A DNA stretch of 64,000 nt from positions 1,550,001-1,614,000 of the forward strand of contig JACJID010000001.1 of the NCBI GenBank assembly GCA_014138725.1, written 5' to 3'. The position numbers and the translations under genes are program-made. Within the stretch, counting starts at the first letter, position 1, and each line of letters begins with the position of its first letter. This document shows positions 1 to 64,000 of the stretch, in pieces. The stretch comes from Kutzneria viridogrisea (GTDB taxonomy: Bacteria > Actinomycetota > Actinomycetes > Mycobacteriales > Pseudonocardiaceae). The notes below the pieces were generated by a model. It worked only from the letters and a program-made list of their open reading frames with translations. It was not told the origin of the DNA and did not search any database.

Positions 1-17707
<17,707 letters not shown>

Positions 17708-17711
<4 letters not shown>

Positions 17712-17726
17712 GGTAGCCTGCCCTTA
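17708..17726 (+). promoter_or_regulatory. Putative IdeR/DmdR-type iron box
   Basis: The 19-mer TTAGGGTAGCCTGCCCTTA overlaps the stop codon of the upstream NRPS and lies about 50 bases before the siderophore-binding lipoprotein. It matches 14 of 19 positions of the actinobacterial iron-repressor consensus as I know it, with good dyad symmetry (half sites TTAGGGTAG and TAAGGGCAG). Iron-replete repression of an internal promoter for the transport and DHB genes is the likely role. Confidence 0.65.
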
Positions 17727-17776
17727 GTGGGGGCCAGGGCATCCGCCGTTCGCTGACATACAGGGAGGAGCGCGTC

Positions 17777-18769
17777 GTGACGACGCAGTTCCAGCAGGGT
17801 CTTCGGGGCAGTACGTGGCGCTGGGCGGTCGTGGCCGCCTCGGTGGCCGCGCTGACGCTGGGCATCGCCGCGTGTGGTTCCACCGCGGACAACGCCGGCG
17901 CCGCCGGGAGCACCCGGTCCTTCGACACACCCAGCGGCAAGGTGCAGATCCCCACCAACCCCAAGTCGGTCGTGGCACTCGACCAGTACAGCTACTTCGG
18001 GCTGCTGGACGTGGGCGTGCACCCCAAGGCCACCGCCTCGGGCTACACCGACAGCTTCGCGGTGTTCCCGCCCTACGCCGACGAGTACAACAAGGTGGCC
18101 AAGGTCGGCAACTCGCTGGACGTGGACATCGAACAGGTCGGTGTGCAGGGGCCGGACCTGATCCTGGGCAACAAGTTCCTGTCCCTGGACAAGCACAAGG
18201 TCGAGGACTACCAGAAGCTGGCGCCCACGGCGATCCTCGGTGGGGCGCCCGGCGAGCCGGGGGTCGCCTGGCCGCTGTGGGTCATCCAGGCCGCCGACGC
18301 GGTGGGCAAGAAGGCCGAGGCCGAGGCGCTCAAGAAGCAGTACGAGGACCGCGCCGCGCAGATCCGCAAGCAGTACGCGGACAAGTTGGCCAAGCTCAAG
18401 TTCGCGCTGATCAACGGTGGCGGCGGCAAGTGGTACCTGAACCTGGACGAGTCCTGGGGCGGCACCATCCTGCACGACATGGGCGTGCAGTTCGCGCGGG
18501 CGGGCATCACCGACCCCAAGAACAACACCCCGGAGTTCTCCATCGAGAACCTGGACAAGCTCAACGAGGCCGACGTGATCCTCTACCAGGCCGACTACCA
18601 GGGCAAGGCCGGGCCGGACACGCAGCAGATCATCGACCTGCCCGCGTACCAGGGCCTGCGCGCGGTCAAGGCGGGCAAGTCCTTCCCGACCGGCAACTTC
18701 TACGCGCTGCACTACAAGGCCGCGATGGCCTTCCAGGACGAGATCGAGAAGATCCTCAAGCAATCCTGA
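17777..18769 (+). CDS. Siderophore-binding lipoprotein of an iron ABC transporter (FecB/FhuD-like)
   Basis: Extracytoplasmic substrate-binding protein that would capture the ferric siderophore and hand it to an ABC permease. The 330-residue product has a basic N-terminus, a hydrophobic stretch (16-31) and a lipobox LGIAAC with Cys33 as lipidation site. The mature part has the features of class III periplasmic binding proteins: a VALDQYSYFGLLDVGVHP stretch after the N-terminal strand and a long connecting helix with KKAEAEALKKQYEDRAAQIR. GTG at 17777 has GGGAGGAG about eight bases upstream. It sits directly behind the NRPS genes and a putative iron box, so it is probably iron-repressed. No permease or ATPase gene is in the window. 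Which siderophore it binds is inferred only from context. Confidence 0.9.
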   Translation: MTTQFQQGLRGSTWRWAVVAASVAALTLGIAACGSTADNAGAAGSTRSFDTPSGKVQIPTNPKSVVALDQYSYFGLLDVGVHPKATASGYTDSFAVFPPYADEYNKVAKVGNSLDVDIEQVGVQGPDLILGNKFLSLDKHKVEDYQKLAPTAILGGAPGEPGVAWPLWVIQAADAVGKKAEAEALKKQYEDRAAQIRKQYADKLAKLKFALINGGGGKWYLNLDESWGGTILHDMGVQFARAGITDPKNNTPEFSIENLDKLNEADVILYQADYQGKAGPDTQQIIDLPAYQGLRAVKAGKSFPTGNFYALHYKAAMAFQDEIEKILKQS

Positions 18770-18775
18770 GCGGGA

Positions 18776-18808
18776 CGGGTGGGGTGCCCGCACTGGGCGC
18801 CCCACCCG
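18776..18808 (+). terminator. Strong GC hairpin between binding protein and DAHP synthase genes
   Basis: Arms CGGGTGGGGTGCCC and GGGCGCCCCACCCG pair over 14 bp with one G-U, loop of 5 bases, starting 7 bases after the stop codon. There is no T tract, as is common in actinomycetes. It may terminate or attenuate transcription, or stabilise the upstream message, inside what otherwise looks like one operon. Confidence 0.6.
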
Positions 18809-18830
18809 CGAGGGAAGGGCAGGAGTACTG

Positions 18831-19889
18831 GTGGCTGGCGGGCAGTGCAAGTCCGTTCCGTTGCTCTCCCCGGAGGAGCTGAGGCAGGAGCAACCCGCCT
18901 CGGCGCAGGTGCTGGCCGGTGTGGCCGCGGCCCGCGCCGCAGTGACCGCCGTGCTCGACGGCACGGACGACCGGCTCCTGGTGGTGCTGGGGCCGTGCTC
19001 GGTGCACGACCTGGACGCCACGCTGATGTACGCCAGGCGGCTGCGTGAACTCGGTCGGGAGCTGGCCGAGGACGTGGTTTTGGTGCTGCGCACGTACTTC
19101 GAGAAGCCGCGCACCCGCGTGGGCTGGCCCGGGTTGCTCAGTGACCCGTGGCTGGACGGGGGCTACGCCCTGGAGGACGGCCTGCGCATGGCCAGGGCGC
19201 TGCTGCTCGAAGTGTCCGAAATGGACGTCGCGGCGGCCTGCGAGTGGCTTTCCCCGGCGGTGCCGGACTACCTCGGCGACCTGGTGTCCTGGGGCGCCAT
19301 CGGGGCCCGCACGGTGACCAGCCCCGTGCACCGGCAGTTGGCCAGCGGCCTGCCCATGCCGGTGGGGCTGAAGAACGCCGTGGACGGGAACGTGCGGCAC
19401 GCCGTGGACGCGATCGTGGCCGCGAGCCGACCGCAGGTCTACCCCGGGGTCGGCGCCCGTGGGCGGCCCGTTGTGGTGCACACCAGCGGAAACGCCGACT
19501 GCCACTTGGTGCTGCGCGGTGGCGAACGGCCCAACTACGGGCCCGCCGAGGTGGCCGAGGCGATGGCGCTGCTGGCCGAGGCGGGGCTGCCGCGGCGCGT
19601 GGTGATCGACGCCAGCCACGGCAACAGCGGCAAGGACCACCTGCGCCAGCACGAGGTCGCGCTGGAACTGGCGGGCAGCATCGCCGCTGGGCAGGAGCAG
19701 ATCAGGGGGCTGCTCCTGGAGAGCTTCCTGGAGCCGGGGCGCCAGGACTGGGCCGCGGGCAGGCCGCTGGTGTTCGGGCGCAGCATCACCGACGCGTGCA
19801 TGGGCTGGCGGGTCACCGAGGAGCTGGTGCGGACACTGGCCGGGGCCAGCAGGACCCGGCGGGCGCTGCTGGCGGAACGGACTGGATGA
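18831..19889 (+). CDS. 3-deoxy-7-phosphoheptulonate (DAHP) synthase, AroG/AroH-type (class I)
   Basis: Condenses phosphoenolpyruvate and erythrose 4-phosphate, the first step towards chorismate, the precursor of 2,3-dihydroxybenzoate. The 352-residue length matches class I enzymes. Family motifs are visible in order: [60 protein letters not shown] and SITDACMGW. The GTG start has AGGAG five bases before it. Being inside the DHB operon, it is best read as a dedicated, pathway-specific copy that raises chorismate supply under iron starvation. Actinomycete housekeeping DAHP synthases are usually class II, so a class I enzyme here suggests a specialised isozyme. Feedback sensitivity cannot be read from the sequence. 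Confidence 0.92.
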
Positions 19890-19890
19890 G

Positions 19891-20634
19891 GTGGACGAGT
19901 TGATGCGGGGCAAGGTGGCCCTGGTGACCGGGGCCGGGCGGGGGATCGGTGCCGCGGTGGCCGAGGCGCTGGCCAAGGAGGGCGCCACGGTCGCGGCCGT
20001 GGACCTGGCCGAACCGGACGGCGTGCACGGCTACGCCGCCGACGTGTCCGATGTGGACGCCGTGGAGTCGGTGGTGGATCGGGTGGAGCGCGAGCTCGGC
20101 CCGATCGACGTGCTGGTGAACGTGGCCGGGGTCCTGCACACCGCGCAGATCACCGAGATCAGCGACGCGGACTGGCGGCACACCTTCGCGGTGAACACCG
20201 ACGGGGTCTTCCACCTCTCGCGGGCGGTGACGCGCCGCATGGTGCCGCGCGGGCGCGGGGTCGTGGTCACGGTGGCGTCGAACTCTGCGGGTGTGCCACG
20301 CATGGGCATGGCCGCGTACGCGGCGTCGAAGGCGGCCTCGGTGATGTTCACCCGCTGTCTCGGCCTGGAACTCGCGGCGCACGGGATCCGGTGCAACGTG
20401 GTGAATCCCGGTTCCACGGACACGCGGATGCAGCGGGACATGTGGGCCGACGAGCAGGGCGCGCAGCGGGTGATCGCGGGCTCGCCGGAGACGTTCAAGG
20501 TGGGCATCCCGTTGGGCAGGCTGGCTGATCCTGCCGACATCGCGGACGCCGTGGTGTTCCTGGCCTCGGACAGGGCCAGGCACATCACGATGCAGGACCT
20601 GTACGTGGACGGCGGAGCGACCCTCCGCGCGTGA
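19891..20634 (+). CDS. dhbA: 2,3-dihydro-2,3-dihydroxybenzoate dehydrogenase (EntA/DhbA)
   Basis: Oxidises 2,3-dihydro-2,3-dihydroxybenzoate to 2,3-dihydroxybenzoate with NAD+, the last step of DHB formation. A 247-residue short-chain dehydrogenase: cofactor motif TGAGRGIG near the N-terminus, NVAGV near residue 85, the Ser of ASNSAG near 131, and the YAASK catalytic pair near residue 145. The C-terminus [12 protein letters not shown] is typical of the family. It begins one base after the DAHP synthase stop (GTG 19891); an ATG at 19903 would remove four residues and is also possible. The assignment as DhbA rather than a generic SDR rests on the next four genes completing the same pathway. Confidence 0.92.
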
Positions 20635-21827
20635 TGGCAGCGACCGAACAGTTGGGGTCTATTGTGGACAGTACGGGTCTGGCGGGCAGGACGGCCGGGA
20701 GTGAACTGGTGGCGGCCTACCGCCCGGGATCGTTCTTCCTGGCCTCCCGCGCGGGCACCCTGCTCGCACACGGGGTCGCGCACCGCGCGCCGGATGCGGC
20801 CGATCCCGCCGAGGCGGTGCGCGCGGTGCTCGCCGCGGCCCGGCCCGGGTCCGTGGTCGTCGGCGCCCTGCCCTTCGCCCCCGGCGCACCGGCCAGCCTG
20901 GTCGTGCCCGAGGCGGTGCACCACGGACCGCCGCCGGTGGTCACGCCCAACCCGGTGCCCAGGCCGCGCCGCCGCCCGCTGGCGATGCGCGCCGTGCCCG
21001 GTCAGCAGGTCTACGCCGACGGGGTGCGCGCGGCCCTGGAGCTCATGCGGGGCACCGAGTTGGCGAAGGTGGTACTGGCCCGCGCGCTGGAGGTCACCTC
21101 GGGCGAACCGGTGAACCTGGCCGAGTTGCTGGGCTCGCTGATCGAGCTGGACCCGGTGGGGTACACCTTCGCGGTGGACACCGGGCAGGGCACGCTGGTC
21201 GGCTCCAGCCCGGAGTTGTTGGTGTCCCGCAAGGGCGGCACGGTGTTCGCCAACCCGTTGGCGGGCACGCTGCCGCGGGATCGCGATCCGGTGGTGGACG
21301 GCCAGCGGGCCACCCGGTTGCTGGGGTCGGCCAAGGACCGGCTGGAGCACGGGCTGGTGGCGGAGGCGGTGGCCGAGGGGCTGCGGCCGTTCGTGCGCAA
21401 GCTTGAGGTGAGTGAGCCGGAGTTGTTGCCGACCACGGCGTTGTGGCACCTGTCCACGCGGATCACCGGCGAACTGACCGACCCCGATGTGTCCTCTGTG
21501 GACCTCGCGCGGGCGCTGCACCCGACCCCGGCCGTGTGCGGCACGCCGGTCGCTTCGGCCCGTGCCGCGATCGCGGACATCGAGTCGTTCGATCGTGGTT
21601 TCTACACGGGCGCGGTGGGCTGGTGTGACGAGCACGGTGACGGGGAGTGGGTCGTGGCGATCCGGTGCGGCCTGGTGGACGCGAACACCGTGCGGTTGTT
21701 CGCCGGTGCGGGCATCGTGCCGGGTTCGCGGCCGGCGGACGAGGTGGCGGAGACCTCGGCGAAGTTCCGGCCGCTGCTGACCGCGCTGGGCTTCGCCCAC
21801 GAGGAACTGGACGGGGGCGCGCGATGA
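20634..21827 (+). CDS. dhbC: Isochorismate synthase (EntC/DhbC)
   Basis: Mg-dependent chorismate-utilising enzyme that converts chorismate to isochorismate, the first committed step to DHB. About 397 residues, the usual length. Visible family features include [11 protein letters not shown] (general-base lysine), [43 protein letters not shown] and the C-terminal [12 protein letters not shown] plus [14 protein letters not shown] at 20634 shares a base with the dhbA stop (TGATG); GTG at 20631 is an alternative one codon longer. It overlaps dhbE downstream by four bases, so expression is coupled. Isochorismate synthases of salicylate or menaquinone pathways look similar, but the neighbours fix the role here. 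Confidence 0.93.
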
Positions 21828-23419
21828 TCGGTGCCGAGTTCACCCCGTGGCCGCCGGAGTTCGCCGAGCGCTACCGGGCCGCCGGGTACTGGCAGGGCCA
21901 GAACTTCCCGCAGTGGCTGGACGAGATCACCGCCAAGTACGGCGATCGGCTCGCGGTGTGCGACGAGCGCAACCGCTGGACCTACCGCGAACTGGACGAG
22001 CGGGCGAGGCGCACCGCACGGGGCCTGCACGCGCTGGGCATCGTCCCTGGCGACCGGGTCGTCGTGCAACTGCCCAACGTGGCCGAGTTCCTCCAGGTGA
22101 TCTTCGCCCTGTTCCGGCTCGGCGCGCTGCCGGTGTTCGCCCTGCCCGCGCACCGCAGCCAGGAGATCGGCTACTTCTGCCGGTTCACCGAGGCCGCCGC
22201 CTACGTCATCGCCGAGCGGCACGCCGGGTTCGACTACCGCGCCCTCGCCGAGCAGGTGCGGGCGGACTGCCCGGCGCTGCGCCACGTCCTGGCGATCTCC
22301 GAGCTGGACGAGCTGCCCGAGGGTGGACCGCTGCCACAGGGGCCGGCCGCGGGCGAGGTGGCGTTCCTGCAACTGTCCGGGGGCAGCACGGGCGTGCCGA
22401 AGCTGATCCCGCGCACCGCCGACGACTACCTCTACAGTGTCCGGGACAGTGCTGCGATCTGTGGCCTGAACACCCGGACCAGCTACCTGGTGAGCCTGCC
22501 GGTGGCGCACAACTTCGCGATGAGCTCACCCGGGGTGCTGGGCGTGCTGCACGCGGGCGGTCGTGTGGTGATGTGCCCCGCGCCGAGCCCGGACACCGCC
22601 TTCCCGCTGATCGAGCGGGAACGGGTCACGATCACCGGGGTGGTGCCGCCGGTCGCACTGGCGTGGATGGCCAGCTCCGCCCGCGACCAGCATGATCTGT
22701 CCAGTTTGGACGTTCTGCAGGTGGGTGGGGCGAAGTTCGCGCGGGAGGCGGCCGTCCGGGTGCGCGAGGCACTGGGCTGCCGGGTGCAACAGGTGTTCGG
22801 CATGGCCGAGGGACTGGTCAACTACACCCGGGACGAGGACCCCGAGGAGGTCGTGCACGGCTCGCAGGGCCGGCCGATCTCGGTGGACGACGAGATCCGC
22901 GTGCTCGACCCGGCGGGCAACGAGGTGGCGCCCGGCGAGCCGGGGGAGCTGCTGACCCGCGGGCCCTACACGATCCGCGGCTACTACCGGGCCGAGGAGC
23001 ACAACGCGCTGGCCTTCACCGAGGACGGCTTCTACCGCACCGGGGACGTGGTGCGGCGATTGGGATCGGGCCACCTGGTGGTGGAGGGCCGGGTCAAGGA
23101 CCAGATCAACCGGGGCGGCGAGAAGGTCGCGCCCGAGGAGGTGGAGAACCATCTGCTGGCACACGAGTCCGTGCACGACGCGGCCGTGGTCGCGGTGCCC
23201 GACACCTACCTGGGCGAGCGCACCTGCGCGTTCGTCATCCCGTCCGGCCAGGACGCGCCGACGGCCGCACAGCTGCGGGCGTTCCTGCGCGAGCGCGGGC
23301 TGGCCGGGTACAAGATCCCGGACCGGATCGAGGTGGTCGAGTCCTTCCCGCACACCGGGGTGGGCAAGACCAGCCGCCGTGACCTGCGCCGCGTGCTCAC
23401 CGAGCACCTCACCCGCTGA
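21824..23419 (+). CDS. dhbE: 2,3-dihydroxybenzoate-AMP ligase (EntE/DhbE)
   Basis: Activates DHB as the acyl-adenylate and loads it on the phosphopantetheine arm of the aryl carrier protein. 531 residues, the standard length. Motifs: [14 protein letters not shown] (phosphate loop), [13 protein letters not shown] with the Asn known in DhbE/EntE to contact the catechol, [26 protein letters not shown], and [17 protein letters not shown] near the C-terminus. The ATG overlaps the dhbC stop (ATGA, 21824-21827). The HNF context favours a hydroxylated benzoate; whether DHB or salicylate is used cannot be decided by motif alone, but the presence of dhbA and the isochorismatase gene indicates DHB. Confidence 0.95.
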
Positions 23420-23437
23420 CTGGAGGACCTGAGCACC

Positions 23438-24082
23438 ATGGGACTGCCCCGCATCGACCCGTACCCGATGCCCACCGAGACCGAGCTACCGGCCAGCCGC
23501 GTGTCCTGGCGCTGCGAGCCCGACCGCGCGGTGCTGCTCATCCACGACATGCAGAACCACTTCCTCGCACCGTTCCAAGTGGACCAGTCGCCGGTGGTCG
23601 AGTTGCTGGCCAACATCGCCGAGCTGCGCGCCGCCGCGCACGCCGCGGGCATCCCGGTGGTCTACTCCGCGCAGCCCGGTGGGCAGACCCACGAGCAGCG
23701 CGGCCTGCAACTGGACATGTGGGGCGAGGGCATCGGTGCCGACCCCGCCGCCGCGGAGATCACCGAGGCGCTGACCCCCGCCGACGGGGACGTGCGCATG
23801 ACCAAGTGGCGCTACAACGCGTTCCACCGCACCGAACTTGCCGAGCTGCTCGGCGGGCGGGACCAGTTGGTGATCACCGGTATCTACGCGCACATCGGCT
23901 GCCTGATGACCGCCGCCGACGCGTTCATGCGTGACGTGCGGACGTTCTTCGTGGCCGACGCGGTGGCCGACTTCTCCCGCGCCGACCACGAGATGGCCGT
24001 GCGCTACGCCGCGAACCGCTGTGGGGTGGTCACTTCCACGGCACGACTGATCGATCAGCTGAAGGGAACCGACAGTGAGTGA
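23438..24082 (+). CDS. dhbB: Isochorismatase, stand-alone domain (EntB/DhbB N-terminal type)
   Basis: Hydrolyses isochorismate to 2,3-dihydro-2,3-dihydroxybenzoate and pyruvate. 214 residues, corresponding to the isochorismatase half of EntB/DhbB. HDMQNHFLAPF carries the conserved Asp, KWRYNAFHRT the conserved Lys, and TGIYAHIGCLMTA the region of the family active site. The N-terminus IDPYPMPTETELP is characteristic of this subgroup. GGAGGA lies upstream of the ATG. Unlike EntB/DhbB the protein stops before any carrier domain; the carrier is a separate gene overlapping the last eight bases. Confidence 0.94.
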   Translation: MGLPRIDPYPMPTETELPASRVSWRCEPDRAVLLIHDMQNHFLAPFQVDQSPVVELLANIAELRAAAHAAGIPVVYSAQPGGQTHEQRGLQLDMWGEGIGADPAAAEITEALTPADGDVRMTKWRYNAFHRTELAELLGGRDQLVITGIYAHIGCLMTAADAFMRDVRTFFVADAVADFSRADHEMAVRYAANRCGVVTSTARLIDQLKGTDSE

Positions 24083-24308
24083 GGGCGCGGAGGAGCTGCG
24101 CAGGCAGCTCGCGGAACTGCTCGAGGTGGAGCCGCAGTCCATTGGGGACGATGACCCGCTGACCGACCACGGCCTGGACTCGATCCGGGTGATGGCGCTG
24201 ATCGAGTCCTGGCACGAGCGCGGGCTCAGCCTGTCCTTCGCCCAGCTCGTGGAGGAGCCGACCGTGGCGGCCTGGGCCGCGGCGCTGGCGGCCGCCAAGC
24301 AGGGTTAG
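24075..24308 (+). CDS. Free-standing aryl carrier protein
   Basis: A 77-residue carrier that holds 2,3-dihydroxybenzoate as a phosphopantetheine thioester for the first condensation domain. The attachment motif DHGLDSIRVM contains the modified serine (near residue 35), preceded by the typical LLEVEPQSIGDDDPL helix-loop. It overlaps the isochorismatase gene by eight bases and has GAAGGGA seven bases before GTG 24075. In EntB/DhbB this domain is fused to the isochorismatase; the split form is known in several actinomycete siderophore systems. No PPTase gene is nearby. It ends the operon, four bases before a convergent gene. Confidence 0.92.
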   Translation: MSEGAEELRRQLAELLEVEPQSIGDDDPLTDHGLDSIRVMALIESWHERGLSLSFAQLVEEPTVAAWAAALAAAKQG

Positions 24309-24312
24309 GGCC

Positions 24313-25290
24313 TCACGCCTGGGAGTCCCACCAGTTCAGCACTCGCGTCCCGAACAGGGTCAGCCACTTCGACGGCTCGCCCGCTGGCGCGTCGACCTCG
24401 AACCACACCCGTCCGGGGTGTGGCCGTGCCTGGAGCCAGGTGCCGTCGGGCTGCCTGGCGGCACGGATGAGCTCGATCGCGTCGGCCATGCGCGGGTCGG
24501 GAGGCGTGCCGTCGAGCAGTGCGGCCTGGCGGAAGTACTCGGCCGCGTTGAGCACGGTGTAGGACCAGCGGAACGGGTAGGCGAACTGGTCCACCCATGG
24601 TGCCACCGGCTCACCCGTCGACAGACGGCGGAAGAGCCCGCGCCGCAGTAGGTACTCTTCGCCGGAGCACCGAGCGGCGCGGGTCGCCTCCGTGCCCCCG
24701 GTCGCGAACTCGTGGGCGAGCAGTCCCTTGAGGGAGTTCAGCGTGGAGTGGAACGAGGATCGCGTCGAGCCCTCGACCCACTCGCAGTTCCAGCCACCGT
24801 CGGGTAGTCGGTGCTCCAGGAACCAGTCGACGATGCCGGTGATGTCGGCGCCGAGCCACTGGCCGTTGGCGACCGTCCAGGCGTTGATGCAGCAGTCGAC
24901 CTCGCCACCCCAGTACGGCAGGTTCTCGTACTCCCAGCGGCTGTTCTCGGCGAGCAGCTCGGCCGTGCGGCGTTCGCGCAGGACCGTGGACCGCAAGCCC
25001 CACTCCCGCAACGAGTTGAGCGTCCAGGTCGTGGCCGTCCAGGGCTGCCCGGCACCTTCTGCCGCCTCAGGACCGTGGAAGTCGAAGTCCGCGGGGAAGA
25101 ACGCGCCGCCCGCCCACTGGCCGTCCGGGTCCTGGAGCGCGAGCAGGCGCGCGCCGAACCCCTCGGTCGCGATCCTCGCCCGCGTCGCCTGCCACACCGC
25201 GGCCGGCTCGCCCAGGAGATCGCGCTCGACCTGCCAGCGCAGTGCCGGATCGGAGTCGAGGAGCCACGCGATCGGGGCACTGGACACCAT
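24313..25290 (-). CDS. Alpha/alpha-toroid (squalene cyclase/prenyltransferase-fold) protein of unknown function
   Basis: 325 residues with no signal peptide. Repeated helical segments containing QDPDGQWAGG, LPDGGWNCEW and ARQPDGTW resemble the QW-type repeats of terpene-cyclase and prenyltransferase-like toroids, which is the basis of the fold call. No DXDD cyclase motif or zinc-binding set of prenyltransferases is apparent. The start is ATG at 25290. It is convergent with the siderophore operon (four bases between stops) and divergent from the MDMPI-family gene, so it is not part of the siderophore operon. Function unknown. Confidence 0.75.
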   Translation of the reverse strand: MVSSAPIAWLLDSDPALRWQVERDLLGEPAAVWQATRARIATEGFGARLLALQDPDGQWAGGAFFPADFDFHGPEAAEGAGQPWTATTWTLNSLREWGLRSTVLRERRTAELLAENSRWEYENLPYWGGEVDCCINAWTVANGQWLGADITGIVDWFLEHRLPDGGWNCEWVEGSTRSSFHSTLNSLKGLLAHEFATGGTEATRAARCSGEEYLLRRGLFRRLSTGEPVAPWVDQFAYPFRWSYTVLNAAEYFRQAALLDGTPPDPRMADAIELIRAARQPDGTWLQARPHPGRVWFEVDAPAGEPSKWLTLFGTRVLNWWDSQA

Positions 25291-25300
25291 GGTGCGACTC

Positions 25301-25321
25301 TAACCCGCAAACTGCCTGCGC
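25301..25321. repeat. Direct repeat copy 1 upstream of the MDMPI gene
   Basis: TAACCCGCAAACTGCCTGCG plus a following C. A second copy differing at one base lies at 26181-26201, on the other side of the single gene between them. This copy is in the divergent promoter region between the toroid protein and the MDMPI gene. Confidence 0.6.
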
Positions 25322-25382
25322 CCGCCGCGTCGGCTGGGAAAATCGCTGTTCGGTTGCCGGAGCACAGTGATAGGCATCCGGA

Positions 25383-26171
25383 GTGGAGAAGACCCTGGAG
25401 TTCCCCGCTCTGCTGCGGCTGATCGACGATCGATCGACGGCCTTCCGGGCCGCGGTCGCCGCCGCGCCCAGCCTCGACGCGCAGGTGCCGACCTGCCCCG
25501 AGTGGACGCTGTTCGATCTGGTGCGGCACCTGGGGCAGGGGCGCCGCTCCTGGGCCGCCACCATCGCCGCCGGGCCCGCCGCCACGGCCAAGTCCGCACC
25601 GCAGGGCGACCCGGCCGCACCTCGGGAGCGCGCGGCCCTGGCGGCCTGGTTGGCCGCATCGACGCAGGAACTGCTGGACGCACTGCGGGAGGCCGGCCCG
25701 GATCGCGGTTGCTGGACGTGGTGGGGTGCCTCGCAGTCGCCGCGTACCTGCGGTGCCGTCGCCCGGCACCAGCTCCAGGAGATCGCGGTGCACACCTACG
25801 ACGCCCAGCTCATCCTGGGCGCCCCGCGGCCGCTACCGGACGAAGTGGCACTCGACGGTGTCGAGGAGTTCCTGTTCACCTGCTGCGCGACGACGAGCGC
25901 CTGGCCGCACAAGCCCACTGCCTTCGACTTCCGCACCACCGAGGGCCAGTCCTGGCGCCTCACCGTCGACGGTGACGGCGCACGCTCCACCCGTCTCCCC
26001 GCGCCCGCCACCGCTGCCGACGAGGGCCCGGAAGCGGCCGGCGTCTCCGTCCGCGGCACGGCCAGCGACCTGGTCCTGTTCATGTACGACCGTATCCCGG
26101 CGGACTCCCTGCGGATCGACGGGGACGCGGGTCTGATCGACCTGCTCCGCGCCTGGGAGCCGGCGGAGTAG
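25383..26171 (+). CDS. Maleylpyruvate isomerase-family, mycothiol-dependent enzyme (MDMPI)
   Basis: 262-residue member of the MDMPI/DinB-like superfamily of thiol-dependent enzymes, often annotated as mycothiol-dependent. The N-terminal half has the helical-bundle signature VPTCPEWTLFDLVRHLGQGRRSW, and the second half contains HQLQEIAVHTYDAQL with the family's metal-ligand histidines and Asp. The C-terminal part (about 160-262) matches the sterol-carrier-like MDMPI_C domain in layout. GTG 25383 is the first plausible start. The substrate is unknown: the family includes maleylpyruvate isomerase and many uncharacterised proteins. The gene stands alone between two copies of a 21-base direct repeat. 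Confidence 0.8.
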   Translation: MEKTLEFPALLRLIDDRSTAFRAAVAAAPSLDAQVPTCPEWTLFDLVRHLGQGRRSWAATIAAGPAATAKSAPQGDPAAPRERAALAAWLAASTQELLDALREAGPDRGCWTWWGASQSPRTCGAVARHQLQEIAVHTYDAQLILGAPRPLPDEVALDGVEEFLFTCCATTSAWPHKPTAFDFRTTEGQSWRLTVDGDGARSTRLPAPATAADEGPEAAGVSVRGTASDLVLFMYDRIPADSLRIDGDAGLIDLLRAWEPAE

Positions 26172-26180
26172 CACGACCAG

Positions 26181-26201
26181 TAACCCGGAAACTGCCTGCG
26201 C
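26181..26201. repeat. Direct repeat copy 2 downstream of the MDMPI gene
   Basis: TAACCCGGAAACTGCCTGCG plus a following C, 20 of 21 bases identical to the copy at 25301-25321 and in the same orientation. It fills most of the 39-base space between two convergent genes. Confidence 0.6.
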
Positions 26202-26210
26202 GAGCCGTTG

Positions 26211-26621
26211 TCACGGGTGCATGCGTGCCCCCTTGAGGACCTTGTCCACCGCGTTCTTGGGCCCGTGCACGGCGATGCCGACCAGGTCCAGCTGGTCCCG
26301 GCCGACCGCGCGCACGGCGGCGCGGTTGTCCGCGTCGTTGCCGGTGGCGAACAGGTCCGAGGTGAACACCGACAGCGCCATGCCGCGGGCGACGGCCTTG
26401 CCGTGAGCCGAGGTCAGCACCTCCTTGCCGCCCTCGAACACCAGCACCGGCTGGCCGAACATGGGCAGGTACGTGGTGTCGTCGGCGTCCACGTAGGGCT
26501 CGCCGACCAGGTCGGGGTTCAGCGCCGCGATGCCGCTGACCAGGAACGCGGTCACGTTGAGCCGCTGCCAGGTGAGCAGGTCCTCGCGCAGCAGTACGGC
26601 GATCTTGGTGGTGAAGTGCAC
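26211..26621 (-). CDS. DUF2000 family protein
   Basis: 136 residues, GTG start at 26621. The sequence KIAVLLREDLLTWQRLNVTAFLVSG followed by YLPMFGQPVLVFEG and NDADNRAAVRAV matches the DUF2000 family, small proteins of the PTH2 fold with no established function. It is divergent from the AraC-type regulator (49 bases between starts), a common arrangement for this family, suggesting the regulator controls it. No signal peptide or membrane segment. Confidence 0.75.
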   Translation of the reverse strand: MHFTTKIAVLLREDLLTWQRLNVTAFLVSGIAALNPDLVGEPYVDADDTTYLPMFGQPVLVFEGGKEVLTSAHGKAVARGMALSVFTSDLFATGNDADNRAAVRAVGRDQLDLVGIAVHGPKNAVDKVLKGARMHP

Positions 26622-26670
26622 GCGGTCGAGTCTGTCGACAGTGGCCGGTCACGGCTTGTACGTTCTTGAC

Positions 26671-27468
26671 GTGGTGGGCAGGTCGGAGGTCACGGCGTGG
26701 CAGCCCGGGGTGCCGGGCATCCACGAGGTCTTCCACGCGCGGTTCACCGATCACGCCTACCCCGCGCACACCCACGACGCCTGGACCCTGCTGCTGATCG
26801 ACTCCGGGGTGGTCAGCTACGAGATGGACCGGCACGAGCACGGAGCGCAGCGTTCCTTCGTCACGCTGCTGCCGCCGGACGTGCCGCACAACGGGCGTTC
26901 GGTGCTGCCGGAGGGCTTCCGCAAGCGGGTGCTGTACCTGGACCGGGCGGTGCTGGACGAGCGGTTGATCGGCGCCGCCGTGGACGTGCCCGCGCTGCAC
27001 GACCCGGCCCTGCGGCTGCGGGTGCGGCAACTGCACGACGCGCTGGGCCCGCGCACCGAGGACCTGGAGGCGCAGAGCAGGTTCGCGCTGGTGACCGAGC
27101 GGCTCGACCAGCACCTGTGGCACGCCGTGCGCGCACCCCGCGCCGTGCGCGACCCCAGCCTGGCCCGGCGCCTGCGCGACCTGCTCGACGCGCGGGTCCC
27201 CGACGGGCTGTCCCTGGCGGAGGCGTCGGCCGAACTGGGCGCGCACCAGACGCACCTGGTGCGTGCCTTCAGCCGGGAGTACGGCATGCCCCCGCACCTG
27301 TACCTGACGGGACGTCGCGTGGACCTGGCCCGGCGGCACCTGCTCGCGGGCGAGTCCGCCGCGCAGGCCGCGGTGTTGGCCGGGTTCTACGACCAGTCCC
27401 ACCTGACCCGGCACTTCCGGCGGACCCTGGGCACGACCCCGGCGCACTACGCGCGGGCCGCTCGCTGA
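26671..27468 (+). CDS. AraC-family transcriptional regulator
   Basis: 265 residues from GTG 26671. N-terminal cupin-like sensing domain (HARFTDHAYPAHTHDAWTLLLIDSG, PPDVPHNGRS), C-terminal double HTH (about 165-260): LSLAEASAELGAHQTHLVRAFSREYGMPPH, then SAAQAAVLAGFYDQSHLTRHFRRTLG. The frame is open further upstream, but that part would cross the DUF2000 start and lacks family similarity, so the GTG was chosen. It is divergent from DUF2000 and probably regulates it and itself from the 49-base intergenic region. The effector is unknown. Confidence 0.88.
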   Translation: MVGRSEVTAWQPGVPGIHEVFHARFTDHAYPAHTHDAWTLLLIDSGVVSYEMDRHEHGAQRSFVTLLPPDVPHNGRSVLPEGFRKRVLYLDRAVLDERLIGAAVDVPALHDPALRLRVRQLHDALGPRTEDLEAQSRFALVTERLDQHLWHAVRAPRAVRDPSLARRLRDLLDARVPDGLSLAEASAELGAHQTHLVRAFSREYGMPPHLYLTGRRVDLARRHLLAGESAAQAAVLAGFYDQSHLTRHFRRTLGTTPAHYARAAR

Positions 27469-27503
27469 CGGTACCGTGGTGGCATCCCACCGGGAGTGAG
27501 GCC

Positions 27504-28436
27504 GTGGCCAGTTCCGCCTTCCAGCACTCAGCGTTCCTGTACGACGGAGCGGACCAGTTCTGCGACGGGGTGCTGTCCTTCGTGCGGTCCGGGCTGGGCG
27601 CCGACGAGGCCGTACTGGTCGCGGTCACCGAGGACAAGGCCGCCCCGCTGCGCGCGGAACTGGGCGCCGACGCCGAGCGGGTGTGCTTCGTGGACATGGC
27701 CGAGGTGGGCCGCAACCCGGCGCGCATCATCCCCGCCTGGCGCGACTGGGTGGGGGAGCATACGGGGGTGCGCGGGTTCCGCGGTGTGGGCGAGCCCGCC
27801 TGGCCCGGTCGCTCGGCCGAGGAACTGACCGAGTGCGCACACCACGAGTCCCTGCTCAACCTGGTCTTCGACGGGCTGGCGTCCTGGCAGCTGATGTGCC
27901 CCTACGACGTGTCGGGGCTGGACCCCGAGGTGATCGACACGGCGCTGGCGAACCACCCGTACCTGGCCGCGGAGGTCAACACCGGCTACCGGGAGCCCGA
28001 GCCGCTCGCCCTGTTGGCGCAGTCCCTGCCGGAGCCGACCGGTCCCGTGGAGCAGTACCGGTTCGATGCGGGGCGGCTGGCCGGGGCGCGGCAGGTGGTC
28101 GTGCGGCTGGCGACCGAGGCCGGGGCCCGCCAGGAGCTGGCCGAGGACCTGGCGCTCGCGGTGCACGAGGCGGCGATGAACAGCGTGGACCACGGCGGGG
28201 GCCAGGGCGTGCTGCGGATCTGGCAGGACGGCGGGCAGCTCGTCTGCGAGGTGCGGGACAGCGGATGGCTCACCGACCCGCTGGTCGGCCGCGCGCGCCC
28301 CACGCTGGGGCAGGCGCGCGGCCGCGGCATGTGGATGATCCACCAGCTGTGCGACCTGGTACAGCTGCGTTCCTCGGAGCGGGACGGCACCCTGGTCCGG
28401 CTACGCGTGACGACCGATGTGCAGCCGCATCCCTAG
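27504..28436 (+). CDS. MEDS sensory domain plus HATPase anti-sigma kinase domain (RsbA-type)
   Basis: 310-residue soluble regulator. Residues 1-165 form a MEDS/DcmR-like sensory domain (FQHSAFLYDGADQFCDGVLSFVRSGL, LLNLVFDGLASWQLMCPYD). Residues 185-305 form a histidine-kinase-like ATPase of the anti-sigma type: LAVHEAAMNSVDHGG (N box), VRDSGW and GRGMWMIHQLCD. Such proteins bind sigma factors or phosphorylate STAS antagonists. GTG 27504 has GGGAG seven bases upstream. Its stop lies 36 bases inside the convergent membrane-protein gene. No cognate STAS gene is adjacent; the STAS protein near 56 kb could be a partner (speculative). Confidence 0.85.
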   Translation: MASSAFQHSAFLYDGADQFCDGVLSFVRSGLGADEAVLVAVTEDKAAPLRAELGADAERVCFVDMAEVGRNPARIIPAWRDWVGEHTGVRGFRGVGEPAWPGRSAEELTECAHHESLLNLVFDGLASWQLMCPYDVSGLDPEVIDTALANHPYLAAEVNTGYREPEPLALLAQSLPEPTGPVEQYRFDAGRLAGARQVVVRLATEAGARQELAEDLALAVHEAAMNSVDHGGGQGVLRIWQDGGQLVCEVRDSGWLTDPLVGRARPTLGQARGRGMWMIHQLCDLVQLRSSERDGTLVRLRVTTDVQPHP

Positions 28437-29333
28437 CCCGCCGACCGCGAGCAGCACCAGCCCGGCCAGCAGCACCAGCAGCGCGCCGTTGACCGTGCCA
28501 CCGGTCCAGTCCCACACCGCCTCCGGCACCGCGACGGTCACGCTCACCACGCCCGCGCCGAGCAGAACCGGTGTGCGGTCGACGAAGTAGAGCACGAAGC
28601 AGATCATGGCGAGCAGCAGCGTGCCGCCGTAGACGATCCACACGTCGCGCAGCTCGCCCATGGGGAACTGGGTGCCGATCAGGGTGATCGCCGCCCCCAC
28701 ACCGAGCCCCACCGAGCGGTGCTCGATGGTGTGGCCCAGGGCCAGTGCGGACCACGCGATGCCCACCAGCACGAGGATGAGCCCGGCGCGCGGCAGGTTG
28801 TAGCCCCACAGGTCGACCAGGCCCAGCGCGGCGGTGAAACTGGCCACGGCGGCCACCAGCAGCGAGGGGATCGCCGGGGCCAGCACGTACCCGAGGACGG
28901 CCAGCACCAGCGCGACCCCGCCGCCGACCAGCGCCGGCTGGTGGTTCTCCGCGGCGATCATGCCGGTGAACCCACCCGTCACGGCGGCCAGCGCCAGCAG
29001 CACCGACCCGGCGCGGGCACGCACCGGGTTCACCCGGCCCCGCAGCACCCCGCTGGCCAGCGCGGCGACCGCCAGCACCACCGTGACCCCGGCGAGCAGG
29101 CCCACGCGGCCCGCGTGGGTGAACCCGCTCCAGGACAGGCTGATCACCAGCGAGGCCCCCGCCAGCAGCAGTGCGGCGCCCACGTAGCCCAGCACCTCGG
29201 CGAGCCGTGCGCGGGCAGGGCCCCGGTCTGTCTCCAGCGCGCCGAGCACGGCCTCGGCCTGTCCGTTGGAGATCGTTCCCTCGGTCACCAGCGCCTTGAG
29301 CGCTGCCTGCTGCTCCGCGGCGAGCTTCACCAT
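28401..29333 (-). CDS. Multi-pass membrane protein (DUF2157-like)
   Basis: 310 residues from ATG 29333. A soluble N-terminal segment (MVKLAAEQQAALKALVTEGTI start, about 45 residues) resembles the helical head of DUF2157-type proteins. It is followed by about ten hydrophobic segments, for example LGYVGAALLLAGASLVISL and GALLVLLAGLVLLAVGG. No transporter or enzyme motif is recognised. Its last 36 bases overlap the end of the convergent MEDS-HATPase gene, so the two transcripts are antisense at their 3' ends. Confidence 0.75.
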   Translation of the reverse strand: MVKLAAEQQAALKALVTEGTISNGQAEAVLGALETDRGPARARLAEVLGYVGAALLLAGASLVISLSWSGFTHAGRVGLLAGVTVVLAVAALASGVLRGRVNPVRARAGSVLLALAAVTGGFTGMIAAENHQPALVGGGVALVLAVLGYVLAPAIPSLLVAAVASFTAALGLVDLWGYNLPRAGLILVLVGIAWSALALGHTIEHRSVGLGVGAAITLIGTQFPMGELRDVWIVYGGTLLLAMICFVLYFVDRTPVLLGAGVVSVTVAVPEAVWDWTGGTVNGALLVLLAGLVLLAVGGLGMRLHIGRHA

Positions 29334-29373
29334 TGTTTGGGCATACCCGGTGTGGGGGACGCCCAAACTGGGC

Positions 29374-29781
29374 TCACACGATGGACTCGCCCGCGTACCT
29401 CGCGAGCCGTCCGGGCAGTTCGGCGCCGCTGAACCGCGGCGGGTGCAGTTCGCCCGGATAGCTGCCCGCAACGACTTCGTCCACGAAGGCCCGCACCTGG
29501 GACGGCTCGGGCAGCAGGTCCCCGCTGAGGTAGGACAGCACCACGGGTGGATCGCCCGGATCGGTCTCCACGCCCACCGACCAGCCGTGGTGCTCGTCCC
29601 AGACCAGCATCAGGTCGCGGTCGGGGAAGTTGCCGCTGCGCACGGCCAGCGCGAGGTAGGCGCTGGCGTACTCCGCGATCTCGAAGCTGACAGCGTGTCT
29701 TGGCACGGTGAGTGCGTGCGCCACAGCCGCGACGTATGCACCAAGCCCCTGCGCTGCCTGACTGTCCGGGTCGAGGTTCAT
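29374..29781 (-). CDS. Hypothetical protein (DUF6292-like)
   Basis: 135-residue soluble protein from ATG 29781. The pattern GLGAYVAAVAHAL, IAEYASAYLALAV, LVWDEHHGWSVGVE and ALVP-like helix then SYLSGDLLPEPSQVRAFV resembles small DUF6292 proteins common in Pseudonocardiaceae; this is a recollection, not a search result. Function unknown. It is in the same direction as the membrane-protein gene 40 bases downstream and may be co-transcribed with it. Confidence 0.65.
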   Translation of the reverse strand: MNLDPDSQAAQGLGAYVAAVAHALTVPRHAVSFEIAEYASAYLALAVRSGNFPDRDLMLVWDEHHGWSVGVETDPGDPPVVLSYLSGDLLPEPSQVRAFVDEVVAGSYPGELHPPRFSGAELPGRLARYAGESIV

Positions 29782-29826
29782 GACCGGCGGTTACCCACTT
29801 GGTCTTGGTTCAACCTGTCGAGTGAG

Positions 29827-30309
29827 TCACCCGTGCGGTGACAGCCAGGCCGGTACCCGGGCACCGCCGCGTTCGCAGTCGTCGAGCAGGCTGGCCGCCC
29901 ACAGCAGCAGGTGCAGCAGCGCGGTGACCGTCTCCTGCGGCTCGTCCCTGGCGAACAGCAGGTCCAACTGGATGGCCGCCGACTCGTGGTCCTCGTTGAG
30001 CTCCGCCAGCAGCGAGCGGTAGGTCGCCCGCAGCGGCGGCTCTACCTCGTCCACCGGGATCGGGGCCCCCTCCAGGTCGCCGAGGTGCATCTGTAGCTCG
30101 CCGCCCGCCCCCGCGTGCTCCGAGAGCGCCCGCAGCATCTGTGCCGAGGCGCTGACCAGCTCGTTCGCCGCGTCCCGCAGGTTGTCCAGACCGGTGTCCT
30201 CCTCGGTCTGGTACAGGTTCTCCAGCGCCATGATCGCGCCCTGCGGGTCCTCCGCGCGCAGTAGGCAGACCGCGTCCCGCAGGTGCGACCTGGTCCAGTC
30301 CTCGGTCAC
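29827..30309 (-). CDS. Hypothetical acidic helical protein
   Basis: 160 residues from GTG 30309, which has a strong GGAGG six bases upstream. The frame is open much further upstream but crosses a repeat-rich intergenic region, so the short start is preferred. The product is mostly helical and acidic (VTEDWTRSHLRDAVCLLRAEDP, LENLYQTEEDTGLDNLRDAANE, LHLLLWAASLLDDCERGG). No signal peptide, membrane segment or known motif. Unrecognised; possibly a regulatory or scaffold protein restricted to related actinomycetes. Confidence 0.65.
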   Translation of the reverse strand: MTEDWTRSHLRDAVCLLRAEDPQGAIMALENLYQTEEDTGLDNLRDAANELVSASAQMLRALSEHAGAGGELQMHLGDLEGAPIPVDEVEPPLRATYRSLLAELNEDHESAAIQLDLLFARDEPQETVTALLHLLLWAASLLDDCERGGARVPAWLSPHG

Positions 30310-30388
30310 GATCCCTCCCCGGTGGCTCCGTGCATCCTCCCGACTACCCCGAACGCCCGACCCCCAACCCTCACGCTCACCCCACCCC

Positions 30389-30548
30389 GCGAGTCCCGCT
30401 CTCCCGCGTGCGAGTCCCGCTCTCCCGCACCCGCCAGGCCACCCCGGAACGTCCGACACACCGTCCCGAAAACACCGACACGCGCTGGCCTCCGGGACTC
30501 GCGAGCGGCTCAGCGGGACTCGCGCTCCGCAGAGCGGGACTCGCGGGG
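30389..30548. repeat. Intergenic cluster of direct and inverted GCGAGTCCCGC repeats
   Basis: Two direct copies of GCGAGTCCCGCTCTCCCGC at 30389-30407 and 30410-30428, then three inverted copies of the core GGGACTCGC at 30494-30502, 30515-30523 and 30536-30544. The inverted copies can pair with the direct ones across about 100 bases. This occupies most of the 239-base gap between two minus-strand genes and could act as a terminator for the L,D-transpeptidase transcript or be a dispersed palindromic element. Confidence 0.7.
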
Positions 30549-31046
30549 TTAGGGCAGGACCTGGACTGTTTGGTCCTTGGCCAGGGTGTCGAAGAAGCGC
30601 TGGGCGTCCTCGGCGCGGAGGTGGACGCAGCCGTGTGAGGCCTGTTCGAGGCTGCCCTCGTGGAACGCGATGCCGCCGGGTGCGAAGAACACGGAGTTGG
30701 GCATGGGCGCGTCGTACTCGCTGCTGTACTGGTCCTTGTTCTTCCACGCGACCGCGAACGTGCCGGTCGGGGTCGGTGTGTCGGGGGCACCGGGCATGAT
30801 GGGCACGGGGCCGTACACCACCGCCCCGTCGCGCAGCAGCCACGCCTGCCTGGTGGACAACCGCACGCACGCCCCGGTGACGACAGCGGTGCACGGCGCC
30901 ACCGGGACGGCCTGGGTGGTCGGCGCGGGGGTGCTGGTGGTCGTCAGGGGTGTGACGGTTTCGGCGACACGCACCGGCGGTGCGACCGTCGTCGAGCAGC
31001 CCGTCAGCAGCACGCAGGCGGCCAGCACTTCCAGTCTGATCCTCAT
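30549..31046 (-). CDS. L,D-transpeptidase (YkuD) lipoprotein
   Basis: Peptidoglycan cross-linking enzyme anchored outside the membrane. 165 residues from ATG 31046: signal sequence MRIRLEVLAACVLLTGC with Cys17 as the likely lipidation site, a Thr/Pro-rich linker (25-50), then a compact YkuD domain. The catalytic motif HEGSLEQASHGCVHLRAED shows the conserved His and the SHGC nucleophile cysteine. An upstream in-frame extension lacks a signal peptide and was rejected. It is divergent from an ECF sigma gene. An ACAACT-N16-CGTC element ends only 9 bases before the ATG, so the mRNA may be leaderless and sigma-dependent. Confidence 0.88.
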   Translation of the reverse strand: MRIRLEVLAACVLLTGCSTTVAPPVRVAETVTPLTTTSTPAPTTQAVPVAPCTAVVTGACVRLSTRQAWLLRDGAVVYGPVPIMPGAPDTPTPTGTFAVAWKNKDQYSSEYDAPMPNSVFFAPGGIAFHEGSLEQASHGCVHLRAEDAQRFFDTLAKDQTVQVLP

Positions 31047-31055
31047 GCCGGTCCC

Positions 31056-31081
31056 GACGGGCCGGTCGCCGGAAAAGTTGT
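31056..31081 (-). promoter_or_regulatory. Putative ECF promoter of the L,D-transpeptidase gene
   Basis: Minus strand: ACAACT at 31081-31076, 16-base spacer, CGTC at 31059-31056, with the ATG at 31046. The element mirrors the one before the sigma gene. The two ACAAC boxes form an imperfect palindrome (GGAAAAGTTGT...ACAACCTTTCC, 31071-31104). Confidence 0.55.
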
Positions 31082-31093
31082 GGTCCGGGGCCG

Positions 31094-31119
31094 ACAACCT
31101 TTCCCGCTGCCCGGTCGTC
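31094..31119 (+). promoter_or_regulatory. Putative autoregulated ECF promoter of the sigma gene
   Basis: Plus strand: ACAACC at 31094-31099, 16-base spacer, CGTC at 31116-31119, with the GTG start at 31129. Same boxes and same spacing as the divergent promoter, consistent with recognition by the sigma factor encoded just downstream. Confidence 0.55.
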
Positions 31120-31128
31120 TGACCCCGG

Positions 31129-31632
31129 GTGAGGAGCGACGCCGAGTTCGCCGAGTTCGTGGGCAGCAGCGCGCCACGGCTGCTGCACACCGCGTACCTG
31201 CTCAGCGGGGACCGGCACCAGGCCGAGGACGATGTGCAGACGGCGCTGGCGCGGACCTACGCCGCCTGGTCGGGGATCCGCAACAGGGACCCGCACGCCT
31301 ACACCCGCAAGGTGCTGGTCAACCTCGTGATCGATCGCTGGCGGCGTCCCCTGCGCGAGGACCCGTACGAACAGGTGCCCGAACGGCCTGTGCCGGAGGA
31401 CTTCACCCGCGGGCTGGACCACCAGGGCGAACTGGCCCGCCTGCTGGACCAACTCACCCCGCGTGAGCGGGCGATCGTCGTGCTGCGCCACTACCACGAC
31501 CTGCCGGAGGCCGAGGTGGCCGCCGAGCTGAACATCTCGCTGGGCACCGTGAAGAGCACGAACTCCCGGGCGCTGGCGAAGCTGCGCGTGTCCACCGGGC
31601 AGCCCGTACCGGCCAGCGGGGGTGCCCGGTGA
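31129..31632 (+). CDS. SigE-family ECF RNA polymerase sigma factor
   Basis: 167 residues with sigma-2 (DAEFAEFVGSSAPRLLHTAYLLSGDRHQAEDDVQ, ending NLVIDRWRR) and sigma-4 (LDQLTPRERAIVVLRHYHDLPEAEVAAEL, NISLGTVKSTNSRALAKLR). The layout matches the actinobacterial SigE-type ECF group. GTG 31129 is required to keep the family's N-terminal EFxEFV segment, and lies about 9 bases after a CGTC box, so the transcript may be near-leaderless. It overlaps the next gene by four bases (GTGA). It probably controls itself and the divergent L,D-transpeptidase, suggesting a cell-envelope stress response. Confidence 0.88.
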   Translation: MRSDAEFAEFVGSSAPRLLHTAYLLSGDRHQAEDDVQTALARTYAAWSGIRNRDPHAYTRKVLVNLVIDRWRRPLREDPYEQVPERPVPEDFTRGLDHQGELARLLDQLTPRERAIVVLRHYHDLPEAEVAAELNISLGTVKSTNSRALAKLRVSTGQPVPASGGAR

Positions 31633-32327
31633 ACGACCTGGAGTCGCTGCGTGGGGCCCTGCGCACGCCGCCGCCTGACGGGTTCGCGCCGGTGGACGTG
31701 CAGCGGGTGATGGCCCTCGGCGGCCGGATGCGAACCCGGCGGCGTGCGCTGCGGGCCTCGGCCGTGCTCGGGGTGACGGCGGCCGTGCTGATCTCCGTCA
31801 GCACGATCAGCCAGCAGCAGTCGACCCCGCCCGCCGCCCCGGTGCTGCTCAGCCAGAGCCACCCCGCCGACCCGGGCTCCACCACGGTCAGCGACGTGGT
31901 CGAGACGGGTCTGCGCGACGACCGGGGGCAGGTGCTGCTGTACTTCGTGTCCGGGGACTACCGGGTGAAGAATTCGATCAACGCCGCGCAGCGCTACAGC
32001 GGGTACGGACTGACCCTCGCGCACCGGGACGGGCAGGGCCGGATCACCGCGGACACCACCAGTAACGCCAGCTTCACCGAGGGCGTGTTCGACCTGTGCC
32101 AGAACGAGGAGCGGGGACTGGCCACCTACGGGATCTACACCGGCCCCGCGGCCAGGATCGTCGCGAAGCTGGACGAGGGTGAGGTCACCGCGCACACCAC
32201 CACCTGGTCGACCGATCGCACCGTGGTGCTCTACTGGTTCGACCCGGACACCGCGCCGAAGTTCGCCAGGTCGGGGACCCTCACCCTGTCCGCCCTCGAC
32301 GCGGAGGGCCGCCCGCTGGCGAAATGA
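31629..32327 (+). CDS. Single-pass membrane protein coupled to the ECF sigma factor
   Basis: 232 residues, GTG overlapping the sigma stop. A cytosolic N-terminus of about 50 residues (MNDLESLRGALRTPPPDGFAP, RRRALRAS) precedes one membrane segment (about 45-62, VLGVTAAVLISVSTI), followed by an extracytoplasmic domain without a known motif. Topology and position match anti-sigma-like partners of ECF factors, but no zinc-binding HxxxCxxC motif is seen. It may be an unusual anti-sigma factor or a membrane effector. The role is inferred only from coupling and topology. Confidence 0.75.
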   Translation: MNDLESLRGALRTPPPDGFAPVDVQRVMALGGRMRTRRRALRASAVLGVTAAVLISVSTISQQQSTPPAAPVLLSQSHPADPGSTTVSDVVETGLRDDRGQVLLYFVSGDYRVKNSINAAQRYSGYGLTLAHRDGQGRITADTTSNASFTEGVFDLCQNEERGLATYGIYTGPAARIVAKLDEGEVTAHTTTWSTDRTVVLYWFDPDTAPKFARSGTLTLSALDAEGRPLAK

Positions 32328-32335
32328 GCCCCGCA

Positions 32336-32361
32336 GGCCCGCGGGGCGCTCCCCGCGGGCC
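32336..32361. terminator. Bidirectional hairpin terminator
   Basis: Perfect 11-bp stem GGCCCGCGGGG / CCCCGCGGGCC with a CGCT loop, located between the convergent stops of the sigma-operon membrane protein and the aldo/keto reductase. Confidence 0.75.
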
Positions 32362-32367
32362 GCTGCC

Positions 32368-33201
32368 TCAGGCGGCGTTGAACTCGTCGGGGTTCGGGCC
32401 GGTGCGGTGCCCCTTGTCCAAGGTGGACAGTGCGGTGAGGTCCTGCTCGGTCAGCGAGAAGTCGGCGACGGCGAAGTTCTCGCGGATGCGCGAGGGCGTG
32501 ACCGACTTGGGGATGACCACGTTGCCCAGTTGCAGGTGCCAGCGCAGGATGACCTGCGCCGGGGTGCGGCCCAGGCGCTGCGCGATCGCGGCGATGGTCG
32601 GGTCGGCGAGCAGTTCGCCGCCCTGGGCCAGCGGGCTCCACGCCTCGGTGGCGATGCCGTGCTCGGCGTGGAAGGCACGCAGCTCGGCCTGTTGCAGCAG
32701 CGGGTGCAGCTCGATCTGGTTGAGCACCGGCACGACCGAGCCCTCCTCGAGCACGCGCCGCAGGTGGGCGGGCTGGAAGTTGGACACGCCGATGGCGCGC
32801 ACGCGGCCGTCCGCGTACAGCTTCTCGAAGGCACGCCAGGTGTCCAGGTACAGCTCGCGGGCCGGGGTGGGCCAGTGGATCAGGTACAGGTCGAGCTGTT
32901 CGAGGCCGAGCTTGGCCATGCTCTCGTCGAAGGCGCGCAGGGTGGAGTCGTAGCCCTGGGCGCTGTTCCACAGCTTGGTGGTGATGAACAGATCCTCGCG
33001 GGCCAGGCCGCTGCGAGCGATGGCGGCGCCGACCCCGGCCTCGTTGCCGTAGATGGCGGCCGTGTCGATGCTGCGGTACCCGGCCTCCAGTGCCGCGCCG
33101 ACCGCGGCGGTGGTCTCCTCGTCGGGCACCTGGAACACCCCGAAGCCCAGTTGCGGCATCTCGACGCCGTTGGTGAGCTTGACGGTGGGGATCTCGGACA
33201 T
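32368..33201 (-). CDS. Aldo/keto reductase (2,5-diketo-gluconate reductase-like)
   Basis: NADPH-dependent carbonyl reductase of the AKR superfamily, 277 residues from ATG 33201; another ATG three codons upstream lies too close to the GGAGG. Active-site features: DTAAIYGNEAGVG (Asp and Tyr), LFITTKLWN (Lys), LDLYLIHWPTP (His), and the cofactor region VIPKSVTPSRIREN. The N-terminal TVKLTNGVEMPQLGFGVFQV is the family signature. Physiological substrate unknown; detoxification of aldehydes or sugar ketones is typical. Monocistronic, ending at a shared bidirectional terminator. Confidence 0.9.
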   Translation of the reverse strand: MSEIPTVKLTNGVEMPQLGFGVFQVPDEETTAAVGAALEAGYRSIDTAAIYGNEAGVGAAIARSGLAREDLFITTKLWNSAQGYDSTLRAFDESMAKLGLEQLDLYLIHWPTPARELYLDTWRAFEKLYADGRVRAIGVSNFQPAHLRRVLEEGSVVPVLNQIELHPLLQQAELRAFHAEHGIATEAWSPLAQGGELLADPTIAAIAQRLGRTPAQVILRWHLQLGNVVIPKSVTPSRIRENFAVADFSLTEQDLTALSTLDKGHRTGPNPDEFNAA

Positions 33202-33306
33202 GCTGGGCATTCCTCCGTGCGTGAGCAATAGTTGCAAGCGCTGTTTGTTGCAGACGCCTGTAATCCTACTCCGGTCTGGCGCCCACGCAAATCGAGCGTT
33301 CCGTGC

Positions 33307-33334
33307 TTGCGGGTGAACTCGGCGTGGCCATAAT
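33307..33334 (+). promoter_or_regulatory. Possible housekeeping-type promoter
   Basis: TTGCGG (33307-33312), 16-base spacer, CATAAT (33329-33334) in an AT-rich stretch unusual for this window. It lies about 55 bases upstream of the ATG of the small Ala-rich protein gene. Weak evidence, by eye only. Confidence 0.35.
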
Positions 33335-33389
33335 CTGTTACCGCGAGTTACATATAAATCGGCCGGTCCGACCCGGAAGGACACCGACC

Positions 33390-33749
33390 ATGAACCTGCC
33401 CGCTCCTGTGGCCCAGTTCCTCGGCAGCACCAAGCGGGAGACCGCCTCGCTGCTTGGCCGGTGGCAGTCCGAGGCCACCGAGCACCTCGCCCAGCTCGCG
33501 GGGCGTTCCGCCGGGCTGACCGACGAGGCCAGTGACCGGTTCGCGCACCTGGCCGACAGCGCCAGCGACAGCGCGGCGCACCTCGCCCGCAACGCCGCCG
33601 ACGCCGCGGGCAGCTACGCCCGCGAGGCCTGTGACCGGGCCTCGGCGGCCGTCGCCCGGTGGAGCGACGGCCTCGGGGACCGGATCGTGCGCCTGGGTGA
33701 GCGGATCAGCGAGCCGACCCCCCGTCGCCGTCGTGGTCGCCGTCGCTGA
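33390..33749 (+). CDS. Small Ala-rich helical protein with polybasic tail
   Basis: 119 residues, ATG 33390 with GGAAGG upstream. The middle (20-100) is amphipathic and Ala/Asp/Ser-rich with heptad-like spacing (HLAQLAGRSAGLTDEASDRF, LADSASDSAAHLARNAADAA), suggesting a long helix or coiled coil. It ends in RRRRGRRR. This composition is seen in DNA- or polymer-associated proteins such as histone-like and phasin-like proteins, but no specific family is recognised. Confidence 0.7.
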   Translation: MNLPAPVAQFLGSTKRETASLLGRWQSEATEHLAQLAGRSAGLTDEASDRFAHLADSASDSAAHLARNAADAAGSYAREACDRASAAVARWSDGLGDRIVRLGERISEPTPRRRRGRRR

Positions 33750-33839
33750 GCAGCCGACCGTTTCCCCTTGGCGCGCAGGCCCTCGCGGATAGGATCATGG
33801 CGCACTCGCCGGTGGCGGGGCAGAGCCAGGGAGAGGGTC

Positions 33840-34532
33840 ATGCTCGAGGCTTTCGCCGACCTGTCCACGCCGTTGGTGGCCGACGCGTGCCTGCGCACCG
33901 GGGTGCCGCTGCGCGTCGCGCCCGCCGGTATCGCGGCGGTCGTGCCCGGTCACCGGGTCGCGGGCCGCGTGCTGCCCGCGCGGCACTACGGCAGCGTGGA
34001 CGTGTTCCTGGAGGCCTACGGCCAGGCCGAACCGGGTGACGTGCTGGTGGTCGACAACGGCGGGCGCACCGACGAGGCCTGCGTCGGCGACCTGGCCGCG
34101 TTGGAGGCCCAGTCGGCGGGGGTCGCCGGGCTGGTGGTGTGGGGCCTGCACCGCGACAGCCCGGAGCTGGTCGAGATCGGGCTGCCGGTGTTCAGCTACG
34201 GCAGTTACCCGCCCGGCCCGGTGCGGCTGGACGAGCGGGAGCCCGAGGCGCTGACCACCGCCCGGTTCGGGCCGCACGAGGTCAGCGCCGCGGACGCCGT
34301 GTTCGGTGACCAGGACGGGGTGCTGTTCCTCGCCCTCGACCAGGTCGAGCAGGTGCTGGCCGCCGCGCGGCGGATCTGGCTGACCGAGCGCGAGCAGGCA
34401 CAGCAGATCCAGGCGGGCCGGACCCTGCGCGAGCAGACGTCCTTCGCCGAGTTCCTGGCCCGCCGGGCCACTGACCCGGCCTACACCTTCCGGCAGCACC
34501 TGCGGCGGATCAACGGGGCGATCGAGGAGTAG
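33840..34532 (+). CDS. RraA family protein
   Basis: 230 residues from ATG 33840 (GGGAGAGGG upstream). The sequence LSTPLVADACLRTGVPLRV, GRVLPARHYGSVDVFLEAYGQAEPGDVLVVDNGGRTDEACVGDL (family GD and RxxACxG region, cut here by commas in other proteins) and GLVVWGLHRDSPEL follow the RraA/HMG-aldolase fold. In proteobacteria RraA inhibits RNase E; many actinobacterial members are instead class II aldolases or decarboxylases for 4-hydroxy-4-methyl-2-oxoglutarate-type substrates. Which applies is unknown. It is convergent with the TauD-type gene, four bases between stops. Confidence 0.8.
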   Translation: MLEAFADLSTPLVADACLRTGVPLRVAPAGIAAVVPGHRVAGRVLPARHYGSVDVFLEAYGQAEPGDVLVVDNGGRTDEACVGDLAALEAQSAGVAGLVVWGLHRDSPELVEIGLPVFSYGSYPPGPVRLDEREPEALTTARFGPHEVSAADAVFGDQDGVLFLALDQVEQVLAAARRIWLTEREQAQQIQAGRTLREQTSFAEFLARRATDPAYTFRQHLRRINGAIEE

Positions 34533-34536
34533 CCGC

Positions 34537-35457
34537 TCAGGCCAGGGCGGAGTAGTGCGAGGCGTCGCCGATCCGGGTGGTGCTCCTGGTGCCGTCCACG
34601 CTCACCGGCACGTCACCGGCCAGCGTGATCCGGTGCAGCCGACGGGGGTTGTCCTCGTAGTCGGCGATCGCGTAGTGCTGGGTCGCGCGGTTGTCCCAGA
34701 TCGCGACGTCTCCCTCGCGCCAGTGCCAGCGCACGGTGTTCTCCAACTGGGTCACCCGCTGTTGCAGCAACTGGAAGAGCGCCTGCGACTCGCCGCTGGT
34801 CAGCCCGACGAGCCGTTTCACGAAGTGCCCCAACAACAGTGCCCGCTCACCGGTCTCCGGGTGCACGCGGACCACCGGGTGCTCGGTCTCGTACACAGTG
34901 GACTCGAACGTGTCCCGGTAGGACTGGAACTTCACGTCCACACCGCCGATCCGCGCCTCGTCCACGCTCGCGGCGTAGTCGTAGGCGTTGCTGTGCACCG
35001 CCCACAACCGGTCCACCAGCGCCTTCAGCGGCTCGGGCAGTTTGTCGTACGCGGCAACGGTGTTCGCCCAGGTGGTGTCCCCGCCGTAGGGTGGCAGCCG
35101 CACCGCGCGCAGCACGCTGATCGCCGGGACCCGGTCCACGAAGGTGACGTCGGTGTGCCAGCTGTTGGCCTTGGAGTAGTCCGAGTCGATCGGCAGCACG
35201 GCGGCGTTGCCCTGTCCCGGCACCGTGGGGTGGGCCAGGGTCGGCGTGCCCAGTAGGGAGGCGAAGGCGAGTTGTCCCGTGTCGTCGAGGTGCTGCTGGC
35301 CCCGGAAGAAGATCACCTTGTGCGTCAGCAGCGCGGCCCGGATCCGGGCAACGGTGGCCGCGTCCAGGTCCCCGCCCAGCCGCACGCCGTCGATCCGTGC
35401 GCCGGTGTGCTCGCCCAGCCGTACCACCCTGGCCGCTACCTCTGCCTGCACGGTCAC
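34537..35457 (-). CDS. TauD/TfdA-family alpha-ketoglutarate-dependent dioxygenase
   Basis: Non-heme Fe(II)/2-oxoglutarate oxygenase of 306 residues; GTG 35457 has GGAGG six bases upstream. [17 protein letters not shown] carries the HxD iron ligands, [15 protein letters not shown] the distal His, and [13 protein letters not shown] the 2-oxoglutarate-binding Arg. Length and motifs match taurine dioxygenase-like enzymes, which release sulfite or aldehydes from sulfonates or ethers; the substrate here is not readable. It follows the large BTAD regulator gene in the same direction (111-base gap). No sulfonate transporter is nearby. Confidence 0.88.
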
Positions 35458-35568
35458 GTCCGCCTCCTCGTCCCTGCTCCGCCACCACTCCCGAAACTAG
35501 GGACGCCCCGGCTGGCGCGGCAAGAAATCAGAACTCCGTGTAAACACTTCCGAACAAGCTGTCCCACA

Positions 35569-38500
35569 TCATGGATGCAGCGCGTCGAGGTAGCGCGACA
35601 CCGGGCCCAGGGTGACCAGTCCGCTGCCCGCCCCGGCCAGCTCTCCGGCCGCTGGCAGCAGTCGCGCGTGCGCCTGCCGCATCAGCGGTCGGTCCCGCAG
35701 TTCGATCGCGGCCACCGCCAGCAGGCAGGTGCGGGCCTCGTAGAGCAGGTCGCGGGGTGACTCCGGCACGGCCCGTGCCGCGGCCAGCGCCCCGTCGCGG
35801 TCCCCGGCCGCCAGCAGCCCGAGCGGACGGACCCAGTCCAGGTGCGGGCCCCAGTCGGCCTTCAGGTCCACTTCGGACAGTCGCCCGTGCTGGATGTTCA
35901 GGCACAGCAGGGCGAAGGGCAGGGCTCCCCGCTCCAGGCCCCACATCCCGGTGCCGCCGAGCCGGGCGGCGGCAGCGCGGTAGGCGGCCCGCGCGGCCTG
36001 GGCGGGCCCGGTCGCGGCCAGCCGGAGCGCCGCGTACCACTCGGTGAACACGCCCACCAGCGGCAGTTCGTGGCGCGCGGCGAGCCGGTCGGCGGCAGCG
36101 GCGTGCTCGTCGGCCGTGCCGAACTCGGCCAGCGCCGAGTGCGCCTGGACCAGGACGAGGTGGCCGAGCACCTCGAAGGTGACCAGCTCGTGCTCGGCGG
36201 CCAGTTCGACCAGTTCCCGGCCGATCGCCGCCCGCTGCGGAGCGAGGCCCGCGCGGTCGAAGGTGTGCATGAACCGGCCGTTCAACGCGAACGCGAGCAG
36301 GACGGGATCGGCCAGCCCCCGTGCGAGCGACTCGGCCTCCCGCGCTGCCTCGGCCCCGCGTGCCGAGCGGGTGCCGCGCAGTTCCATGGCGATCGTGCTC
36401 AGCAGGCGGGCCCGTTCGGCGGGCAGGTGTTCGGGCAGTGCGGTGAGCGTGCGCTCGGTCACCGCGACGACCCGGTCGGACAGCGCGGGATCGTCGTTCG
36501 CGGTCCAGATGCCCGGCACGTCGAAGGCCCCGATCACGCGGGCGGTCAGTTCGGGGTCGCCGAGGTCCCCGGCCACGGTGATCGCTTCGGCCCGGTGCCG
36601 CCGCGCGCCCGCCAGGTCGCCGGTCACGGCGAGCGCACGTACCTGGCCCATCACCAGTTCCAGCCTGGTCCGCGGGTCGGCGGCGGGGGAGCGGTCGTGC
36701 GCGGTGATCGCCGCCTGCCACAGCCGCGCGGCCTCGTGCGGCGCGAACCGGCGCTCCGCCAGCCCGGCGGCCAACGCCGCGTAGTGGGCCGCGCGCGGGC
36801 TCCCGGCCAGCAGGAAGTGGTGGGCCAGGACCTCGACCTCGCCGGGGCGCACCTGCTCCAGGGCTTCCGCGACCACGGCGTGCCAGCGGGCCCGTCGCGC
36901 CTGTGACACGTCCTCGTACAGGGTGTCCCGCACCAGGGCGTGCGCGAACCGGGCCTGCTCGGGCCCGGACTCGACCAGGAATCCCATGAGCAGTGCGGAG
37001 TCCAGCGCGTCCAACACCAGCTCCTCCGCTCCGGCCAACGGGATCAGCAGGTCCAGGTGCACGTCCCTGCCGATCACCGCCGCCTGGCTGAGCACCGTGC
37101 GGGCGGCCCGCGGCAGGGCGGTGAGCCGGTGCCGGATCACGTCCCGGACGCCGGTCGGCACGGCGGACAGCGCGGCTTCGCCCTCGGCGTCGAACAGCCT
37201 TGCCAGTTCGCGGGCGAAGAAGGGGTTGCCGCCACTGCGTTCGTGGATGACCCGCACCGTGGCCTCGTCCGCCTCGCGCTCGGCGGCGGCCCGCACCAGT
37301 CCGCCGACCGCTGTCTCGGTCAGGCCGCCGAGGTAGATCCGGACCGGCTCCAGGCGAGCGGCACGGCCGAGCAGGGCCGTGAGGCCAGGGGTGATCTCAT
37401 CGGCCCGGAAGGTCCCCACGACCAGCACCGGCCGCGCCAGGGGCTCGGCGACCAGCGCGGCCAGCAGTGCCAGGGTCTGTTCATCTGCCCGGTGCAGGTC
37501 GTCCAGCACCACCAGCAGCGGTCCGCTTCCAGCCGCTTTGTCTACATAGGACACAACGGATCGGTTTACGTGGAACCTTGCTGTGGCAGGGTCCTCTGTG
37601 CTGTCCGACGGCACAGTTGTTGCTGGCGCAGGTGTGTGGACCGCAGTGGCGATGGCGTCGAGGACCTGCGTCCATGGCCAGGCCGCGGGCACGCCCTCGT
37701 GCTCGGGATTGCGCCCCCAGGCGATGATCCAGCCCTGCGCCGCGAGGGTCGCGGTCAGCGTCTCGGCAAGTGTTGTCTTGCCCGCACCGGCTTCACCGGA
37801 AACCAGGGCCAGTCCGAGCTTCGGCGTGTCCCGTGTGGACACTGCCAGTGCGGTCAACCGGGCGAGGTCTCGCTCGCGGCCCACGAGGCTCGGCGGGGTT
37901 GGCCCCTGCTGGACCGGCGTGTCGAGCCGGGGTGACTGGGCGAGGATGTCGGCCTCCAGTTGCCGCAGCCGCGGGCCGGGGTCCACACCCAGTTCGGTGA
38001 CGAGCGCGGACTTGGCCGTGTGCAGGGCTTCCAGGGCGTCGCGTTGGCGGCCCGCCCGGTACAGGGCCAGTGCCAGCAGGTGCCAGGCGTGCTCGCGCCA
38101 CGGGTGGTCGGCGACGTGTGCCCGCAGGTCGGCGGCCACGGCGTCGGCCCGCCCCAACGCGAGCGCGGCCTGTGCACGGCGTTCCACCGCGAGCAGCCGC
38201 AACTCCTCCAGGCGGTCCACCTCCGCCCGCGCCCAGTGCTCCTCGGCGAACTCCGCGTAGGCGGGCCCGCGCCACCAGGTGAGCGCACTGTCCAACCTGG
38301 ACAGTGCGGTCCCGGCGCGGCCAGCGGCGAGCAGGTCGGCGGACTCGGTCAGCGCGGACTCGAACCGCCACGCGTCGACCGAGTCGTCGGCGGCGCGCAC
38401 CGCGTAACCGGCACCCTCGGTCACCAGCACGGTGGCGGGTGTCCTCGGTGGACGGTCGGGCTCGATGGCCTGGCGCAGTGCGGCGACGAAGGTCTGGACC

Positions 38501-38694
38501 GCGCCGACCGCGCCCTGCGGCGGGTCCGGCCACAGGTCCTCGACCAGCAGCCGCACCGGCACCACCCGGCGCCTGGCGATCAGCAGGCGGGCCAGCACCG
38601 CCCGGTGCCGCGGGCCCTTGAGTCCGATCGGGCCCCGCCCGTCCTGGGCCACCAGCGGCCCCAGCACGCCGAAGCTCACCACCGGCCCGTCCAC
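35569..38694 (-). CDS. BTAD/AfsR-SARP-type regulator with AAA ATPase domain
   Basis: Transcriptional regulator of 1,041 residues. Residues 1-95 form an OmpR-like winged helix (FGVLGPLVAQDG, LKGPRHRAVLARLLIARRRVV, VEDLWPDPP), residues 100-250 a bacterial transcriptional activation domain (WRGPAYAEFAEEHW, LGVDPGPRLRQLE). An AAA/STAND-type ATPase follows (Walker A SGEAGAGKTTLAE near 310, Walker B LLVVLDDLHRADE near 395), then about 550 residues of helical, TPR-like sequence. There is no C-terminal LuxR helix-turn-helix. Such proteins commonly activate secondary-metabolism or stress genes; the target here is unknown. GTG 38694 is the longest sensible start; GTG 38682 is an alternative. Confidence 0.88.
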   Translation of the reverse strand: MDGPVVSFGVLGPLVAQDGRGPIGLKGPRHRAVLARLLIARRRVVPVRLLVEDLWPDPPQGAVGAVQTFVAALRQAIEPDRPPRTPATVLVTEGAGYAVRAADDSVDAWRFESALTESADLLAAGRAGTALSRLDSALTWWRGPAYAEFAEEHWARAEVDRLEELRLLAVERRAQAALALGRADAVAADLRAHVADHPWREHAWHLLALALYRAGRQRDALEALHTAKSALVTELGVDPGPRLRQLEADILAQSPRLDTPVQQGPTPPSLVGRERDLARLTALAVSTRDTPKLGLALVSGEAGAGKTTLAETLTATLAAQGWIIAWGRNPEHEGVPAAWPWTQVLDAIATAVHTPAPATTVPSDSTEDPATARFHVNRSVVSYVDKAAGSGPLLVVLDDLHRADEQTLALLAALVAEPLARPVLVVGTFRADEITPGLTALLGRAARLEPVRIYLGGLTETAVGGLVRAAAEREADEATVRVIHERSGGNPFFARELARLFDAEGEAALSAVPTGVRDVIRHRLTALPRAARTVLSQAAVIGRDVHLDLLIPLAGAEELVLDALDSALLMGFLVESGPEQARFAHALVRDTLYEDVSQARRARWHAVVAEALEQVRPGEVEVLAHHFLLAGSPRAAHYAALAAGLAERRFAPHEAARLWQAAITAHDRSPAADPRTRLELVMGQVRALAVTGDLAGARRHRAEAITVAGDLGDPELTARVIGAFDVPGIWTANDDPALSDRVVAVTERTLTALPEHLPAERARLLSTIAMELRGTRSARGAEAAREAESLARGLADPVLLAFALNGRFMHTFDRAGLAPQRAAIGRELVELAAEHELVTFEVLGHLVLVQAHSALAEFGTADEHAAAADRLAARHELPLVGVFTEWYAALRLAATGPAQAARAAYRAAAARLGGTGMWGLERGALPFALLCLNIQHGRLSEVDLKADWGPHLDWVRPLGLLAAGDRDGALAAARAVPESPRDLLYEARTCLLAVAAIELRDRPLMRQAHARLLPAAGELAGAGSGLVTLGPVSRYLDALHP

Positions 38695-38732
38695 CTCACG
38701 GCACCGACCTTAGCCGCCCGCCCGGCCGACGC

Positions 38733-38781
38733 CATGAAAGTGCCCTTTGAGACGTCCAGTGTCGCGAACGGCACCTTCATG
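38733..38781. repeat. 49-bp imperfect palindrome (dispersed-element candidate)
   Basis: Arms CATGAAAGTGCCCTTTGAGAC and its partner (complement reads CATGAAGGTGCCG then TTCGCGAC) pair over 21 positions with four mismatches around a 7-base GTCCAGT loop. It sits alone in the 200-base gap between the BTAD regulator and a hydrolase. I recall closely similar palindromes between genes in Amycolatopsis-type genomes, so it is probably a family of dispersed intergenic repeats. Confidence 0.7.
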
Positions 38782-38894
38782 ACGTCGCCGAGAGGAGCCG
38801 CGAAGGTGGCGTGGTGAGCCGGTGCTGATTGGTTGCTGATCGGGGCCGGGCACGCTGCCGGGCAGCAAGCGGAGTTCAGCAGAGAGGCCTGACC

Positions 38895-39785
38895 GTGACC
38901 CCGAGGATCGCCGGATTCGACTACCAGCGCGTGCCCGTCGCCGAGGACGTGGCGCTGACCGCGGCCGTGGGCGGCTCGGGCAGCCCCGTCGTGCTGCTGC
39001 ACGGCTTCCCGCAGACCCACCTGATGTGGCGGCACGTGGCCGCCGACCTGGCCGCCGACCACACCGTGATCGTGCCCGACCTGCGCGGCTACGGGGACAG
39101 TGACAAGCCCGCCGACCGGGACGGGCAGACCTACGCCAAGCGCAGGATGGCCGCCGACGTGGTGGCGCTGGCGCGGGCCTTCGGTCACGAGCGGTTCGCG
39201 CTGGCCGGGCACGACCGCGGCGCCCTGGTCGCCCTCCGGGCCGGGCTGGACCACCCGGCGCACGTCACCCACCTGGCCTGCCTGGACGTGCTGCCGACCC
39301 TGGACACCTGGCAGGTGATGCACGGCACCTCGGCCGCGGTCGGCTTCCACCTGTACCTGATGGCCCAGCCGCCGGGCCTGGCCGAGCTGATGATCGCCAA
39401 CAGCGCGGACGCGTTCTTCGGCCACTTCCTGGACAGCTGGACCAGGGACCCGAACGCCATTCCCGCCGAGGTCCGCGCGGCCTACCTGGCGGCCTCGGCG
39501 CGGGCGGTCACCTCGATCGTCGCCGACTACCGGGCCACCGCCACCGTCGACCTCGAGCACGACACCGCGGACAAGGAGGCCGGGAACCGGCTGCGCATGC
39601 CGGTGACCGTGTTGCAACAGGACTGGGGCGCAGCCCTGGGCTTCGACGCCAGGGCCCGGTGGCAGGCGTGGGCCCCCGACCTGGACCACCGCACGGTGTC
39701 CTGCGGTCACTTCATGGCTGAGGAGGCGCCCGCCGAGGTGGTCGGGGCGCTGCGCGAGCTGTTCCAGCGAATTGCGTTTGAGTAA
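38895..39785 (+). CDS. Alpha/beta hydrolase, haloacetate-dehalogenase-like
   Basis: 296 residues from GTG 38895 (GAGAGG upstream). HGFPQTHLMWRHVA (oxyanion loop), DLRGYGDSDKP, nucleophile elbow AGHDRGALVA with an Asp nucleophile as in dehalogenases, and CGHFMAEEAP with the catalytic His. Fluoroacetate dehalogenases have His-Trp in the FHW segment that binds fluoride; here the aligned segment reads GFHLYLMAQPPG, so the Trp is replaced by Leu. The enzyme may therefore act on other haloacids or epoxides. It ends within a 17-bp palindrome in front of the next operon. Confidence 0.85.
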   Translation: MTPRIAGFDYQRVPVAEDVALTAAVGGSGSPVVLLHGFPQTHLMWRHVAADLAADHTVIVPDLRGYGDSDKPADRDGQTYAKRRMAADVVALARAFGHERFALAGHDRGALVALRAGLDHPAHVTHLACLDVLPTLDTWQVMHGTSAAVGFHLYLMAQPPGLAELMIANSADAFFGHFLDSWTRDPNAIPAEVRAAYLAASARAVTSIVADYRATATVDLEHDTADKEAGNRLRMPVTVLQQDWGAALGFDARARWQAWAPDLDHRTVSCGHFMAEEAPAEVVGALRELFQRIAFE

Positions 39786-39798
39786 GGTGATACCTTAC
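39782..39798. promoter_or_regulatory. Putative operator palindrome GTAAGGT-GAT-ACCTTAC
   Basis: Perfect 7-bp arms with a 3-base centre, in a locally AT-rich stretch covering the upstream stop codon and 80 bases before the IMPase-like gene. Symmetry and position suit a TetR- or GntR-type repressor site controlling the three-gene operon. No dedicated regulator gene is adjacent. Confidence 0.45.
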
Positions 39799-39877
39799 AA
39801 AGTTGCATTTGACGTCATGTCGCGCCGCTCCTAGCGTGGGAATCACCGAAAACCCCTTTGGAAGAACGGGAAATCCC

Positions 39878-40672
39878 ATGTCTGTGGACTCCACACTGCT
39901 GCCCGAGGTCCGCGCCGTGGTGCAGGCGGCTGGTGCGCGGTTGCGTGAGCGCTTCACCCCCGGCTCGCGCCCCGGCGACCTGGACGCGGTGCTCGCCGCG
40001 CTCCAGGCCAACGACGAGGCCTCACTCCAGGTGCTGCGCAAGGGATTGCTCGCCGCACGGCCCGGTGCGCGGTGGGCCGAGGACGAACTGGCCGGTGGGC
40101 CGCTGCCCGCGGGCGAGTGGTGGGTCACCGACCCGGTGGAGGGCAACATCAACCACGTGCACGGCATGACGGACTGGTCGGTCACCGCGACCCTGGTGCG
40201 GGACAACGAGCCGGTGCTCACCGTGGTGCACCTGCCGCTGGCCGGGGACACCTACACGGCGGTCCGCGGCGGCGGGGCCTTCCGCAACGGCACGAGGCTG
40301 AGCACCTCGGCGAAGACCGGGCTGGAGGCGGCGTTCGTGGGCACCGGTCAGGCCAAGCCGGGGGAGGGCGCGGAGACCTTCCGGCGCATCGGCCAGTCGG
40401 TGACCGCGATGCTCGACGCCGCGCTGGTCGGCAAGATGTCGGTACCGGCCACGCTGCTGCTGATCCAGGTGGCCGCCGGGCGCATGGACCTGTTCTGGCA
40501 GTACAGCGACGTGCGCTCCGGGCTGATGGCGGGCGCGCTGCTGGTGGCCGAGGCCGGGGGAGTGGTCACCGACACCCGGGGCGAGCCCTGGACCCCGGCC
40601 AGCCGGGACTTCCTCGCCGCCGCACCGGGTGTGCACCCCGCCGCCGTCGACGTCCTGTCCACGATCGCCTGA
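39878..40672 (+). CDS. Inositol monophosphatase-family protein with altered metal motif
   Basis: 264 residues from ATG 39878. The fold is recognisable from WWVTDPVEGNINHVHGMTDWSVTATLV, YTAVRGGGAFRNGTRLSTS and LVAEAGGVVTDTRGEPW. In true IMPases the metal motif is DPxDGTxNF; here it is DPVEGNIN, with Glu for the second Asp and Asn for Thr. The usual WDxAAG is replaced by SDVRSGLMAGALLV. The protein may have changed metal or substrate preference, or act on a phospho-metabolite of the downstream redox enzymes. It starts an operon with a reductase 11 bases downstream and an FAD monooxygenase. Confidence 0.8.
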   Translation: MSVDSTLLPEVRAVVQAAGARLRERFTPGSRPGDLDAVLAALQANDEASLQVLRKGLLAARPGARWAEDELAGGPLPAGEWWVTDPVEGNINHVHGMTDWSVTATLVRDNEPVLTVVHLPLAGDTYTAVRGGGAFRNGTRLSTSAKTGLEAAFVGTGQAKPGEGAETFRRIGQSVTAMLDAALVGKMSVPATLLLIQVAAGRMDLFWQYSDVRSGLMAGALLVAEAGGVVTDTRGEPWTPASRDFLAAAPGVHPAAVDVLSTIA

Positions 40673-40683
40673 GGGGGCCAGCA

Positions 40684-41331
40684 ATGAACACCACCGCCAT
40701 CCTGGGATCGGGTCGGGTCGCAGCCGTGCTGGCCGACAAGCTCGCGGAGGCCGGGCGCACCGTGCTTGTCGGGACCCGCAACCCCGCCGAGGCCCCGGCC
40801 AACTGGACCGGTCGACCCGTGGAGTTCGCCGAACCCGAACAGGCGGTCCGGCGCGCAGCGGTCGTCATCAACGCCACACCGGGTGACAGTTCGGTGCGGC
40901 GACTGGAGGCACTGCGCGATGCCTTGCGGGACAAGGTACTCGTGGACGTCTCCAATGCCACCCTGCGCGGACCGGATGGCATGCCCGCCGGGTTGGTCTA
41001 CCCCGGCAGCAGCCTGGCCGAGCACCTCCAGCAAGCCCTGCCCGGCACGCACGTGGTCAAGGCGCTCAACACGATGTTCTTCACCGTCATGGCCAACCCC
41101 CGAGCCCTGAGCTCCCCGCCAACGGCCTTCGTCTCCGGCAACGACCCCGCCGCCAAGGCCGTCGTGCGCGGCCTGCTGGCCGACCTCGGCTGGCCGCCAG
41201 CCTGGATCGAGGACCTCGGCGACATCACGACCGCTCGCGGCACGGAGGCGCTGGTGCTGCTGGTGCCCTCGATCCTGCGCAACCGCGGCCGCAAGCCCTT
41301 CGCTCTGTCCATCGTGGACGGTGGTCGGTGA
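40684..41331 (+). CDS. NADPH-dependent F420-reductase-like oxidoreductase
   Basis: 215 residues, ATG 40684. An N-terminal Rossmann motif (TTAILGSGRVAAVLADKLAEAG, VLVGTRNP) and VVINATPGDSS, DKVLVDVSN, THVVKALNTMFFTVM match the family of small NADP-binding proteins that includes F420H2:NADP oxidoreductase. The family also covers uncharacterised dinucleotide-binding proteins, so flavin or F420 use is not proven. It overlaps the FAD monooxygenase gene by four bases (GTGA), and the two probably work together, the reductase possibly supplying reducing power. Confidence 0.82.
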   Translation: MNTTAILGSGRVAAVLADKLAEAGRTVLVGTRNPAEAPANWTGRPVEFAEPEQAVRRAAVVINATPGDSSVRRLEALRDALRDKVLVDVSNATLRGPDGMPAGLVYPGSSLAEHLQQALPGTHVVKALNTMFFTVMANPRALSSPPTAFVSGNDPAAKAVVRGLLADLGWPPAWIEDLGDITTARGTEALVLLVPSILRNRGRKPFALSIVDGGR

Positions 41332-42401
41332 GTCGGGTCCTGGTCGCGGGCGGCGGCATTGTCGGGCTGACCACCGCCCTTGCCCTGCGCCACAACGGTT
41401 TCGACGTCACGGTTGCCGAGCGGGCCGAGGAGATCCGGGCCACGGGCACCTCGCTGGGGCTGTGGGCCAACGCGCTCGCGGTCTTCGAGCACCTCGGTGT
41501 CGCCGACCAGATCGCAGTGATCGGGCGGCCCGGTTCGATGCGCTTCCACGACGCGGCCGGGCGGCTCATCGACACGCCGGGGTTCGCCGTCGAGGACCAC
41601 ACCTACCTGCTGGTCGACCGGCCGCGCCTCAACGCGGTGTTGGCCAGTGCCTTGGGACGCAACACGATCCGGCTCGGTACGCGTGTCGCGCGCTACCAGG
41701 AGACCGCCGACGGGGTCACCGTGCACTTCGCCGACGGGGCCAGCGAGGCCTTCGACCTGCTCGTCGGCGCGGACGGCCTGCACTCGGCGGTGCGCGCGCA
41801 CCTGGTCCCGGAGGCGGGCGCCCAACCGCATCCAGGCCACCACGTGTGGCGGGCCGTGCTGCCTCCCGGCGCCGTGTGGGTCGGGGACGGCGTGATGACC
41901 GTCGGGCGCCACGGATGCCGTGGCGGCTACGCCCGCACCCACGACGGCGGCGTGTACTGGCTGGTGTCCCAGTTCGGCTCGCCCGCGCCCACCGGCACGC
42001 CCAAAGCCGAAGCGCTGCACCGCGCGCGGCAGGTCAACGACGGGTTGCTGCACCTGATCGAGGCCACTGCGCAGGAACAGGTCCTGCACAATCCGATCAT
42101 GGTCGTGCCGCCGCTGTCCCGCTGGACCTCGCGGCGCGTCGCCCTGGCCGGGGACGCCGCCCACGCGATGTCCCCGCACGTCACCGCGGGCGCCTCGCTG
42201 GGGGTCGAGGACGCCGCCGCACTCGCCCGCCACCTGGCGGCGCGGGCGGTGCCGGAAGCCCTTGCGGCGTACGAGTTGGAGCGGATCCCGCGCTACGAAC
42301 GGGTCCGGGCGCTGTCCGAGGCGGTGGCGGCGTACCGCACCCCGCAGGAGTTCGCCCGGCGCTACGCGACCTTCAGCCACTGGATGCTCAACGCGGTGTG
42401 A
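41328..42401 (+). CDS. FAD-dependent monooxygenase (PHBH-type)
   Basis: Class A flavoprotein hydroxylase, 357 residues. Dinucleotide-binding VLVAGGGIVGLTTALALRHNG at the N-terminus, the DG motif VGADGLHSAVR near residue 150, and the GD motif RVALAGDAAHAMSPHVTAGA near 275 are all present. Enzymes of this type hydroxylate aromatic or polyketide-like rings using NAD(P)H and O2. GTG 41328 overlaps the upstream stop. The three-gene set (IMPase-like, reductase, monooxygenase) is not a pathway I recognise. No membrane segments. Confidence 0.9.
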   Translation: MSRVLVAGGGIVGLTTALALRHNGFDVTVAERAEEIRATGTSLGLWANALAVFEHLGVADQIAVIGRPGSMRFHDAAGRLIDTPGFAVEDHTYLLVDRPRLNAVLASALGRNTIRLGTRVARYQETADGVTVHFADGASEAFDLLVGADGLHSAVRAHLVPEAGAQPHPGHHVWRAVLPPGAVWVGDGVMTVGRHGCRGGYARTHDGGVYWLVSQFGSPAPTGTPKAEALHRARQVNDGLLHLIEATAQEQVLHNPIMVVPPLSRWTSRRVALAGDAAHAMSPHVTAGASLGVEDAAALARHLAARAVPEALAAYELERIPRYERVRALSEAVAAYRTPQEFARRYATFSHWMLNAV

Positions 42402-42491
42402 ATGCACCCTTCCGGCTTAACGGGTATGGGAAAAGCACTGAGAGGATCACGAGCAGGCTTGTGCGTGTCATCGACCTTGGGGGAACCTGAC

Positions 42492-43463
42492 ATGAGACTG
42501 CCGCTCGTCGCCCTGCTGACCGCCGCCGCGGTGCTCGTCCCGGCGCCGAACGCCTCGGCCGCCGCCTGCACGTGGCGGCCGACCGCCCTGCCGGTGCCCA
42601 CGGATGTGTCCGGCTCCACGGTGTACGCCACGGACGGCCACGGCATTTACGCCGGTGTGGCCGAACGAGGTGAGTACCACTTCGTGCTGTGGAAGAACGG
42701 CAAGCTGACCGACTTCGGCAACCTGGTCGGGCACACCTCCAGCATGCACTCGGTGGACGGGGTGAACAGCGCGGGCACACTCGTCGGCTCCGAGGGCGTG
42801 CGCGGCCACTACCCGGTGCCGCAGGCGTTGCGGTCCACGGGTGACAAGGTCGAGCTGCTGCCGGGCAAGGGGATCAGCAGGGCCTACGCCATCAACGAGC
42901 ACGGGGACATCGTGGGCTTCGGCTCGGTCCCGGACTCCTCCGGGCAGAACCGGCTGCTGCCGGTGCGCTGGCCCGCGGACCGGCCGGGCACCATGGAGGT
43001 GCTGCCCGGTCTGCCCGCCGACTGGCTCAACGCCGCGGCGGTGGACATGGACGCGGACGGCACCGTGCTGCTCAGCCGCAACCTCGGTGACGACAGGCCG
43101 GGTTTCCTGTGGCGCAACGGAGTGGTCACCGCGCTGCCGAGGCCCGCGGGGGCGACCAGTCTGAGCGTGCAGGCCATCGCGGGCGGCCGGGTGGTCGGCA
43201 GCGCCACGATCTCGGGAACGCAGCACGGCGTGCTGTGGGACCGTGACGGCACGATCACCCTGCTGCCCAGGGCGAACGGCGCCAGGGACATCACCAGCTC
43301 CGGCCTGATCATCGGCGAGGACACCGCCCAGCGCTCGGCCGTGTGGCGGCTGGGGACCTTCGACAGCGAACTGGGTGCCGACGCCGAGCTGTGGACCGCG
43401 GGGGAGGACGGCACCATCGCGGGCAGGCGCAATGGCCAGGCCACGTACTGGCGCTGTGGCTGA
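42492..43463 (+). CDS. Secreted beta-propeller-like protein (HAF-type repeats)
   Basis: 323 residues from ATG 42492 with a clear signal peptide (MRLPLVALLTAAAVLVPAP, cleavage near NASA-AA). The mature part is built of repeated units such as AINEHGDIVGFG, VDGVNSAGTLVGS, AIAGGRVVGSATIS and TAGEDGTIAGRR, each pairing an N-x-x-G-x-(I/L)-V-G turn with a strand, the pattern of extracellular HAF/beta-propeller repeats. One conserved Cys pair (mature N- and C-terminal Cys) may close the ring. Function unknown; presumably exported. Confidence 0.78.
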   Translation: MRLPLVALLTAAAVLVPAPNASAAACTWRPTALPVPTDVSGSTVYATDGHGIYAGVAERGEYHFVLWKNGKLTDFGNLVGHTSSMHSVDGVNSAGTLVGSEGVRGHYPVPQALRSTGDKVELLPGKGISRAYAINEHGDIVGFGSVPDSSGQNRLLPVRWPADRPGTMEVLPGLPADWLNAAAVDMDADGTVLLSRNLGDDRPGFLWRNGVVTALPRPAGATSLSVQAIAGGRVVGSATISGTQHGVLWDRDGTITLLPRANGARDITSSGLIIGEDTAQRSAVWRLGTFDSELGADAELWTAGEDGTIAGRRNGQATYWRCG

Positions 43464-43468
43464 GCCCG

Positions 43469-44206
43469 CTATCGGTGCACGCCCGGCGTGTGCCCGAAGG
43501 CGCGGCGGAACACCTCGATGAACGCGCTGGCCGAGGACCACCCGCAGGCGTGCGCCACGGCGGTCACCGGGGTGCCCCCGGCCAGCAGGACCAGGGCGCG
43601 ATAGAGGCGTACCTGGGTGCGCCACTGCGGGAAGGTCATGCCGAGCTCGGCCTTGCAGAGCCGGGCCAGGGTCCGGTTACTGGCGCCGACCTGCCTGCCC
43701 AGTGCGGCCAGGGTCCGAGGGTCGGCCGGGTCCGCGCGCAGCACCGCGCACACCGCCCGCAGCCGGGGATCGGTGGGCGTGGGCAGGTGCAGCGGCTGCT
43801 GGGGCGCGGCGCGCAACTGGTCGAGCAGGACCGCGCGCAGGCGTCCGCGCTCGGGGCTCTCCTCGTGCGGGGCGCGGGTGTAGGCCAGGATCAGCTCGCG
43901 CAGCAGCGGCCCCGCCGACAGGACCGTGGGCCGGTCCAGGCCGAGCGGGTTCTCGGTCGCGGGCAGGCCGATCAGGTGCAGCTCCAGCTCACCGTGTGCC
44001 TGGTGGGCGTGCACGGTCCCGGCCGGGACCCAGATCGCCCTGGTGGCCGGGGCGACCCAGCACCCGGCGTCGGTGGTGACGGCGAGCACCCCTCGGGCGG
44101 CGTAGACGATCTGGTGGTCGTCGTGCCGGTGCGCGTCGATGGCGTCCCCGGGGGCCAGCAGGCGGGCGTCGGTCGGCGCGACGGGTTGGTGGCGGGTTTG
44201 CTGCAT
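43469..44206 (-). CDS. AraC-family regulator with cupin domain
   Basis: 245 residues from ATG 44206. An N-terminal cupin (APGDAIDAHRHDDHQIVYAARG, WVPAGTVHAHQAHG) is followed by a double HTH (LAALGRQVGASNRTLARLCKAELG, TPVTAVAHACGWSSASAFIEVFRRAFGHTPG). No clear ribosome-binding site precedes the ATG, so translation may be leaderless; a longer frame exists but has no similarity. It is divergent from the MFS gene (54 bases between starts) and is the likely regulator of that exporter. Confidence 0.87.
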   Translation of the reverse strand: MQQTRHQPVAPTDARLLAPGDAIDAHRHDDHQIVYAARGVLAVTTDAGCWVAPATRAIWVPAGTVHAHQAHGELELHLIGLPATENPLGLDRPTVLSAGPLLRELILAYTRAPHEESPERGRLRAVLLDQLRAAPQQPLHLPTPTDPRLRAVCAVLRADPADPRTLAALGRQVGASNRTLARLCKAELGMTFPQWRTQVRLYRALVLLAGGTPVTAVAHACGWSSASAFIEVFRRAFGHTPGVHR

Positions 44207-44260
44207 TGGTTGGCAGTTTATCGGAAGCGCGACAGGCGGCCCGCCGGTCAGCATGACGGG

Positions 44261-45421
44261 GTGCGGAGCAACAAGTCGATCATCCTGCTGTCGGTCGGGC
44301 ACGCCTGCGTTGACGTCTACCAGGGCGCCGTGGCCTCGCTCATCCCGTTCTTCATCGCCGAACGCGCCTACACCTACGCCGCAGCGTCCGGCATCGTGCT
44401 CGCCGCCTCACTGCTGTCCTCGGTGGCGCAGCCGCTGTTCGGCGCGGTGACGGACAAGAGGGCGCTGCCCTGGCTGCTGCCGGTGAGCACGGTCCTGGGC
44501 GGGGTGGGCATCGCGCTGAGCGGCATCACCGGTTCCTACCCGCTGACCCTGCTCTTCGTTGCCGTGTCAGGGATCGGTGTCGCCGCCTACCACCCCGAGT
44601 CCGCCCGGGTCGCGCGCATCGCCAGCCAGGGCAGCCACACCGCGATGGGCTGGTTCTCCCTCGGCGGCAACATCGGCTTCGCCCTGGCGCCGGTCCTGGT
44701 CGCGGCCGTGGTCGCCACCGGCGGTCTGCGGCTCACGCCGCTGCTGGTGATCCCGGCGCTCGCGGGCAGCGTGCTGTGCCTGCCGGTGCTGCACGCACTC
44801 GGCCGGTCGACACGCACCAGTTCGAGCACGGCGGCGCCGATCGTCCCCGACGACACGGCCTCGTTCGTGAAGCTGTCGCTGGCGGTGGTCTGCCGGTCTG
44901 TCGTGTTCGTCGGGCTGAGCACGTTCATCTCGCTCTACGCCCAGCAGCGCACCGGGGGCGGTACCTCGGCGGGCGTGGCGGCGTTGTTCGTGCTGTACCT
45001 CGGCGGGGCGGTGGGCACGGTGCTGGGTGGCAGCCTGGCCAACCGCTGGGACCGGGTCACCACCGTGCGCCGGTCGTACCTGCTCACCGTGGCCGCCGTC
45101 GCCGGGGTGGTGTTCGTGCCCGGTCCGGCGTTCTACCTGTTCGTGGCGCTCACCTCCGCCGGGCTCTACGTGCCGTTCTCCCTCCAGGTCACCCTCGGCC
45201 AGGACTACCTGCCCAGCCGGGTCGGCACCGCCAGCGGCATCACCCTCGGGCTGACCGTCAGCATCGGCGGCCTGGCCAGTCCGGTGCTCGGCGGGCTCGC
45301 CGATGCGACCTCCCTCCAGGTGGCCCTCGCCCCGCTGGTCGTGCTGCCCGCCCTGGCCTGGCTGTTGTTCCGCACCCTGCCCGAACCCGCGCTGCCCCAG
45401 GTGCGGGTTGCTGCCCGATGA
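44261..45421 (+). CDS. MFS transporter, fosmidomycin-resistance (Fsr)-like
   Basis: 386 residues, GTG 44261. About twelve hydrophobic segments. The N-terminal SVGHACVDVYQGAVASLIPFF is the signature of the Fsr branch of MFS exporters, and YHPESARVARIASQGSHTAMGWFSLGGNIG after TM4 also fits. The protein would export small toxic compounds using the proton gradient. Frame continuity upstream is coincidental: that part runs through the AraC gene on the other strand. Control by the divergent AraC regulator is likely. Confidence 0.88.
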   Translation: MRSNKSIILLSVGHACVDVYQGAVASLIPFFIAERAYTYAAASGIVLAASLLSSVAQPLFGAVTDKRALPWLLPVSTVLGGVGIALSGITGSYPLTLLFVAVSGIGVAAYHPESARVARIASQGSHTAMGWFSLGGNIGFALAPVLVAAVVATGGLRLTPLLVIPALAGSVLCLPVLHALGRSTRTSSSTAAPIVPDDTASFVKLSLAVVCRSVVFVGLSTFISLYAQQRTGGGTSAGVAALFVLYLGGAVGTVLGGSLANRWDRVTTVRRSYLLTVAAVAGVVFVPGPAFYLFVALTSAGLYVPFSLQVTLGQDYLPSRVGTASGITLGLTVSIGGLASPVLGGLADATSLQVALAPLVVLPALAWLLFRTLPEPALPQVRVAAR

Positions 45422-45426
45422 GCGCG

Positions 45427-45822
45427 TCAGAACAGGACGTCGATCGGTGCGACCGTCACCAGCTGCTGCACGGCGTGGGCGAGTTGTGCGTCGAGCGTGA
45501 TGAACGCGTCTGCCTGGAGCTGGGTCAGCGCGACGTACTCGGCGACAAGTGTGTCGGACCATCCGAGTCGGTCGGCGACCTGCCAGGCGGTGGCCTGGAG
45601 CACGCGGTCGCCGAGCAGTCGAATCCGCAGCCCACGCAGGTAGTCCAAGCCTCGCGCGGCCTCCTGCTTCGTCAACTCACCGCGGTGCACCTGTTGGTAG
45701 AGCAGCGACAGCGCCTGCGAGCGGAGCAGCGTCGGGGCCAGGATCCGGTGCCCTTCCGCGATCACGGCCTGGTCGCGGGCCAGGCGAAGGGCCACGTCCG
45801 GACCGATCACGTACTTGGCCAT
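45427..45822 (-). CDS. PIN-domain protein (VapC-like), no antitoxin partner seen
   Basis: 131 residues, ATG 45822. PIN-type layout: Asp in YVIGPDVALRLA, SDTLVAEYVALTQLQADAFITLD with two further acids, and helix ARGLDYLRGLRIRLLGDRV. The usual Glu of the second motif is replaced (APTLLRSQALSLLY has Gln), so it keeps only three of the four metal ligands. VapC toxins normally follow an antitoxin gene; none is seen on either side. It may be a solitary PIN ribonuclease or an inactive relative. Confidence 0.75.
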   Translation of the reverse strand: MAKYVIGPDVALRLARDQAVIAEGHRILAPTLLRSQALSLLYQQVHRGELTKQEAARGLDYLRGLRIRLLGDRVLQATAWQVADRLGWSDTLVAEYVALTQLQADAFITLDAQLAHAVQQLVTVAPIDVLF

Positions 45823-45929
45823 GACAGATCAGCTCCATTCCGTCGCGTTCGGGGAGGGCGTTCGCGACGACGGTATGGTGGGCGCGCGCCCACTCGGCAA
45901 CCGGGTGCGGCCGGGCGAGTGGAGGTGCG

Positions 45930-46514
45930 GTGCCGACAGGGGTGGCCATCCGGGACGTGCGCGAGCAGCTGTTCGACGCCGCCGAGCGCGTTCTGCTCCG
46001 GGCTGGGCCGAGCGCGCTGACCAGCCGGGCGGTCACCGAGGAGGCGGGCTGCGCCAAGGGTGTGCTGCACCGGCACTTCACCGACTTCGACGCCTTCCTC
46101 GCCGAGCTCGTGCTGGACCGCGTGCGCCGGTTGGACGGCCAGGCCGCCGCTCTGCGCGAGTCCGCGGGGACCGGCACGGTCGTCGACAACCTCACCGGTG
46201 CGCTGACGGCCCTGTTCGGCTCGGTCGCGGTGGCGATCGTGGCCCTGCTCATCTTCCGGGACGAGTTGCGCGCCCGACTGCGCCGGGACTGGCCGACGGG
46301 CATCCCGCTCGTGACAGAGGCCGCAGCCATGATCGCCTCGTACCTGGCGGCGGAGCGCGACCTGGGCCGCATCGCGGCGGACGCCGACCTCGACACGCTC
46401 GCGCCCACGCTGATCGGGGCCGGGCACCTGCTGTTCGCCGACCGGGAAAGCGCCCCGCCGGGGGTTGAGGCCGTCCGCAAGGTCGTGACCACGGTCATCG
46501 CGGGCGTCGTGTGA
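45930..46514 (+). CDS. TetR-family transcriptional regulator
   Basis: 194 residues, GTG 45930. The N-terminal HTH is clear: REQLFDAAERVLLRAGPSAL, TSRAVTEEAGCAKGVLHRHFTDFDAFLAELVLDRV. The C-terminal ligand-binding domain is helical with LALTALFGSVAVAIV-like hydrophobic stretches. It lies in plus orientation 107 bases from the divergent PIN gene and 17 bases from the convergent methyltransferase gene; the target is unknown. Confidence 0.88.
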   Translation: MPTGVAIRDVREQLFDAAERVLLRAGPSALTSRAVTEEAGCAKGVLHRHFTDFDAFLAELVLDRVRRLDGQAAALRESAGTGTVVDNLTGALTALFGSVAVAIVALLIFRDELRARLRRDWPTGIPLVTEAAAMIASYLAAERDLGRIAADADLDTLAPTLIGAGHLLFADRESAPPGVEAVRKVVTTVIAGVV

Positions 46515-46531
46515 GGACGCGTCCCTGAGGC

Positions 46532-47347
46532 TCAGCCCCCGGACCCGCCGTGCGCGGCGATGACCGCGTAGCCGAGGCTGGCGGTGGGCAGCTTGTCGAG
46601 CTGACCGTCACGCCGCCAGGTGTTGGTGGGCACCACGCCCTCGCTGGTGGCCTGCCACGGCGGCACCAGCGAGGCGAACTCGCTCTGCGTCCGTGCGGCC
46701 ACGCGGACGCCGAAGCGGGCGAACAGCTCCTCGGCCGCCGCGGTCGAGGTGCGCCCGAGGCTGTCGCCGGTGGCGTGCGAGGCCACCAGCCAGCTCCCCG
46801 GGGCCAGGCGCTCGTGGTAGGCGTTCATGGTGTCGGTGAGCTCCGCGTCGTCGGTGAGGAAGTGCAGCACCGCGACCATCAGCAGCCCGACCGGCTCGTC
46901 CAGGTCGAGCAGTTCGGTGACGGCGGGGGACTTCAGCACGCAGTCCACCTCGCGCAGGTCCGTCTCGACCACGCCGATCCGGTCGTCGCCCAGGGTGAGC
47001 ATCGAGCAGGCCGCCGCGGCGATCGGGTCCCGGTCCACGTAGACGATCCTGCTCTCCGGCGCGGTGCGGTGGGCGATCTCGTGCACGGAGCCCACGGTGG
47101 GCAGCCCGCAGCCCAGGTCGAGGAACTGCCGGATGCCGAGGTCGAGCAGGCGCCTGACCGCGCGCAGCAGGAAGGCCCGGTTGGCCAGCGCGAACTCCCG
47201 GTAACCGGGGAACACCGCCAGGATCTTCTCGGCGGCGGCCCGGTCCACGGCGAAGTTGTTGCCACCGCCCAGCACGTAGTCGTAGATGCGCGCGACCGAG
47301 GGCTGTTCGCGCAGTGCGGCGTCGTCCGGGAACAACTCCGGGCTCAC
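46532..47347 (-). CDS. SAM-dependent methyltransferase, DUF574 family
   Basis: 271 residues from GTG 47347, which overlaps the upstream hydrolase stop (GTGA). The family opening PSVARIYDYVLGGGNNFAVDR, the SAM-binding RQFLDLGCGLPTVGSVHEIA, IVYVDRDPIAAA and the PVGLLMVAVLHFL strand are all typical of the abundant actinomycete DUF574 methyltransferases. Substrates of this family are largely unknown. Coupling with a secreted hydrolase is unusual and may reflect simple co-transcription. Confidence 0.88.
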   Translation of the reverse strand: MSPELFPDDAALREQPSVARIYDYVLGGGNNFAVDRAAAEKILAVFPGYREFALANRAFLLRAVRRLLDLGIRQFLDLGCGLPTVGSVHEIAHRTAPESRIVYVDRDPIAAAACSMLTLGDDRIGVVETDLREVDCVLKSPAVTELLDLDEPVGLLMVAVLHFLTDDAELTDTMNAYHERLAPGSWLVASHATGDSLGRTSTAAAEELFARFGVRVAARTQSEFASLVPPWQATSEGVVPTNTWRRDGQLDKLPTASLGYAVIAAHGGSGG

Positions 47348-48387
47348 GGCGCTGTCCTGGCGATCCAGCGCTGCGCGACGGCGAACCAGTCGCGGGCGTT
47401 GGGCGCCTCGTTGAGGTCGTGGCCCGAGCCGGGCAGCACGAAGGCGTCCACCGAGGGCACCCGCCCGCCAAGGCGAGGCCGCTCGGCCGCCGTCAGCGCC
47501 TGCGCGCTGGAGCAGTCCGCTCCGCCGGGCACCCCGCAGAACAGCCGATCCTCGGTCCCGTTGACCAGCAGCACCGGCACCCGAATGTCCAGCGGGCGCA
47601 CCAGGATCAGCGGGAAGTTGGCGATCTCGCCCGCGGTCACGGTCTGCTTGTGCGCCTCGTCGTAGGCCCGCAGCGCGGGGTCCACGGGGGCGGGGTCGGC
47701 GAACATCATGTAGCGCTGCCCCGGCTGGCTGGTCAGGTAGGTCGGGTCCAGGCCGCGCCCGGTGAAGGCGTGGTCCAGGGCGGCGGGGTAGAAGTTCGGC
47801 AGCAGCCGCACGGGTGCGGTGAGGTTGATCTGGTGGCTGATCCCGGACAACACCACGGCGTCCACGTCCTGGTAGTCGCTGGCCTCGTACCAGCTCACCC
47901 AGGACCCGTAGGAGTGGCCGACCAGCACCACCGAGCCGAACCCGGCGGGGTCGACCGCCCCGGAGCGCAGCGCGGCCACCACCTGGTGGACCACGAACGC
48001 GTTGCTGTCCACGGTGACGGCGAGCCCGGTGGGGTGCGAGCTGGCCCCGGTGCCGATCCGGTCGAGGGCGAAGGTCGCGGCGCCCGCCGCCGTGGCCGCG
48101 CGGGTGTAGGAGTAGCGGCCGGTGTCCTCGCGGTCGGGCAGGTCCCAGTAGGTGTGGTCGTAGGTCAGCCCCGGCAGCAGCAGTTGCACCGTGCGGGGGT
48201 GGCTGCCCGCGGGCTGGCACAGGCGCCCGTGCACGTGCTCACCGGCGGCCTGGCCCCGGGTGAGGCTGACCGGCAGGTCGACCTCCCGGCAGGACGCGCT
48301 CGCCGCGTGCGCCGCCGGTACCGCGGTCAGGGCCAGCGTCAGCGAGGTCAGCGCGATGAGCGCGGTTCGTCGTGAGCGCGTTCCCAA
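47344..48387 (-). CDS. Secreted alpha/beta hydrolase
   Basis: 347 residues. TTG 48387 is preferred because GGAG lies six bases upstream and the product then begins with a standard signal peptide (GTRSRRTALIALTSLTLALT, cleavage after AAHA). The nucleophile elbow is VVLVGHSYGSWVSW (Ser), with GTEDRLFCG (Asp) and PGSGHDLNEAPNA (His) completing the triad. Several Cys suggest disulfides. Its substrate is unknown; lipase-like or esterase-like activity outside the cell is plausible. Translationally coupled to the methyltransferase gene downstream. Confidence 0.82.
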   Translation of the reverse strand: MGTRSRRTALIALTSLTLALTAVPAAHAASASCREVDLPVSLTRGQAAGEHVHGRLCQPAGSHPRTVQLLLPGLTYDHTYWDLPDREDTGRYSYTRAATAAGAATFALDRIGTGASSHPTGLAVTVDSNAFVVHQVVAALRSGAVDPAGFGSVVLVGHSYGSWVSWYEASDYQDVDAVVLSGISHQINLTAPVRLLPNFYPAALDHAFTGRGLDPTYLTSQPGQRYMMFADPAPVDPALRAYDEAHKQTVTAGEIANFPLILVRPLDIRVPVLLVNGTEDRLFCGVPGGADCSSAQALTAAERPRLGGRVPSVDAFVLPGSGHDLNEAPNARDWFAVAQRWIARTAP

Positions 48388-48515
48388 GTTGACTCCACCC
48401 CGTCGCCGATGGTCACTTACTGTGAGCGCCTGTCGGTCAGCGATGGTGTCACACGTCCCACCGCGGGCGTCGACCGCCACCCCGCACTGATCGCCCGACT
48501 GGCCTAGTCGAACCA

Positions 48516-49781
48516 TCAGTCCGATGGGGTGAGTCGGCAGTGCAGGGTGCTCAGCCCGTGCAACAGGAAGCTCGGGGTGTAGCGGTCATCGCGGCCGGTG
48601 AGGCTGATCGAGTCGACCCGGGCGGCCAGTTCCCGCAGCGCCACGCGGGTTTGCAGCCGGGCGAGCGGCGCGCCGAGGCAGTAGTGGATGCCGTGGCCGA
48701 AGGCCAGGTGCCCGGCGCCGTCACCGCGCTCGGGGTCGAGCACGTCCGGGTGCGTGGAGTCCGGCGCGTCCCGGTTCGCCGAGGCGAAGCACAGCACCAC
48801 CCTCGCCCCGGCGGGCAGTTCCACCCCGCCCAACTCCGTGGACCGGGTCAGGACGCGGAACATGCCCTGCACCGGGCTGTGCAGGCGCAGGGCCTCCTCG
48901 ACCAGCGGATCGGCGCGGGTGAGCGGGTCCTCCCGCAGCCACGCCCACAGTCGAGGGGACCGGCCCAGCTCGTGCAGCAGGCTGGTGAGCAGCTTGGCGG
49001 TGGTCTCGTTCCCGGCGACGAGCAGTTGCGTGATGATGCTCAGGCTCTCGGCCGTGGACAGCGCCTCGTCGGTGACCTGCGCCGTGTCGCGGTGGGCGTT
49101 GACCAGACCGGTGAGCACGTCCTCCCGGGGGTCGGTGCGCCGCTGGTCCAGCTGGTTGGCGAAGAACCGCTGGAACTCCAGCGTGGACCGCGCGTTGGCG
49201 AGCTCGCTCTCGTCGTCAACGCGGGCCCCGATGCTCTCGGCCAGCGCCCGCGACCAGCGCGTCAGGTCGGGCAGCCGGTCCCGGTCCACGCCGAGCACGT
49301 CGGCGATCACCGCGATCGGGAACGGCACCGCGAACCGGCTGACGAACTCGACCTCCTCCCCGGTGGCGACGGTGTCGAACAACTCCGCGCAGAGCCGACG
49401 GATGCCCGGTTCCTGCCTGGCCACCAGTCGGGGCGTGAACGCACGGGCGACCAGTTGCCGGAACCGGTGGTGCGCCGGCGGGTCCTCGGTCAGGATCGTC
49501 GGCACGGTGGGCCAGCCCTCCGCACGGATCGCCGCGACCTGCCCCGCGACCGCGGGCGAACTCGCCGACTGCGGCTGCCCGAAGCGCGAGGAGAACACCT
49601 CCGGGCGCTCCAGCGCGTGCTGCACCAGGGCCCGGGAGGTCACGAACCACAGGCCGTACTCGGGTACCAGGTGGACGGGAGCAGCCGAGCGCAGTGCCCG
49701 GTACCAGGGTGACGGGCACTGCTGGAAATCTGCGGAGAAGGGGTCGAACCGCGACAGGTCCGGACGTGCGCACTCGGGCAT
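48516..49781 (-). CDS. Cytochrome P450
   Basis: Bacterial soluble P450 of 421 residues, ATG 49781. I-helix LLVAGNETTAKLL (oxygen-activating Glu-Thr pair), ExxR in VEEALRLHSPVQ, and the heme loop HLAFGHGIHYCLGAPLARLQ with the thiolate Cys are present. The N-terminal EDPPAHHRFRQLVARAFTPR is the typical C helix. Substrate unknown; CYP105/107-like proteins of actinomycetes act on macrolides, terpenes or xenobiotics. No ferredoxin gene is adjacent, so electrons must come from elsewhere in the genome. Confidence 0.93.
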   Translation of the reverse strand: MPECARPDLSRFDPFSADFQQCPSPWYRALRSAAPVHLVPEYGLWFVTSRALVQHALERPEVFSSRFGQPQSASSPAVAGQVAAIRAEGWPTVPTILTEDPPAHHRFRQLVARAFTPRLVARQEPGIRRLCAELFDTVATGEEVEFVSRFAVPFPIAVIADVLGVDRDRLPDLTRWSRALAESIGARVDDESELANARSTLEFQRFFANQLDQRRTDPREDVLTGLVNAHRDTAQVTDEALSTAESLSIITQLLVAGNETTAKLLTSLLHELGRSPRLWAWLREDPLTRADPLVEEALRLHSPVQGMFRVLTRSTELGGVELPAGARVVLCFASANRDAPDSTHPDVLDPERGDGAGHLAFGHGIHYCLGAPLARLQTRVALRELAARVDSISLTGRDDRYTPSFLLHGLSTLHCRLTPSD

Positions 49782-49843
49782 GCCTGCCTCCAGCTTCGAC
49801 GACCCGACCACCGTAGCCTGATGATCAACAGGGCGGTGCGGCC

Positions 49844-51262
49844 TCAGCCCACCACCGCCGAGCTGGCGATCTTCCACTGGCCGTCCTGCTGGACCAGGCC
49901 GAACTGGGTTCGCTCCTGGGTGACGTGCCCGTCGCGGTGCACGTAGGCGATGGTGGCGGTGACCCGGTCCGGCGGGCTGGCCACCACGTCGGAGGCGCTG
50001 GCGCTGGTGTACTGCTGCCAGAAGCCCTGGTAACCGGCGTAGCCACCGGCGTGGCCCTGCTGGTAGCCCGCGGTCATCCGGTTCCAGCCCTGGGCCAGGT
50101 CGTGCGGCACCAGCCCGTAGTAGCTGGTGATCGCCGAGGTGAGCTGGGCCGAGAGGTCCTGCGGGGCGGCGGTCGTGGTCGACGGAGTCGTGGTGGACGG
50201 GGGCGGCTGCTGCGTGGTCGTCGTCGTGGTCGTCGTGGTGGTGGGCGCGGTGGTCGTCGGCTTGGCGGAACCGGTCGTGACCGCCGGGGGCTGCCCGTCG
50301 GCCGCCGGGCTCTGGTTGGGCGTGTTCAGCACCACCACGACCGCCAGGCCGATCACCACGACCACGGCCGCCGCGGCGAGCAGCAGCACGCGCCTGCGCC
50401 GCTGCTGGTCCGGTGCGGCGGCAGCGGGCACCTCGGCCGCGGCGGCCTCGACCACCGCGCTGAGCACCTCGTGCACCTGCTGCGCGGTCGGGCGGTCCTC
50501 GGGGTCCTGGCGCAGCATGGCCACCAGCGGGGCGGTCAGCGGCCCGGCCTGCGCGGGCTCGGTCGCCTCCTGGGTGGCGATCCGGTGCAGCAGGGCGATC
50601 GGGTTGCTGTCCACGCCGAACGGGGGTGCGCCCTCCACGGCCGCGTACAGCGTGGCGCCGAGGGAGAACACGTCGCTGGCGAAGCCGCCCTCCTGCCCGC
50701 GGGCGATCTCCGGGGCGAGGTAGGCGGGGGTGCCCGCCAGCAGACCGGTACCGGTCATCGTGCCGTCGGTGGTCGCCTGGGAGATGCCGAAGTCGGTGAG
50801 CTTGACGGTGCCGTCGGCGGCGAGCAGCACGTTGGCCGGTTTGACGTCGCGGTGCACGACCCCGGCCTTCTGGGCGGCGGCGAGCGCAGCGGCCAACTGC
50901 ACCCCGATCCGGGCCACCCGCGCCGCGGGCAGCACCGGTTGCGCGGCCAGCAGGTCCGCCAGGCTCTGCGAGGGCAGGTACTCCATGATCAGGCAGGGGC
51001 GGCCCTCGTGCTGCACCACGTCGTAGACCGCGGTGGCGTTCGGGTGGTGCAGCCGCGCCGCGATCCGGCCCTCCCGCATGGCCCTGCGGCGGGCCTCGTC
51101 GGACTGGGCCTGGCTCATGCCCGGGTGCACGAGCAGTTCCTTCACCGCGACGTCGCGGTGCAGCAGGGTGTCCTCGGCACGCCAGACCACGCCCATCGCC
51201 CCGCTGCCCACGCGGGACACCAGCCGGTAGCGCTCGGCGACCAGGTCACCGTTGTTGCCCAC
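49844..51262 (-). CDS. Membrane-anchored Ser/Thr protein kinase (PknB-type)
   Basis: About 472 residues. Kinase domain 10-270: Gly loop VGSGAMGVVW, Lys in DVAVKEL, catalytic HRDVKPANVLL, DFGISQ, and APE in AYLAPEIARG. Then a cytosolic juxtamembrane part, one membrane segment (VLLLAAAAVVVVIGLAVVV near 295), a Thr/Pro-rich linker containing a run of ten Thr, and an extracellular C-terminal domain of about 95 residues of NTF2-like appearance, with no PASTA repeats. GTG 51262 has GGAG seven bases upstream; GTG 51268 would add two residues. Confidence 0.9.
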   Translation of the reverse strand: MGNNGDLVAERYRLVSRVGSGAMGVVWRAEDTLLHRDVAVKELLVHPGMSQAQSDEARRRAMREGRIAARLHHPNATAVYDVVQHEGRPCLIMEYLPSQSLADLLAAQPVLPAARVARIGVQLAAALAAAQKAGVVHRDVKPANVLLAADGTVKLTDFGISQATTDGTMTGTGLLAGTPAYLAPEIARGQEGGFASDVFSLGATLYAAVEGAPPFGVDSNPIALLHRIATQEATEPAQAGPLTAPLVAMLRQDPEDRPTAQQVHEVLSAVVEAAAAEVPAAAAPDQQRRRRVLLLAAAAVVVVIGLAVVVVLNTPNQSPAADGQPPAVTTGSAKPTTTAPTTTTTTTTTTQQPPPSTTTPSTTTAAPQDLSAQLTSAITSYYGLVPHDLAQGWNRMTAGYQQGHAGGYAGYQGFWQQYTSASASDVVASPPDRVTATIAYVHRDGHVTQERTQFGLVQQDGQWKIASSAVVG

Positions 51263-51470
51263 AGCCACACTCCAGAAGTCCGCTCCTGCTCACCTGCACG
51301 ACCCATCCTGGCACCAGCGGTGAGCACCGAGGCCCGCGTCGAACGTGTTTTCGGTCGCGCCGGGCGGGGTAGCCGTGCACGACCACGGCGGCGCAGCGGC
51401 CGCAGAGGACCGAGCCGGACCCGGAGGAGGCGGTGTGGGAGTGGACCACCGGCCAGGACAGGTCGCACAC
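51246..51470 (-). CDS. Possible small CxxC protein overlapping the kinase start
   Basis: 74-residue frame from GTG 51470. The first half (CDLSWPVVHSHTASSGSGSV, LCGRCAAVVV) resembles short actinobacterial zinc-ribbon-like proteins with one CxxC. The second half has no similarity I recognise and may be out of the true frame. It overlaps the kinase start by 17 bases. Low confidence; could be chance in GC-rich DNA or a decayed gene. Confidence 0.3.
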   Translation of the reverse strand: MCDLSWPVVHSHTASSGSGSVLCGRCAAVVVHGYPARRDRKHVRRGPRCSPLVPGWVVQVSRSGLLECGCGQQR

Positions 51471-51497
51471 CCCGCGCGGGTGGGGGATCGTCGTGGC

Positions 51498-52394
51498 ATG
51501 CCAGTGGTGGTGACAGGGGCGTCCGGGTTCGTCGGGTCACGATTGTGCGTGGCACTGGACGCGGCGGGCCACCAGGTCCGCGCCATGACCCGCAAGCCGG
51601 GTGCGTACCGAGGAGTTGGCGAGCCGGTCCGCGGGGACGTGCACGACGGCGACTCGCTCGTGCCCGTGCTGCGCGACTGCGCCGCGGCCTACTACCTGGT
51701 GCACTCACTGGACGACGTGGACTTCGAGCGGCAGGACGCCGAGGCCGCGCTGACCTTCGCGCACGCCGCGGCCGAGGCGGGGGTGCGGCGGATCATCTAC
51801 CTCGGCGGGCTCGGCGAGGACTCCGACGAGCTGTCGGCGCACCTGCGCAGCCGCCGCGAGGTGGAGCACCTGCTCGGCCAGGCGGGGGTGCCGGTGACCA
51901 CGCTGCGCGCGGGCATCATCGTGGGGCACGGCGGCATCTCCTGGGAGATCACCCGCCAACTGGTGGAGCACCTGCCGGTGATGGTGACGCCCCGCTGGGT
52001 GCACACCCGGACCCAGCCCATCGCGGTGGACGACGTGGTGCGCTACCTGGTCGGTGTGCTGGAGGACCCCGCGGCCACCGGGCGCACCTTCGAGGTGGGC
52101 GGCCGGGACGTGCTGACCTACCTGGAGATGATGCGCCGGGTGGCCGCCATCCAGGGGCGCCCGCTGGTCGTGGTCCCCGTGCCGCTGCTGTCCCCGCGGC
52201 TGTCCTCGCTGTGGCTGGCCCTGGTCACCGACGTGGACGCGCGCACCGGCCGGTCCCTGGTGGACTCGATGAGCAACGAGGTCGTCGTGGCGGAGCACGG
52301 TATCCGCGAGCTGGTGCCGTTCGAACCGATGGACTACGACAGCGCCGTGCTGCTGGCCCTGGGCGAGCGCGCCAGGCAGAAGCGGTCCGCGTGA
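51498..52394 (+). CDS. NAD(P)-binding atypical SDR (NmrA/YesF-like epimerase-type protein)
   Basis: 298 residues from ATG 51498. Rossmann start VVVTGASGFVGSRLCVALDAAGHQV (glycine motif GASGFVG), AYYLVHSLDD, RIIYLGGLGEDS, and a long-chain-SDR C-terminal domain with FEVGGRDVLTYLEMMRRVAAI. The Tyr-xxx-Lys pair of classical SDRs is not evident, so it is an atypical member. Substrate unknown. It overlaps the CPBP gene by four bases. Confidence 0.85.
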   Translation: MPVVVTGASGFVGSRLCVALDAAGHQVRAMTRKPGAYRGVGEPVRGDVHDGDSLVPVLRDCAAAYYLVHSLDDVDFERQDAEAALTFAHAAAEAGVRRIIYLGGLGEDSDELSAHLRSRREVEHLLGQAGVPVTTLRAGIIVGHGGISWEITRQLVEHLPVMVTPRWVHTRTQPIAVDDVVRYLVGVLEDPAATGRTFEVGGRDVLTYLEMMRRVAAIQGRPLVVVPVPLLSPRLSSLWLALVTDVDARTGRSLVDSMSNEVVVAEHGIRELVPFEPMDYDSAVLLALGERARQKRSA

Positions 52395-53008
52395 GGGCCG
52401 GACGCCGCCGCGGCCTGGTCGCCGCGACCCTGGTGACGGGCTCCGCGCTGCTCGGGGCCTCGCTGTCCACCGAACCCGGCACGGCCCGGTTCTACGGCAT
52501 GACGGCAGGGGTGGCCGGGGTGTGGGCCGCGGGCGGGCTCGCCTCCGGCTCGGTGCGCGCGAACTCCCTGCGCGGACCGGTCCTCGGCCCGGCCCTGCTC
52601 GGGGTGGGCGCCTTCGCGGCGTTCTACGGTTGCGCGCTGCTCGCCCGGCGGGTTCCGGTGCTCGACCGGGCCATCACCGGCGTGCTGAGCTACGCCCACC
52701 GCGGGTCGGACCGGTGGGTGCTGGCCACGACCCTGGCCAACGGGCTCGCCGAGGAACTGTTCTTCCGGGGAGCGGTCTACGAGGCCGTTCAGGACAAGCA
52801 CCCGGTCGCGTTGTCCACGGCCCTGTACGCGCTGGCCACGGCGGCGACCCGCAACCCCGCGCTGGTGCTGGCCTCGCTCGTGATGGGCGCGCTGTTCGCT
52901 GTGCAGCGCCGGGTCACCGGTGGTGTGCTGGCACCGGTGGTGACCCACCTGGTGTGGTCCACGCTGATGTTGCGCTACCTGCCACCGCTGTTTCGGGTGC
53001 CGAGATGA
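52391..53008 (+). CDS. CPBP-family intramembrane metalloprotease
   Basis: 205 residues, GTG overlapping the SDR stop (GTGA). Five or so membrane segments. The first catalytic motif ANGLAEELFFRGAVYEA (EExxxR type) and the later THLVWSTLM with His match CPBP (Abi/Rce1-like) proteases. Roles in this family include maturation of peptides, bacteriocin self-immunity and envelope stress. No precursor-peptide gene is visible next to it. Confidence 0.85.
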   Translation: MRAGRRRGLVAATLVTGSALLGASLSTEPGTARFYGMTAGVAGVWAAGGLASGSVRANSLRGPVLGPALLGVGAFAAFYGCALLARRVPVLDRAITGVLSYAHRGSDRWVLATTLANGLAEELFFRGAVYEAVQDKHPVALSTALYALATAATRNPALVLASLVMGALFAVQRRVTGGVLAPVVTHLVWSTLMLRYLPPLFRVPR

Positions 53009-53145
53009 CAAATTGCTGTACAAGGGTGTGCAGGTGGCCGTCCGGGGCGCGGTTGCACGCCTTCCGGGGGCCAGGGACAATGGATTGCTCAGTTCTGTAG
53101 TCGAGTTGTGAGAGGTGAGGGGCCCGCACCGCGAGCCTTGTCCAT

Positions 53146-54795
53146 GTGACTGAGACCGAACAGGTCCTGCCCCTGTCCGCCGCGGCCCTCGCCCCGGCCG
53201 TGGACCAGGCACCGCTGGCCGCTGTCGTGGTGACCGCCGCCGGATCGGTCCACGCGGCCAACCAGGCGGCCCGCACGGTGTTCGCCCACCTCGAAGCGGG
53301 CAGCACGCTGGAGGAGGGCCTGCCCTCGTGGTTGACCGACGCCCACCACGGGTTCCTCGACCAGCGCGGACCCGGCGGCCGACCACAGCCCACCGGGCGG
53401 ATCGGCGAGCGCAGCTTCGAGGCCCACCCCGTGCGGTTGGCCGGGGACAGCGTGGTGTGGTGGCTCGTCGAGGACACCGACGCCCAGTTGGCCCGGCACG
53501 CCCTGGGCCTGGAACGTGCGCGCACCGCTTTCCTCACCGAGGCGTCCAGTGCGCTGCTGTCCTCGCTGAACCTGCGGCGCTGCATGGAGGTGGTCGCGCA
53601 GTTGGCGGCCGAGCACCTGGCCGATGCCGCGTTCGTGATCGCCCCCTCGTATCGCCGCGTGTTCCCCTCGGTGCGCTGCCTGCGCGGCGAGGAGCCCGCG
53701 CACGTGGAACTCCAGGTCGATTCGCAGGAGGTCCCCGGTCTGGCCGAGGCGTTGCAGGGCTTCCCGCCCGTGCCCTCGCGGTGGATCGACCCCGCCGCGG
53801 CCCCGGCCTGGCTCGTGCCCGGGGAGTTCGGCGAGGTCGGCTCGATCGTGGTCACCCCGTTGCCCGGTCACGGAGTTCCCGCGGGCGCGCTCGTCCTGCT
53901 GCGTGCCGCCGAGCACGCGGTGTTCAGCCAGGACGAGGAGGTCTTCGCCCGCCTGTTCGCGGCGCGGTCGGGCGCCGCGATGTCGGCCGCGCGCATGTTC
54001 GCCGAGCAGGTCTCGATCAACGACACCCTCATGCGCGACCTGCTGCCGCCCGTCCTGCACCAGATTCGCGGGGTGGAGTTCGCGGGCAGGTACCGGGCCT
54101 CGCTGGACAGCGAACGCGTGGGCGGGGACTTCTACGACGTGCACCCCGGCACGGACGAGGACGTGGAGTCGCTGGCCGTGCTCGGCGACGTGGCGGGCAA
54201 GGGCCTGGAGGCGGCCGTGCTCACCGGCAAGATCCGCACCACCCTGCACGCGCTGCTGCCGATGGCCGAGGACCACTCCCGTCTGCTCGGCCTGCTCAAC
54301 GACGCGCTGCTCAGCGCCGACAGCACGCGCTTCGTCACCCTCGTGCTCGCCTCCGCGGTCCGCCGAGGGCCCGAGGTCCACCTGCGGGTGACCAGTGCCG
54401 GGCACCCGCCGCCCCTGATCGTGCGGGCCACCGGCGAGGTGGAGGAGGTGCCCACCCGCGGCCCGCTGATCGGGGTGCTGCCCGAGGTCGTGGTCGAGAC
54501 CGCGCACATCGCGCTGGCCCCGGGGGAGACCTGCCTGGTGTTCACCGACGGCGTCACCGAGGCCGTGGGCGGCCCGCTGGGCGAGGAGATGTTCGGCGAG
54601 GACCGCCTGCGCCGCGTGCTGGCCGAGTGCGGGGGCATGCCCGCGGAGGCCGTGGTGGAACGGGTGCACATGCTGGCCGCGCAGTGGATCGGCCGGGGCG
54701 GGCACGACGACATGGCGGTGCTGGCGATCACCGCGCCGCGCGGGCAGCACCTGACGGCCGTGGGCGGACAGGGGCGCGGCAGGTACACCGCATGA
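53146..54795 (+). CDS. SpoIIE-type PP2C phosphatase with PAS and GAF domains
   Basis: Serine phosphatase that would dephosphorylate a STAS anti-anti-sigma protein. 549 residues: PAS-like region (15-115, VDQAPLAAVVVTAAGSVHAA), GAF (125-290, FLTEASSALLSSLNLRRCM), then SpoIIE/PP2C (305-540) with metal motifs VGGDFYDV, LGDVAGKGLEAAVL, AGHPPPLIV, FTDGVTEAVGG and GHDDMAVLAI. All PP2C Asp ligands appear intact. GTG 53146 is used although its ribosome site is weak. It is coupled by ATGA to the cobalamin-binding gene, which is coupled to the STAS gene, so phosphatase, sensor and target are co-translated. Confidence 0.93.
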   Translation: MTETEQVLPLSAAALAPAVDQAPLAAVVVTAAGSVHAANQAARTVFAHLEAGSTLEEGLPSWLTDAHHGFLDQRGPGGRPQPTGRIGERSFEAHPVRLAGDSVVWWLVEDTDAQLARHALGLERARTAFLTEASSALLSSLNLRRCMEVVAQLAAEHLADAAFVIAPSYRRVFPSVRCLRGEEPAHVELQVDSQEVPGLAEALQGFPPVPSRWIDPAAAPAWLVPGEFGEVGSIVVTPLPGHGVPAGALVLLRAAEHAVFSQDEEVFARLFAARSGAAMSAARMFAEQVSINDTLMRDLLPPVLHQIRGVEFAGRYRASLDSERVGGDFYDVHPGTDEDVESLAVLGDVAGKGLEAAVLTGKIRTTLHALLPMAEDHSRLLGLLNDALLSADSTRFVTLVLASAVRRGPEVHLRVTSAGHPPPLIVRATGEVEEVPTRGPLIGVLPEVVVETAHIALAPGETCLVFTDGVTEAVGGPLGEEMFGEDRLRRVLAECGGMPAEAVVERVHMLAAQWIGRGGHDDMAVLAITAPRGQHLTAVGGQGRGRYTA

Positions 54796-55880
54796 GCCTC
54801 GCACCACCCCGTGCCGAGCTGCGCGAGTACGTGGACGCCCTGTGGGCGGCGGTCCGCGACGGGGACGAGCACGCCGCGGGCGAGGTCGCCACCGCGGCGT
54901 TGGCGGCCGGGCTGGACGAGGAGAGCCTGCTGCTCGACGTCATCGGCACGGTGCAGCGCACCGTGGGCCAGGAGTGGGCCGCCAACCGGCTGACCGTCGC
55001 CCAGGAGCACACCGCCACCGCCATCAACGACCGCGTGATCGCCGCGCTGGCCCACCGCCCCGGCCGTCGCCGTGCGGACTCGCGCGGCCGGGTGACGGTG
55101 GCCTGCGTGGACGGGGAGTGGCACGCCCTGCCCGCGCGGCTGCTGGCCGAGGTGCTGACCCTGCGCGGTTTCGCGGTGGACTACCTCGGAGCGCAGGTGC
55201 CGGCCCCGCACCTGATCGCCCACCTGCACCGCACCGGACCGGACGCGGTCGCGCTGTCCAGTTCGATCGCGACCCGGCTGCCCACCGCACACGCCACCAT
55301 CACGGCCTGCCAGGCGGCCGGGGTGCCGGTGATCGCGGGCGGGGCCGCGTTCGGACCCGACGGCCGGTACGCCCGGCTGCTGGGCGCCGAGGCCTGGGAG
55401 CCCGACGCCCGCGCGGCGGCCGACCGGCTCAGCGTCGAACCGCTGCCCCGTCCCGGTCCCGGCGGGCACCAGGTGCTCGACCACCTGCCGCACCTGGCCG
55501 ACCAGGAGTACACGATGGTCTCGCGCAACTCCGCCCAACTGGTCAAGGCGGTGTTCGCCGGGCTGGAGCGGGACACGCCCGCGATGCGCCAGTACACCGA
55601 CCTCCAGCGCCAGCACACCGCCGACGACCTCGCGCACATCGTCGAGTTCCTCGCCACGGCGCTCTACGTGGGCGATCCCGCGCTGTTCGGCGGTTTCCTG
55701 ACCTGGACCGCCGACATCCTCACCGCCCGCGGTGTGCCCGCGCAGTCCCTGGTACCCGCGGTGCGCCTGCTGGAGGTCGAACTGCGCGACTTCCCCCGGG
55801 CCACCGAGATGCTCGCCCGGGCCCGCGCGCAGGTGGGCCGCCACACCGCCGCTGTCGCCGAGCCCGGGAAGCCCGCATGA
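54792..55880 (+). CDS. Cobalamin (B12)-binding sensor protein with photoreceptor-type Wx9EH motif
   Basis: 362 residues. Residues 1-90 form the helical B12-binding cap; W62 followed after exactly nine residues by E72-H73 gives the Wx9EH motif known from AdoCbl-dependent CarH/LitR light sensors. Residues 98-210 form the Rossmann-like B12 domain; GEWHAL (H111) is at the position of the lower-ligand His motif, and DYLGAQVP and GVPVIAGGAAFGPDG follow. Residues 225-350 are a helical domain of unknown type (SRNSAQLVKAVFAGLERDTP, DPALFGGFLTWTADILTARG). There is no DNA-binding domain. Its position between SpoIIE phosphatase and STAS suggests it gates partner switching in response to light or cobalamin. 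Methyltransferase or mutase activation is less likely, as no catalytic domain is present. Confidence 0.85.
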   Translation: MSLAPPRAELREYVDALWAAVRDGDEHAAGEVATAALAAGLDEESLLLDVIGTVQRTVGQEWAANRLTVAQEHTATAINDRVIAALAHRPGRRRADSRGRVTVACVDGEWHALPARLLAEVLTLRGFAVDYLGAQVPAPHLIAHLHRTGPDAVALSSSIATRLPTAHATITACQAAGVPVIAGGAAFGPDGRYARLLGAEAWEPDARAAADRLSVEPLPRPGPGGHQVLDHLPHLADQEYTMVSRNSAQLVKAVFAGLERDTPAMRQYTDLQRQHTADDLAHIVEFLATALYVGDPALFGGFLTWTADILTARGVPAQSLVPAVRLLEVELRDFPRATEMLARARAQVGRHTAAVAEPGKPA

Positions 55881-56239
55881 CCACGTCCCACCGACTGACC
55901 TGCACCTGGACCGCGCCGGACGAGCACACCTGCCAGGTCGTGGTCGAGGGCGAGCTCACCTACGACAGCGCCGACGAACTCCTGCGCTCCTCGGTGCGGC
56001 ACATCCAGGACCGGCCCGCGCTGCGTGAGCTGCGCGTGGACTGCGCGGGGCTGGGCGTGTGCGATTCGTGGGGACTGGCCGTGCTGTTGCAGATCCGCCG
56101 TCACCTGCTGGCCGCGAACGCCGGTCTGAGCCTGGACAACCGCTCGCGGGCGTTCGAGCGCCTGCTGGACATCACCGGCACGCTGGGGTTCCTGACCGGT
56201 ACGCCCCCGCTCACCCGAGGGCAGTCCCAGGACTCCTGA
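55877..56239 (+). CDS. STAS-domain anti-sigma factor antagonist
   Basis: 120 residues, ATG overlapping the cobalamin-binding gene stop (ATGA). CQVVVEGELTYDSADELL and LRVDCAGLGVCDSWGLAVLLQI are STAS hallmarks; Ser64, directly after Asp63, occupies the phospho-acceptor position of RsbV/SpoIIAA-type proteins, with Trp65 in place of the usual Ser/Thr. Unphosphorylated, it would sequester an anti-sigma kinase and free a sigma factor. Its last 29 bases overlap the convergent HATPase gene. Confidence 0.9.
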   Translation: MTTSHRLTCTWTAPDEHTCQVVVEGELTYDSADELLRSSVRHIQDRPALRELRVDCAGLGVCDSWGLAVLLQIRRHLLAANAGLSLDNRSRAFERLLDITGTLGFLTGTPPLTRGQSQDS

Positions 56240-56633
56240 GGGCGTGGTGTGGCGCGAACTCCACCCACACCGCCTTGCCCTCGGCAGTGGGCCGCCAGCC
56301 CCAGCGGCTGGCGTACGCGGTCACCATGACCAGACCCCGGCCCCGGTGTTCATCGGGCCGAGGTGACCGCACCTTCGGTGGCTGGGCCGAACAATCGCTC
56401 ACCTCGACCCGGACCGTGCTGCCCTCGCCGAGCACGAGGGCGAGTTCGACGGGCGCCTCGCCGTGCTCGTAGGCGTTGAGCACCAGTTCGCTCGCGGTGA
56501 GGACCACGTCGTCGCGGGTGTCGGCCGGGTGCTCGTCCAGCAGGGCTGCGGTCCAGGAGCGGACCTGGCGCAACGGGGGAGGACCGGTCCGCGGCAGCGG
56601 CAGGACCTGTCGATCACTCATCACCTGGGTCAT
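56211..56633 (-). CDS. HATPase anti-sigma regulatory kinase (RsbW-like)
   Basis: 140 residues from ATG 56633, with GAAGGGG nine bases upstream; GTG 56660 and ATG 56621 are alternatives. N box VVLTASELVLNAYEHGEAPVE, then VEVSDCS and the glycine-rich GRGLVMVTAYASRWGW loop are typical of the small actinomycete RsbW/SpoIIAB-like proteins. It faces the STAS gene tail to tail with a 29-base overlap, and is the obvious kinase partner for STAS Ser64. No sigma-factor gene lies next to it, so the target must be elsewhere. Confidence 0.88.
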   Translation of the reverse strand: MTQVMSDRQVLPLPRTGPPPLRQVRSWTAALLDEHPADTRDDVVLTASELVLNAYEHGEAPVELALVLGEGSTVRVEVSDCSAQPPKVRSPRPDEHRGRGLVMVTAYASRWGWRPTAEGKAVWVEFAPHHALRSPGTALG

Positions 56634-56709
56634 GGCCACCAACCCCTTCGCGGCAAGCACTTCCCGTCACCACGGGGGTACCCGGCCGACCAGGTGCCGA
56701 CTCCCGGTG

Positions 56710-57081
56710 TTACCCGGCTGGCCGAACCAGCACGCGCCGTTCGCGGCTGCGGTGCGTGCGGGCCCTCGCGTCCAGGGAGCGCGCCAGGGGCAGCGCGGTG
56801 GTCGGCCCGACCGGACCCACCCCGCAGCCGACCGGTCGGCTCTGGCGGCACCGGCACATCCGGCGATTCGCCTTGGCGGGCCTGCGATTGGCCGTCGGGA
56901 AGGCGGAACGGCGCACCGGCCCGCCGCACGTGCAGCGCCCCACCGGGAGCTTGTGCCCGCGATGTCGGACGGGGTCGAGCGGGGCGGCGCCGGAGGACTG
57001 CGGCAGGACCCGTTCCTCGACGCGCGCCAAGCCCAGTGTCAGCACCATCAGCAGTACGGGCACCAGCAGCGAGATCCACAT
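56710..57081 (-). CDS. Possible small membrane protein
   Basis: The 497-base stretch 56634-57130 contains no strongly supported gene. The best candidate is a 123-residue frame from ATG 57081 whose first 22 residues (WISLLVPVLLMVLTLGLARV) form a convincing membrane helix followed by EERVLPQ, as in short actinomycete membrane proteins. The remainder is Arg/Pro/Cys-rich and looks non-coding, so either only the first part is real or a frameshift has occurred. Confidence 0.35.
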   Translation of the reverse strand: MWISLLVPVLLMVLTLGLARVEERVLPQSSGAAPLDPVRHRGHKLPVGRCTCGGPVRRSAFPTANRRPAKANRRMCRCRQSRPVGCGVGPVGPTTALPLARSLDARARTHRSRERRVLVRPAG

Positions 57082-57130
57082 GGGCGCCGAATACCCACCT
57101 CATGCGCAGGTCATGCACGTCCTGCGCGAT

Positions 57131-57976
57131 TCACCTCGCAGGGGTGAGCTCCCGGTCGCCGATGCGGGCGAGCCTGCGCAGTTGCTCGACGGCGGGACTG
57201 CCCACCGGGGCGGTGAAGAACTGGAGCCGCTGCCGACCGTCCTCGCTGAACAGGTTCTGGCACTGGATGTCGACCACGCCCAGCACGGGGTGGATCACGC
57301 GCTTGCGTTCACCGCGGCGGACGGCGACGTCGCCGGTGTCCCACAGCGCGGCGAACTCCGGGCTGGCACGGCGCAGGAGGTGCACCAACTCCGTGGACCG
57401 TGCGTCGTGGTTACGGCGTGCGACGGCGGCCCGCAGGTCGAAGACCAGGACCCTGGAGTGGTGCGGGTGGTCGGCCACCGGGTAGAGCAGCCGGCTTTCG
57501 GGCTCGGTGAACCAGCGGTACACGAAGCTGGCCGCGTGCCCCTCGGTGTGTGCGGGCGGGCCCATCAACGCCGCGGCGAGGCGGTTCTGCACGAGGGTCT
57601 CGTGCAGGTCGGTGACGATCTGCGCCGGGGTCTGGTCGAGCCGGTCGAGCAGGGTCAGCATGGCCGGTTGCACGTGCACCGCCGTGCCGTGTGCCTCCGG
57701 TGCCGCGCGGCCCGCGAGCCGGAACAGGTGATCGCGCTCGTCGGCGTCCAGGCGCAGCGCGCGGGCCAGGGCCGCCAGCACCTGCGTGGACGGCTGAGCT
57801 CCCCGGCCGCGCTCCACCTCGGTGTAGTAGTCCACCGAGGTACCGGCCAGCTGGGCGACCTCGTCGCGGCGCAGACCGGGCACCCGGCGGCGGGACCCGG
57901 TGGGCAGCCCCACCTCCGCGGGGCTGATCCGCGCACGCCGTGACCGCAGGAAGGCCCCGAGCTCAGGCAGGTTCAC
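57131..57976 (-). CDS. XRE-family regulator with MmyB-like ligand domain
   Basis: 281 residues, GTG 57976. N-terminal HTH: LGAFLRSRRARISPAEVGL, PGLRRDEVAQLAGTSVDYYTEVERGRG, the signature of MmyB-type actinomycete regulators. The C-terminal part (100-281) is the MmyB PAS-like ligand domain (SFVYRWFTEPESRLLYP, LVHLLRRASPEFAALWDTGDV). Members typically repress a divergently placed redox gene; here the neighbour is a tautomerase with a palindromic site between them. Confidence 0.9.
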   Translation of the reverse strand: MNLPELGAFLRSRRARISPAEVGLPTGSRRRVPGLRRDEVAQLAGTSVDYYTEVERGRGAQPSTQVLAALARALRLDADERDHLFRLAGRAAPEAHGTAVHVQPAMLTLLDRLDQTPAQIVTDLHETLVQNRLAAALMGPPAHTEGHAASFVYRWFTEPESRLLYPVADHPHHSRVLVFDLRAAVARRNHDARSTELVHLLRRASPEFAALWDTGDVAVRRGERKRVIHPVLGVVDIQCQNLFSEDGRQRLQFFTAPVGSPAVEQLRRLARIGDRELTPAR

Positions 57977-58020
57977 CCGGTCAGTATCCCGGCCCGCGGC
58001 GGGCGCAGCCAGGGGACGGC

Positions 58021-58056
58021 ACCCCCTGGTTGCCCGGCGTTCGCCGGTTCAGGGTG
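58021..58056. promoter_or_regulatory. Putative MmyB-type operator/promoter between regulator and tautomerase
   Basis: The segment contains CCCCCTGGTTGCCCGGCG and CGCCGGTTCAGGGTGG, an inner CCGGCG-TT-CGCCGG palindrome inside an outer CCCTGgtt/ttCAGGG imperfect repeat. It is centred in the 116-base divergent gap, where an autorepressor of this class would bind. Confidence 0.5.
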
Positions 58057-58092
58057 GACACCGCAGCACAGCACAAGAGCACTGGAGACACG

Positions 58093-58308
58093 ATGCCGTT
58101 CGCCAACCTGAAGGTCCCCGCCGGTCTGCTCACGGCCGAGCAGAAGGAGGACCTGATCACCAAGGTCACCGACCTGTACGCCGAGACCTTCGGCGACCGG
58201 GTGCGGGACAACACGATGGTGCTCGTGGACGAGGTCGCCGACGGTGGCTGGGGCATCCGGGGTGAGGTCCTCACCCTGGCCAAGCTCCAGCGGCACGGCG
58301 AGTCCTGA
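58093..58308 (+). CDS. Tautomerase (4-oxalocrotonate tautomerase-like)
   Basis: 71 residues from ATG 58093, keeping the catalytic Pro as residue 2 after Met removal (MPFANLKVPAGLLTAEQK). The beta-alpha-beta pattern and DEVADGGWGIRGE near the C-terminus fit the small tautomerase family, which assembles as hexamers or trimers. Reaction on the keto-enol of an aromatic or phenylpyruvate-like compound is likely. Divergent from the XRE/MmyB regulator and followed by a strong terminator, so a monocistronic, regulated unit. Confidence 0.85.
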   Translation: MPFANLKVPAGLLTAEQKEDLITKVTDLYAETFGDRVRDNTMVLVDEVADGGWGIRGEVLTLAKLQRHGES

Positions 58309-58314
58309 CCAGTA

Positions 58315-58353
58315 CCGCCGTCGGCCAGCGTGGTGACCGTTGGCCGACGGCGG
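58315..58353. terminator. Bidirectional hairpin terminator
   Basis: Perfect 13-bp stem CCGCCGTCGGCCA / TGGCCGACGGCGG, 13-base loop, between the tautomerase stop and the convergent DinB-type gene. Confidence 0.75.
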
Positions 58354-58391
58354 CACCAAACCGCCAGCCCGCTGGGGCTTGGTCTCAGAAC

Positions 58392-58871
58392 TCAGTCGGC
58401 AAGTACCTGTTCGCGCAGGATGTCGGCGTGTCCGCAATGGTGGGCCAGCTCCCGCAGAACTTGCAGGTACACCCAGCGAAGCGTGCGCGGTCCGGCCCGG
58501 TGGCCGGTCACGACGGCGTCCAGTGACAGGTCTGCGACCGTCCTCCGGGCCGTGGCGCAGGCTTCCCGGTGGGCTGCCGTGACCGAGGCGACGGTGTCGT
58601 CCTCGGAGAGCCGGAAGGATTCATCCGGAGTCCGTACCAGGCCGAGCTCCCGGCGGGAGGTGCCGCCGACGCACTCCTCGAACCACACCCGCTGCATCCA
58701 CGTGACGTGCTTGAGCAGCCCAAGCAACGTCGTCGCCGAGGAGACGAGCTGGCGGCGGGCCTGTTCCTCGGTGAGGCAGTCGAGAGTCACCTCGATGGCA
58801 CTGCGATACTCCTCGATGAACGCATCGAGCTGGGTTCGTTCGTCGTCCAGCGGCACATCGAACGAACCCAT
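58392..58871 (-). CDS. DinB/DUF664 family protein
   Basis: 159 residues, ATG 58871. A four-helix-bundle pattern with putative metal ligands: LLGLLKHVTWMQRVWFE (first His), LQVLRELAHHCGHADILRE (two His in the last helix). Such proteins are thiol-dependent enzymes (mycothiol or bacillithiol S-transferases) or of unknown activity. No partner gene is obvious. Immediately downstream of it on this strand is the tautomerase terminator; upstream lies a transposase remnant. Confidence 0.8.
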   Translation of the reverse strand: MGSFDVPLDDERTQLDAFIEEYRSAIEVTLDCLTEEQARRQLVSSATTLLGLLKHVTWMQRVWFEECVGGTSRRELGLVRTPDESFRLSEDDTVASVTAAHREACATARRTVADLSLDAVVTGHRAGPRTLRWVYLQVLRELAHHCGHADILREQVLAD

Positions 58872-58932
58872 CAGAGTCTCCTGTCACGAATCCTGGTCTC
58901 ACGACTCTTGCTGCACGAGTCGGAGCAAGTCA

Positions 58933-59037
58933 ATCAGTAGGCGGCCCAAGACGCGCGATGCGGACCTCGATCCCGCGCCGGTACAGGTAGCGCCGCCAAC
59001 GGAGGTAGTCGTAGCCCTTGTCGGCGATGCCGTTCAT
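58933..59037 (-). pseudogene. IS5-like transposase fragment (internal/C-terminal part)
   Basis: The minus strand encodes GIADKGYDYLRWRRYLYRRG then IEVRIAR before a stop. This matches the (A)DKGYD..RCRRYLRRRGIK.RIAR segment of IS5-type transposases that precedes the last catalytic Glu. Everything before and after is missing, so it is a dead remnant. A matching N-terminal piece lies at 60494-60664 in the same orientation. Confidence 0.6.
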
Positions 59038-59039
59038 CA

Positions 59040-59067
59040 GTGGGGCCTCGCTCACACGAGGCCCCAC
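59040..59067. terminator. Hairpin terminator downstream of the quinone oxidoreductase
   Basis: Perfect 11-bp stem GTGGGGCCTCG / CGAGGCCCCAC with a 6-base loop, starting eight bases beyond the stop of the minus-strand oxidoreductase. Confidence 0.7.
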
Positions 59068-59074
59068 GACGGGA

Positions 59075-60004
59075 TCAGACGGTGAGGACGAGCTTGCCCT
59101 GGAGGTGACCGCCGTCGAGCAGCCGGTGCGCGTCGGCGACGCGCTCGAACGGGAACGTCTCCTGCACGTGGACCCGGAGCCTGCCCTGTTCGACGAGTTC
59201 GACGAGACCACGCAGGGCGACCGGATCGGGGTCGACCGCGATGCCGCTGAAGCGCATGCCGGCCGCCTCGAACTTGGCGGCGAGCTCCGAGTCCTCCTCG
59301 GCGACCGCCGTCACCAGGTGACCGCCTGGGCGGAGCACTCCGAGCGACCGCTCGACGGTGTCGCCGCCGATCGTGTCGAGCACGAGGTCGATGTCGCGGA
59401 CCGCCTCGGCGAAGTCGACCGCCGTGTAGTCGATCACCTCGTCGGCGCCGAACCCCTCGACGAACTCCCGCTTGCTCCCGCTGGCGGTCGCGATCACGTG
59501 CGCGCCGAGCGCTTTCGCGATCTGGATCGCGACGTGGCCGACCCCGCCACCACCGCCGTGGACCAGGACGCGGTCGCCCTCGGTCACGCCGCCGAGGTCG
59601 ACGAGGCCCTGCCACGCCGTCAGCCCGACGACCGGCAGCGCCGACGCCTCGACGTGCGAGAGCGACGCCGGCTTGCGCACCAGGTGCAATGCCGGTGCAG
59701 ACACGATTTCGGCATACGCGTTGGCCGCCCGGGGGAACAGCGGCATTCCGAACACTTCGTCGCCGGGCCGCAACCGCCATGTCTGCGGCGCCTCGTCGAC
59801 CACGCCGCTGATGTCCCAGCCGAGGGTGAACGGCGGCTTGCCGAGCAGCGGGAACTCGCCGGCGCGCAGTCGCGCCTCCAGCGGGTTCAGCCCGATCGCC
59901 TTGACACGGACGAGGACCTCGGTCGGCAGGGGCTGGGGCGCGGGCGCGTCCACGATGGTGAGCACCTCGGGACCGCCGAGCTTCTGCTGGGTGATGACTC
60001 GCAT
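59075..60004 (-). CDS. Zinc-independent NADP-dependent quinone oxidoreductase (MDR family)
   Basis: 309 residues, ATG 60004. GroES-like N-terminal domain (VKAIGLNPLEARLRAGEFP, LGWDISGVVDEAP, GDEVFGMPLF) and Rossmann domain with GDRVLVHGGGGGVGHVAIQIAKALGAHV. There are no zinc-ligand Cys, so it belongs to the QOR/zeta-crystallin branch that reduces quinones or enones. It is divergent from an HxlR regulator, as in many electrophile-responsive pairs. The pair is enclosed by two transposase fragments, suggesting acquisition as a unit. Confidence 0.9.
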   Translation of the reverse strand: MRVITQQKLGGPEVLTIVDAPAPQPLPTEVLVRVKAIGLNPLEARLRAGEFPLLGKPPFTLGWDISGVVDEAPQTWRLRPGDEVFGMPLFPRAANAYAEIVSAPALHLVRKPASLSHVEASALPVVGLTAWQGLVDLGGVTEGDRVLVHGGGGGVGHVAIQIAKALGAHVIATASGSKREFVEGFGADEVIDYTAVDFAEAVRDIDLVLDTIGGDTVERSLGVLRPGGHLVTAVAEEDSELAAKFEAAGMRFSGIAVDPDPVALRGLVELVEQGRLRVHVQETFPFERVADAHRLLDGGHLQGKLVLTV

Positions 60005-60040
60005 GACTCTCCTGGCTCTGGATGGGAGAACCCCAGATTA

Positions 60041-60057
60041 GGTTTCCGATAGGAACC
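60041..60057. promoter_or_regulatory. Putative HxlR operator
   Basis: GGTTTCC-GAT-AGGAACC is an imperfect palindrome in the 73-base divergent gap between the oxidoreductase and HxlR genes, where an HxlR dimer would be expected to bind. Followed by AGCAGGTACCC. Seen by eye only. Confidence 0.4.
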
Positions 60058-60077
60058 AGCAGGTACCCTTCGAGGTC

Positions 60078-60458
60078 ATGAGAGGTTTCGGTCCCGGTGA
60101 TTCCTTTCTCGCCGACTGTCCGGCGCGTCTGGCGGTCGAGCTGATCGCCGACAAGTGGACGGTGGTCGTGCTCGCCGGCCTCAGCAAGGGCCCGGTGCGC
60201 CATGGCGAGCTGATCGAGCTGATCGGCGGCATCTCCCGCAAGGTGCTCACCCAGACGCTTCGCCGGCTCAAGGCGCACGGACTCGTCCGCCGCCACGCGT
60301 ATGCCGAGGCGCCGCCCCGCGTCGAGTACGAGCTCACCCCTCTCGGAGCGACGCTGATCGATCCGATCCACATCCTGACCGAGTGGGCGAGGGCGAACGG
60401 CGACGCGGTCCTCGATGCGCTCGACGCCGATTCCGAGCCGGTCGCCCATCACGGCTGA
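60078..60458 (+). CDS. HxlR-family transcriptional regulator
   Basis: 126 residues, ATG 60078. Winged-helix HxlR signature: CPARLAVELIADKWTVVVLAGLSKGP, FxEL-like HGELIELIGGISRKVLTQTLRRLKAHGLV, then EYELTPLGATLIDPI. Cys14 is at the position used by redox- or electrophile-sensing HxlR/YodB-type proteins. It likely represses the divergent quinone oxidoreductase and itself, releasing on exposure to quinones or related electrophiles. Confidence 0.9.
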   Translation: MRGFGPGDSFLADCPARLAVELIADKWTVVVLAGLSKGPVRHGELIELIGGISRKVLTQTLRRLKAHGLVRRHAYAEAPPRVEYELTPLGATLIDPIHILTEWARANGDAVLDALDADSEPVAHHG

Positions 60459-60493
60459 GTCCTCACCGCTCCAAAGGTTGTTCCGTTTGGTCG

Positions 60494-60664
60494 TCAGGCC
60501 CTCGCGGGAACGGCCGATCGCGTGATCAGACGGTTTCGGACGCGTTCGCCAGCTCCTGCACGCACTCGAGCACCCGCGCCCAGACGCCGCCCCGTCGCCT
60601 TCGCGACCGGGAACAACGGACCGATCGCCGCCCACGCTTCGTCCGAGATCACCGCACTCGACAC
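60494..60664 (-). pseudogene. IS5-like transposase fragment (N-terminal part)
   Basis: From GTG 60664 the minus strand reads VSSAVISDEAWAAIGPLFPV then AKATGRR, the N-terminus typical of IS5-type transposases, after which similarity is lost and the frame stops at 60494. Its position upstream (minus sense) of the fragment at 58933-59037 is collinear with a single transposase gene split by about 1.45 kb of inserted genes. Confidence 0.6.
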
Positions 60665-60712
60665 GCATCAAGACTCACCCGCGAGCCCCGCTCACAGGTT
60701 GAGCAACACGCC

Positions 60713-61228
60713 TCAAGGTTCGTCCTCGGCGAACACCTTCCGCAGCCGACTCTCCTGCTCCTGTGAAAGGCTCGTCGACACCAGTTCAGCCCCTGTGGCA
60801 TGGAACTTCCGCACCGCCGTGTCCACGACGGTGTGCGAGGACAGGATGAACAGCGCGGAGGTCCCTGGGGTCACCTTCCTCCGCACCTGGTCGATGAACT
60901 GATCGTCGATGCCCACACCGGACAGGTGCGAGCCTGCCACCGCGCCCATTCCGGCGCCGACCGCCATGCCCACCAGCGGCAGGAAGAAGACCAGTCCGAA
61001 CAGCAGACCCCAGAAGCTGCCGCCGAGCGCCAGGCTCCGGCTGAGCGCACCGGCACCCGCCCTGCCGTGCACCTGCTCGGTACGGGGACTCTCCCGCCCC
61101 CGCGGCCAAGTCACGAGTGCCGCATCGTCGACCTGAACGAGCTGCCCGCGAGCCAGCCGCTCCAGCAGTTCCAGCGCGGCATGCGCACCCTGCGCCGTCT
61201 CGAACCGCCACACCGTCAACGTCGCCAT
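60713..61228 (-). CDS. DUF1269-like membrane-associated protein
   Basis: 171 residues from ATG 61228 (AGGGAG six bases upstream). The N-terminal half (LTVWRFETAQGAHAALELLERLARG, DDAALVTWPRG) and a central glycine-rich hydrophobic hairpin (GGSFWGLLFGLVFFLPLVGMAVGAGMGAVAG) followed by DDQFIDQVRRKVTPGTSALFIL match DUF1269 proteins. Function unknown; members are often induced by stress. It is divergent from the MFS exporter gene with a 195-base gap. Confidence 0.82.
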   Translation of the reverse strand: MATLTVWRFETAQGAHAALELLERLARGQLVQVDDAALVTWPRGRESPRTEQVHGRAGAGALSRSLALGGSFWGLLFGLVFFLPLVGMAVGAGMGAVAGSHLSGVGIDDQFIDQVRRKVTPGTSALFILSSHTVVDTAVRKFHATGAELVSTSLSQEQESRLRKVFAEDEP

Positions 61229-61423
61229 GCCGACTCCCTGCATGTACTGCCTGTTGTTGGAAACCCTGTAGCGGTACGGCGCGAACCGCATCACCCGCTG
61301 CGGGCGATGTGGTTGCCCTGCCGGGGAGTGAACCTGGTAGCTCACGTGCCAGTGGGGACTCGACGCTCCGCGCCGGCCCAGTGGGCGGGGCGAGAACCTG
61401 GCCCCGAGGCGAGAGGAACGCTG

Positions 61424-62812
61424 ATGGCTGGAGCGGGGACGTCCAGCGCACTGCGAGCGGTGCTCGTCCCGCTCGCGCTCGCGCAATTCCTGTGCACCTT
61501 CGCTGGCTCCAACATGAACGTCATGATCAACGACATCAGCGCCGATCTCGGCACGACGGTGCAGGGTGTGCAGGTCACGATCACGATCTTTCTGCTGGTC
61601 ATGGCCGCCCTGATGATTCCCGGCGGCACAGTGACCGACCGATACGGCCGCAAGCGCTGCTTCATGGCAGGTCTGGCCGTGTACGGCGTCGGTGCCGTGC
61701 TGAGCGCGGTCTCGCCAGGCCTGGGCGTGCTCATCCTCGGAAACTCGATTCTCGAAGGCCTCGGCACGGCCATGCTCATCCCGCCCGTCTACATCCTCGC
61801 GACGCTGCTGTTCACCGAGTTGACCACCCGTGCCCGCGCGTTCGGGGCCATCATGGCGATGGGCGGCATCGGCGCCGCGGCGGGACCGCTGATCGGCGGG
61901 CTCATCACCGCGATGCTCAGTTGGCGGGCCGCCTTCGTCTTCCAGGCCCTCGTGGCCCTGTTGATCATCCTGCTCGGCCGCCGGATCAAGGACCCCCTGC
62001 CGCCGGACCCGACTCACCCCTTCGACCTCGGCGGGGCCGTCCTGTCGGCAGTCGGCCTGTTCCTTCTCGTCACGGGAATCCTGGCGGCCGACAACAACAT
62101 CGTGCTGATGCTCGCCCTGCTCGCTCTCGGCGTGCTGGTCCTGCTGTGGTTCTTCCGTTGGATCCACGCCAAGGACAAGGCTGGCGGCGAGCCCTTGGTG
62201 TCACCGAGCGTGTTCGGCAATCGTACGTCCAACCTCGGTCTCGCCACGCAGAACATTCAGTGGCTGCTGCTCATGGGGACCTCGTTCACCGTCGCCGCAT
62301 ACCTCCAGGTTGTGCGCGGGTACACCGCGATCCAGACCGGTGTGATCTTCACGGCGGCCACCCTGGGCCTGCTCGTGTCCTCACTGGCCGCCGAGCGCCT
62401 GGCGAAACGCCGTGCGCAGAGAACCCTCATCGTGGTCGGCTTCGTGTTGACCATCGTGGGCATCGGTGTGCTGCTCGCGATGGTCGGTGCCTCCCCGAAT
62501 CCCTGGGCCTTCGCCCCTGGACTGCTCCTGATCGGACTGGGACTCGGCGTCATGCTGACCCCGTCGGTCAACGTCGTGCAGTCCAGCTTCGGCGAGCAAC
62601 AGCAGGGCGAGATCTCCGGCCTCTCGCGCAGCGTGTCCAACCTCGGCTCCGCACTGGGCACGGCCATCGCCGGCACGATCCTCGTCGCCGACCCCACTTC
62701 CCGGGCGTACATCGCCGCGATGATCACCTTGGCCGCCATCGGGCTCGCCGGGCTCATCGCCGCGACGTTCCTCCCTCGGGGCGTGGCTCCGACGCCCCGT
62801 GACTCGGGATGA
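61424..62812 (+). CDS. MFS multidrug transporter, DHA2 (14-TMS) type
   Basis: 462 residues, ATG 61424. Around 14 hydrophobic helices. Motif A variant GGTVTDRYGRKRCFMAG between TM2 and TM3, motif C-like GIGAAAGPLIGGLI in TM5, and a second-half QSSFGEQQQGEISGLSRSVSNLGSALGTAI typical of DHA2 exporters. Proton-driven export of drugs or small metabolites is likely; the substrate is unknown. The divergent gap upstream is 195 bases and a large nested hairpin follows the stop. Confidence 0.9.
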   Translation: MAGAGTSSALRAVLVPLALAQFLCTFAGSNMNVMINDISADLGTTVQGVQVTITIFLLVMAALMIPGGTVTDRYGRKRCFMAGLAVYGVGAVLSAVSPGLGVLILGNSILEGLGTAMLIPPVYILATLLFTELTTRARAFGAIMAMGGIGAAAGPLIGGLITAMLSWRAAFVFQALVALLIILLGRRIKDPLPPDPTHPFDLGGAVLSAVGLFLLVTGILAADNNIVLMLALLALGVLVLLWFFRWIHAKDKAGGEPLVSPSVFGNRTSNLGLATQNIQWLLLMGTSFTVAAYLQVVRGYTAIQTGVIFTAATLGLLVSSLAAERLAKRRAQRTLIVVGFVLTIVGIGVLLAMVGASPNPWAFAPGLLLIGLGLGVMLTPSVNVVQSSFGEQQQGEISGLSRSVSNLGSALGTAIAGTILVADPTSRAYIAAMITLAAIGLAGLIAATFLPRGVAPTPRDSG

Positions 62813-62815
62813 GCG

Positions 62816-62875
62816 GGCAACCGTGTGGACCCGGACGCGGAGACCTCCTCGTCCGCGGTGAGCCACACGGCTGCC
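62816..62875. terminator. Nested inverted repeat (terminator) between convergent genes
   Basis: Outer arms GGCAACCGTGTGG (62816-62828) and CCACACGGCTGCC (62863-62875) pair 12 of 13; inner arms CGGACGCGGAG and CTCCTCGTCCG pair 10 of 11 around a 2-base loop. The cruciform follows the MFS stop and precedes the end of the reductase gene on the other strand. Confidence 0.65.
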
Positions 62876-62906
62876 GTGTGCGGGACCTCCCGTTCCGCCG
62901 TCCGCC

Positions 62907-64000
62907 TCACACCAGGCCGAGCTGCTCCAGGTCCCGCACGTACTTGGTGATCAGCGAGGCCGACAGGTGCGGGATGTCCTTGTCCGGTCCGATCTTGGCG
63001 GCCCGCACGGCGGCCCGGAACTCGTCCGCGGGAATGACCGAACCCGCGACGGGCACACCGGGTTGCTCGAAGGCGTGCATCAGCGGCAGCAGGCAGTGCT
63101 GGCGCTGCTTCTCCGGCAGGGCCCGCAGGGCGGTGTCGAACCGGGCGAACCACTCCTGGTAGTCCTCGATCCGCTGGATCGGGCGACCGGTCTCGGTCAG
63201 CCAGTCGACGAGGACGTCCAGCGAGATGCCGTCGTCGTGCGGGTTGAGCACGTTGAAGGTCCGGTACCCCGCCGCGGCCCGCGCGCCGAGTTCGGTGATG
63301 GCCTCGGCGGTGAACTCGGCGGGCAGCCCGTCGTAGTGCGCCCGCTGACGGCCCCCGTCGGAACCGGTCCGGTAGAACGACTTCGGCGCGATCCCGGTCA
63401 GCACGAGGCTGAGCAGCAGGCGGGTGAACATGTCGGGCACGTTGAGCTGCCCGGTGTACCGGCTGTGCGCGAGGATCATGTCCGAGCGGAACACGACGGC
63501 GGGCAGGCCGAAGGCTTCGTGCGCCTCCCGCAGGAGGACCTCGCCCGCCCACTTGCTCGTGCCGTAGCCGCTGGCGTAGCTCTGGTCGAGCCGGCGCACG
63601 GGGCTGGTGTCGCGGATGTCCAGGTCCTCGCGCAGCGCCGAGGGCGCGATCTGAGCGGACAGGACGCCCACTGTGGACAGGTACACGAACGGCTTGAGCC
63701 GCTTGGTGATCGCCATCCGGATCAGCCCCGCGGTGCCGACCACGTTCGGCCCGAACAACTGCTTGTACGGCAGCACGTGGTTGACCAGCGCGGCCGGGTG
63801 CACGATCAGGTCCACGCTGTCGGCCAGCCGGTGCCAGGTCTGCTCGTCCAGGCCGAGGTCCGGTTCGCCGATGTCCCCGGCGAGGACCTCCAGGTGCTCG
63901 GCGGCCAGCTCCCGGAAGAGCCGGAGCAGCTCGGCGTCGCCGCTGTCGAAGGCCTGCTCGAGCCGCCGCCTGGCCGCCTCCGCGCTGCTCCCACGCACGA
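62907..64000 (-). CDS. Carboxylic acid reductase-like protein, C-terminal thioester-reductase domain (5' truncated by window)
   Basis: The last 364 or so residues of a minus-strand gene that runs off the right edge. The segment is an extended-SDR reductase: [32 protein letters not shown] (Ser), [23 protein letters not shown] (Tyr and Lys), [18 protein letters not shown]. The end [16 protein letters not shown] is the typical terminus of carboxylic acid reductases (FadD9/CAR), which reduce acyl-carrier thioesters to aldehydes. An NRPS terminal reductase is the alternative; the C-terminal sequence favours CAR. The expected A and T domains lie outside. Confidence 0.85.

Follow-up and report, generated by a model that had tools for sequence, protein, structure and literature searches.

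The window (64,000 nucleotides of Kutzneria viridogrisea DNA, contig JACJID010000001.1) carries three closely packed genes on its forward strand. A SpoIIE/PP2C-family phosphatase gene (53146–54795, + strand; 549 aa, GTG start; Pfam SpoIIE, 2e-41) is followed by a gene for a B12 protein of the photocobilin type (54792–55880, + strand; 362 aa; Pfam B12-binding_2, 3e-12, and B12-binding, 2e-16) and by a gene for a STAS-domain protein of the anti-anti-sigma type (55877–56239, + strand; 120 aa, Ser64 in DSWG; Pfam STAS_2, 5e-14). Both junctions are ATGA overlaps that can be read directly in the forward strand, one shared by the phosphatase stop and the photocobilin start (54792–54795) and one by the photocobilin stop and the STAS start (55877–55880). 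Convergent to these genes lies an RsbW-like HATPase gene (56211–56633, − strand; 140 aa; Pfam HATPase_c_2, 3e-12), a candidate kinase/anti-sigma partner, which overlaps the STAS gene tail to tail by 29 nt (56211–56239). An earlier note on this DNA had described the same four-gene anatomy, and every element lies where it had been placed.

That note took the B12 protein for a B12 light sensor without a DNA-binding domain, tied to SpoIIE and STAS, with CarH and LitR as its nearest kin and an unassigned helical C-terminus. The sensor type and the link to SpoIIE and STAS stood up, and no MerR domain was found by Pfam search, but the kinship and the reading of the C-terminus had to be revised. Judged from its sequence and its predicted structure, the protein is a full-length photocobilin, a member of the family that combines a B12 module with a bilin pocket and for which structures have been solved. 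A phmmer search matched it to PDB 8j2w and 8j2x across residues 16–351 (E 6e-81), and 156 of 327 aligned residues (48%) are identical to those of SasPcob from Saccharothrix syringae, which likewise is a stand-alone protein (PMC10979010). The AF2 model (pLDDT 92.9) aligned in Foldseek with 8j2x at TMq 0.87/TMt 0.93 and with 8j2y at TMq 0.80/TMt 0.88, whereas CarH/LitR-type chains, among the matches listed, reached a TMq of 0.44–0.52. The NCBIfam CarH model gave 45 bits, far from its cut-off of 400. The predicted domains are a helical cap (1–87), a Rossmann B12 domain (99–215) and a C-terminal photoglobin domain (233–356). Pfam matched nothing beyond residue 194, and it was phmmer, the AF2 model and Foldseek that made the C-terminus assignable as a bilin-binding photoglobin domain. 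Since the photocobilin match spans the whole length, a CarH-like regulator that had simply lost its DNA-binding part was ruled out.

The seven chromophore-contact residues named for SasPcob in the available text of PMC10979010 (W61, E71, H72, H108, H137, D270 and W296) correspond to W62, E72, H73, H111, H140, D279 and W305, and all seven are present. They comprise the AdoCbl photoswitch residues (Trp, Glu-His and the axial His) and the biliverdin contacts (equivalents of H137, D270 and W296). The Wx9EH spacing of W62 and E72-H73, and H111 in GEWHAL, are exact in the sequence, as the earlier note had read them. These positions proved intolerant of mutation: among 132 distinct homologues, a set of best matches and hand choices rather than a random sample, W62 was kept in 131 and E72, H73, H111 and W305 in all 132. 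In the bilin pocket, H140 was kept in all 111 closer homologues and D279 in 110 of them, and D279 was absent from 13 of the 16 distant SpoIIE-linked homologues. In the tree, SasPcob clusters with locus L156 and with L154 (support 0.91 and 0.95), and the window photocobilin lies outside this clade. L154 is a second photocobilin copy in the window's own genome.

The three-gene phosphatase-photocobilin-STAS operon is widely shared. In 125 of the 132 homologues a same-strand SpoIIE gene lies directly upstream of the photocobilin, and in 96 a STAS gene directly downstream. Of the 125 loci linked to SpoIIE, 108 have ATGA or GTGA where the phosphatase meets the photocobilin, and 87 of the 96 linked to STAS have it where the photocobilin meets STAS. 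The adjacency of SpoIIE exceeds chance; the 10.25-Mb genome of the window contains only seven SpoIIE domains at E ≤ 0.001. Of 20 loci picked from a phylum search, 13, all from other classes, had no SpoIIE alongside.

The SpoIIE and photocobilin trees also match, with mirror-tree correlations of 0.97 over 125 pairs and 0.83 within the closest 99, values that rise with shared species history as well. Same-genome duplicates were compared in four cases. In none of them did the SpoIIE of the second operon rank within the five closest to its genome-mate; three were nearest to other second-type operons and one to an intermediate group.

The phosphatase is predicted to consist of a PAS-like domain (about residues 12–110), a GAF-like domain (about 143–254), a 38-residue helix (262–299) that would form a coiled-coil-type linker, and the PP2C domain (about 305–530). 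Asp 328, 348, 468 and 522, which we take to be the metal-type aspartates, are intact and invariant in 33 aligned sequences. No frame fusing the phosphatase to the photocobilin was found at the 160 loci checked; a natural fusion suspected at locus L183 turned out to be two separate frames. The STAS protein carries a candidate phospho-acceptor serine, Ser64, in DSxG, presumably the phospho-acceptor motif as in SpoIIAA/RsbV, and only two of the 96 STAS-linked homologues lack this serine (94 have it). Its NCBIfam anti-sigma antagonist score was 39 bits (cut-off 53).

The convergent HATPase gene, which the earlier note counted as part of the unit, is not a conserved part of the operon. A HATPase cluster occurs at 14 of 111 loci, and no regularly linked ortholog was found. 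Scores of about 150–190 beside some Amycolatopsis operons made it a candidate for a conserved fourth member, but they came from a profile made from 11 of those very loci, and the candidate was dropped. A search of 20 genomes with the single protein located copies beside photocobilin operons (G118, G090) and beside second-type operons (G014, G083, G150); all of these were 35–44% identical and none was the best match of its genome, and we therefore do not claim orthology. The window HATPase itself scored 37 bits for NCBIfam RsbA, far under the cut-off of 210. No sigma factor or RsbW gene proved to be a widespread neighbour in the recurrent clusters (those of at least 12 loci, with frames of at least 100 aa paired at E 1e-20 or stronger). 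In the window genome, one SigBFG-type sigma factor scored above cut-off; it is encoded away from the operon, with a partial HATPase match 255 bp upstream.

The protein family, its residues, the gene order, the co-inheritance and the conserved phospho-serine are observed, and the phosphatase architecture is predicted. From these, the operon probably places a stress-type gene switch under light control, and the stand-alone photocobilin would act chiefly through the phosphatase whose gene directly precedes its own. Without light, the photocobilin would be a dimer in which AdoCbl, with His111 as ligand of the cobalt, lies between the Rossmann domain and the cap with Trp62 and Glu72-His73; the pocket of the photoglobin domain at the C-terminus, lined by His140, Asp279 and Trp305, would probably carry a bilin. 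The Co-C bond would break under green light, or under red light by way of the bilin, so that the adenosyl group is lost and the dimer separates. Light-driven Co-C cleavage, adenosyl loss and dimer dissociation have been published for SasPcob, and by analogy we infer the same for the window protein. The altered photocobilin would then bind or release the phosphatase in trans, presumably by direct contact, and shift the linker that sets the phosphatase dimer and its active state, as RsbT does on RsbU. Once the phosphatase had dephosphorylated Ser64, the STAS protein would in turn capture an RsbW-like kinase/anti-sigma factor and free a sigma factor, putatively of the SigB/F type. We regard this whole chain, from light through the photocobilin and the phosphatase in trans to STAS dephosphorylation and release of the sigma factor, as reasonably probable. 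It accords with reports that PP2C phosphatases are controlled by coiled-coil linkers (available text of PMC12143880) and that photocobilins influence a diguanylate cyclase in trans (PMC10979010). Several results given here count against it: the inconsistent association with heme oxygenase, the lack of a widespread sigma factor, RsbW or orthologous HATPase neighbour, the missing SigB-type promoter motif, the absence of fusion frames and the loci of other classes that have no SpoIIE alongside. The effect of SasPcob on the cyclase flips sign with biliverdin (PMC10979010), and the direction of control in the window operon therefore cannot be foretold; either sign of the light effect would be an inference.

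The photocobilin could instead act mainly on the STAS protein or the kinase/anti-sigma factor, with the phosphatase obeying its own PAS/GAF signals and the two inputs meeting at STAS. The frequent downstream STAS gene and its start-stop coupling fit this arrangement, as do the predicted sensor-type domains of the phosphatase. In RsbR of the stressosomes, a globin sits on a STAS domain. The photoglobin domain is kin to this RsbR globin (available text of PMC10151467). However, SpoIIE is the steadier neighbour (125 versus 96 of 132). At 29 loci it occurs with no STAS detectable within 350 nt, whereas no locus has STAS without SpoIIE, which makes an action mainly on STAS or the kinase unlikely. 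A change of input rather than of target is also conceivable, in which the photocobilin senses the AdoCbl level or the redox state and the operon and the switch are unchanged. AdoCbl binding alone alters the oligomer state of CarH-type proteins, and the missing D279 in most distant SpoIIE-linked homologues implies that the wiring does not depend on sensing a bilin. Against this, the Trp/Glu-His cap, which keeps the adenosyl group in place, hardly varies and is a working photoswitch in SasPcob (available text of PMC10979010), and we give a sensor of AdoCbl or redox state only a small chance.

Least probable by far, and in our view almost negligible, is the reading of the protein as the corrinoid carrier of some methyltransferase, placed in the operon by chance. 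Phmmer did match methyltransferase corrinoid proteins (E 2e-11), and NCBIfam MtgC, MtaC and MtbC gave matches, all far under cut-off. The full-length photocobilin fold speaks against such a role. The earlier note had considered that orthologues might commonly lie beside corrinoid methyltransferases; the neighbours are partner-switching genes instead, and no methyltransferase was found among the identified recurrent clusters. On the adjacency of SpoIIE and on these clusters the carrier was rejected.

The preferred circuit, with the phosphatase as target of a light-sensing photocobilin, resembles several known systems in part. AbDPcob (8j2y) has the same B12 and photoglobin module but a fused GGDEF output, which the window protein does not have. 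Depending on light, it governs an effector that is a dimer, and it can do so in trans too (PMC10979010); it has a His at the SasPcob Asp270 position and binds biliverdin weakly (available text of the same paper). CarH and LitR share the cap, the Rossmann B12 domain and the W/EH/H signature, and differ by their MerR domain and by lacking the photoglobin domain. RsbU/RsbP-RsbV-RsbW offers a PP2C phosphatase with N-terminal sensors and a helical linker, together with a STAS protein with a phospho-serine, and YtvA (LOV-STAS) is described as having a light input. In contrast to these two and to the RsbR stressosome, the sensor here has a gene of its own in the operon of the phosphatase and is a B12/bilin protein, and unlike in the Rsb pathway the kinase and the sigma factor lie outside the widely recurring neighbours.

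Photocobilins were published in 2024 with a possible SasPcob-SpoIIE-STAS link, SpoIIE and STAS being offered only as potential partners and the function of stand-alone photocobilins being called less clear (PMC10979010). New here are the conserved gene order, the match of the SpoIIE and photocobilin trees, the conservation of STAS Ser64 and the position of the window protein outside the SasPcob clade. The photocobilin operon may already appear in the gene-neighbourhood section of the photoglobin paper by Schneider et al. (2022; PMC8717448). We see an even chance that a widespread actinobacterial circuit exists in which a dual B12/bilin photoreceptor that forms a subunit of its own controls a PAS-GAF-coiled-coil PP2C phosphatase and, through it, a sigma partner switch. 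If so, B12 light sensing would have protein dephosphorylation as its output, of which we found no experimental report in the published, mostly open-access literature searched. Light-dependent dephosphorylation, if true, would connect light sensing by B12 and bilin with the control of stress-type sigma factors in Streptomyces, Amycolatopsis and their relatives, and would provide a trans-acting green/red optogenetic phosphatase.

The window genome encodes a cobalamin adenosyltransferase and a heme oxygenase, which, like its SigBFG-type sigma factor, fit the preferred circuit. The heme oxygenase family PF01126 occurred in 25 of 49 carriers of close photocobilins, in 6 of 17 genomes with distant ones only and in 20 of 51 non-carriers, the last picked by hand and including eight genomes of a genus without carriers (g5). 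By family, carriers versus non-carriers gave 16/20 versus 12/24 (f1), 8/19 versus 0/9 (f15) and, in reverse, 1/10 versus 8/18 (f8). Because this association is not consistent, it was discarded as support for biliverdin, whose place as second chromophore is uncertain. A bilin pocket kept in carriers without PF01126 would, if true, suggest that the bilin comes by another route. One strict SigB-type promoter pattern was found upstream of 0 of 98 operons (shuffled expectation 0.7%), and such a promoter was dropped as a candidate on that pattern. The other recurrent neighbours were a MarR-type gene at 18 of 111 loci, a short-chain dehydrogenase at 13, in scattered places, and a frame without a Pfam match at 17 loci, which may be an antisense frame.

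Four genes with Pfam-confirmed domains lie within positions 53146-56633 of the window, whose GC content is 68-74% in 4-kb steps. Three of them, joined at both junctions by ATGA overlaps, encode in order a SpoIIE-type phosphatase (549 aa), a B12 protein (362 aa) and a STAS protein (120 aa); the fourth, a convergent HATPase gene (140 aa), overlaps the STAS gene with its 3' end by 29 nt. A PknB-type Ser/Thr kinase gene (49844-51268, reverse strand) and an MmyB-like transcription regulator gene (57131-57976, reverse strand) are found nearby and show no sign of operon membership.

When the B12 protein was compared with solved structures by phmmer (19 distinct sequences, E <= 0.001), the top matches were two sequences of SasPcob, the photocobilin of Saccharothrix syringae (8j2w and 8j2x, E 6.1e-81 and 6.5e-81, residues 16-351), followed by the Acidimicrobiaceae photocobilin 8j2y (4.4e-36). 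Corrinoid proteins ranked below these (from 1.9e-11) and CarH-type proteins lower still (from 5e-10, 8jbs; TtCarH 1e-8). Identity with SasPcob was 156 of 327 aligned residues (46% by Foldseek). The AF2 model (pLDDT 92.9, pTM 0.89, 43 sequences) superposed on 8j2x with a TMq of 0.87 over 342 columns in Foldseek, whereas the CarH/LitR-type chains among the matches listed reached 0.44-0.52, because the last third is absent from those chains. The C-terminus, helical between residues 233 and 356 in the model, had been called unassigned in the earlier note; the photocobilin matches and the superposition on 8j2x identify it as the photoglobin (bilin-binding) domain. W62, E72-H73 and H111, which that note had singled out, are present as described. 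Mapping by hand on the phmmer alignment, with letters verified in the window sequence, showed that W62, E72, H73, H111, H140, D279 and W305 correspond to W61, E71, H72, H108, H137, D270 and W296, which PMC10979010 names for SasPcob.

We examined 140 loci, 80 named and 60 chosen from the search of the order, which gave 132 distinct photocobilins after removal of 8 duplicates; the samples consist of best hits and hand choices rather than a random draw. In 125 of the 132, a same-strand SpoIIE gene preceded the photocobilin gene by at most 300 nt; in 96, a STAS gene followed within 350 nt, and all 96 also had SpoIIE. The junctions were ATGA or GTGA in 108/125 and 87/96 cases, respectively. SpoIIE and STAS were found in 99 and 82 of 100 loci with a profile score of 470 or more, in 10 and 8 of 11 at 400-470, and in 16 and 6 of 21 below 400; the distinct named loci gave 79/79 and 65/79, the unnamed ones 46/53 and 31/53. 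Since the window's own genome has just 7 SpoIIE domains in 10.25 Mb, we estimate the chance of SpoIIE as a neighbour at about one in a thousand, at about one gene per kilobase. The phylum search yielded 41 match rows, from which we took another 20 loci, and SpoIIE was upstream in 7 of these; the other 13 (L186-L194 and L196-L199), photocobilin-like and from other classes of the phylum, had neither SpoIIE nor STAS directly beside them, the upstream view of L188 spanning only about 680 nt.

Beyond phosphatase, photocobilin and STAS protein, no neighbour recurred widely in the 111 closer loci, the commonest being a MarR-type regulator (18), a frame without identification (17), a HATPase (14) and a short-chain dehydrogenase (13). 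The convergent HATPase is not a conserved operon partner, though it is a candidate kinase or anti-sigma partner in the window. In seven Amycolatopsis loci (L034-L036, L040, L042, L043, L046), a weak STAS match and a HATPase precede SpoIIE in the same orientation, their order varying in the match table; the photocobilin there has a fuller partner-switching set around it.

The SpoIIE and photocobilin trees of 125 pairs mirror one another: the distance correlation is 0.97 for all pairs, 0.83 among the closest 99, which form a single clade in both trees, and 0.96 among the 16 distant ones. In four genomes whose two operons were compared, the SpoIIE of the second never had its genome-mate among its five nearest; it was nearest to other second-type operons in three cases and to an intermediate group in one (L156). 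SasPcob groups with L156 and L154, the second photocobilin of the window genome (node supports 0.91 and 0.95; nodes above weak, 0.51 and less), and the window photocobilin falls outside this group, among the closest homologues. L154 (contig C1, about 2150590-2151552) is 38% identical to the window protein, with no SpoIIE or STAS detected beside it. The cap and cobalt residues are nearly invariant in the 132 homologues (W62 in 131; E72, H73 and H111 in 132). H140 and D279 are kept in 111 and 110 of the 111 closer homologues and in 6 and 5 of the 21 distant ones, all 21 of which keep W305. Yet 16 of these 21 have SpoIIE upstream, so the phosphatase wiring is independent of a full bilin pocket.

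AF2 (pLDDT 90.1, pTM 0.66) predicts that the phosphatase carries PAS-like and GAF-like domains, followed by a helix of 38 residues (262-299) and then by a PP2C domain. At E <= 0.01, Pfam detected GAF (PF01590) in 21 and PAS_4 in 3 of 33 aligned phosphatases, and neither in that of the window. The profile matched several phosphatases (Rv1364c, RssB, SiaA, SpoIIE) as well as GAF structures of DevS. In Foldseek, the top match was the RsbU domain of Rv1364c, and those that followed included RssB, SiaA and SpoIIE. Asp 328, 348, 468 and 522 are invariant in the 33 sequences. In the STAS protein, Ser64 lies within DSWG, which we take from the motif to be the position of the SpoIIAA/RsbV phospho-serine, and a serine is kept there in 94/96 linked STAS proteins.

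According to PMC10979010, light releases the adenosyl group of SasPcob and disrupts the dimer. Photocobilins also alter the activity of a diguanylate cyclase in trans, and in the case of SasPcob the direction of this effect varies with biliverdin (PMC10979010). Via biliverdin, B12 photochemistry can be driven by red light as well (PMC11796333). PP2C phosphatases are controlled through coiled-coil linkers (PMC12143880). Taken together with the linker of the phosphatase encoded beside it, the photocobilin most likely sets phosphatase activity by light; the STAS protein would then hand the signal on to an anti-sigma kinase. We consider such control in trans, reaching through the STAS protein to a sigma factor, somewhat probable; our confidence is moderate because the published sign of control depends on biliverdin and because rivals have room. 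Fusion and promoter lend no support, since we found no phosphatase-photocobilin fusion in 160 loci and no SigB-like promoter upstream of 98 operons. In the window genome a single SigBFG-type sigma gene scores above the cut-off; it is a candidate target of the switch and has a partial HATPase match 255 bp upstream. Both the photocobilin family and a possible connection of SasPcob with SpoIIE and STAS have already been published (PMC10979010). The present analysis adds how widespread and how specific the operon is, the co-inheritance of its phosphatase and photocobilin, the preserved phospho-site of the STAS protein, a predicted architecture for the phosphatase, the position of the window photocobilin outside the group of SasPcob, and a heme-oxygenase mismatch. 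A 2022 photoglobin paper reportedly discussed gene neighbourhoods.

The window genome encodes a cobalamin adenosyltransferase (PF01923), a common gene present in 9/14 control genomes, and a heme oxygenase (PF01126), present in 3/14. PF01126 was found in 25/49 carriers of a close photocobilin (these 49 being taken from the 88 such genomes other than that of the window), in 20/51 non-carriers picked by hand and in 6/17 genomes with a distant photocobilin only. By family, carriers and non-carriers gave 16/20 vs 12/24 (f1), 8/19 vs 0/9 (f15) and 1/10 vs 8/18 (f8). No consistent association emerges, which makes it uncertain, most of all for f8, that biliverdin serves as the second chromophore. The f8 carriers of genus g32 have an intact bilin pocket, with PF01126 absent in 9 of 10 searched; they may use another bilin source or another ligand.

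Within the order, 335/397 genomes had a match to the B12 protein at E <= 0.001, though often a weak one, and 89/397 at 1e-70 or better (hand count, the window's own genome included). A phylum sample gave profile matches at E <= 1e-25 in 35/396 genomes. A two-peptide-pattern scan of the named genome collection returned 553 stretches, 514 of which encode a relative (E <= 1e-3), some perhaps other than photocobilins. We kept the best 80 of the 514, which come from Amycolatopsis, Saccharothrix, Streptomyces, Pseudonocardia, Actinomadura, Mycobacterium, Nocardioides and others.
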